In this document: piece by piece, positions 1-64,000 of the stretch
Numbering within the stretch: the first letter of the stretch is position 1
How the letters are laid out: every line of letters begins with the position of its first letter
NCBI RefSeq assembly: GCF_009730915.1
Contig: NC_052487.1
Span: 19,150,529-19,214,528 of the forward strand
Length of the DNA: 64,000 bases
Direction: 5' to 3'
From: Dioscorea cayenensis subsp. rotundata
Lineage: Eukaryota; Streptophyta; Magnoliopsida; Dioscoreales; Dioscoreaceae
Notes under the pieces: generated by a model
Told to the model about the DNA's origin: nothing
Databases searched by the model: none
What the model saw: the letters and a program-made list of their open reading frames with translations, nothing else
Translations under genes and position numbers: made by a program

Positions 1-45
1 ATTTAGATACTAAAAGAAATCTATTGGTCCTCTTTGTGTTACAAG

Positions 46-1646
46 GGAAAGAAAGGGATTTGGCTAAAGATACTAGAAAGTCAAGCTGATCTTGTTCCGA
101 TTGCAATAAAGGTCATCTTCTTTTAATGCTCCTTATCTGATTGATTGTGTTTCACTTAGATCTGTGAACCCATCTATATGAAGCCAACCTTGAGGGTATA
201 TACTCAAGATCAGAGATTCTGGAATGCATCTTGTTTATAAATCATGAAGAGTTGCACATTTAAAGATCGATTGCTTGTTAATCTAGTTTTAAATATGTTC
301 TCAACTTAGTTTTTCCTATCATTTAGCAGTCAGGTTTTAGCTACCACCATGCAGAACCAGGATATGTAATGCTAACATGTTGGCTTCCTGATGAACCATG
401 CATGCTACCTTTTACCGCTACACATCAAGTTGGCATTGGAGCATTTATCATCAATGAAAACAAGGAGGTGATTTGTAATTCTTTCTATGTATCATTCTTG
501 GAAGTTAAATGTCAACAGTGAGTCAGGTATGAATCTTTGGTTGTTTCATTTATATAGGTTCTTGTTGTTAAGGAAAAGAAATGTCCTTTGAGATGCTTAG
601 GAGTGTGGAAATTGCCCACAGGTCTCATCAACAAGGTATGTATCACAGATCGTTGAACCACATTTCATCAATAGACACCTGATTTAATCACTGATCTGTT
701 TAATTAAATGCAAGCATGAGGTTGATCCATTTTCATCTTTATTGTTAGCTTGTTTTTTTCCCTGATATAATCATATGTATGCTCAACTGTATATGTAAAG
801 AGTTAAGTGCAAGTTTTCTTGAATTCCAATTTTAGATGCCCCTATTTCGTCGAACAAATGGATCTTTTTTCCATTGGTATTTTTTGCTATGAAATAGTCA
901 TTCGATGACTGAAGGTTTCTTTGTTGGTTCTCCTCAGTCTGAAGAAATATTCTCTGGGGCCATAAGAGAAGTAAAAGAAGAAACAGGGGTAACAAAGAGC
1001 GAACATATTTGCTGTCATTCCTTTCCCTCTGATATATCGTTTTATGTTTTTCCGACACATGCTAATCCTTTTTCCCCATTGTTTTATCCTTTCAGATTGA
1101 CACTTCATTTCTGGAAGTGGTTGCTTTCAGGTAAGTCTTCGCAACTCCGTATTCAACCAGCGATCAAAGAAAATCTTGTGCATTTCTGTAATACAACTTT
1201 AAAAAAATCTACAGGCATGCGCACAATGTTACTTTCGAGAAATCAGACTTGTTCTTCGTATGCATGCTCAAGCCATTGTCATTTGAGATCGCCATCGATG
1301 AGCAAGAGATTGATGCTGCTAAGGTAATGAAGAACATACTCTAAATATGACACATATGAACTACATTTAACATCAAATATCTTTGTTTTTTTTTTGCCTT
1401 CAGTGGATGCCTCTTGACCAACTGATAGATCAACCATTCCACAGAGAAGACAGCATGACGAAAAATATGATTGATATCTGCGTCGCGCGATATGAAGGCC
1501 AATACCGAGGATTCAATCCTCATCGGATAATGTCGAAGTTCGATGATAGATTAGCAACACTCTATTATGGAGATATGGAGGTGGTAGAGAACAATGGTGT
1601 TCTCCTTAATGAACCAATGTGGTTGTATGACAATGCTGCTTTCTAA
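46..1646 (+). CDS. Nudix hydrolase, 3' part (5' end outside window)
   Basis: Plant cytosolic Nudix hydrolase of the NUDT2/6/7/8/10 type, which hydrolyses nucleoside diphosphate derivatives such as ADP-ribose or NADH. Exons read: 46-111, 330-467, 558-635, 938-988, 1096-1130, 1215-1323, 1404-1646; all junctions are GT-AG and keep frame. The Nudix box GX5EX7REVKEETG is complete and is split across three exons: G-LINK ends at 635, SEEIFSGAIREVKEETG fills 938-988, and the closing Ile opens 1096. Upstream, the family block FSYHHAEPGYVMLTCWLPD is present; downstream come HAHNVTFEKSDLFFVCMLKP and a C-terminal DICVARYEGQYRGF block. The first exon or exons lie left of the window, so the start is not seen, and the acceptor at 46 is my choice. 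The substrate cannot be told from sequence alone. Confidence 0.9.
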
Positions 1647-2634
1647 CTTGCTACAGCATGTTAATTCTTCTTATCAGAGTGTAAATTGTACTCATGAAGA
1701 AATCTATGTATTTCTCTTGAGTTTGGACAATGATATATGAAAAAGTAATTAAAAGCATGCAAAATAATTGAGGAAATTATCTTTTCAACCTTGCAATATG
1801 CTCTCAATTTAGTCTATAAAATGTTTGTTCTTTGAATTTTACAAATAAAAACTAATTTTCTAACTTAAATATTTTTATAAAAATTATTTTAAAAAATATA
1901 TTTAAGTGTGGAATGGCAAACTTCAAATGAGATTTCAGATACCAAACTATACCAAATAGAAAACTCAACAGTGTAAAAAAAATAATAATAAGTGGATAAA
2001 TATCAATCCCCTGTGTACAACTGAGCTTCTTGCTCATCTCATGTTCTAGAAGCCAAGGCCAAAGAACAAATGAGAATTCAGTGAGAACCAATGAATTGGC
2101 TTGAAATGACTCCACAAAAGATAAGTTTGTTTTATTTAAATCATGGAATCAAACTGATAACTTTTTCTAATTCAATGGTGATATAAACAGAATTAAGAAA
2201 AAAAAAGCAGTCATATGACGGAATCAAACAAAAAAAAAAACAGCCCTTTGACGGAATCAAGCATGCTCTTGACGGTGCTCCGTCTGATGGTTTCTGTGGG
2301 CAAAATGGAATCACTGTTTGTATACCAGTTTATGGTAGGCACATGGTAAAGGTGAATAATAACACAAGCTGTGATTCATTTTGTTCTATTCACTTATTTT
2401 ATTTTAAATAAAGTTTCAGTAAATTATTATAGTTCAGCCCATGTACATCTCTGAGAATTGGTATTTGTCATCCTATCTAAAAATATATATACACATATGG
2501 TTTAGCCCAAGCACAATTTAAGTATATATTATCAATTAATAATTATCACTATAATTTAACTAATGACATGATTTTAGACACAACTTGAATAGTTTAAATC
2601 TACTTAATTTACATAAGATGCTCCTGGGAAAGAT
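1647..2634. other. Intergenic, 3' flank of Nudix gene
   Basis: AT-rich spacer. A short motif, GACGGAATCAA, occurs twice at about 2217-2260. No coding exon recognised. Confidence 0.5.
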
Positions 2635-2639
2635 GCTTA

Positions 2640-3650
2640 GGTTGGGGGAGGGAGGAGGGGTGAGGGGGTGTTGGGGGGGTGTGAGTGTTGTTTGGTTGTT
2701 TGGTTGGGGGAGGGAGGAGGGGTGAGGGGTGTTGGGGGTGTGGGTGTTGTTTGGTTGAGGGAGTGAAGGGGGGTGAGAGGGGGTGAGGAGGGGTGCCTCA
2801 CCCCTCCTCACACCTCATAATCCACTCCCCCAAATTGGGGTCTTTTGGGGGAGTGGATGTTTATTTTTTATTTTTATTTTTTTTAAATAATGCAAAATAT
2901 CATTAATGCCCTTCACCTATATGTAGAATTCCTATTGTATCATAGTGATTGTTTGTTTGGGATTGTGAATATGTTTATCATGAGCATAATTTTTGTTAAA
3001 TATGAAAAAAATAGGGTATGCTTTCCAAGTATGTTTTCACAATTTTTTTTTTAAGTTTATGAATAAATATGACAAAAATAGGGTATGTTTGAATGATCAT
3101 TGGGTGTTCACATTTTAACCAATATTATCATGAGCATAATTTTTGTTAAATATGAAAAAAATAGGGTATGCTTTCCAAGTATGTTTTCACAATTTTTTTT
3201 TTAAGTTTATGAATAAATATGACAAAAATAGGGTATGTTTGAATGATCATTGGGTGTTCACATTTTAACCAATATTTGTCAATTATAATCAAGATGTTAT
3301 GACTCCTCATAATTTTTTTTTCAAATAAATATTTTTCCCTAATTATTGTGTGTGTTTTATAATGTTTATCATATATTATATATTGTGTTATTATTATTAT
3401 TCTACAATTGATTATTATATATATTATTACCTATTTTATTGTACAAGGGCAAAATAGTCAAATACACATTACACTCTTTCTCTCTCCTCCCCACTCCTCT
3501 TTTCAACTAAACAAAAAAAAATAAACTACTCCTCCACACCCCTCCATGAACCAAACACAATATTTTCTCAAACCCTCCATACTCCTCCCCCCCTCACTCC
3601 CCCTCACCCCCCCTCCTCCCCCCTCCCCCTCTGAACCAAACAGGGGGTAA
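2640..3650. mobile_element. MITE-like segment with G-rich and C-rich inverted ends
   Basis: The left end (about 2640-2795) is a G-rich tract containing two near-identical copies of GGTTGGGGGAGGGAGGAGGG. The right end (about 3475-3650) is its C-rich counterpart and ends near CTGAACCAAACAGGGGG. Both ends carry GTTTGGTT or its complement, so they form imperfect inverted modules around an AT-rich core of about 650 bp. Two hairpins lie inside the left end: a 13-bp stem at 2783-2811 (loop CCT) and a 13-bp stem at 2821-2857. Exact termini and a target duplication were not found, so the class is uncertain. Confidence 0.45.
2975..3274. repeat. 150-bp tandem duplication, apparently identical copies
   Basis: Copy 1 is 2975-3124 and copy 2 is 3125-3274. 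Each begins TTATCATGAGCATAATTTTT and ends with TTTTAACCAATA. I saw no difference between the copies, including their homopolymer runs, which implies a recent duplication or an assembly artefact. Confidence 0.85.
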
Positions 3651-4345
3651 AAGACAAAAAAAACATACAAGAAGGGAATGTAAAATGTCGAGATTGTCCT
3701 AGATAAGGTTAAAAATAACTTCTCGAGGGAAAAGTGGAGAGAGAGAGAGAAAGGAATTCTACAATTTAAATTAAATATATATCAGTTGATTTTAAATTTT
3801 CTATAAATAATCTCTCAATCCAAAAATAAATCAAATCTTAAATTGTTTTGCTACAATGTGTTTTTTTTTTTAAATTTAAATATGAAAAACTTATCGCAAA
3901 AAACTTCACATACATAAACTTATTATTTCAACACATTTATACCTTTAACTTATTTAAAATAAATTTTAAACCTGTATTTTTAATACATATAAATATCTTA
4001 CATAGAGGACCTCACATTGGTGTATCAGGTCAATGTTTTTTTTTTTTTTTATCAAATGTGACAAACACATGTTAGTATCTCTATCATGTGTGAGTTAATA
4101 TCTCAAATACGTTCTCACTCGTGAATTAATTCCTCAGACAAATATGCGAACCCTCACTATTCTGCATTTCACACGAGAGACCCATGTTAGTGCCAAGTGG
4201 TCATTGGCGTGGAGATTGTTTAATTTTTTTTTTTTAAGAATTTTATTTACATCATTGCAAATAATGAAAATTTAAGGGATATATTTCCAAATCAACCCGG
4301 AGTGGCAGTATTGTCAATAAACCCAAATCCAAGTCCCTTTTCAAA
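3651..4345. other. AT-rich spacer upstream of PFK
   Basis: Homopolymer-rich spacer with poly-T tracts near 3859, 4035 and 4220. No gene recognised. The last part is probably PFK promoter. Confidence 0.4.
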
Positions 4346-4351
4346 CCACAC

Positions 4352-4357
4352 TATAAA
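4352..4357 (+). promoter_or_regulatory. Probable TATA box of the PFK gene
   Basis: TATAAA in ACTATAAAAAAACC, about 300 bp upstream of the start codon. It is followed by a CT-rich leader (4380-4540) typical of plant 5' UTRs. Two three-codon upstream reading frames, at 4543-4554 and 4560-4571, would lie in this leader. Confidence 0.5.
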
Positions 4358-4653
4358 AAAACCAGAAAGAAGCCTTCTCGAAAGCTGGAACCCAGTTCAC
4401 CGTCACCTTCCGCTCTGTTTGGCATTTCGTCAAATACCACAGCGCCACAAAACCCTTGCCCCTTGATTTCCCATTGCTACTCCTTCTCGATCCAAACCCT
4501 ATCTCTTTCTCTCGATCTTCTTATCCTGCTCTTCTCTCTCCGATGGCTTCTTGATTCCCATGCGGCGTTGAAGTGCGTTCTCGATTCTGGAGATTGATTT
4601 CATCTGCTGGTACTTTGGAGTAGAGTGGTAGTTGCATTTGATCTGAGGGAGTG

Positions 4654-7600
4654 ATGGCGCTTGATGGGATTCCGAAGATGAAGATTGTTCATGGAGATGC
4701 TGGTTATGTTCTTGAGGACGTGCCGCATTTGACGGATTTCATCCCCGATCTGCCTGTGAGTTTGGGTTTTTGTTTAGTTTTGGAGCACTTGATCCGTGTT
4801 TCTTGCGAAGGTTTTGATTGCTGGTTTGTCAACTTTTTTTTTTAGTGTTTTGTTCTGTATTTCTGTATGGATATTGAGTGGCGGAAAGCTGTTTCTTTTC
4901 TATGTTTAATGCTTGTTTGGTTCTTGATTTTCTTCTTCCTTTTTGTTTCAATATTTGAGGGAAAAGCTTCGATTTATTGTCTGTATTTTGATTTTATTTA
5001 TATATTTTTTTTTGATAAATGATAATCCAGTGAGTGAATTTATTTTTTCTTTTTTTTTGGTATAATGATAGTCTTTTTATGTTTTCTTGGTTGTTTTATC
5101 AACAGACATATCCAAATCCGCTACAAGATAATCCAGCGTATTCAGTTGTCAAGTATGTATGCTTCGGTCTTTGTATTCTTTGATAATTAGCACGGCGACT
5201 GTGTGGTTTAGTGACGGAGTTAATACTAACGATCTTGACTAAATTCCATTTTGGATTACAGGCAGTATTTTGTTAATCATGATGACACAGTTGCGCAAAA
5301 GGTGAGTTTTTAATGACTGCCATGCTGTCCAGAAGCTTGTGATCCACTGATCATGTAATGTTCTACTTGTTGTTCAGATTGTTGTTCAGAAGGACAGCAC
5401 AAGGGGGACCCACTTCCGACGAGCAGGGCCTCGGCAGAAGGTGTGATGATGTAGTGAATTCATTAGAATCGGTGAAGAACATTGATTAAACTGCTTTGAT
5501 TTTTTTTATTCCTTCAGGTGTATTTTGAGTCAGATGAAGTGCAAGCATGCATTGTCACATGTGGAGGTCTATGCCCTGGGCTTAACACGGTGATCAGGGA
5601 AATTGTCTGTGGCTTAGCTTATATGTATGGTGTTACTAATATTATTGGGATAGAGGTGAGTGGTGATATTGTCAAGATTTGCAAGCAGACAACATTTTGT
5701 TTATTTTTATATTAAAAGAAAAGGAGATATTTTAATTTCCATCTATCACTCTCCTTCATCTTGATAACATTTCTTCTTCATCTTCTTCTTCTTCTTCTTT
5801 TATTATTTTATATATATATCTTTTGAAAAGAAAAAAATTACTATGATGGTTCTGCTCTATGATTAGACTGTAGGTATTAATAACTTGTCAGTTTTCTAAA
5901 TTTAGTGAGATAGGCTGATATGATTCGTGAACATTTTTGCTTTGGAGATGTTATGATGTTTGAACCAACTATGATCATAATATCATGATTTTACCTTTCC
6001 TAAGTCTGCTCATTTATAATGCTTATTAGTTTCATTCTGTTAACTTTAAGAAATAATCATAAAACTGTGTTGCAATGAATTTTTGTCTGATAAGGATTGT
6101 TTTCTTCATGGCTATGGTGTGCTTTTTCTGTTTAAATATTTTATGTTTGACATCTAATTTGGCAAACTTGGAGAGAGAGTGGGTTGTGCTTACTGTTTTA
6201 GCACAATGCAACCTGTTATATAACAATTATGAAATTGCAGACTAATAACATTATATTTTTCAAAAGTTAAAGCTTATGAGGTGATGCTGTGCAACTTTCC
6301 AAAGAAATGATGTGAATGTGCAGATGACCTCAGTAAGCTATATAGTTTTGCAAGCCATGACATGATAACTCAAGAACAGTGATTCTTGTAATAATTATAT
6401 CTCACTTTATTCATGCTGCAATTGTGCCAATTTTATTTTACATTGTATTTTGTAGGATGGATACAAGGGCTTTTATGCTCGCAATACAATTTCTTTGAGC
6501 CCTAGGAGTGTCAATGATATCCACAAGCGTGGTGGCACCATTCTTAATACATCACGTGGGGGTCATGTCACTTCAAAGATTGTTGATAGCATTCAAGACC
6601 GTGGGATTAATCAGGTAATTGATGAATTTGTTTCATATTCTCCCTCTGTATTCATTCTGATGTATTCATATCAATCCGTTACATTATAAGTTCATACTAC
6701 AGATTATTAAAATATTCCTACATGCAGGTATACATACTTGGAGGAGATGGGACTCAAAGGGGGGCCTCTGTTATTTTTGAGGTAAGTTAGGCTATAAATT
6801 AACAAAACATGTTTTACTAGCGTGTGGCAGAATTAACACAGTGCTTATGTATGTCACGCAATTAGCACAATACCCTAGTGGGCTATAGGGAATTGTGCCT
6901 TGGTAGTTGGTATTGCTTCTTGAAAGCAATCCTTGTGGGGGATAAGATTCTTTTTTAAAAGTATCTTTCTCAATGGTAAGCAGTGTCTTATCCATGCAAT
7001 TAACAAAACTTGTATTTTACAGGAAATTCAAAGGCGCGGCCTTAAAGTTGCTGTGGCTGGAATCCCTAAGACAATAGATAATGACATTGCTGTACTTCCT
7101 TTTGGTCTTATCTTTATTTTAATTTATTTTGGTCTTTATGATTTGTGTCTGCTGGTTTTTCATTTATTACAGATGAAGTATAGTCATCCCTTGTATTCTG
7201 TTATCTTGCTTAACCAGGTCATTGACAAATCCTTTGGTTTTGATACTGCGGTTGAGGAGGCTCAACGAGCTATTAATGCGGCTCATGTAGAAGCTGAAAG
7301 TTTTGAGAATGGCATAGGGTTGGTGAAGCTAATGGGTCGCTATAGTGGTTAGTTTTTTAGTCCTATCTACTGCTGTTTATCAAAGTAGCCTTCTTTCCAA
7401 ATGTTTGTAAAACAAATATTAGTGACTTCTGTTCATGATTTTCTCAACTCTAGCAAATACTTTTATGATATATGACTAGGTATTTTTTTGAGTATAAGTG
7501 TCTAAAATAGAACTTTCTGCTTGTTCTTGTGGCGAATGATTTTGCTTGTTTACTTCAAACCTGACTATAATTAATTTGATTTTATATTGCGGTTAGCATG

Positions 7601-10381
7601 TGATAATGTTTGCATATAGATTTCAAGTTTTGTTGAGCTATGCTTTAGAAGCAAGATTTGTGTTGTTTATACACTGGAAAACGCTCATGGGTTTGGACAG
7701 ACAGAAAACATAGTAGTAGGATTGAGCAAAGTACGCGCTCCAAGTTAGAGTGCTGTTTTCTGTTATTTTAGATTATGCAAATCATCTGTGGGCCATGTAT
7801 GGGTTTTACTTAATAGAAGCAAGCAAGAATGTAAAACTTTGTATTCTTGCCACAAATTTATAGAATACAGGACAATATGATCCCTTTCTCATCATGGCTA
7901 TCCATTTCTTATTAGATATATCATTTCACCTTGGACTAGTGAGGAGTTTTCTCATTTTAAAGGTCAGTGTCTATTACATGCACGATTGAATTATTTCATC
8001 TAGTTTTCCTCTTCCGAAGGCAACTATAACTATGCCTTTTATTCATATGATTGAATTATTTTACTTGGTTCCCATAATTATATCTTCTAAGCTATGCAAC
8101 TTCTGAGCTTATCCAGTATACTTGCAAGTGATATGACCATGTGAACATAACGATGCTACTGTTAACCTGTGATAAAATAATTAAAGTCATAGTTTACAGG
8201 AAGCATGGAAGCTATGTACATGTGCTGTTTGTCTTACTAAGCTGTGTTATGTAACATGAGTTGGTTTATTCACCTATCAGTTCAAAAGTGATTTGATTTG
8301 ACATGGAAATAATGGAACCATGGAATAGTTTATGTTCCTATTGAATTTACCTTTAACATTATAGGGTTGATTCCGATTGGATCACAAATATCATAAGTTA
8401 CTGACACGTACCAAATAAGCAAAATTTTTTCCAGTTATGTTTTTTTACAATATGTATTGCCGCCAGCTGATGTGATGCAAATATACATGATTTTGTCTTT
8501 CTTAGAGTACAGTAGAGTTAAACATGATGTTGCTGTTGCCCTTGTTGATATATCCTCTTGCCATATATAAGTTTTCCACCCCTGACTCTTTCATCTGATA
8601 AGGTATTGTAATGCAGGCTTCATTGCAATGTATGCTACCCTTGCAAGTCGAGATGTGGTATGATTATCTCACCTTTCACTTGATTTGACTACATTCTTTT
8701 CTTGATTATATGATATTAACTTCAGGATCTGTTATGTTTCATTTTAAGTAATGGAAGCTAATATATTGTTAAAGTTGATATTTTTTCCCCCTTTTTAATT
8801 TTGTAGGACTGTTGTTTGATTCCAGAATCACCATTTTATTTGGAAGGCCCAGGTGGCCTTTTTGAATTTATGGAAAAGCGCCTTAAAGAAAATGGCCACA
8901 TGGTTCTTGTTGTAGCCGAGGGTGCAGGGCAAGAACTTATTGCTGAAAGCCTGCGAACTATGAACCATCAAGATGCCTCTGGAAATAAGCTACTTCTAGA
9001 TGTTGGGCTATGGTTATCACAAAAGATAAAGGTAAGATTCAATTCCCAAGAAATGTAGAACTAGATGTTACACAAGCCTTCTCTTTAACTGCGTATAGCA
9101 GTAGTGTCACATTATATATATATATACATAAGTGAGGTCCTCAATCTGCTGTCCACTTTGGCTGTTTTGCTCACCACCACTTATATTTCTTCTCTATCTG
9201 TGTGGTTTGCAGCAATTACTTTTAAGCAAGCATGGCTGTAATGTTAATTATCTTGTAATCCAACCTTCCCAAGATTGGTGCAGGGAACTTTTTCACATGT
9301 CAAAAATGATTGAATTTTCTTTCTAAAAATATTTGGAGAAGCAGCCTTCTGTCGAGGGATATATGCATGATTCCAAGTATATTTATAGATTTGTTGTCCT
9401 TTTTGTAGGATCACTTCGCAAACAAAGGCAAGATCCCGATAAATCTCAAGTATATAGGTGAGTAGATATGATTGTCTTTGGTTCCATTGTGTCAGTAAAT
9501 CATGCAACTTATTAACCAAATATAATAACATGCAATATATTTGTTGCAGATCCAACATATATGATTCGCGCAATTCCATCCAATGCATCGGACAATGTTT
9601 ACTGCACTTTGCTGGCACATAGTGCCATACATGGAGCAATGGCAGGATACACTGGTTTTACTGTTGGGCCTGTCAATGGAAGGCATGCTTATATACCTTT
9701 TCATGTAAGTGCAACTTTTCACTCTTTTTTTTTTTTTAATCTTTAATTTAATGGTTGTAGGGATTGATTTACTCCAATCTATCTTCGATCATATACACCA
9801 CTTTAAAAGTGCTCTTCATTTTTTTTTGACCAATTTAATCGAGATCCATATGGTATTCACCAGCTTAAGAGAATCTATGCATTTCTGCCAACATCTACTA
9901 GAATTCCAATAATAGTGAATCTGTAACCTTGTTTATTAAAACTAGTTCATCGTTGACCATCTGAATTCTAAAATTCATATTCACCTGATGTACTATAAGA
10001 TCACTACTCTGAGAGAGAGCCATGGTACTTGTAACTAGTTTTGAAGTCAGGTTTCCTCAAAAGCAATGCTGTGATATAATGCCTTTAGGGTTAGAAAAAA
10101 CATTCAGAGAAATTTCAGTTCTGCATTCATGGCTTCACTTTGATTTGCAGAGGGTGACAGAAAAACAGAACAAGGTGGTGATAACTGATCGGATGTGGGC
10201 GAGGTTGCTGTCCTCAACCAATCAGCCAAGCTTTCTAAGCCCCATAGATATGGAACAAGTGAAGAAGGAAGACGAGCCAGCAAACCAGTTGTTCGATCAG
10301 AACAGCATTGCCGATGATTACCATGTAGAGAGTACTGAAGGCAACAATAACGGGCTACCAGACGGCAGCACCAGTTGCTGA
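4654..10381 (+). CDS. PFK: ATP-dependent 6-phosphofructokinase
   Basis: Cytosolic glycolytic enzyme converting fructose 6-phosphate and ATP to fructose 1,6-bisphosphate. Fourteen exons: 4654-4755, 5106-5152, 5262-5301, 5378-5440, 5518-5655, 6456-6614, 6728-6781, 7023-7091, 7218-7347, 8617-8657, 8807-9031, 9409-9457, 9550-9704, 10151-10381. They join in frame to 500 residues, against about 485-490 for AtPFK3/7. Visible motifs: GGDGT (188-192, Gly at the position that marks ATP rather than PPi use), PKTIDND (216-222, with catalytic Asp220), MGR (263-265) and the plant block [17 protein letters not shown] near the N terminus. No transit peptide is evident, so it belongs to the cytosolic PFK3/6/7 group. 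The codon before 4654 is GTG, not ATG, so the start is 4654. Converges with the Aurora gene. Confidence 0.96.
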
Positions 10382-11313
10382 GATGTTTCTGGGACTTAAA
10401 AATTGAGTTTTGTGATGTGATTATTACATGTTATAGATAGGATCTTTGATCACTATGAGCGATATTTTAATCTTTTATCAGAACCCGGATAATTTAATGT
10501 TGTTCTTATTGAATGCCATTGTGCTGAGACTACCAACGGGAAATGAGATATCATTAAGTTGTGCTCGCGTTGTTTTGATAAAAGACGCAAGCATGATGAG
10601 AATCACCAGATAAAGATTTTGCTGGATTTGTAAACAGGGTATATGAACAAATTGTTATATTATATATTTATATTACTAAGAAGTGAAAAGAAAATTTATT
10701 AGTTTCTGACTGCCCTTACAAGTTGCAAATTTGCAATATTTATTATATTTTTACAGGGTCTACAAACAAATTTTTACCATATCGTGAAAGTGAGCCAACA
10801 CATCTACTGAACTGGTCATTTTTGTCTCAAATATAACAAACAATAGATAATAAATATCAAAACAAAGATGAGAAGAATTTTGAAAGCTCACGAGAAATGA
10901 CTTATTAAAGCCTCAACATATGGCATACAGTTTTCAGCACCAGCTATGAAATGCTATACAGAGTCTCATCAGGAAAATAAAATTTAAGTACCCAAAAATG
11001 TCACCTTTTTTGTTATTAGTACAAGATGATAACTAATAATGGGTAAGTGGCGATAAAGTAAAAAAAAACATCAATACATAAAAATAAAAGGAAATATTGA
11101 GAGCTCGCCACCAGACCCTCACAATTTTCACAGGATGGAGCAACAAATGGTACAATGTTATACCAATAATCTCAACAGAAATCCTGAGTCATCAGTGTGT
11201 AGCCCCATGAAGCAACAAAGTACAACAGCATAACATACTCATTGATCCTACAGTTGAACTTCTCGGTGAACATTTTCTATCAACATTAACAAAAGAATGA
11301 ATTTGTCCTGAGA
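10382..11313. other. Spacer between convergent PFK and Aurora genes
   Basis: Holds the 3' UTRs of both genes. AT-rich; no repeat, RNA gene or extra exon recognised. Confidence 0.6.
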
Positions 11314-13904
11314 TCAGCCTCTATAGATGCCTGAAGGATCGGCATTTTGAATAATCCACGGATGCTCTAGTAATTTGTGAAGCGGAAGCCGTTGAGAGGT
11401 ATCTTTAACGAGCATCTGGCCATGACATGAAGCAGATGCTGAGTATAATTATTCAAATGGTGGTTTACTTCTAACAAAGAAGGGATATTCACGTTTTTTA
11501 CCTGGCTAATAACATCTTTTGCAGCAGCAGAAACTATCGGTTTTGGAGGGAACTTAAGGTCAACTTTTATAATCCTACATTCCACATCAAACAATAATAA
11601 GGTCCAAACTCACATATCAACTTTCCAAAGAAAAGCACAATGTCCCTGAATATATGGCAATATATTGAAAATAATCATGGGAATTATGTGCAAAATATCA
11701 GGTTTTCCTTGATTAAAAAAAGCAAGATCATTTCCTTATTGTTGCCTAGTCTCTGTTCTTCATTATCCTCCCTCACTTTATCTTAACTTTATCTTAAAAT
11801 TTTATAATATATTTTAATTAAAAAAGTATAAATATTATATATTAAAGAAAGTAAAAGAATTCTATACCTTCTGTAAGTGTCTGAATGTTCCTTTGCCTCA
11901 AATGGTGGCACTCCATAGAGAAACTCATAACACAAAACCCCCAAGCTCCAGATGTCTACACTGGCATCATGCTCAACACTTTCCACTGAAATGGGCATTC
12001 AGTTCCTCTGAGTTGCCTTTGGCTAAAATTCCAAAATAATTCAGGAATAAATGAATGTTCGCATACCCATTTCTGGTGGAAGGTAATCCAGGGTCCCACA
12101 CATGGTTCGTCTGCGGTTAAATGTGTGCACAGACCATCCAAAATCAGCAATTTTGAGTTCCCCCTGAAGCAAAAAGAAGCTACATAAGCGTGAGAACTCA
12201 TGCAGGATTGCAGAGAGAAAAAATAGATAAGTGGTACCTGAACGCCAATCAAAAGATTTTCAGGTTTTATATCTCTGTGTATAACATGTTTCCCATGAAG
12301 ATAGATTAAAGCCCGAGCAAGGGATGCAATGTACTGAAAAAGAAAAAAAGCGAAACCACATTAACAAAGAATTAATCAAAAATAGAAAAGGCAAGCAGGT
12401 ATTTTGCATATGAAATTCAGAGCCTTCAAATGAGTCCATAAGAGAGAGTCAAGTGAATTAAATTAGATAATGCTGCATATCATCACAATTGGATACTCAC
12501 AGTAGCAGCCCTTCTTTCACTGAAGTAATTGCATTTCTGTAGTTCCTTATAAAGTTCACCTTTCGCAGCATATTCTAGTATTAGATAAACTCTAGTCTGC
12601 AATACAATTTGAAGACAATGCTGTTAGGCCACCATGACATGTTCATCTTGGTAACAAGAAGATTTGAGTTACAAAAATTGAACCTGATCATAGAAGTAAC
12701 CGTACAAACGCAATATGTTTGGGTGCCTTAAATGTGACTGGATCTCAACCTCACGCCGTAGCTGGTGTTCTACTTGTGATTGCTTCAATTGGCTCTTGAA
12801 AAGAACCTTCAAGGCCACAATATGATTGCTCTGTGTTCAACCAATAGCTCATAATAAGGCACATGGATAATCAGCAATGAAATGGAAATTAAATAAAGTT
12901 CTTGACACTACATAAGGCCACACAAATAGTGAGCCAGTAAAAACAAAATAGTTCATATAGAAATTTTATCATAACAGTGGTTCTCATATATAATTTAACT
13001 TAAATTAGATCAATTGAATAAAGAAACATGGAAGATGATGATGATGATGGATACCTTCTTTTCTCTGGCCAAATAGACATGGCCAAATTTTCCTCTTCCC
13101 AGAGGCTTTCCTATGTCAAAATCACTGAGAGTCCAGCGCTTCTCCATTGTAGGAACCTTTGAAGGTGACTGATAAGAGTTAGACAAAAATATACATACAC
13201 ATATTAGCCCTCCATATCGAGTTTTTCTAAGATAAGAATATGAACATTGGAATAGTTAAAATTATTTATATACATGTAATCGTCCATTAACAGCAGCTGG
13301 GACAAGCAAAGAAGACAAACAAACAACAAAACTTGAACGAACTCTCTTTCCAAAATGAAGAAACTTGCGAAATAAATATATAAATAATAAAAGAGGAAAA
13401 AAATCAAATCTTTTTTGCAGAAGAACATGAAATCAAACCATAAATAAGAACAAGGCTAACCTCAAAAAATAAAAACCAAAAAAATGTACTATAATTTCGC
13501 TTAAAAATTCCCAGCATTTCTAACATTGAATCCTAAATAGCTCTATATTTCATACTGATTCCAAAAAAGAAGCAAGAATCGAATGCTTTGAAAATATTAC
13601 ACCAAAAAAAAAAAAAACCTGGATTCAAGACTGACAAAAGTAAACATTCTCAATCAAAACCAAATACTCATCATTCAAACATCCGTCAAGAAAAAAACAA
13701 CAAAAAGAAAAGGAAACCTGAAAAACTAGAACGAAAAATGGGCCCAAAACCCTAAAACGCAAATCACATTGTTCACAAAAGAACAACGAAATCGACAACC
13801 AAACAAAACCAGCCCTAAAACAAAGATCAAGAAAAGCATAGAAGAACGCGATCTTTCAACAACGATACCTTCTCTTCTTGCGGGACCTCGGCGGCGATCG
13901 CCAT
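11314..13904 (-). CDS. AUR1: Aurora serine/threonine kinase (AUR1/2 type)
   Basis: Mitotic kinase that phosphorylates histone H3 and spindle or phragmoplast proteins. Nine exons on the minus strand, in transcription order: 13869-13904, 13055-13168, 12684-12830, 12501-12596, 12238-12333, 12067-12163, 11868-11985, 11502-11574, 11314-11415. They join in frame to 292 residues (AtAUR1 is 294). Kinase features: glycine loop GRGKFG (36-41), Lys58 in [13 protein letters not shown] with catalytic Asp152, DFG (170-172), and activation-loop Thr183 in RRRTMCGT. The short N terminus, the plant block [20 protein letters not shown] and the C-terminal [16 protein letters not shown] place it with the alpha Auroras AUR1/AUR2, not AUR3. 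Two MSA-like elements lie just upstream of the start. Confidence 0.96.
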
Positions 13905-13955
13905 GAGAGAGAGAGAAACGAAGGGTTTCAGTGATTTAGAGAAGGAACAGAGAGG

Positions 13956-14039
13956 CCCAACGGTCGGGATCGTGGATGAAGACGGGGAGAGACGAGTTCG
14001 TCGATGTTTAAGCAAAAGGGAGAGAGGTTTTCAACGGTC
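13956..14039. promoter_or_regulatory. Two MSA-like (AACGG) G2/M elements upstream of Aurora
   Basis: CCCAACGGTCG at 13956-13966 and TTCAACGGTCG at about 14029-14040 lie 50-135 bp upstream of the Aurora start codon. The mitosis-specific activator consensus bound by three-repeat MYBs is YCYAACGGYYA. The first site matches 10 of 11 positions and the second about 9 of 11. MSA sites work in either orientation, and Aurora genes peak at G2/M in other plants. Confidence 0.55.
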
Positions 14040-14099
14040 GGATTTCTTGATGGGGTCCACGTGGCACATGCGTCACGGGTCGGACTTATTAATGCAAGA

Positions 14100-14593
14100 A
14101 TTGCAAGAATTTTGAATCTTGAGGACAAGCGCCAAGTTTAAGTTTTATTATTATCATTTAATTCAATTTTATGATAATTAATAATTTGAGAGAAAATGTT
14201 ATAAGGAGTAATATTAAAAAATAATAATAATAAATAATTTATATTGGTCCAGGTTATTAGATCGACAGGCCAATTTGATTGAATGTTATAAAATATTATT
14301 TTTAAAAAATATTTGAAATTTTATTTAAAATAAATAAATAAACCACTTTATTAAAAGAAAAATGAGTGCAATAAAAACCATGTTCAAAGGTAATAAAAAA
14401 ATAACATAATGCACTATATATAAAAAAAAAAAATAGGGCACACAAAACCATCAAAAATTAATAAATAACCAACTATTAGTATCAAATCCTTTATGTAAAA
14501 TTTTAGTGTTGTTGAGCTTACGAGTGCACTCTACATCTATATCCGTTCTTGACTTAAAGTTTAAATGTAAATATTTATCGTCTAATGTCAAAA

Positions 14594-14632
<39 letters not shown>

Positions 14633-14919
14633 TATACAGTAGAAAAAAGGCGAAGAAGCAAAACAAAGCTTGTTAAAAATGACCACCAAAACAGATCAAC
14701 AATCCATGACTCTATCAGACATGAGTCAGGGATGTTTGATCATTTTCACAATGAGAGAAGAGCTCCCACAAACGCTTGAAGAGATGCACATGTAGCCAAA
14801 GATCCGTTGAAATAACTCAAAAATAAAATAAATAAAATAAAATAGCATTATTGAGATAATGTATCAGGAGGAGTACTACACAAATCTCTTAAAGGGTGTT
14901 CCTACTCTAGAGAATGGCT
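14100..14919. other. Spacer between the Aurora promoter and the methylesterase 3' end
   Basis: AT-rich. It contains a retroposon-like tail with an (AAT)n run (14510-14630) and A/T microsatellites. No gene recognised. Confidence 0.5.
14510..14630 (+). mobile_element. Retroposon 3'-end fragment with (AAT)n tail
   Basis: TGTTGAGCTTA, then CACTCTACAT, then a stretch ending GTCTAATGTCAAAA, followed by about 13 AAT units. The same ordered blocks recur at 57233-57339, there with an (AAAT)n tail. A shared 3' end followed by short tandem repeats is typical of RTE-type LINEs and their non-autonomous relatives. Only the 3' end is recognisable. Confidence 0.45.
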
Positions 14920-17059
14920 TTATTTAGCTGCTAAGCTGGAGTTTGAGGCCTTAAGTATCAATCTGCAAAGCTCCTCAGGGGCTGAGAAGAAAGGACTGTG
15001 ATCTGTGTTTATAGTCATAACTTCACTTGGTGGCCACTTTCTGATCATGCCATCTTGCTGCTCTGGCTTCACCATTCTATCATTCATAGTCTTTATATAT
15101 ACTCGCCGCACTCTTTCAACATCTCCGCCTGAGAACTTTGCTGTTTTGAAGGCTATTTTTGAGCTTGGACGCAACAGCATTGAAGCAAGTATTGAATCCT
15201 GCAATAGACAATGCCATGAAGTTCAAAGAAAAGTCTAATTATTTTACTTTATGTTTTGTCAATACTAAGTTGAAAGAAAATAGCATTTCCTCTGTTTAAC
15301 ATTAATATCAATCCAAATACACACATAAAGCAATACTAAGCTGATGAATATTGCTATGAGTTTTCTACAACACTTGGAACTAACTTACAGAAATGTAGTT
15401 TATGATGATGCTTATGTGCAAATTTAAGGCTTTTCCAATATTTAACATCACTGTCCAAACATGCAGTTACAAGCAATACTGATGAATATTGTCAGGAGCT
15501 TTCTAATTACCACATGCTGACAATAACTTCAAAAGATAATTAGAATTTCTTCTGTTTAACATCAATTCAATCAACCAAGTAAAAGCACTATAAAGTGATG
15601 AAGATTGTTTTGAGTTTTCCACAATGTGTGTAAAGAAAATTAAAGGCTTTTTCAATATTTAACATCAATATCCAAAGACACAATTAAAAGTAAGGCTGAT
15701 GGACATTGTTAGGAGTTTTCAGGTTACTACATCCAGGCACTAACTTCAAAAGATAATTAGCATTTCCTGTGCTCAACATCAATTCAAACACACTTGCAGA
15801 AGCAACAGTGAAGTGCTGAGTATTGCTATGAGTTTTCTGTAATGGTTGTAACACAAACTCTAATTAGACTTCCTACTACCAAACTCAAAAACAGTAATAG
15901 ACAAATGAACACCGCTAAGTGATTTCTGTAAAACTTAAAAATTGATAACAAAAATATATAGTTTGTAGTAACCTCTTCTGGGCTCATCTGATATAAGATT
16001 TTCCGTTGGAACTCTTTCTTCAAATACACAGTTGTTGGTGGATCATCAGGGCCCCTGCCGTAATTGTACTCGCATATATCTCCATATTCAGATAAATCTG
16101 CAACCACCTGTTGAAAAATGGTGAACAAAATTGAGCACATAAATAGAAGAATTTGAACTAATGGTAATTATAGATACCTGATCACATTAAAACCCACATA
16201 ACTAAATTCATCCAATTGCATTTCTCTACTTATAATTATGCATTAGCATTGGAGAGACTAAATACAAAAGAGTTCAGATACCCAAAACTAGTGTATTTTA
16301 GCTGTTTCCAGTTTATATACTCCCAAACCTTTTCGAATTAAGCAAAGCTTGTTGTGAATTTCAATACTAGATCTGTTGACTGGCTCTAAACAAATGAATA
16401 CTTCAACTATACGTGTGCCAATATGAAATTCTTTAATAGCAATACTTGCACTTCAATGGAAACTTAATTTCTAAAGAATAATAATTCAGAATATTATTCA
16501 ATCTATGAAATGAAGGGAATTTATAAGATTGGAAAGAAAGCTCAATAGAGAATTAAAAAAAAGGAGTTAATTTGGAAGTTGAGAGGATTCACATCACGGG
16601 CGTCCTGCTCAGTGAGGATCCCAAATGGAAGCATTGTGGCAGCAACGAAAATGGCAAGAGAGATCTTGTCCCCAAATTCATGCAAAGCCTGAGTCAAACT
16701 CAGCCCTCCAGAACTATGCCCGACCAAAACCACCTGAAATTGAAACCACTAGCAATCAAAATCTCAATCTCCAGTGAATAGATTCATGAATGGTTGAAAG
16801 AGATGGATTGTAGATTGAATACCTTGTGATTGGGAGGCAAGGAGGAGAGGAAATGGGAGAGGGGTTGGTTGTAGTCATTGAAGGAGAGGAGAGAGTTGGG
16901 GTCAGAGGGATCAATACCAGCGCCAGCGAGGTCCAAGCAGGAGACTTTGTGGCCGGAGCTCTGAAGGTGATAGCGGAGCTTGTACCAGCACCATGCGCCA
17001 TGGCCAGCGCCATGAACAAGAACGAAGTGTTGCTTCTGAATCACTTGTGCCATTTCCAT
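14920..17059 (-). CDS. MES17: Methylesterase of the alpha/beta hydrolase fold (MES17-like)
   Basis: Hydrolyses methyl esters of small acids. The MES17 clade prefers methyl-indole-3-acetate, which would release active auxin. Four exons, in transcription order: 16823-17059, 16593-16733, 15973-16107, 14920-15198; 263 residues, the normal length. Visible: oxyanion region HFVLVHGAGHGAWCWYK (11-27), nucleophile elbow GHSSGG with Ser86, Asp211 in NDRMVKPEQQ and His238 in TDHSPFFS. These align with the Ser-Asp-His triad of SABP2 (81/210/238). The DHSPFFS block is the MES17-type variant of the usual DHMPM. The start at 17059 is preferred because family proteins begin just before HFVLVHG; an in-frame ATG at 17131 would add 24 residues, and one at 17053 would remove two. 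No targeting signal seen. Confidence 0.92.
15270..15850. repeat. Intronic tandem repeat, unit about 218 bp, in the methylesterase gene
   Basis: In the last intron, the blocks CTTCAAAAGATAATTAG (15526, 15742), AAGGCTTTTYCAATATTTAAC (about 15428, 15646) and GAGTTTTC recur at about 218-bp spacing, with a more diverged partial copy near 15270-15370. Confidence 0.65.
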
Positions 17060-17173
17060 GTGTCTCTGGAAATGGAGCAATGAAACACTGTGGCTTGGAC
17101 TTGTAAGGGGGGATTGGATGGTCTCAATCAAAAGCTTGTAATGAACGCAACAAGATGAAGATTGCTGACGTCA

Positions 17174-17800
17174 TTATTGGATTTATGAATTATATAATAA
17201 TAACTAGATGAATTAATTTGAAAAAAATAAAATGCTAAACACTCCTTTTACGGAATGAATTAAATAGTTTATATTAAATAAAAAAAAATAACGTATTTAT
17301 GAATGTCATTTGAAATTCTAATTATAAAACTTGTTGGCTTATTGCCACGGGTTGTTTATATCATGTTTGTGTAAAAAACAAATTTAAATATCAGTTTATA
17401 TAAAGTAAAAATATACATATGTTGAATATTAACTCCATATTTATATATTTTTTTCACATTGACATTTATATTAACTCCATATTTTTACATGCAAAATAAA
17501 GATTCTTTATGTTGTTATTGGATTTATGTTATGTAATAATAACTAGCTGAATTAATTTGGAAAAAATAAAATGCTAACCCTTTTTTTACTAAATAAATTA
17601 AATAATTTATATCTAATAAAAAAATAATGTATTTATAAATGTTGTTTGAAATTCAACATATAAAACTGGTTGGTTTATTGGCACCGAGTGTTTATATCAT
17701 GTAAGCATAAAAAATAAATTTAAATTTCAGCTAATATAAAATTATGGTATAAAATGTGTTGAATATTAACTTTATACTTATTCATTGTTTCTCACAAGTG
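17174..17800. repeat. Diverged tandem duplication, period about 340 bp
   Basis: Copy 1 starts at 17174 and copy 2 at 17514, both with TTATTGGATTTATG. They share AATAATAACTAG, AAATAAAATGCTAA and GTTTATATCATGT in the same order with many substitutions. The TTATTGGCAC...GTTTATAT part resembles the segment at 62835. No coding content. Confidence 0.65.
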
Positions 17801-17801
17801 G

Positions 17802-17847
<46 letters not shown>

Positions 17848-18299
17848 AATCCATCTTTTGTGAGGGCGAACCATGAGACATTAGATAAAGATACATAAAT
17901 TCACATAATGTTTTACATAGGTTGACTAGATTATTATAATTGATATCAATATTGAAAACGATTTATTAATTTAAATCAATATATGTTTTTTTAACGATGT
18001 GGTTAAGATATGACATGCACCATTTTTATGCCTCGATCAGTTATTGAAAGAAAGTCAAATTCTCAACACACATTTATGAGAGTCAAATATTTTACCGTTC
18101 AGACATTGCTACAATAGCATCAATATATCAACCTAAACACTAAAAATCTTTCAAAGATTAAAGTTAAAAAGTAGAATTGTTGTTACTATAGCTTTAATTC
18201 TTCTTTTTTATATAAATAGACTGCAACAGATTATAAATCCAGAAAAGACAACCCTTTTATAAGTTAGATCTAGGCTTTATTTGAGCTTCAAATTATTAA

Positions 18300-18336
<37 letters not shown>

Positions 18337-19840
18337 AAAAAAGGAGTTTATATTGAGCTTGAAGTAACAAGCAAAGATGAAAAACTGATACAAAAATAAA
18401 ACAACAAGAATAAAAAAACCATGGTAAAGATACTTTTAATCCACAGGCAATGAATACAAGTATTATAAAAAATTATTAAAAAAAAAAGATACAACAGAGA
18501 GTGGTGGCATCTAAGGAATAATTGTTGGAAGATTATTGCTTTTACATGCCACATTGGTAACTTAATCAAAGGAGTACCTAATCCGAATTGATATTGGGCA
18601 TAGTATATTGAAATTAAAAGGGTGAGGGAGTCAATGGTGTTAAGGTTAAGATTGATGATTTTTAGTGGAGTCCTCCAGATTGGATTTTTATTCTGTTTTA
18701 GTGTTGTAGATATTCACAAGAGTATTATACAATCAATTTTAATAAGAATTGAAAGAATTGGATATCAGATTATTCATTCAAGCTAGATGATCCAAAATAT
18801 TGGATTGAAATTTTTTTTCCTAGTGCCACAACTGTTACCTAGGCTAAGCCTTTAACTTGACCACATATTTGTTAAAATTGTTGTAGAAAATAAATTTTAA
18901 AACCAAAAATTATTGAATCAGTGAACATTTTACACATTACTATGATAATTAAATAATTAAATACTTTTATCTTCAAATATTTAAATAATTTTTTAATAAT
19001 AAAAATATGCTATTTGTATGTATCCTACATATTAATTGATATATAAAAAGATCAATTTTATATCATGTTATTACATACATTATAAACATGCATAGATTTT
19101 GTTCAAATATAAATTCTTTTAAAAAAAATCAAGTATAATATCCAAGAATGTTAGTCACTGAATATGCTCTGTAATTCTAATCAATGTACAATTTGGATAT
19201 ATGGAATTAGTTATCACAAGTTTTATGAAAGCAAAAATATATTTTGTTTACACTGTAATATGAAAATAATAGATATTTAATATATCAAATTTATAATTTA
19301 TGACAGAAATAAAAAAAAAGTTTTATTGAAATGGTTTCTCTATCCAAAAATAAGAGAGCAAATATATATTTTAAAAACCATTGAGCACTAAACATTTTTT
19401 TAATTTTTTTATTTTAAAATAAAAAAATATACATAGCAAATAGACTATTATTTTATTTTATTTTTTTTATAAATATAATAAAAAAACTACACACAAATCG
19501 AAATTTTGAGCTGCATGCTTTTACTCAGATTGGGGATCTGTCTCTATACATGCATTCGATGAAACTCGAATTTAAGATACTTAAAAGTCTCATCCGACAT
19601 CTTTTGCAATGGATCTAGTGAACGATTAGTCCCGCTAAGCTAGGAACCATTTTTTCCATTATTTTGTTTTTATAAAAGTCTACATTCAAGCATGATAAAA
19701 TAACATTTATTCTACATATAATTCCAAATAAACAGTACAATAAAATATTTTAATAAAAATTGTGGAAAAATGACTTTTTTTTAAATTAGGAATTTATCCC
19801 AACCGTTAGATCTCCATCGCACGGCTAGACGACACTCTAT
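17801..19840. other. AT-rich spacer with microsatellites
   Basis: Contains (TA)n at about 17806-17844 and (ATT)n at about 18296-18335. The rest is AT-rich with no recognisable gene or transposon ends. Confidence 0.5.
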
Positions 19841-19841
19841 G

Positions 19842-19850
19842 TATATATAA
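19842..19850 (+). promoter_or_regulatory. TATA box of the DEAD-box helicase gene
   Basis: TATATATAA lies 55-63 bp upstream of the ATG at 19905, so the 5' UTR would be only about 25-35 bases. Confidence 0.6.
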
Positions 19851-19904
19851 CACTGACGATGAACCCTTCAACCCACTCCACTCCCTCCCACGCAATCGAA
19901 AGCG

Positions 19905-27802
<7,898 letters not shown>

Positions 27803-28984
27803 CAGGCAATTCCCACTCTCTACACACTTGGCACAAACTACAGCATTGTGCCTGACTTTACAGACTTATAATCGCCACAACTCGGAATGACAAGTAAGTT
27901 CCTCAGCATTGTATGCTTGTCTCTGGTTTACCTGTATTCTCAGCTTCTTGGATTTCAATATTGTTGTGCTGCAGTGTTGATGGTGGAGACAAATGAAGTT
28001 GGATCAATGTGAATCATGCACTGTTTGTATTTTTAAGCTTGAAGCGCTCGTGTGGTGTGGAAGCTTGTCTCATCCTTGTAAATTTTTTTTTCACGTTGTT
28101 TGTGTTTTTTTACTCTTTTTGGTTCCCTGCGCTTATGGAGTTTTAAGTTTGAGTGCTGTAGTGTAGTGTGGGTGCATTAACATTTGTGACGAAATGGTTT
28201 CGCCTGACGATGTTATAGCGTTGTTTTCTCTACTGCTACCACTATCCAATGTCTAGGTGCTTACGCCTAAGCTGATAGTTAGGAGTAGTAGGAATATTTA
28301 CGTCTTCAAACTTATAAAGACACAAATTAATTCATATGATTTTAGAGTGTCCTTTCAAATTAAGGGTAATTTTAGATTATGAGATTATTGTCTATAGTGG
28401 GTGGGAAATCAGCATATTTATTTTGTTTGGTTTTTTTCTCTTTTGTTGGTTTGCCCTTTTTGTCCATTCTTTTATTTATTTATTTATTTATTTTTTTAAC
28501 TCCAAATTTATATTTATTTTCTCTATTATGTATCTATATATATATATATGCATATCCCTTTAGCTCCAGTTCTCATATTGCTCCTGTAGTCTTTAATTAA
28601 ATTACCATTGTTCCTCTAACTCCCTTTTTTTTGTTTTAATATAAATTAACTCCATTTTGAGTTCCTACGAGAAAGCCTTATCATGATAATACTGTAAAAT
28701 ATACTGCCTATTATTATAAAAGAATAAAAAATAAAATTTTCCTTAATATAAAAATATATTTTTTGATGTATATATATATATAATAGTAAACTGGCTTTAT
28801 AATCTATCATCTACGGTTAACCAAATTCATATTTATTTTTCTCCGGAGGATGGTATATCCCAAAGTCTGGGTTTTGGAGTATGAGGGAGTAAATGCAGGC
28901 TTCACCATATAGGGGCCCATTTATGCAAAATTTTACCAGCTTGACACCTGTACTTCAAGATTCGTGTGGAATAGATTATTATAG
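27803..28984. other. Helicase 3' UTR and spacer to the mL54 gene
   Basis: 3' UTR followed by AT-rich spacer with (TTTA)n near 28468 and (TA)n near 28535 and 28770. No gene recognised. Confidence 0.5.
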
Positions 28985-29156
28985 GTGGTGAGGGGTTTAG
29001 CTTCTCTCTCCCTCGTGAGTCTTCGTTCTTTCCTCCTCCTCCAGCCCCTTCCGGCGGCGTCGCCCCTTCTTCCCGTTTTCGTTTATCACTGGGCAAACCT
29101 CAGATTCTCATCCATCTCGCCGGATCAAATCCTTTCCTTAGGTTTTTCCCAACGAG

Positions 29157-30764
29157 GTGATTTTGATCTTTGATTCTTTCGTGTTCTTATTTGTTGCAAT
29201 TAGATCAAATTGTTCGAAATTTACCTTTTTTTTTCTTTTTCTTTTTTGAACTTTTACATTTCATGGTTGAACTCAAGATCAATTTTTTTCAATTCCAGAA
29301 CGTTTAAATCATAATTTTATTTATTTAATCATTCTTAGCGGATTAGTCTTTTGCTATGCGATTAATCTGAAAATCAGCATTGTCAGTGGATTATATACTT
29401 AGAGATGATAGAATTTGTGTGCTTTGGACCTCGCCATTGATGTTAGGTATTGTTAGCTTTGAACATTATAACTTTATCAATGATATGCTGTCTGGATTAT
29501 TCTGTAAGATATTATTGATGTTAGGTATTATTGGACAGATTTACTGAATAATTTTTTTGTGAATTCAGATTCCACTTGTTGTATGTTCGGTAATTATATT
29601 ATGTTCCATAATTCTATTATCATTTTTTTTATTGGTTGCAGAGATGGCATTATAAGAGTTTCTAGACTTTCTCTATTTGATGTCAACACTCCTAAATATT
29701 ACAATTTTCTTCTATGTCTCGCAATTGAATCTGCTTATGCATATGAAATTTCTCCTATAGTTTGCTCTTCTGTTCTTTGTCGTCAAGACTTCAATTTTAT
29801 GTTACCTCATGGGTTCTCTATCATTTACAGAGACCAATGGTGTTTTCCATGCATATGAGCTCGTCATTTTACTGATTTTAGCTGTATCAGTTGTGTAATT
29901 GCATGTTACTCATATGGTTTACTCTTCTGTTCTATCTTTAATTGCACGCCACTTCAAGATTCTATCTTTTACGGAGATGAATGTTACAATCTCTTATACA
30001 GTTTCTTTAGTTCTGTCGGTGGCCTATGCATATGAGGTTGCGTGTAAAGTTCTAATTTTTCATTATGCCTTCAATTAAATGCTACCTCAAGACTCTATTT
30101 TGCTCAGGATATTTTTTGTTCTCCCTGTTACTGTGTTACATATCCATATGAAGTTGCTATTCTTCAATTGCTTGCTAACTCGACTTTCTATCTTTTGTAG
30201 ACTGATTGTGTTGCCCATGTGTCAACAATTTCTTATGTCGATTTTAGTTCTCTTGGTTACATGTGCATATGAAGTTGCTTGTGTAGTTTAGTCTTCTATT
30301 CTGTCTTCAATCGCATGCTAATTCAAAGTTCTACTCTTACACTGTTATTTAGTTAACTCAGTTGCATAAACACATGAAGTTGCTAATACAGTTCACTGTT
30401 CTAGTCTGTCTTCAATTGCATGGTTCCTCAAGGTTCTATTGTCACATCGATGGTATTGCCCATGTATGAGAAATCTCTTGTCTTGATATTTAGTTCTCTA
30501 AGCAGCATATGCCTATGAAGTTGCTTGTATACTTTATTCTTCTATTTTGTCTTCATCTGCATGCTACCTCAAGATTCTAACTTTTTCAAAGACCGGTGAG
30601 ATTGTCTGTATAAACTCTCTTGTTCTGATGTTTGGTTTGTAAACTCAATCTTTCTACTACTTCTTTTTGAATTATTGATTCCACAAATTGTATGCATGTG
30701 TTTCTCTGGCTGCAATAAGTTTGTGGTCCCTCAAATTGAAATCTCTTTGCTTGCTGCTACTCAG
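29157..30764 (+). other. Probable leader (5' UTR) intron of mL54
   Basis: CAACGAG|GTGATT at about 29156 is followed by a T-rich stretch with no coding potential up to TACTCAG|ATAAGG just before the ATG at 30778. The CT-rich stretch 28990-29150 looks like leader exon 1. Inferred from splice signals only. Confidence 0.5.
29735..30640. repeat. Degenerate tandem array in the mL54 leader intron
   Basis: A module around CATATGAAGTTGCTTGTATA, followed by TTCTGTTCTGTCTTCAATTGC and CTACCTCAAGATTCTATC, recurs at least seven times. The CATATGA-like anchors lie near 29739, 29851, 30028, 30144, 30265, 30370 and 30511, giving spacings of 105-177 bp. Confidence 0.75.
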
Positions 30765-30777
30765 ATAAGGTATAGCC

Positions 30778-31170
30778 ATGAATATTGTCAGCCTTTCTAG
30801 GCGCATTGCTGTTAATAAAGAAGCTATCAGAGTTGTCGGTTCCAGAGGATTCGCTGCTGGTGGTGGCAAGTCAAAGAAAGGACCTAAAGGCGGTGCTGGC
30901 GATGCTCCGAAGACATCCACACTTAGCAATGAGCTGAAGAGTACCACAGTTTATGGAGCTAATATCCTCAAGGATGGTGCTGACCCGAAGATACTGACTG
31001 ATTCCGAGTATCCGGACTGGTTGTGGCATTTGCTGGATAAACGCCCTGCGTTAAGTGAATTACGTCGAAAGAACATTGAAACCCTTCCATTCGAAGACCT
31101 CAAACGATTTGTTAAGCTGGATAATCGAGCTCGAATAAAAGAAAACAATGCTATGAAAGCCAAGAACTAA
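30778..31170 (+). CDS. mL54: Mitochondrial large-subunit ribosomal protein mL54 (yeast MRPL37 type)
   Basis: Structural protein of the mitochondrial 54S/39S large ribosomal subunit. A single 130-codon coding exon. The first 27 or so residues are basic and Ser/Ala-rich with no acid early on (MNIVSLSRRIAVNKEAIRVV), as expected for a mitochondrial presequence. A Gly/Lys-rich linker (GGGKSKKGPKGGAGD) follows, then the conserved family core YGANILKDGADP, YPDWLWHLLDK and LRRKNIETLPFEDLKRFVKL, and a basic C-terminal tail. Length and order of blocks match plant family members. The ATG at 30778 follows a likely leader intron, so the coding exon is exon 2. No paralogue in the window. Confidence 0.93.
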   Translation: MNIVSLSRRIAVNKEAIRVVGSRGFAAGGGKSKKGPKGGAGDAPKTSTLSNELKSTTVYGANILKDGADPKILTDSEYPDWLWHLLDKRPALSELRRKNIETLPFEDLKRFVKLDNRARIKENNAMKAKN

Positions 31171-32120
31171 GAAATAGGTGTATGTTTTTTTGGCTTTATT
31201 GCAACACTTGGATGATGGATTTTTTTTTTTTTTTGGGTAGAGAAATACTATGAAGAAACCATGTGAATGAGATATTTAAAGCTCTTTTGATCTGTTTTAT
31301 CTCAGCAGTCATATCTTGTCAATGAATTCAAGAGTTTGTTTCTAAATCTCTATGTTTATCTACTAAATTCATGTTTGTGCAAGAAGAATATGTTGCTTCT
31401 TATAATTCAGAACTGGTTATTAGTCTTTGCGGTTCGAATTATACAAATTACTTGATTTATTAAATATTGGGAAAAAAATCATATAAATCAAATGTTTAAA
31501 TTGGGTATGAATATGTATTTTTTCTCTAAGTATTTTGAAGATTAAAAAATAATGTTTAAAATTTTCTCCAAATTTTGAAAATAATGAGTTACTAACCATG
31601 ACCATAAATTCGATTTTTATACTCATTTTGATTTTCTCAATTTAATTTTTTTATTAAAGAAAATTATTTTATTTTATTTTAAATTGTATTTTTATAAATT
31701 TAATATTTTTTGGACAAACCATATCAGAGACGTGTATAAATATGGAGTTATTACTTCAACATATTTGTGCCATCATCCTATATAAGTTGAGGTTTGAAGA
31801 TTTAAACATATGACTTAATACCAATAAATTAAGAAATGTTCGGTTAAATTTAATATGTTAAATTTTCAAAATAAATTTTTTTAATAATTAAAAGGTAAAT
31901 ATATTATTTATTACATCAATAACTATACCTGCAGGTTGAACCAGTCAAAATGGTTAAATCGTGAATAATTGAAGGTCCATTTATTTTACTACTTACAATT
32001 TTATCTCAATTTCTCAATGAAATTATGACTGCATTTATTTTTCACTGCTGAGCTGTTATTTGCTTGTTTTTTTTCAAGAAAGTTCTGCAGTTAATATGGT
32101 TGTGTTGCATGTGATATATT
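31171..32120. other. mL54 3' UTR and AT-rich spacer
   Basis: 3' UTR with a poly-T run near 31220, then AT-rich sequence. No gene recognised. Confidence 0.5.
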
Positions 32121-33994
32121 TAGTACATGTCTTTATCCATTAGCGATTAAATTGTTACCATGATCTTCAGCATGTCATCAATTACATGTATAGACAATGG
32201 GTAAATTTTTCATGTGATAACCGTGTTATGTATGATTTTTATTTTGGTCATTATGTTTTAATTTGTATTTTTTTAATTATTAGATATTAATTTATTTTCA
32301 CCGGGAGGTCATTTGGGGGTTTCTGGTCAATTTGAAATGACGTGGCAGCCAGAAATGCCACATCGCTTTATTTTAATATTTTCTCTCATCCCAACTAGAG
32401 AGAGCAGATCAGCCGGATGTTAACTTAGCTTATTTAATCGGAAAATAAAGTAAGTGACGTGGCATTTTTGGCTGCCACATCTTTTAAAATTGGCCAAAAA
32501 ACCTCAAGTAACCTCCCGGTGAAAATAAATCTATATCTAATAACCAGAAAGATACAATACAAATTGGAATACATTGACCAAAATAAAAATAAGCCATAAC
32601 ACGGTGACCACATTAAAAATTTACCCTATAGACAATATACTATGCTTTAATTCTAATTGTGTTTGGTTGTTGATAGGTTTAATTGCAAATATTGTGACAC
32701 CCTTGCAACTAATGTTCCAAAAATAGAACATGGGGCCCAACAGGAACCTTAAGCTAATTTTTCAAATTTAAAATTTATTTCAAACTGAATTTAAATTTGG
32801 GTCAATTTTCTCAATTTGAAGTTATAATTAAAATCAAGCTAAATTTGAGTTGATTTCTCATTATGAAATTATACTGATTCAAACTTGATTAATGATTAAA
32901 AAAATTGAGCTAAACTAGAGTTTAACTTAATTATAGAAAACTAACTCAAACTTGAGTTAATTTATCAGTCTCAAAATAATTGAATTTGAATTGATTTCTT
33001 ATTTCTTTTAAAAATAATTCTAGAACCGATTTGATCGATGATCCAAAAAATTAAGTTAAACTAGAGTTTAATTAACTTAATTATAGGAAACCAACTCAAA
33101 TTTGAGTTAGTTTATTAGCCTCAAAATATAGGTTTTTTGTTTTTTTTTTATAAAATGAACAAACTATGTGTCAAGGACATAGTGAATTTTTTAATTATAT
33201 CATACCTACATGCTCACCTTATACAATAAAGATTTCAATCTCAGCTCTCACCCACTAGCAGTGGATTTTAGTGCCCCCTTGCTAGTACATGTCTTGATCC
33301 ATTAACAATTAAATTGTTACCATGATCTGTAGCATGTCATCAATTACATGTATAGACAATACACTACACTTGAATTCTAATTGTGTTTGGTTGTTGATAG
33401 GTTTAATTGCAAATATTGTGACACCCTTGCAACTAATGTTCCAAAAATAGGACATGGGACCCAACCAGAACCTTAAGCTAATTTCTCAAATTTATAATTT
33501 ATTTCAAACTGAATTCAAATTTGGGTTAATTTTCTCAATCTGAAGTTATAATTAAAATCAAACTGAATTTGAGTTAATTTCTTATTTATGGAAAAAATAA
33601 TTTTAAGACCGATTCAAACTTGATCGATAATTAAAAAAATTGAGCCAAACCAGAAGTTAACTTAATTATAGAAAACCAACTCAAACTTGAGTTAGTTTAT
33701 TAGTCTCAAAATAATTGAATTGAATTGATTTCGCATTTTTTAAAAATAATTTTAGAACCGATTTAATTGATGATCCAAAAAATTGAGCCAAATTAAAGTT
33801 TAACTTAATTATAGGAAACCAACTCAAATTTAAGTTAGTTTATTAGCCTCAAAATATAGGTTTTTTGTTTTTTTTATAAAATGGACAAACCATGTGTTAT
33901 GGTGAATTTTTTTATTATATCATACGTACATGCTCACTTTATACAATAAGATTTTGACCTCAGCTCTCACCCACTAGCAGGGGATCCTAGTGCC
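32121..33994. repeat. Tandem duplication of a 0.7-kb unit, first copy interrupted by a MITE
   Basis: Copy A is 32121-33275 and copy B is 33293-33994. Both start TAGTACATGTCTT and run through TTACATGTATAGACAAT, GTGACACCCTTGCAACTAAT and CTCACCCACTAGCAG to AGTGCC. Copy A is longer only because of a 438-bp insertion (MITE plus target duplication). Each copy also holds imperfect internal repeats built from AACTCAAA and TTTGAGTT blocks. No coding content. Confidence 0.85.
32199..32626. mobile_element. 428-bp Mutator-like MITE with long terminal inverted repeats
   Basis: The left end GGGTAAATTTTTCATGTG and right end (complement) GGGTAAATTTTTAATGTG begin terminal inverted repeats of roughly 170-190 bp that include ACCGTGTTATG, ATTTTGGTCA and TTTTCACCGGGAGGT on both arms. 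The element is flanked by TATAGACAAT at 32189-32198 and 32627-32636, a 10-bp target duplication close to the 9-10 bp of Mutator-like elements. The paralogous copy at about 33348-33357 has the same TATAGACAAT once and no insert. Confidence 0.9.
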
Positions 33995-34442
33995 AAGAGA
34001 TTATTGCATCATTGATATTTTTCTCGATATTAAAATTACTCAAATATTAATTTCAAATAAAGCTTGATAAATGATGATAATAACCCTGGAAAATGATCCT
34101 GCCTTAATTTGCGGCTCATTATAGATTCTTAATATTAATCACTGAAGCATTTCAACATCAAACAGCAACCATGAAAGGGAAATTTCTCCACAGTTTTGTT
34201 TCCATTATATATATATATATATATATCGAATGGATTAAAAGAGTGAGTTAATGGTTGTTGCCCCCTAACAACCATCACAAGCTCATTAATGTTCTGAAAC
34301 CACCACTGTGTCAAAACTCCCAACTAACCCCTGCCATGTCACAGCTATTCATAGTTCAATGCATGCAATAACTTGCTTAGCTAGCCCTGGGCTAACTGTC
34401 ATCTAGGGTTGATTGCTTAGGGCATTCTGCCATATATAATTA

Positions 34443-34855
34443 TACATGAAGACATGATATCTGTGGATGTGTAACTCTTCAATAGGGATATTTGTTGATG
34501 ATGGTTGGATCTTCATCATCTAAACCTAATATTTATACAGACATGGTGTAGAGTTACTATATTTGATCATATATTTAGTACTGTTTGTAATTATTATTTA
34601 TCATTTAATACCGTATATTAATGGACTGTAGTCATTGAATGAATTCATTAATATATGAAGACATGTATCTGTGGATGTTTGTAACTCTCAGTAGGTATAT
34701 TTGTTGATGATGGTTGGTTCTTCATCAAAGCCTAATATTTATATAGATACTGTATAAAGTTACTATATTTGATCATAATTTAGTACTATTTGTAATTATT
34801 ATTTATTATTTAATACCGTATATTAATGAATTGTAGTTATTGAATGTAAATTCAA
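34443..34855. repeat. Tandem duplication, period about 208 bp
   Basis: Copies start near 34443 and 34653. Both contain GAAGACATG, TTTGTTGATGATGGTTGG and AATACCGTATATTAATG in order, with several small indels. Confidence 0.75.
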
Positions 34856-35369
34856 TGACTACGATAAACATCCCCAATGATTTTTCTTTATTTATATATA
34901 ATATTTATTTTTATATTATTTTGAAGATGATAAAAATATGATGAAAATTACCTTTCTCCCTTGTACATTTCCGTGTAATGAAATATATAACTATTTATCA
35001 ATGCCCCTAGTTAATAGAATTTAGTTGTTTATTTATATTATAGGCAAATAAAAAGGAAAATTAAAATCATATTATAAGTTTATGTTTTATATATTTCTCA
35101 ATCCTTTTGTGTTTTTGTCTCCTATGGCTATTTGAGTTTATAACAAATTAGAATTTAGAGTTTGGTGGATAATTTTTAGTGAACACATGAAAATCGAAAA
35201 CCAACCATTTTTTTTTAAATAATTTATTTTAAAATAAACCATTTTAATTTTCATTACGAAACTATATACATTATCTTGATTTTCCACTCTCTTATACCAC
35301 TATAAATATTTATCCCATACTTTACCTAAGTGGGTGATTAGAATTTAGGGTTTATAGTTTAAAATTTAT

Positions 35370-36250
35370 TGTTTAGGATTTAATGAAACACATGAAAACC
35401 AAACACAAGCACAAATAAACTAGAATTTTTTAGGGGTTGATGTTTAAGCTATAATGAAGTACATGAAAACGAAATAAACAAAAACTTAGGGTTTATTAGT
35501 GTTTAGGGTTTAAGTTTTAAAAAAGCATTTGAAACCCAAATTAAAAAGAAAAAAAAAATGTTTTATGAAACATATGAAACCAAATATAAGCACAAATAAG
35601 TTATAATTTGTTACAGTTTAAGCTTTGATGAAGCACATGAAAACCAAATAAGCATGCATTTAGGGTTTAATAAAACACATGACCAAAACCAAACACAAGC
35701 CCCAATAAATTAACTAGAGTTTATTTGGGTTTAGGGTTTAAGCTTTAATGAAGCACATGAAAACCACATAAACAAGAACTTAGGATTTAATGAGACATAT
35801 GATTAAAACTAAACACAAGCACAAATAAACTAGAAGTACTTATTGGGATTTAGAGTTTAAACTTTAATGAAACACACGAAAACCAAATAAACAAGCATTT
35901 AGGGTTTAATGAAACACATGAAAACCAAATAGAAGTACAAATAAATTAAACTAGAATTTAGTAGGTTTTAGGATTTAAGCTTTAATTAATGAAGCACATG
36001 AGACCCAAACAACCAAGAATTTAGCCTTTAAGAAACATATGATCAAAACCAAATATATATAAGCACAAATAAGCTAGAATTTATTAGGGTTTAGAGTCTA
36101 AGCTTTAATATATGAACCTCATGAAAACTAAATAAAGCAAGAATTTAGAGTTTAATGAAACACATGAAAACCAAATTAACACAAGAGCAAATAAATTAAC
36201 TAGAATTTATTAGGGTTTAGTGTCTAAGCTTTACTGTAACACATAAATAC
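35370..36250. repeat. Minisatellite array, about 107-127 bp units, with telomere-like motifs
   Basis: About seven units built from TTTAGGGTTTAATGAAACAC, CACAAGCACAAATAA(A)CTAG and AAGCTTTAATGAAGCACATG. CACAAATAA-type anchors lie near 35403, 35588, 35695, 35815, 35931, 36058 and 36181. Several units contain TTTAGGGTTTA, the plant telomere heptamer in short runs. The array ends about 270 bp upstream of the GDSL start. Confidence 0.75.
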
Positions 36251-36435
36251 ACACACAAAAAACATGGCACCTTGAAATGTTCCCCATTTAGGTTGATGCA
36301 ATGTGGAATCACTATTCACAAGACCAGCAAGCCAGCAAGCCAGCCATAACTCCTCAAACCCTTTCAAACACTCTCATTCATGGATGAGACCCTACCACCC
36401 CCAACTGCCATCTCCTCTCTCTCCATTCTCCATTA

Positions 36436-36441
36436 ATATAA
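36436..36441 (+). promoter_or_regulatory. Possible TATA box of the GDSL gene
   Basis: TATAAG in AATATAAGCTTTCC, about 80 bp upstream of the ATG at 36519. Only position and composition support it. Confidence 0.35.
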
Positions 36442-36518
36442 GCTTTCCAAACCATCTTCATTTCATGATCACTAACACTTCATATCTCCCTAGCTAGCTA
36501 GTTCCAAAAACAAAACAA

Positions 36519-37309
36519 ATGGCCAACAATATTATTCCATCCTTTCTCTTCATGATCAATATCATCACCATAATCTTCTTCTTCACTTGTTTTCCATTAT
36601 CTTCTCAAGCAGCTCTTGATGTTGAAGGGATGTTTGTGTTTGGGAGCTCATTAGTTGATAATGGAAATAACAATTACTTAAGGAACTCTAGTGCTAGAGC
36701 TAATTATGTTCCTTATGGGATTGACTTCCCTTTAGGACCTTCTGGCAGGTTCTCTAATGGAAGGAACCCTATTGATGTTCTTGGAGAGCTTCTTAAACTT
36801 CCTTCTTTTATACCACCTTTCTCTGATCCTGCTACTAATGGCCATAGGATTTCTCATGGTGTCAACTTTGCCTCTGGTGGTTCTGGCATTTTAGATGAAA
36901 CTGGCTCCATCACTGTAAGTACTTCTAATTAGTTTAATTAAATTTTTATTATAAATTCATTTTTGTTACCACTCTTGATTACTAGTGGAGTTATTAAAGT
37001 CTTGTTTATAGTTCTCTTAAGATAGTGAAAATTAATCTTTTAGTGATTTTTTTAATAATTGACTGAATTGATTTATTTTGACTTGTTTGGCAAAGATATA
37101 TATATATTTTTTTTAATTTGATTAGTTCAGTTAAGATTCCTTTTTAAAGAAAAGTTTGTTATTTGGTTCATTATGGTTTTTCATAGTAAGATAAATGATA
37201 ATATAAATTATTTTTTCTTTAAACTTTTGTGTTTTGTGTTTTTAATATATTTATATTGATAGATTTTTATTTATATTGTTTTATTTCAATAATAAGATTT
37301 TTTACCATA

Positions 37310-37340
<31 letters not shown>

Positions 37341-39323
37341 TTACTTTTATTATGATGATATAGGTTAGTGAAATTGGTCTGGCTGGTTTTGTGTTTTATA
37401 TAATTATAATTTTTTAATTATATAATTTTCAAACAAGCGAAATAAACCAATCACAATCGAAACACTCCCTATAATAATAACTTAGAATTAAATGCACATA
37501 TAATTAACAAAGCCAAATAAGTAGCTCATATGCCCCTTACTAATTTATTTAAAAAAGCATGCAACACATAACAAACAATAAGTAACTCTTGTACTAACTC
37601 TCTCTCTCATTAGAAATAATTGGCTTTAATAGTTTCATATCATGCAAATATCTAAGCTTTTCTCTTTTAATAAGTTTGACTTCTTCAATTCGGTTCATTA
37701 ATCAATCTAACACTTATCATGATATCAAAGTTAATTAACTTATCATAATTAGAAAATTAATTAATATGATTTATAAATTTTTTTTGTTACTAAACATGAT
37801 TAATCTATTTAAATATAATTAATAGGGGGAAGTGACAAGCATGAACCAACAAATAAGGAACTTTGAGAAGGTTACACTTGCAGAGATGGGAGGCCTTTTT
37901 GATTTGAAGAAAAACTCTGACTATTTATCAAAGTACTTGTTCATTGTGGGAACTGGAGGAAATGACTACTTTTTAAACTACTTCACTTCCAAGAAGAAGA
38001 CTACTACTCTTCTCAAGTTCACTCACACTCTCATTGCTACTTTATCTTGCCAACTCAAGGTAATATATTCTTGTAATTTTTAAAACATTTATATTTTGTA
38101 AAACTATATATGTTTTTTTTACTTTATTATTCGGATCTCTTATGCAAGTATATTTATAAGGATATGCAAGGAATTACAAACTTGTATAGGGACTTGGAAA
38201 TTTAAAAAAACAAACACGTAAAGGGTTTAATTAAGAGCATGTTGCTAAAATTCATTAAACGTGAGAAACCACACCTCTAATCTAGTGGTAATTCATCACA
38301 AAATACTCAAGGGAGTGCCCAAGGGTTGAAAACCCTACTCCGATAGGTACTATTTATCAACACCGTTCACACACTCGTATATTAGGGTCATTACTACTTA
38401 TAAGTATTGTTTATTGTATATTAAGATTTAGTACTATTTATATATTAGCACTATTTGTTATTGTTAGTGTAGGGCCCTCTGTGTGAAGAACAGTGTTGTC
38501 TTTTTTCTAGAGTTGTATGATAGGGAGATTTATCATTAGGGAGTTGTTATACCAACATAATTGGCGTACTTCTATACATGTCTATCCTTTTAACAACACT
38601 TGTAATCTTTGTTAAAAAAAAACACTCACACTAAAGTCATTAATTAATTAATAATAAGTAAAAACAAACTCCAACTCGTTAATCTGATCTATAATAAATA
38701 AACATTTTTATAAATTAATAATTTGAAAATGCATGCAGAGATTATATGATTTAGGAGCAAGAAAGTTTGTATTGTTTTCAATTCAAGCCATGGGATGCAT
38801 TCCAGCAGTGAGAGACAACCATAGAGTTAGCATTAATGGGAGCTGTGTAGAAGCCATGAATGAAGCTGCCATTCTCTTCAACAACCATCTCAAAGCCTTG
38901 GTCATCAAATTACCAAACTCTTCCATGCCTCATGCTTCAATGATCTTCATCAACTCCTACAAAATTATTAATGACATCATCACCAATCCAAAACAACATG
39001 GTACTTCTCTTTTAACTCTCATTAAATTAATGATTAATATAATGCAAAATTAATTTATATTGAGTGAGTTTGATTGTTTTGGTTAATGTTTAGGTTTTAA
39101 AGAAACAAGCAAAGCATGCTGTGATTTACCATCAAATGGGATACTTTGTAGAAGAGGAGGAAAAGCATGCAGAGACAGGAATAGCCATGTTTTCTTTGAT
39201 GGTCTTCATCCCACTGATGCTGTTAATCAAAGGATTGCTTACAAAGCTTATGCTTCTAACCTTAAGACTGAAGCTTATCCCACCAATGTTAAAAACTTAG
39301 TCCATATGTATAACTCACAATAA
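36519..39323 (+). CDS. Secreted GDSL esterase/lipase (SGNH hydrolase)
   Basis: Extracellular or ER-routed esterase or acyltransferase; substrate unknown. Four exons: 36519-36914, 37826-38059, 38739-39000, 39094-39323; 373 residues, typical for plant GDSL lipases. Residues 1-31 form a signal peptide with a strongly hydrophobic core ending SSQA. Block I reads FVFGSSLVDNGNN, so the motif is GSSL rather than GDSL; the catalytic Ser44 is kept. Block II Gly is in HGVNFASGGSGIL, block III has GGND with Asn178, and block V has DGLHP with Asp333 and His336. All catalytic positions are therefore present. The LYDLGARKFVLFSIQAMGCIP segment (exon 3) is the usual family block. The nearby oleosin-like gene is on the same strand, but I see no shared regulation. 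Confidence 0.94.
38265..38500 (+). mobile_element. SINE-like fragment in GDSL intron 2
   Basis: TCTAGTGGTAATTC (38280s) resembles a tRNA A box, and AGGGTTGAAAACCC (38320s) resembles a B box about 40 bp later. A similar arrangement occurs at about 42836-42990. Boundaries not resolved. Confidence 0.35.
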
Positions 39324-39950
39324 AATCCAAGCATATTAATTAACTAGGACTTAATTAATATGATATATATATTCTAAGTTTCCTCTGTAATTTTCTTTTA
39401 ATGGTATATAGCTAGCTAGTACTTTATCTTTATTGGAGTCTTTTGTAAGTGCTTTTCTCAAGGCACATGTTAGAATTAGAGCGAAGAGTTTTGTAAGTAT
39501 ACTATTAAATAAGTATATATAAAGTGTTAACTTTGTCTATTTAGAAATTAAATTATTTTCTAGATTTAATTACCATATAGATTCTATGTACTTTCTATCT
39601 TTTTAATTTTTTTAATATTTTAAAATACAATTAAGTCATCAATTAATTTATTGTGTAAATAATCAAGTGTTAAATGTCAAAAAATATTATAAAACTTAAT
39701 TATACTTAAAAATATTATCATAAATTAAAATAATTTAATTTGATTAAATACAAAAATTTAATTATACTTAAAAATATTATAAAAAATAAAAAATAAAAAA
39801 TACACAATTATAAAAACTTGTAAAACCATTAAACCTATTTTCTCCATAGCTTGAATTCACATCCTAACCAGCTATTCATTGCTCTATTTAGAATAGTGGT
39901 ATATATATATTGAGTACCTACACTTATTAAATAGGTATTATCACACCAAA
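39324..39950. other. GDSL 3' flank
   Basis: 3' UTR and AT-rich spacer with repeated AAAAATATTAT blocks around 39690-39790. No gene. Confidence 0.5.
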
Positions 39951-39953
39951 TTA

Positions 39954-40051
39954 ACACGTGTCATTCATGCAACACACATACTCACACGTGCCATGCACAC
40001 GTAGCACATTTCCCATGCAAAGTTGGCAAAACCCTTTCCTCTCTCTTTATA
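39954..40051 (+). promoter_or_regulatory. Seed-type promoter: ABRE and RY elements with TATA box
   Basis: Two ACACGTG ABRE/G-boxes (39954-39960 and 39984-39990) and a third ACGT core near 40000 alternate with three RY-core CATGCA sites (39966-39971, 39992-39997, 40014-40019). TTTATA follows at 40046-40051 and the ATG is at 40093. RY plus ABRE is the known input for the B3 factors ABI3/FUS3/LEC2 and bZIPs in seed-storage and oleosin promoters. Confidence 0.7.
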
Positions 40052-40092
40052 CTCTTCAACACATACATCTCTGATCTCTTTTTATCTAAAGA

Positions 40093-40335
40093 ATGGCTGA
40101 GAAGCAGCATAGATATGCAAAGAGACAAATAACAACACCATGGACACGCACACGCCAAACGTTCAAGTTCATAACCGCAGGAGCAACTGGGGCGATGCTG
40201 CTCTTTCTGGCCGGGCTGACGGCGACGGTGACGGTGATGTCTTTGGTGATGGCCACGCCGGTGATGGTTATCTTCAGGCCGGTTCTGGTCCCCGAGGTGG
40301 GTGTGCCGGCGTTTTACTTGGAAAAAACTAATTGA
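40093..40335 (+). CDS. Short oleosin-like protein with half a hairpin
   Basis: Oleosins coat seed oil bodies and insert a hydrophobic hairpin into the lipid. This 80-codon reading frame has a basic N terminus (1-25), then a hydrophobic arm from about 26 to 61 with TAGATGAMLLFLAGLTAT, and a proline knot P56-VMVIF-RP-VLV-P67. That matches the oleosin consensus PX5SPX3P with Arg instead of Ser. Instead of the second hydrophobic arm it ends 13 residues later (EVGVPAFYLEKTN). Normal oleosins are about 140-190 residues. A GAG|GTGGGT donor-like site at about 40297-40302 could allow a second exon, but none is recognisable downstream, where a solo LTR begins at 40491. The seed-type promoter supports expression. 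It may be a functional mini-oleosin or a 3'-truncated gene. Confidence 0.7.
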   Translation: MAEKQHRYAKRQITTPWTRTRQTFKFITAGATGAMLLFLAGLTATVTVMSLVMATPVMVIFRPVLVPEVGVPAFYLEKTN

Positions 40336-40490
40336 ATAATTTGAAATAAAAGTAGGGAGTAATTAACTTAATTTCTCTTGGGTCATGGACTCATGTTTGT
40401 GATATATTATTTAAATAAATAAGGAAACTTTGAATTATTTATATGATGTTTTTTCTGATCCCCTAAAAAGTGTATATATTTGTCACGTCC

Positions 40491-42820
40491 CAGCCCCACA
40501 GCCGGGCCCGCGGATAGATCGGCCGCATCCAATGGGATTGGGCTCCACTGGGTGCAAGGCCTCAGCTAAAAACCTGGTCAGAGTCAACCCTAACAAGCAG
40601 ATATGAACAAAAACACAAAAGACAACATGGATACTTGGAAATTTAAAATACTACAAGTACTGGACTTTTAGCAGACCCTCTACGAATACAAATACAACCC
40701 AACAGTTCGCAAATTACAAATACAATCAAAATACAAGTCTTACACTCACAAGCAGGTAACAACAAGATACTGATAACGCAGACAATACGACTCTCTGACA
40801 CCCCCTGCACTCCAACTTGATCTTCTCCTCGCAAACATGAATACACAGAGTGCATGAGCCACAGGGCCCAGAGGGATCGCAGAAAAACAACATGTATAGC
40901 GGATATTGCGTAATAATAGCTCATGCTTCATACAGTAATACGAAAATACGTGAATACTCGGAATAATCCAAAAAACACGAAAAACACGCTAAATACATCT
41001 CCATGGCTAATAATCAAATCAACAAAGACGAGGCTCGGGATCTTCGACTGTAAGTCTGAATGTAACGTAACGAATATCAACAATCAGTAGCTGGGATCTT
41101 CGACCAGCAATGGGGGTAGCGCATTTACTACGTAAAAACATGTGCACATGGCTAGGGACTTACTCCTCCTAATCGAGGCGAGTCGAAATGGAGATGTACT
41201 AAAAACTCCCGCAAATACGGAATACTGACATGAGGAATTCATCAATAAGTAATGCAAATAAGAAAAATAAATAAATAAACATAAATACCACGCAAATAAA
41301 TAAATAAATAAAATTATTAAACAATGCAATAATTAAATAATAATTATTGCGTAAATCTAGTATCACACAAAGTCGAGAGCCTACACTGGCTCCGAGCTAC
41401 TGAGTTGGGTTCACCAAGTCCCGCGAACCACGTCCTGTATGGATCTACCCGCAGTAACTATACTTAGATTACAACTTTAGATCGGGCCTAAACTTACAAC
41501 TAACACCCAAAGAATGAATATGAAAAGAAGATAATAATCTAATTTTAGAACATCGACTTTACCACTTAACTTAATAATGCAAAATAACTTAACAAAACCA
41601 AGCATTTAAACCATGCTTTAAAATAACATGCTTTAAATAACATGAAACCAGCCAAATACCTACCCTAATCACCAAAATGAAATTCAGAGAAAATAAATAA
41701 TTAAATATATAAACATATATATATATATTTCCATATTCTATGGTAATAAACCAGAACATTTTGCATCAATATTTAACACACAAATATAATATATAGTTTC
41801 AGAACATCATGCATTAATATATACACATATACCAACTAACTAAAAGCATGATTAAAAGATGCTATACTTACAAGGTGGATAGGTTAAACATAGATAAAGA
41901 ACACAATTACCATTAAGCATAGCAGGACACAAGATTCATGTTGTTAATCCCCCAACCAAAGTTTCAGAATGCTTATGCATATTTCAAAATATACATGAAC
42001 ATCTAAACATGGTGGCATGCATACAATACAAGTTCACATCAATTTAATCATTAGAGGCAACATGTTTACTAAACATCTGCTAAGCATGGTCAAAGCCAGT
42101 AATTAAACAAATAAGATTCACCAACCGACAACAAATTAAAAACTAAAAGAAAAAATCTCATGGTGACTTAATTACATACACCAAGACTTCAGAATATACA
42201 TGCACAATATATATATATATTTAAATTAGACTAAACAAGAAGCATGTTTGCAGGATGTCAGGTTTACATATTTGTATCAATTAATATATAAATTAGACTA
42301 AGATAACATGCTTACAGCATTTTCAGAGCACCTACACAAGTATAAATAATAAACTATACAATGATTGCATGCTTACAAGAAGAATGAAATACAACACACT
42401 GAGATATTCATGCATAAGTGAATATGTGAACAAAACAACCAAATCAATGCCTTAAAATTACACAAGCATGGACAGAGATGTTCATGGCTTGCCAAACTAG
42501 AACAAACATCAAGACAACTACAAAAAACATGGATTCACCTACCTCTAATCTCTCCGAGGATCCGCCGGTGAAGAGAATCTCCCTCCAACTCCAAGCTTTA
42601 AGAGAAGAAAAAGCTGGAATTTCGGCCTCCTGAAGATGCCAATCAGCAAGCAAGCAAGCTTGAGTTGCTCCCCTTAAAACTAAACAAAACACCACAAGCC
42701 AATAATTCACTCATCAAGATCCGGTTTTTAAGGGCAAAGAGACAAACAATGGGGGCCCGCTCACCAACAACTCAGTCAACCAGTCAAAGTTGAAGAAAAT
42801 GAAATTTTACAAACCTTACA
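40491..42820. mobile_element. Solo LTR of an LTR retrotransposon (2330 bp)
   Basis: Begins TGTCACGTCCCAGCCCC, ends AAACCTTACA, and is flanked by the 5-bp target duplication ATATT at 40486-40490 and 42821-42825. The TG...CA termini and 5-bp duplication are those of LTR retrotransposons. The long CG-containing start is like Ty3/gypsy LTRs. No primer-binding site, polyprotein or second LTR is present, so the element was reduced to one LTR by recombination. Its first few hundred bases are GC-richer than the surroundings. Confidence 0.85.
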
Positions 42821-42829
42821 ATATTATAA

Positions 42830-42995
42830 TTTATAAAGTGGTAAACTGGATAACCGTATGACATTTGTGTAAAGGAGGGCAAAGTTTGAATCTTTCCCCA
42901 TATAATACAATACTGTATATTTGGGCTCACTACCCGTATGCACACTATTGTTTATATATTATATATTATTTAAACATATTGTTTACTATCTACAG
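42830..42995 (+). mobile_element. SINE-like fragment next to the solo LTR
   Basis: AAGTGGTAAACTGG (A-box-like) and AAAGTTTGAATCTTTCC (B-box-like) about 45 bp apart, similar in layout to 38265-38500. No clear ends. Confidence 0.3.
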
Positions 42996-43179
42996 GTCTG
43001 GGTGCAGTTTTTTTGAGATTTTTTTGTGAGATTTTTTTTGTGAGACAGAAACAGTGGTTTCATCCTTCTAAGTGATTTTAGAAGAGTGTAATTTCTTTAT
43101 AGGTGTATAGTTTTTATTAGGAGAAACAGTGGTTTTATCTTTCTAACTGGTATGGTCTTTTTAGAAAAAGTAGTTGCAT

Positions 43180-43955
43180 TTTTTTTTTCAAGTTATAAGA
43201 TAAGAAATTTTCTTAAAAGATTTATAAGCTATCAAAATTGGTATATTTTCATATTTCTATATATATCTCTGTATTTTCAGATATATCTGTTTTTTAACAA
43301 TCTTTTTAAGGGTGGGGTGCTTTTTAACCATCTCTTAAATAAAGTGCTTGTCTATTAGTCAAAAAAATATATTATAATATATATAATATATATACATGAA
43401 TTCATCACGCATATGCATTAAAAGTAATGAAATTTTTATTTACATAAAATTTCAGCATACAACACCTTCAATTAAATTATTTAAGAGTGATAAAACTTCA
43501 TCTTAATGTGCTCATGTAATCAGATACTATAATTTCACATACAAAATAACAACTTTTAAGTGGTTTCACCCTTTTAAGTTATAAGGTAAGAAATTTTTTT
43601 TAAAAATCTATAAATCATCACTTTCATATATGTCTATTCTTTTAATAATCTCTTTCATATATGTCTGTTCTTTTAACAATCTCTGTGCTTTTAACAAATT
43701 TTTTTAACAATTCTCTTAAATAGGATGCTTGCTTATTAGTCAATATATATAATATACATATTATAAAGTTTATAATATATATATACATGAATTCATCATG
43801 TATATGCACTTAAAAGTAATGAAATTTTTATGTACATAAAATCTCAGCATACAACACCTTCAATTAAATTATTTAAGGGTGATAAAACTTCATCTTAATG
43901 TGTTCATGTTATCAGACACTATAATTTCACACACACAATATAACAACTTGATGAT
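43180..43955. repeat. Tandem duplication, period about 390 bp
   Basis: Copy 1 is about 43180-43560 and copy 2 about 43565-43955. Shared blocks: AGTTATAAGATAAGAAATTTT, TATACATGAATTCATCA (43391 and 43782), TCAGCATACAACACCTTCAA and GATAAAACTTCATCTTAATG. Confidence 0.75.
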
Positions 43956-44167
43956 GATGAAGAATTGAGATTAGTACATATGTATATAGACAAAGTTGAT
44001 GCTACCTTTGGTTTATTACATTGATTGAGATGCTCAACACAGGATAAATAGAATGAATGAATACTCAGGACATCATGGGTCACATTAATTTGAGATGATT
44101 ATTAAGAGAAGATAATAAAAGAGAAAAATAAAAATAAAAGGGAAGATGAGTTAAGAAGATCCTCCTA

Positions 44168-44249
44168 TCAATCCATCCATCTCTTAAATGTCCCAAACTG
44201 TTCTTGTTGTTGGCCAAAGTTTGTGAAACTTCCAGTTGCCCCCATTCAT
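44168..44249 (-). pseudogene. Possible relic of the EPSIN1 terminal exon
   Basis: On the minus strand, one frame here reads GSFTNFGQQQEQFGTFKR before a stop at 44168-44170. The Gln/Phe/Gly-rich ending resembles the C terminus of EPSIN1-type proteins. A CCAAG acceptor precedes it at 44250, but the frame it opens meets TGA at once unless one base of the five-G run (about 44238-44242) is discounted. Tentative. Confidence 0.3.
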
Positions 44250-44750
44250 CTTGGAGATTTTTTCTTAGCTAAAATGGAGAATCAGAAAAATAGTACATTA
44301 ATTTCTTTGTCAAGAAAATAAGGTTAATGAACTGCAGCAAAGTAAGGAATTCCATCAAGTTCTTAATTGGTACAATTTATCTACAACATGAGAAAATAGT
44401 GAGTGCCATTACTCAATCTAAACACAAATTAGTTGTTAGAGAGATGAGAATAATAACATACATTTATATATATATATATATATATATAGGCTACCAAGAT
44501 CACCTTTTGTTTTAATCATTTAAAACAAATATGTTCATTTTGATTATTTTGACCTCTTCACCTGATGTGTGTGGAACAAACAAAGAGACCATATTTAAGC
44601 AAAAATAAGCAGGATAAGGGTGAAACAGTTAATTATGTGTGTGCCATTCATCAGGATATCTTCAAATATGCCTTAAAAAAATATATATTGTTGCTAAAAG
44701 ATTTGATGAAAGTAAGGAAGAAAGATAAAGGTATTGAATTTGTAAAGAAC

Positions 44751-47700
44751 TTACGAGAAGTTATATTTAAAGTCAATGAGTCCCCGACTTAATGAATCAG
44801 CCCAAATTGCAGACTTAATCTGAGAAGTATCCTTTTTTGGTGTTGGCTTTGATACTGGTGATGAAACCTGTTCTGAATTGTCCATAACTTTTGTTGAAGA
44901 ATTCTGAGTATGCTCTGAAGACACAGGATCAGAATGAGCAGTGAAGACACCAAATAGATCAGATTCTTCCGAGTTATTCAGGGGAACTGCAACAAAAGGA
45001 TCGAAAATATTTGCAGTTTCCAATTTGGATGACTCATTATTCTTAGTAAACACATCGGGATTGGATGCTGCGAAAAAGTCTATGTTTTGGTTGACAGCAT
45101 TGTTGAAATCAGACTGACAGGCAAAGAAATCAACATTTCCCTGCAATAACATGTACAAACATACAGAGTCAAGCCCAAAAAGAGTAATGTATAAGAACTA
45201 TTGTCCTAACATATGCAAAGGGAAACCAACCTTTTATTTCTGCATCAAATTTGTTGAGAGAATTGGATTTCAGTTGGAAAACATTAAAGAAATTAAATTT
45301 TTAAGTGATAAAAACTCGATAACTTCTTGATCCAATCGATGGGAAATCTGTAGCATATAAGAAGAAAAGAAAAAAAACAGGCACAATTGTCTTTCAGAAA
45401 CCTGTCACATACCTGACTATGAGAAACACTTGCTGCTTCTGATTGAGGAGAGGCTGATATAAAAGTTGCTTCTGCAAAGAGATCAACTTCAAGTGTGGCA
45501 ACATTTCTGACAGAGGTTGTTTCTTTTGGAATAGCAGCAGATGCATCCATGAGATCGCCAATCATGCTTTGTGCAAATAAGTCCACCTGGTTGCTATTTG
45601 AGCTAGTTGATGCTGCAAATTCAGTGGGATGAGATACAAATATCTCTGGATAAGGATATTATAATTTGTATGACATTGTCATGCACCGAGTTAGCAGTGC
45701 CACACCTATTACTCACCAGATGCAGAATATCCACGAGGGTCAAAGTCATCAAAATCATCCTCATTACTGCTTGGTTGTGTGCTTGAGCTTTTAGGAGTTA
45801 GAGTTGGTTTAATCGATGGTTTTAATATTATGGATGGTAAAGAATCTTGATCCCTGTTGAAAAAAATGCATGATTAAAAGCATAGGAAACAATGGCTGCA
45901 CCTGTATGCAAATATCAGGTTCAGAAACAATGTTACAATTGCAACCACTATTTCAATTGTACCTTTCTGCAACAGAGAAACAAGTCTTCACTACCAAGAA
46001 TTAATTCTTGGAACACAGAACAAAAAATGCAGTCCAGCAGTTTAAAATAAACAAATAATTATAAAGTTGTAGCTTTACACTACCTTGTGATAAACAGTAT
46101 TCTATCTCAAGGTAAGGTACCGAGTTTACAATTATCTTAATTTACAGTTGCATGCAGGCATTTAGATGAAAGAACATATTCCTTTATGACAATGGTCTTT
46201 ATTGCTATTTATAAGACCAGGATTCCTTGTTTCAAGGATTTATCCTATGAGCAAATATAAGTGGATTTGGCTACTACTAGACATTTCATGCAGCAACCAG
46301 GACAAACCAAATTCATGATTAATTAAATCAAGAAACAAAGTAAGAAAGTTAATCAGACATACCTCACGCGGCCACTAACTACCTTTTTCACTTTAATCCC
46401 TTCATTTTCTTTGGACAAGCTACTATTTGACTTGTTTTCGCCATCTTTCTTGTGATAATTTGATACAGGATAACCATATCGATCTCTATCAGGAGAACTA
46501 CCTTTGAAAGATCCAGTTTCTTTACTGCCACTTGCCCCTCCATGGTAAGTACCATAAAAGCCATCGCTACCATATGATGCTGAACTTGACTTGTATGTTA
46601 TTCCAGTTGAGGACAGTCCAAAATATCTGTAAAAGTCACCATCTTAAAAAAGGTTAAATCATTTTGTCTGTGTCGGGCTATATTTTTCAGATTCATAAAG
46701 CAAAACGTTATCATCAAAGACAAATAAACTCACTTTTCACGGTTAGCAGTAGCTTTGTCCCTGGCTGCTTGTATCCTTTCCCTATCATCCAAAAGAGCTA
46801 GAATGGTTTCTACCTTCTTTCTCACATTGATTCCAACATCCTTTCCATTGGGTTCAACATATTCAAAACCTGAAATTGACTTTTAAGCATATAAAATATA
46901 TTAAGGAAAAATTTTGCAACATTAAACAAACTACTTTAAGTGTTTCATAGATAGATGGTTTACTGAAATTTGATAGCTATGCTCGAGAATGTCATTAAGT
47001 GCACTTTCTGAACCATTTGCCACTAAGTACTCAATGACAGACAGTGCCTGAAATGAATTCAAGACACAAGTAAAAGGCCATGGCTTAAAGTTATATATTT
47101 GCAAATTGCAATTGATAGAGAAAAGCAAGTATGTTATGAATTCAAAACATCATACTTTGTAAACATGTCGCCAATTCTGGCCAGTATCCATCAATCTATT
47201 CCATAGGACATTCATGACCAGTTGACATTCAGTGCTGCATGGAAATTCAAAATGAGGATTATAAGAGAAACCTTATCTATTTCCACAGAAAGCATAAGTT
47301 GAATAATTGTAATATATCCACAGATGGGTTTCAGCTATATGTTACAATTTTTTGGTGGCCTGAGCAATTTCAGACAAAGCAGTTCCATGAGGACCCCAAG
47401 GTTCATCACTGGTTGCATCCAGCACCTACAATTTACAAAATGTATACAAAAAATAAGACAAATAAATTGGGAAGAAAAATGAATTCTATTTAATGAAGCT
47501 ACTCTAACTTCAAGCAAGACATAATTTATTGAGTGAAAACTATAATGAAGCAATCAAATCAAAGTTGCCCAAAGAAATAGCACAGAATGAAAACTATGCC
47601 TCAAGAAATACAAAAAAACCTACATGATCATTGATACCAAAAAACCATGTAAATGCTAACAATGTCTGAGATGGCCATCCTAGAAATATCTTCAGCTGTT

Positions 47701-48912
47701 AGCTCATATAACACAATCAAGTCATTTTTCTCGAAAACAAACCCATGGGGTAGGGTTGTAAGCAGGATGTCTTGATTGGGTTAAGCCTAGCTAGAGTTCT
47801 CAATGTTGTTTGCTTGAGACTGTCTTGAATCAAAAAAAAAATTCATTGATCCTGAAACATGATGGAAAATCTAAACAAACATCGCCTTCTATCTCACATT
47901 GTAAAATTCACAACACAGAATGAACCGATACTAGTCGTAATTGGGGAAGGGTTGGTGGTGGTATATCAACTAGAGGGAAGCTTCTCCCATAGGCAATGTG
48001 AGACTATGGTCCTGAGCCACTGCGTCCCAATACCCCCGGGCCCACAGCGGATGTGGGACCCAAGATCTTAGCTATAACTCTGATACTATATTAAGACAGG
48101 GACCCACCACCCTAACTTCTCCATAACCCAAGTTGCAGGGAAGGGTTAGTGGTGGTATATCAACTAGAGGGAAGAGTTTCCCACAAGCGATATGGACCTA
48201 TGGTCCTGAGCCACTGCGTCCCAACAATAATAACCAAAATTCTAAAATTTCATATCAAAGTAAATCCATAAACCAAAAAACATGATCCAAAGTCGATCCA
48301 AAGCCTAAATAAAAGTCTTCTATCTCACATTATCAAATTCACAACACAACTACCCAAATTCAGAGACTTCATATCAAAGTAAATCCATAGACTCTAAAAC
48401 ATGATCCAAAACCTAAACAAGCGTCTCCTTCTATCTCACATTATAAAATTCACAACAATAAAATATCAATCCTATTCATAATAACCCAAATTCAGCATCG
48501 CAATATTCAACAAAATCCATATGCCCTAAACATGATAAAAAATCTATAAAGGCATCTCTTTCTATCCCACATTATTAAATACACGAGACACAAAGCCAAT
48601 ACTATTCACATTAACCCAAATTCAGATTTTTTTTCATATTAAACAAAATCCATATAACCAAAACATGATCAAAATATTGCAGTTCATCTCAAATTATCTA
48701 ATTGACAGCAAATAAATAATAAAGAACCACAAAAAAATCAAACCTTTTGCTCAATCTCCGGGACTTTGAGGACCTTCAAATTCACCTCCCTCTTTCTGCA
48801 ACACAACATAACCAAAATAAAAAAAACTCAGCATTAAACCCAAAATCAAAGACGCGAAGGATCATACTCACATCTCCCGCACTGCTTGATCCCAAACCTT
48901 CATGAAATCCAT
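44751..48912 (-). CDS. EPSIN1: EPSIN1-like ENTH-domain clathrin adaptor, truncated C terminus
   Basis: Adaptor linking phosphoinositides, clathrin and SNARE cargo in vacuolar trafficking. Ten exons, in transcription order: 48872-48912, 48744-48795, 47346-47425, 47156-47234, 46964-47047, 46734-46879, 46363-46626, 45717-45853, 45413-45612, 44751-45140. They join in frame to 490 residues (AtEPSIN1 is 560). The ENTH domain fills about residues 1-145 ([62 protein letters not shown]). Next come a Ser/Gly/Lys-rich linker, the family block [20 protein letters not shown] clathrin-box-like repeats and IFDPFVAVP. The last exon reaches [12 protein letters not shown] and then goes FKYNFS-stop where relatives read LIDLNI. 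One extra T would explain this. GTAAGT directly after TTCTC is a good donor, so a lost last exon is possible. Confidence 0.88.
47850..48720. repeat. Degenerate 100-130-bp tandem repeats in epsin intron 2
   Basis: The blocks TCTATCTCACATTRTAAAATTCAC, AACCCAAATTCAG and CAAAATCCATA recur near 47888, 48310, 48432 and 48565, diverged and interrupted by the TRIM-like element. Confidence 0.55.
47941..48224 (-). mobile_element. TRIM-like miniature LTR retrotransposon in an epsin intron
   Basis: Two direct repeats of about 90 bp, 47942-48030 and 48133-48224, share GGAAGGGTTRGTGGTGGTAT and end CTGAGCCACTGCGTCCCA. Between them, read on the minus strand, is ATAGTATCAGAGTTATAG, close to the plant tRNA-iMet primer-binding motif TGGTATCAGAGC. 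A G-rich tract (GTGGGCCCGGGGGTA, minus strand) sits next to the downstream repeat like a polypurine tract. About 284 bp, no coding. A convincing target duplication was not found. Confidence 0.55.
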
Positions 48913-50799
48913 TGACGAAGCTTCTGAAACGAATCGAAACGCTACCGAGATTTCTCTGGGACGATGGAACGAAAAGAAGAGGCAACGATCAGGTGTGCCT
49001 AGGGACCGAATCAGTGCGCCACGTGTAAGATTGGCGCTGCTTCAATCGAACGGTTAGGGTTTGATCAGGTGTGCCTAGGGATCTGATTCAGTTTGTGGGC
49101 CCACCCTAATTTCATTTGTTGGGCTTATGCTAAAAAAACAAAGGAGAGATTATGTTAAAGAGGGTTTTTCTTATTTGTACTTTAACTCAATGTTTTAATA
49201 ATCGGGCTAGTTGTCGACTCTGTTAGACAATCGGTTTCTGTTCAACCGGTTGAACTAGTTACACCTGCTGGTTCAACCGGATTTAATATTTTTTAAATAA
49301 ATAAATATTTAATATTTAAAAATTAAAAAAATAAATAAATAATAATTTAAAAAATAATAAAAAGATACAAAATTATATATTGCAAAGTTAATTTATTCAC
49401 AAAGTCTCAACTTTACATCAAATTGAATTTTTCAAAATACAAATTGTTTATTAGATTTTTCCCATATGATGTTCGTTTGAATCATGGAAATATTGTTACT
49501 AAACTTGACCCCAAGATTAGCCTTCAATATCTTCAATCATAATCTTCAATCATCCATCCATGCTTGGATCTTCAAATCTTCAATCAAATCTTCAGTGATC
49601 TTCAATCAATCTCCCATATATGATTTGTCTACTTGAATAGCTTCATCCAGAATTAGCCTTCTTACTATCTTTTACTCCATAATGATCTTCTATTTTTACC
49701 AACAATAGATTATTCCTCTCTTTCAAAACTAGATCTCTCATAAAAGGAGTTTTACCAAATATATGATTTATTATCCCGGATCTTAACTAGATAAAATCAC
49801 ACCTAAGATAAAACTTACCTTTTTGATGAGATCCATTTACCTTGATCTTCCTTCCAAAAATAGTTCTTTTCAAAAATGGTCCATTGAGAGAACTTTCTCT
49901 AAACATAGTCTCCAATATGATCTTCTAAGTCTGATATCTTCATATGACATGTTACCATGCTTTAGCCACAACATCATCCTAGTCATTTCTCCTTTTTGCT
50001 AAGTCATCATAGCCACGTCATCTTTCATTGCCATGTCACCCCTTGGCATTTGTCATATAATACCAACTTAAGTCTTCAAACCTAACAGACAAGAAAGAGA
50101 AGAGACGGAGACAGGACCTTTGAAAGGGAGGAAAAGGAGATTGACGAAGGCAGAGATGAGTGCAAAGATGGAGAAGAGGATAGAAGGAAGGCCAAAGAAA
50201 GAAGGAGAATAAATTAATCGACAACAAAAGTATGATCTTCTTCCTCGTTAGAACACATGTATCTAGATGATGAATCGATGAAATATGTAGGGATGAATAA
50301 TGCATATATTGTTGTGGCTTTGCTGGTTTATATTACACTTGACGTTTATGTACCATGCATGCATCCATTGTTGACCCGTTTATGATATATGTAATCTAAG
50401 TTGCATGACTTTCTTATTCTTTGAGTATACTGACTTTGCTTTGAAATCACTCATGTCATGTAAACGTAGGACCCCTCATCTTTTATGAAATAAAGATGTA
50501 TTTTAATCTTCTCTCTCCTTACCCCACTTAGTTAGTAATAGACATGGGGTTGTTAATATTAATCATAAATGAATGATGGCTCTCATCTCTTAGTACATCT
50601 ATAGGATTTATTTATGCTGCAAATTGCTATGTAGCTCATGCTTCAAATGTGATAGTGTTTGTCAGCAATGCTTTCATTCTTTTAGAGATGTTTGCTTTCA
50701 TAAAAAAATTAATGATGTACAAAAATATCATGAGAGGGGTTAAAATATAAAAAAAAAATGAGATTTAGTGAAAATCGAGGGTATTTTTATACATTTACA

Positions 50800-51425
50800 G
50801 GCCCACTTCTACAAACTCATGCTGAGTCCAATGTAATGGTAGAGAGCTCTCTTCGAGAGTTTTCTCATTACCTCTTGAGACTCGCTTGAGCGAGTGGAGA
50901 ATATTTTCAAGACCACGAATCTCATGTTGCGGCCAATGTAGTGGTAAAGAGCTTTTGATGTAGAGTTTCCTCATTACCTCTTGAGACTCTCTTGAGTGAG
51001 TGGAAAATATTTTCAAGATCACAAATCTCATGTTGAGCCCAATGTAGTGATAGAGAACTCTCATTGTAGAGTTTCCTCATTACCTCTTGAGACTCTCTTG
51101 AGTTGGTAAAAAATATTTTGAAGACCACAAATCTCATGTTGAGGCCAATGCAATGGTAGAGAGCTCTCATTGTAGAGTTTCCTCATTACCTCTTGAGACT
51201 GGCTTGAGTGAGTGGACAATATTTTGAAAACCACGAATCTCATGTGGAGGCCAATGTAGTGTAAGAGAGCTCTCATTGTAGAGTTTTCTCATTACCTCTT
51301 GAGACTCTCTTGAGCTGAGTGGAAAAATATATTGAAGACTATCAACTCATGTCGAGGTCCAATCTAGTGGTAGAGAACCCCCATAATAAGAGTTTCTTCA
51401 TTACCTATTGAGACACTCTTGACAA
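50800..51425. repeat. Minisatellite, six copies of about 106 bp
   Basis: CATTACCTCTTGAGACT recurs near 50867, 50972, 51079, 51184, 51290 and 51399, a spacing of 105-109 bp. Each unit also holds AATCTCATGTTGAGGCCAAT and TAGAGAGCTCTCATTGTAGA. The length is not a multiple of three throughout, and the reading frames across it are by-products of the repeat. Confidence 0.9.
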
Positions 51426-51429
51426 AAAA

Positions 51430-52677
51430 TAAAGGAAAAAATATTTGAGTGAGTAAAAAAACCTTCTTAAGTAAAATCTCTTATGATCTGCATGGATAAA
51501 TAGTGGTCTTTCTAGAGCAAAGAAAATTACTGAATGATGCTCACACCTCACATATCAAGGGAAAAAAGAGCTCTCTCAAGTTGACTAAAAAAAGGTCCAC
51601 TAGTAAAAAAAGTTCCCTAAGTGATGTCTTAAAAAAAGATTTCCCGAGTACAAAAAAAAGCTTTGAGCAGTAAAAAAAAATGTTTCAAGTGAATTGACAG
51701 AAGAAGAAAGCTTCCTTGATAATGATAAAGGAAGAAGGAAGAGGCTTTCACAAAGCGTGAGACACTAGAGCCTTCAAATTCTAAAGCTAAAAAAAATCAA
51801 GCTTTTGATTCACAAACAACTAGGGATTACCACTCAAAATCCACAAAATATTCTTTAAAAAAAAAAATCAAAACAATCAAGTTAGTGATTGAATCATATG
51901 AATGGTCATGACCTAGAGATGCACAAGCTAAGGCTCAAAAGCATAGGAGAGTCGAGGCTTGAAAATTTTAAATGATGAGACAAATGAGTTCAGGAATCTC
52001 GAGACATCAAAAGTCAAAGAGTCAAAGAGTTTCATGAGTCGAAGACTGAAAGTTTCACAAGCATGAAATGCCGGAGTTTTCAAAAGTCTAAATCAAATGA
52101 AATCGAGTTTGTGATTCACAAACACAGAGAAATCACAACTTGAAATCCAATTGATATTCAAGATACAAGCAAGAAAAATAAGACCAAGGTTAACAAAGTC
52201 AAAGAAGACATCCTCAGCGTGATCTTAGGTGAAAAGTTGGGATAAAACAAAGTCAAAATAGACTCAAATTATGTAAAGCTAGAAAGAGTTTAGGGAAGTA
52301 GAATTATGAGAGTTAGAGTTTCCTAATCTTTATATTTTTAATTAAATTTATGTAATTGATCAAATTAATTTCTCTCATGTTTTGTTGCTTCTCATTCACA
52401 CTTTGTTCTTATTCGGAGGTTCTCTGCATTAGTTTAGAGTAATTAACATTAGAGGCTTGACTCTTATGAAAGTCATGAACTCACAATCCCATGAAGTCTA
52501 AAAAAAAAATTAAAATTTGATTTGTGATCCATGATTTTTTAACCGGACAATCTTAATTAAAGGCCGGGTAAAAAAAAAAAGAGCCCACACAAATATACAA
52601 AGATATAACTATACAACAAATATTCAAAAATAAAGAATTAAATAAAATATAAGTATACAAGTAAACACACTACAACA
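51430..52677. other. Non-coding stretch inside the hAT-like block
   Basis: A-rich sequence with short degenerate repeats of AAAAAAG and CAAGTGA-type blocks. No coding region recognised. Confidence 0.4.
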
Positions 52678-54761
52678 AAAGACACTTATTGTGACATTTT
52701 TTGGCAAATGTCACTGCAAACCATTAAAATGACTTTTTAGCGATAATTGTAATAAATGTTTGTATGCTTTTATTTATTCCTACATTTATAATGGCATTTT
52801 TACTTATAGTCACAAAAGGTTTTTATTTTGTGATATTTTTGAAGATTTTAGCGATATTAAAAGAAATGTCAATACAATATTATTTGTTAAGACGCTTGTT
52901 ATGACTTATGTAACAAATGTCATAATCCAATATGACTTTAATTGCATCAATTTATTATGATATATTTGAAAACAACATTTTAAGTTAGGATATGTATATA
53001 TTTATATTAAAAAATATGAACGATAATTTAAAATTAAAAACAATATTAAAGGAAAAAAAAAAGCATAAATATTTTAATTTTCAAAAGTACCAAAAATTAG
53101 GCGGCAATTTTTTTATGAGCGCCATAACCTACACGGCTTATAGATTCATGATCTATATATATGACAAGAAAAACCCCACTAATAGTGCAAAATGGTCAAA
53201 AATAAAGTTCTTGTCATGACATAAAGTAAGTATTTCGATTTTTCTTTATTTCATAATATTTTTAGCATTGTTTTTCTTGCAATATTATTTAAATATTTAA
53301 CGTGTTATTCATTTTGGTAAATGACTAATAATTGATTAATTTTTTAATTAGTTTTTATTATGAAAACAAGTATGAGAATTTAATTAATCTAATCCTAGGA
53401 GTTGAGAATATTAAAAGAAGAAGAAGATTGAATTTAATTGGGATGAGATCTCCAAAACATCCCCTTTTTGTTGAAAATTAAAATATGTTTTGGTTATTCT
53501 CCTTGCCGACAGCAATGATGGGTGGTCATGACATGGATGCGAGGCTTCAATCCTTGAAATTGCCTTTTAGTTTTTTTTTTTTTATTTAATCCTAGTTTTG
53601 TTGAAGTTTTACAATTTGTCTCTTTTTTTTTATAGGGTTCTTGCTATACTTAAGGGGGCACACATATAGTTTTGGTGAAGTTTTACAATTTGCCCTTATA
53701 TAATTTTTATTTCTTATAGTGTTCTTGTTACAATTATGGCTCACGCATAGCTTTGTTGAAGTTTTATATTTCATCCTTTTATTCCAAGTTAAATTATTTA
53801 AAGGTTATTATTATGGTTATGACACACATATACATAAACTGAGACAAATTATATATTCTCCTTCAATATAAAAATAGCTTATTTTTATTATTTTTTTTTA
53901 TGCAAATTGCATATGCTCCACATGTTTTTATTTTTTATTTGTATTTCAAACTTGTATTATTGATTCTAATATATCATACATGTTTATATTTAATTTAACT
54001 TTTACTGTTATATTACCTTTATTTTATTAAATGTTAAAATTTTTGTAGGCGGAAGATGCTACAAGTAGTCCTCATTCTCAATTAGCCACTCCATTTCATT
54101 TTAGCGGCTGGTACAATTTTATAATATCATCTTATTATATTTTTAAATTATTAATTATTAATTGATTTAGATAGGCACTGATGTATTTGTATATTTTATT
54201 TTACGGATAAGAGATCACTATGATAAATTTAAAGCTATGGATAATATTTGAAAGTTATTTTTTAAAGATTTGTAGATCATGTTGACATTGTTTTAATTAT
54301 TTTTAGATTTTTAAAATTATAAATTGTATTTTTTTTCTTTATTAATTGATTTAGATAGACACTAATGTATTTGTTTATTTTATTTTGCAAATAAGAGATC
54401 ATCATGACAAATTTAAAGACAATTATACGGATTGAAGCTTTAGCTTTATTATAATGTTTGAATATTTATAGATCATGTTGACATTATTTTAATTAGTGTT
54501 TTAGTGCTACGTGGGATTTTTAAATTTTTGATGAATAATTTTTATTAATATTTTGTTAAATTATGCAAATTAATTTTATAGAATTTAAATTATATCTCAT
54601 ATCTTATTTAATTAAATCATATATAAATATTGTTTAAATTAATATTGTGAAAATTATACAATATTCTTATACCAACATTTATAAATGACATTTAATTTTA
54701 AAATTAGATAAGATGAATAACTTTTACCAATATTTACAAATATCGACTTAAATTGGTATTC

Positions 54762-54829
<68 letters not shown>

Positions 54830-55262
54830 GTTATTTTATTAAACCAATGTTTACAAAAAGTCGATATAAGTAATTTAAGAGATCTTTAACAAATGTTATT
54901 ATATAACCTCTATAACAACAATTATAAATATTTCAATATTTCAAAACTAATGTGATAAAAACTTGTGGCGACATCTACAAATGTTATAAAAATAATAATA
55001 ATAAAAAAGTGTTAAGCCATATACAAATGTTGGAATAAAATCCATATTGAGACTATTTACAAATGTTGGGAAAATATCACAATAAATGTTGGAATATATA
55101 GGTACCGAAGTTTCTTGGAAATGTCACAACAAAGTATACCGACTGTTGCAATTGTGACATATAATCTACATTTGTTACAAAAGTCGATAGAGTTATTCCA
55201 ATTATTTTTTACTATTTTACAACATATGTCAAACGTCACAAAAATTCTATTTTGTTGTAATG
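52678..55262. mobile_element. Non-autonomous CACTA element (2585 bp)
   Basis: Starts CACTACAACAAAAG and ends, as complement, CATTACAACAAAAT. The flanking 3-bp target duplication is ACA (52675-52677 and 55263-55265). The CACTA termini and 3-bp duplication are diagnostic of En/Spm-type elements; the right end has one changed base. Subterminal repeats of the type AAATGTCACAA / TTGTGACATTT occur near both ends, as expected. A long (TA)n run occupies about 54764-54826. No transposase found. Confidence 0.85.
53590..53780. repeat. Three short tandem copies inside the CACTA element
   Basis: TTTTGTTGAAGTTTTACAATTT-like blocks start near 53595, 53671 and 53752, each followed by a GTTCTTG...-type segment; unit about 80 bp. 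Similar two-copy repeats (unit about 190 bp, TTGATTTAGATAG) lie near 54160 and 54345. Confidence 0.55.
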
Positions 55263-55359
55263 ACAACAACAACAACAACAAAAAAAACAATAAAAAATGA
55301 GGAATTTAGACCGAGTTTATCATAATAAATCATAATATCTTGAATTAATGAGGATGTAA

Positions 55360-56856
55360 GGCCATCTCCAACCCAAAACTCTATATTTAGCGCTTCAGTA
55401 CTCAAAAATACAGCTTCTACAGTGAAAGTTTCTTCAACCATCATCTCTATTTTAAACTCTAAAATAGAATATTCTATGAATATTCTTTTTTATTTCACAA
55501 TTTATATATTCATACTATCCACAAATTTAATCATCTTTAAATCTTTTGCACTTTTAACCAATGAATTATTTAAAATATGATTTTAATTTTTATAATTATT
55601 ATAAATATTTATTAAATATAAAATAAAATTCAATTGGTTAAAAATGCAAATACAAAAACAAATATTACATTAATTATTTAATAAAAATATAACATACAAA
55701 CAAGCACCATTGGTAAAAACAACACATTATTGGAAACTAGAGTAACACATAATCTGAAAAGATAATGTCATGACATCTAGACAAATTTCTCGAAAGCATG
55801 CATTTGACTATTTATCGTCAGAATCTGAAAATCCCACGCCAGAATCGCATGCACCGGAATCTCCTGGATGATAGTGTTGGTGGCTCACCTTCTGAACGCC
55901 CAATCGGACAGAAGAAAGCCAAACTGAAGAAAAAAATGGATGACGAAGTGGCAACTTCTCTTAGTCGTCTAAAAGATGATAACTCTAAGATTATGGAGAT
56001 GTTAGAGAAGACTAATGCTGATCGACAAATGTTCATAGAAATGCAGAATAAAAATCTTGCTTTTCAACAAATGAAATATGAGGACAAAAATCTTGATGCA
56101 GATTTGAATTCTATCATCGATCCAATATTTGTGCTTGTATACAAGCACAACAATAAGAAATTTTACGTAAAAAGAGGGCATTTTCAACAACCACCTCCTT
56201 CCCGGATCTAATATGTTTAATGACATCTTCGGCAATATTGGTGGAAGTGGCGATAACATGCCGGACTATTAGCCCATCTACTTTAAACTTTATTTTGGGT
56301 GTTGTAGTTTTTTTTAATATATCGCTAATAGTATATGTTTTAAGATTATTTTCTATGTTTTTATCTTATCGTTTATGTAATTTTCGTTAATTTAATGAAT
56401 TTGTAATTCGTAAATTATTTTCTTTAATTTGATATGTCTTTATTAATTAAAAAATATAAAATTAAATTATAACTTTATAAAATTAAATTATAAAGTTATA
56501 AATATAAATTGTAAAGAAATACAACTAAAATTCAAAAAGAATTAAAAACAGAAAATCAAAACCGAAAATCAAAACAAAAATAAAAAATAAAATAAAACAT
56601 ATAAATTTAAAAAATTAAAAGCAAAATTAAAAATAAAATTAAAAAAGAATTAAAAAAACTGAAAATCAAAACCGAAAATCAAAACAGAAATAAAAAATAA
56701 AATAAAAAATGAAAATAACGTTGCTACAGTGGCGCGCAGGATAGCGCGCCTCTGTAGCAGAATCTCATTTTGGCGCCCAAAATAACGCTTGGTTGGAGAA
56801 TTTGGGGGCCAAATCCAACCCAGAGCGTCAAATGTGACGTTGGGTTGGAGATGCCC
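55360..56856. mobile_element. PIF/Harbinger-type element (1497 bp)
   Basis: The left end GGCCATCTCCAACCCAA and the complement of the right end GGGCATCTCCAACCCAACG are terminal inverted repeats with one mismatch near the tip. The 3-bp duplication TAA lies at 55357-55359 and 56857-56859. This pairing is typical of PIF/Harbinger and Tourist elements. GC-rich blocks with GCGCGC (56730s) sit inside the right end. It carries a broken gene with a NAM-associated domain but no transposase, so it is non-autonomous. Confidence 0.85.
55803..56211 (+). pseudogene. Broken gene with NAM-associated C-terminal-type domain (Harbinger accessory protein)
   Basis: In one frame, FDYLSSESENPTPESHAPES is read and ends at TGA. 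A second frame then gives DDSVGGSPSERPIGQKKAK, a coiled-coil-like stretch with DNSKIMEMLEK and QNKNLAFQQMKYEDK, and DLNSIIDPIF. The SxRPxGQKKAK start and the DLNSIxDP end are the usual limits of the plant 'NAM-associated C-terminal' domain found in proteins related to PIF/Harbinger ORF1. The Ser/acidic N-terminal segment belongs with it in family members, so a frameshift near 55865 separates the two. The 3' end after DPIF is also unlike the family. Not expected to be functional. Confidence 0.65.
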
Positions 56857-57146
56857 TAAGTTAATCATAATGAATTAATGATAATAAATCATAATATCTT
56901 GACAATTGACATCTTGCTTTCTAGTTTTTGACTTTTTTGCCTTTTTGGAATTTGAATCGAGTTTATTAACTTTATTTAAGTGTTTAATTTTAAAATAAAT
57001 AAACCAATTAGATAATTTAAATTTTAAATTAATAAATCAGCCAATCCGGTTATTTAGTGCTTTGTGTGACTAATATGACCGGGTTTTCAGCCGGTTCCTG
57101 TTGAATCGGTTGAACTGCCAGGTCCGGTCCGGTTTTTAAATCATTG

Positions 57147-60100
57147 TTTTAACAAAGGAAATAAATAAATATAACTTACGTTCATTTCCGGAAGACTCAG
57201 GATCAAAATCTACCTAAAGTGAAGGCACGGTGTGTTGAGCTTATGGATTCACTCTACATTGATGTACGTCTCTGACTATAAATTTTAAATAAAAGTGCTT
57301 GTCGCCTAGTGTCAAAAATAAATAAATAAATAAATAAACATATCAATCGATTTCAGCTTAGTTTTTAGCTTACATAAACTCATCTAATTAATAAACGAAT
57401 TAAACTCGAGATAAAATTTCAGGTTTGATAAATAATTAGTTTGCCGAGTAAAATTTACTAGGATGTGATTGCATAAAAATAAATTACAAGTTGGGTGTAG
57501 TTGTATTATATTTATAAAAATATGTTTTTTTATTATTTGATCCAAAAAAAAATGGGAAAAAATAGTTATTATTCTTTTTTTAACAAATTGTTATAAAATT
57601 TTTATGTTATTGAATAAGGATCATAGTGTAGATTTTAATTTTATTTTAAGAGAAGCTTACTAAAATTTGTAAACTATTAAATAAGAATCATATTGTAAAT
57701 TTTTATGAAATTTTACTTAACTAGATAAAGACTAAATATTTATTTTATTTTATTTTTATGAGACGCTTAAATTAAATTTTCCTTCAAAATTTCAAACCTT
57801 ATAAAACCAATTTCATTCACTAATATTCTTTGTAACTTAAGTTTAGAACATAATATTCTACTAGGCATTTTTCCCGGTCTCGCATCGAAGATTTTAAAAT
57901 TTTGTGAGGAGTTCTAAAACAATATCATATATAAAATAATATAATTAAACAACTCCTACCATATAAACTATTTTATATCTTGGATTTTAAAGGTTTTATG
58001 GACATTTATTATATAAATAATTATGTGTAATTAATGTTTTTCAATTATTAATATTATAAGTAATAAAAATAAAAATTTAAATGTTATTAAAAAAATTTAA
58101 AATTGTTCCTTGAAACGCTCTCACGAGTAGATTATACATCTACTTTAATAGTATGTATAGATGTATAGATAATAGCATATAAATAGTCTCGTCTCAATTG
58201 ATTATTATTATTAATTTAAATTTAAATTTATTTATTTTATTTTATTTTTACAAAGGAACCAACACTACTTCATTTAAGAGGTTGTCAGGGACAAATAGGT
58301 ATAATAGTGTAGTTCACCAGTTATGGTGGTTTATCAATCATCTAAAAATTTATTAAACTGGCCAAGCGTTACGTGGTGCAATGAAAATCCTGTCATGTGC
58401 GGGCTCAGAAAAATTTTCAGGAACTAAACCGAGTTAATAAATTTTATTGCCAGACAATCCTCGAGGAGGATACACCACCTCCCACAAGGTCCTATTGGAC
58501 CTATTTAAATAGTAAATGGATCCGGTGATAATGATGAACAGTATTATTATAATACCACTACAATACTATATTATGACAATTAATGTCGTTGGGCTACCGG
58601 TGGCTTGTCTTAATTAATTAAAATTTTCTATTAACTTAAGTTTTTGAGATCGAGTCAAATTCGTTAATATATAAAAAGGCATCTATTTCATATTTAATTA
58701 AAAAACAAAGTTTTTTCATTTTCTTTTCTTGAAAGCTAATTTAAACAACTATTTTTTTTATCATTAAAATTAACCAAAGATCATCATAAGTAGGTATTCA
58801 TAGCTAAGTTGTGACGTACATGATTGACAATTCTTAATTAGAACATAAATTAACCATATAATTAGTTAACCTCCATGGACACGCTTCAACTTAGTGCCAT
58901 TTTAAAACCTTAATTATATCAGCAAAACTAATTGAAATTCAAATCAAATTAAAGAAGAAAAGATCAAATCAAAGAGAAATATTTACCCACAAATTAAAAC
59001 CTATATATAAACTCTCTTTACCATATAATCACATTTCTTTCGACTTGGTCATATATTGAACAAGTTGTTTAATTGATCAGTAGAGTTAATATTAATTACT
59101 TCTAACTTTTTACTATATTTTAATTTGGTTGAAAGAAGACAGCCAATTTTAACTAATCTTCGAAATCATTATATCATGATGTACATCAAAATAATATAAT
59201 TAATTTGAAATTATTTAAACTTTGACTCAGTTGGATGAAGATGTAATATTTAATAAAGACATGCATGACTTATTGTCATGGAACACAAAATATTTGAAAT
59301 AGTTAGGAACTCATTCGACGTAGAGATTTTTTATAGTTACATTGTTTTCTACTTATATTTAACATCAATTTATGAGGATTTGAAAATACATTCATGTTGT
59401 ACAGATTCTTGGTTCTAATCTTAAGTTTCCTCTAATTTATTGACATTTTTCAACTTAGATCAGATCAAAGTAGGATTCAGTCTATTGCTTATTAAATTCA
59501 TTGATGAAGGCCTTTGTTTAACATTGGAGGAGCATGTCTAGAAGACAAGATTAATTTTAATGTTATAAATCACAAATAGAAACAACTGGCATCATTAAGG
59601 GTTTATATGGTTTAATTATAGTTTTTTATGGTATATCAACTATAACTTAGGCGGTTAATTGCTTATAAATATCACTTCTCATCAAGATCATAGACATTGT
59701 GATAAATTAAGGTTGAAAATGGCTCAAAACGTACCACAAGAGAGTTTTAATATCCTTGCTAGTGTTTAGAAAAGCTTCTGTTTCAATAATGTTAAAGGAT
59801 TCACTTATTTATTTATTGTGCGTGTATATATATAAATAAATAGAGACACAAAGGTTAAGTACATAGCTCATGAAAGATTAAAGGTCAATATACTGTTTTT
59901 CTTGTGGTAAAAAGGTCAATAACGTTTTTTCTTGCGCCAAAAATGCAATGATGTGGTATGTACATCATAATCATCCACTAAATATAAACATCAGAAGTCA
60001 AGTACAATTAGAAATTTTGCACAAACACTAAGTATAGTTCATGAATATGTTAAGGTTCTATATTACTTTTCATGTGTATTAAGTGTGTGGCAATTAAGGA

Positions 60101-60430
60101 CATCATGATCATCCACCAAATTTATGAACATCAAGAGTTCCACAATTTGAAAATCTATTCTAGCGTGTTTGACCAGGGATATTTATTTCAAAACTCCAAA
60201 GAAATTTTCAAGTTATCCGTACGTGCCATTTTAATAAATTTAATTATATAAATAATCAAATTGTATTAATATTAATAAAAATTAAAATTTTACTTAAACA
60301 AATAATTTTCACTTCAAATCTTTGTGTATGTTTAAAAAAACAATAACTACAAGAGGTTTGTCCCTTACAAAATTTTTAGTACATCACCATGAACTAGTAT
60401 AGAGTTCATAACTTCTTAAACACTACTGAG

Positions 60431-60468
<38 letters not shown>

Positions 60469-61316
60469 TTAAAATTTTAATTTAAAACATTTGTTTCAAT
60501 TAATTAGTTAAATGAAAATTTGGTCGATTATTTTAGACCAACTAAACACAAATTATGGTTGGTATCATTCCTACATTTTAATTCATGTACATTAGAAGAT
60601 ATAAAAAAAATACAATAATATTGGTAAACTTCATAAATATATATAGATAAACATCTTCTTCCTCGTCATGGTATGATTTTTTTTTTTCATTTTAAAAAAA
60701 AAATAAAACAAACCATATAGATATTGAGTTACCATAAGAGTCGAATTTGGAACTCTTCGTAGGTATCATTAGGGTATGAATGCTTTGGCTCTCATGACAT
60801 ATTTTGATTTAAATTAATTTAAAAATATACTAATATGGATAAGGTTTTCTATAAAATTTAACCCAAAAAAAAAAGAAATTTCTATATATTATGTCACTGA
60901 TTAGTCATATATATACTTTTCTTGTTCAACTCTCTCTTTCTCTCTCTCATGCAAGTTTTATGAACTCTGAGCCACATCATGCAAGTACACATCCAACCCG
61001 TACAAAGAACAAGTCTTCATCACATGCAAGACATGGATGTAAATCTAGTACCATTCCCTTTCACATAAAACTGAAATTAATTAATCTCATGAGTCATGAT
61101 TTCATACAATGAGAAAAACCATACAAATCTAAATGTCAGGCTCTAAAGCCACCTGCTTAACCCTAAAAACCTCCTTCTAATTACCTTTCAATGATGATAA
61201 CAGAAAGTTTAACCAATTACATATATATATTTATATATACTTTAACTAGACTTTGTATAATATATAAGTTTCATTAATTGTCAGCTATGAATGGGTCACA
61301 CTTTGGAGCATGTCTG
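57147..61316. other. AT-rich gene-poor spacer
   Basis: About 4 kb without a recognisable gene. It holds a retroposon tail (57233-57339), two diverged copies of a segment of roughly 150 bp near 59865-60160 (CATCATAATCATCCACTAAA-type block in each), and (TA)n near 60435. Confidence 0.5.
57233..57339 (+). mobile_element. Retroposon 3'-end fragment with (AAAT)n tail
   Basis: TGTTGAGCTTATGG, CACTCTACAT, GCTTGTCGCCTAGTGTCAAA and then about six AAAT units. The same ordered blocks occur at 14510-14630 with an AAT tail. Confidence 0.45.
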
Positions 61317-61600
61317 TCATGGGAGGTCCGAGAATGTCCATAAGTTGGTAAGAGTTGGTAACCATGGACCACCATCACCCATAACTTGATCCTGAGTTTG
61401 ATCATAGCCATCACTGAAAAACCCTAATTCAAACAGCATTGCTTCCACCTCTCCATCTCCATTGTACCCTGACCAGTAGTTTCCATTATTCAAGCCATTA
61501 GTGTTTTCAGTATGTTGTTCAGCAGATGATGAAGAATCAGTAGATACTTCAGAACTTGTTTGTGTTGTCAGATTATAAGGCACTAATGATTCTGTTGTTT

Positions 61601-61631
<31 letters not shown>

Positions 61632-61793
61632 AGTTGAAGGACTTGTTGATTGATAATTATCTATTGCCATCATCTTCTTTTTCAACTTTGTGTTCCAGTA
61701 ATTCTTCACATCATTGTCTGTCCTTCCTGGTAAGTGTGATGCAATTACTGACCACCTAACCAATTATAAAACAAACATGATCAACATATATAT

Positions 61794-61830
<37 letters not shown>

Positions 61831-62228
61831 ATTAACATCACATATATATATACTGTTAAATTATGAATTACCTGCTACCAATGTTCTTATAGAGAGTGCA
61901 AATGATGGTATCTTCTTCCTCAGTGTAGCCTCCATGCTTGATGTCTGGCCTGAGATAGTTCAGCCACCTTAGACGACAACTTTTGCCACATCTTCTAAGC
62001 CCTGAAAACAAAGATAAAAATGATTCAATTCATGGTTACCAATAACCACAAACATTAATTTGTACATGCTTATATGATATATATATATATACCTGCTTTG
62101 GAAGGCAAAGAAATCCAGTTGCCACCAGTGCCGTGTTTTTGAATATAGTTTCTAAGAAGCATGTCTTCATCTGGAGACCAAGGTCCTCTCTTGACATTGG
62201 CTCTATCACAGCATGGAGCTCTTCCCAT
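61317..62228 (-). CDS. R2R3-MYB transcription factor, subgroup 14 (RAX/MYB36-like)
   Basis: Nuclear DNA-binding regulator. Subgroup 14 members control axillary meristem formation (RAX1-3) or Casparian strip/endodermal differentiation (MYB36). Exons in transcription order: 62093-62228, 61872-62001, 61317-61755; 234 residues. Both introns sit at the standard R2R3-MYB positions. R2 has Trp17, Trp38 and Trp58; R3 begins YTEEED and contains [20 protein letters not shown] and [28 protein letters not shown] and the GTGGNWI form are typical of this subgroup. The C terminus is short, with an 11-residue poly-Thr tract encoded by a pure ACA run (61600-61632), and ends [17 protein letters not shown] on the minus strand near 62282-62290 may be the TATA box. 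Confidence 0.93.
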
Positions 62229-62299
62229 GATCAGATTGATTATGAAGTGATCACTGATCAAATATTGCTGGCTAGCAAGGCATATAAATAGCTGAGGAG

Positions 62300-62834
62300 A
62301 TGAAGATAGATATTTGGAAAATGATGGGCTTATAAAAGACAAGAGATAAAGGTTTGAAGGACGTCATAGTTACACATGATCAGTTTGGCTATGTCTTTGC
62401 TTTTCATGCGAGAGCATTGAACAAATTAAGACAATATTGAGAATTGGTCATGGCCGGAAGGATGTTTCCTATGCACATGAATTTTGTGAAGACTTTATCA
62501 TTTTAATCAGATAGACAAGTGATCATCAAGTACAGCCATGAATGACTTGGTCTCTGGTAAAGCTCAACTTGTGATACTAGCTAGTATGGACATGTGGCTT
62601 TATGTGCACATTTATTCATAGGGATTTAATTTGTTATTTTTGTTTGATGAAATTAGTTTAATTAGTGCCGGCATGTATTATGAATTCGGTTCGCATGATA
62701 TTAATTCAAAAGGCTTGATTATAATTGTCAAAGAATACTTATAGATATACTACTACTATCATTGTATTAGGACCAATATCGTATTATTAATTACTCGAAT
62801 ATATGTTATTTTGCCAATGACCTACTTAATTAGT
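62300..62834. other. Upstream region of the MYB gene
   Basis: Promoter region of the minus-strand MYB gene; AT-rich, no further gene. TATTTATA just downstream of this interval (62282-62290) is a candidate core promoter. Confidence 0.4.
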
Positions 62835-62990
62835 TTATTGGCACAAGTCCCCGTATAAAGTGTTTATATTCTTACTGCAGAGGTGAGTTCAAATCTCAGC
62901 TCATGTAAAGTAATTAAAGGACATAAATAGATTAAGATATTAGTTCTACGTCTAGACACATCTTTTAATGTGATTTATTTATTTTGCAAA
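62835..62990 (+). mobile_element. SINE-like head with A and B boxes
   Basis: ATTGGCACAAGTCC resembles an A box, and GAGTTCAAATCTC contains a full B-box core (GTTCAAATC) about 45 bp later. TTATTGGCAC...GTGTTTATAT also resembles 17330-17360 and 17670-17700. No clear target duplication. Confidence 0.35.
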
Positions 62991-63281
62991 TATATATATA
63001 TAGTTTTTATACATCGGTAAGTGACGTAGTTGTATTCAAAATTGTTTCTAATATGGAGAGAAAAGGTCATTTTTAAGAGTTAGGTGATTAATTAATTGAT
63101 GCCATATATATCAAGAATTGTCTAATTAGAAGACTAACATTTTTGAGATTGATCAATTGCTTGTAGCTAGCCTCTCAAAAGGTGCAATGTGACTAGTCAT
63201 GGCTCAACAATCAATCCTAATAAAAGATTAATACTATTCAACTATGCTGACTTTCTTCCTTTTGAAAGATCTCAATTATAT

Positions 63282-63529
63282 ATATATATATATATATATA
63301 TATTTTTGGAAAGAGGAGCGGGGCGAACCCACTAAAGACCCAGAGACGTGCACAAGCCTCGGTGGAATAAATGGGGATGGGGTCGCGCTCACATGGGCGC
63401 TGGAACCACCCATACACAACCACTATTCACAACTCCCAGAAATGTGCCCTCAGCCGAGAATCGAACTCTCACCACTCAGTGAGAGCTCTATCGGTGACCC
63501 GTGTACCAATAGACCCAAAGGTCATTGGT
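63282..63529 (-). mobile_element. tRNA-derived SINE with 13-bp target duplication
   Basis: Flanked by perfect direct repeats ATCTCAATTATAT at 63269-63281 and 63530-63542. Read on the minus strand, the body starts TACCAATGACCTTTGGG, has an A-box-like TATTGGTACACGGGT, then a perfect B-box core GTTCGATTC in GAGTTCGATTCTCGG about 45 bp later, a GC-richer body, and ends in an (AT)n tail. About 248 bp without coding sequence. Pol III boxes, a long target duplication and a simple-repeat tail define a SINE. Confidence 0.85.
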
Positions 63530-63542
63530 ATCTCAATTATAT

Positions 63543-64000
63543 CTTTGACAAAGAGCTTGAGAGCATTGATGCATTGTTGTCATTTAGGTAGAAGTGGCGT
63601 TGAAATTGTAAAGTGCTTCCTATGAAGCCAATAGTTTTATGTTAGTTTTTGTGATTATTAAGTGATTGTACCATCATATTCATATATGATATTATTGTTA
63701 GAAATAATACTTATTTTTAAGTGTTGTAAGATTTCAACGTAATAAAATGATAATATATTAGGAAAACTCTGGTGAGATGACTATTGGTACAGGTTTAGAT
63801 TGATCTTTGATGTATGAGGAGGGGGGGGTCTGGGGGAGGGGGAACTGATACAAAAAATGAAAATGGTTCTTGCAAATTAAATTATTTCAAAGTTATAAAT
63901 ATTTGATATTAATTATTATGAATTTGATAATGTGGTTGTATTTCCATAATTAATATCAATAGCCTTATAATTTAGCTCCAATTGACCAGGAGCATTTTGA
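63543..64000. other. Terminal spacer
   Basis: AT-rich, with a G-rich tract (GAGGGGGGGGTCTGGGGGAG) near 63820-63842. No gene recognised. Confidence 0.5.

Follow-up and report, generated by a model that had tools for sequence, protein, structure and literature searches.

A probable 3'-truncated oleosin gene that stops just past the proline knot in Dioscorea

Can an oleosin gene that ends just past its proline knot still be in working order, or is it the remainder of a longer gene? This question is raised by an 80-codon open frame in a stretch of 64,000 nucleotides (C17:19150529-19214528, hereafter the window), which belongs to a 584 Mb genome of 2249 contigs. The locus comprises the following features:

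39893..40092, plus strand: seed-type promoter region, delimited by a cluster of RY and ACGTG motifs
40093..40335, plus strand: 80-codon open frame from ATG to TGA, the N-terminal half of an oleosin according to its Pfam match
40168..40257, plus strand: first hydrophobic arm, residues 26-55, within the uncharged stretch that begins at residue 26
40258..40293, plus strand: proline knot P56-x5-R62-P63-x3-P67, from a codon table against the copies on C4 and C19
40294..40332, plus strand: 13-codon tail after the knot, without clear oleosin homology (paralogue alignments end at residues 67-69, the weak one with C5 at 71)
40336..40482, plus strand: A/T-rich 3' flank, 24% GC, with AATAAA at 40345 and 40414, as read from the sequence

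The translated frame matches the oleosin domain (PF01277) in hmmscan with an E-value of 1.6e-12 and 47.6 bits against a cut-off of 25, whereas two further Pfam families remain below their own cut-offs. The alignment joins residues 22-70 to positions 2-50 of the 113 profile positions only. The uncharged run, which starts at residue 26 and extends into the knot, is 36 residues long vs. approx. 72 in a two-arm hydrophobic hairpin. The knot retains the three prolines of PX5SPX3P; however, its serine codon (AGT in C4 and AGC in C19) is AGG, which encodes arginine. The frame then stops 13 codons past the knot, with no C-terminal hydrophilic or amphipathic region. The preliminary description had drawn the same picture: one arm followed by a knot with P56, P63 and P67 in which Ser is changed to Arg, as is borne out by the Pfam score and the codon table, and a missing second arm and C-terminal region, which agrees with the profile coverage and with a six-frame search of the window. 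A single-sequence model weakly predicts a single helix at residues 16-65 (mean pLDDT 69.2). Neither stops nor frameshifts occur within the 80 codons; the damage consists of the absent 3' half, which makes the copy incomplete compared with paralogues in the same genome.

The best explanation is probably that this is an oleosin gene whose 3' half was lost at approx. 40293, most likely leaving a non-functional or decaying copy. A deletion or rearrangement at this point would have removed the second hairpin arm together with the C-terminal region, and the frame would since have read through 13 codons of DNA without oleosin homology before reaching a stop. The promoter motifs, the start codon, the first arm and the knot prolines have been kept, and the truncated copy is perhaps still transcribed. 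If transcription takes place in seed, the 80-residue product would insert into the ER with no more than one hydrophobic helix, and would then be misdirected or degraded; an ER-anchored or misdirected single-helix protein is the most likely product, if any is made.

Truncation is favoured by the Pfam match, which ends at position 50 of 113, and by the paralogue alignments, which end at residues 67-69. Clear oleosin homology ends with the last knot proline (residue 67, base 40293). The C4 paralogue is 52% identical over residues 20-67, where the alignment stops, the C19 paralogue is 53% identical over residues 21-69, and the weak alignment with C5 ends at residue 71; codons 68-80 have no clear homology to the paralogues. 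These alignments place the putative breakpoint at or just past 40293. When 40294-40480 was compared by local alignment with the 3' regions of seven other copies, six gave matches no better than mononucleotide shuffles, and the C5 match, which runs through an A/T-rich stretch, was equalled by 3 of 200 shuffles. A second arm was sought with a profile of six paralogues against stop-free stretches of at least 15 codons in six frames of the whole window, and none was found: the frame itself scored E 1.6e-14 and the next best stretch E 1.7. In addition, the own-genome family search gave no other oleosin match on C17 within 18 Mb among the matches listed. Thus, as neither search returned a nearby match, no second arm was found downstream, and the two together speak against a downstream exon that carries one. 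A second arm hidden by a frameshift can likewise be set aside, since inspection by eye of 40094-40600 in the two remaining frames revealed none.

The own-genome family search, in which only the best candidates were scored (17 in all), returned at least 11 matches. Among the 11 matches listed, profile coverage reaches at least 109 of 113 positions for the copies on C4, C17 and C5 and for one C20 gene; it is 98 for the other of the two C20 genes and 80, hairpin included, for C19 and for a C471 copy flagged with one TAG. The hairpin is partly missing in the remaining four, i.e., the window copy (positions 2-50), C14 (28-99), C16 (30-62) and a second C471 match (66-111). The last of these (C471:6918-7055) contains two stops, lies approx. 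1 kb beyond the first, C19-like C471 copy, and may be part of it. Damaged oleosin copies are not rare in this genome, given that 4 of the 11 listed matches have an incomplete hairpin. A search with the 80 residues themselves gave seven matches from eight candidates (the frame itself, C4, C471, C19, C17, C20 and C5); this search of the 584 Mb genome revealed no further short form, and none of the seven matches covers residues 72-80.

Some of these copies have histories of their own. Duplicates of the C19 oleosin region, each including several kb of flanking DNA, lie on C16 and C471 (95% identity over 7966 bp and 92% over 6421 bp), and the oleosin frame of the C16 duplicate is broken. On C14 (C14:17685500-17694000, positions 3690-3907), a 218-bp piece is 99% identical to a C20 oleosin gene, and nothing else in those 8.5 kb matches the fetched C20 region; the piece is either part of a gene captured recently or an artefact of the assembly. 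The second C20 oleosin (C20:23600415-23603708) diverges from its neighbour after RSRIA, which is also where the C14 fragment departs from C20. The window copy itself was also considered as a duplicate of a C4 block. Nine matches were found in 200 kb of C4, but these amount to the oleosin with its antisense, a pair of kinase-like stretches and other short pieces, so that no gene order is shared. Just upstream of the oleosin frame and on the same strand, 36519-39320 appears to hold a multi-exon GDSL-type lipase gene, with Lipase_GDSL matches in three of four scanned pieces, all below the Pfam cut-off. On the other side, 40483-42970 looks by eye like a repeat-like element that starts near TGTCACGTCCC, approx. 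190 bases past the breakpoint; repeat-like DNA may begin near 40483, and comparison of this stretch with 299 kb of fetched loci and with the remainder of the window gave no match.

Seed promoters are marked by RY and G-box motifs, which drive expression in seed. Upstream of the oleosin frame, CATGCA (RY) occurs at 39966, 39992 and 40014, CACGTG at 39955 and 39985, and CACGTA at 39998. Counted on both strands, the 200 bp before the ATG contain eight motifs (three RY and five ACGTG), a number reached by 7 of 3190 sliding 200-bp windows, all of which overlap this spot, the densest such cluster in the window. The designation of a seed-type promoter in the preliminary description therefore holds as a motif pattern. 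Where the window copy has three CATGCA and five ACGTG (both strands), each of the seven other copies has one or two and zero to three, respectively, in 250 bp of upstream sequence. Alignment of the promoter with those of C4 (equalled by 2 of 100 shuffles) and of one C20 copy, C20b (by 0 of 100), matches in A/T-rich stretches only, and the other five of the seven copies gave no match.

The substitution pattern was also considered. Over 47 codons, changes unique to the window copy in comparison with C4 and C19 number 11, 8 and 13 at codon positions 1, 2 and 3, vs. 4, 0 and 5 for C4 and 4, 7 and 7 for C19; relative to the C17 and C5 copies, they number 20, 11 and 17. The pattern of 11, 8 and 13 appears to be near that expected under relaxed constraint. 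However, C19 keeps its hairpin and yet is similarly flat, so such a pattern does not single out broken copies. The values of pN and pS are 0.291 and 0.463 between the window copy and C4, and 0.174 and 0.407 between C4 and C19. In a codon model of five sequences and 46 codons, with large distances and one branch at its upper bound, omega is 0.32 on the window-copy branch and 0.15 on the others, a common value is not rejected (p = 0.21), and omega = 1 on the window-copy branch is weakly rejected (p = 0.04). Because of these distances and the bound branch, and because the branch spans both the time before truncation and the time since, the model does not decide the matter.

Three readings had been offered at the outset, among which 3' truncation is best supported. 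Running counter to a broken copy are the 80 open codons, a promoter motif count higher than in any of the seven other copies compared, and the weak rejection of omega = 1. The first and last of these, together with the three retained knot prolines, the motif cluster and the two AATAAA sequences, would also fit a genuine expressed mini-oleosin, i.e., a seed protein of the ER or droplets with one arm and a knot, which alters how droplets bud or how large they become. This is unlikely, as no second short form exists among the genomic matches, and as the knot serine and half of the hairpin are gone, both of which are necessary for correct targeting according to the available part of a review (PMC10138601). 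A literature search found nothing on mini-, short or half-oleosins, or on the oleosin proline knot in Dioscorea. The absence of a second short form and the loss of the serine and half of the hairpin also weigh against the other reading, a dominant modifier; that a seed-expressed single-arm derivative with its knot prolines arose by truncation in this lineage and acts dominantly on droplet budding or size is very doubtful. An assembly error, in which a full-length locus was joined to the wrong DNA after the knot, would account for the abrupt break in homology and might be expected of a genome in 2249 contigs. Nonetheless, no orphan second half that could be paired with the window copy was found among the matches listed, the only match confined to the second half being C471:6918-7055, which may belong to its C19-like neighbour, and such an error is decidedly improbable. 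Least probable is that the frame is exon 1 of a spliced gene with its second arm downstream: introns occur in some oleosins (PMC8897914, available part), and a donor-like GAG|GTGGGT lies at 40297, the sole one in the frame when four donor-like patterns were sought, but no second-arm peptide of at least 15 codons exists in any frame of the window, no other match lies nearby on C17 among those listed, and the intron reported for a Euphorbiaceae clade does not sit at the knot.

The truncated-gene reading can be set against what is known of oleosins elsewhere. In the available part of PMC8897914, rice oleosin genes are intronless, most Arabidopsis ones have one or two introns, and the intron of the Euphorbiaceae clade is located in an R codon just past the 72-residue motif. 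With regard to the protein, the review cited above states, in the part available, that an oleosin is targeted correctly only with a complete hairpin and with all three prolines and the serine of the knot, and that mutant proteins altered in the hairpin or knot are reported to be misdirected (PMC10138601), and insertion of plant oleosins depends on SRP and Sec61 (PMC12687448, likewise in part). Were the 80-residue protein produced, it would serve as a natural experiment on whether one arm and a knot can enter droplets, a question treated with reference to modified oleosins in the same review (PMC10138601, available part). If the copy is broken, it has little significance, since partial oleosin genes are already on record (PMC8897914, available part). 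The full-length C4 paralogue shares with the window copy the first arm and the knot prolines, and also has RY and ACGTG motifs upstream; however, it has a 72-residue uncharged hairpin, the knot serine and a C-terminal region, whereas the window copy ends 13 residues past the knot. The closest parallel is found in the rubber tree, for which the available part of PMC8897914 describes three incomplete, apparently unexpressed oleosin pseudogenes. As here, these are partial oleosin coding sequences alongside intact family members; no expression evidence is reported for them in that part, whereas the window copy has kept the frame of its retained half and its promoter motifs intact.
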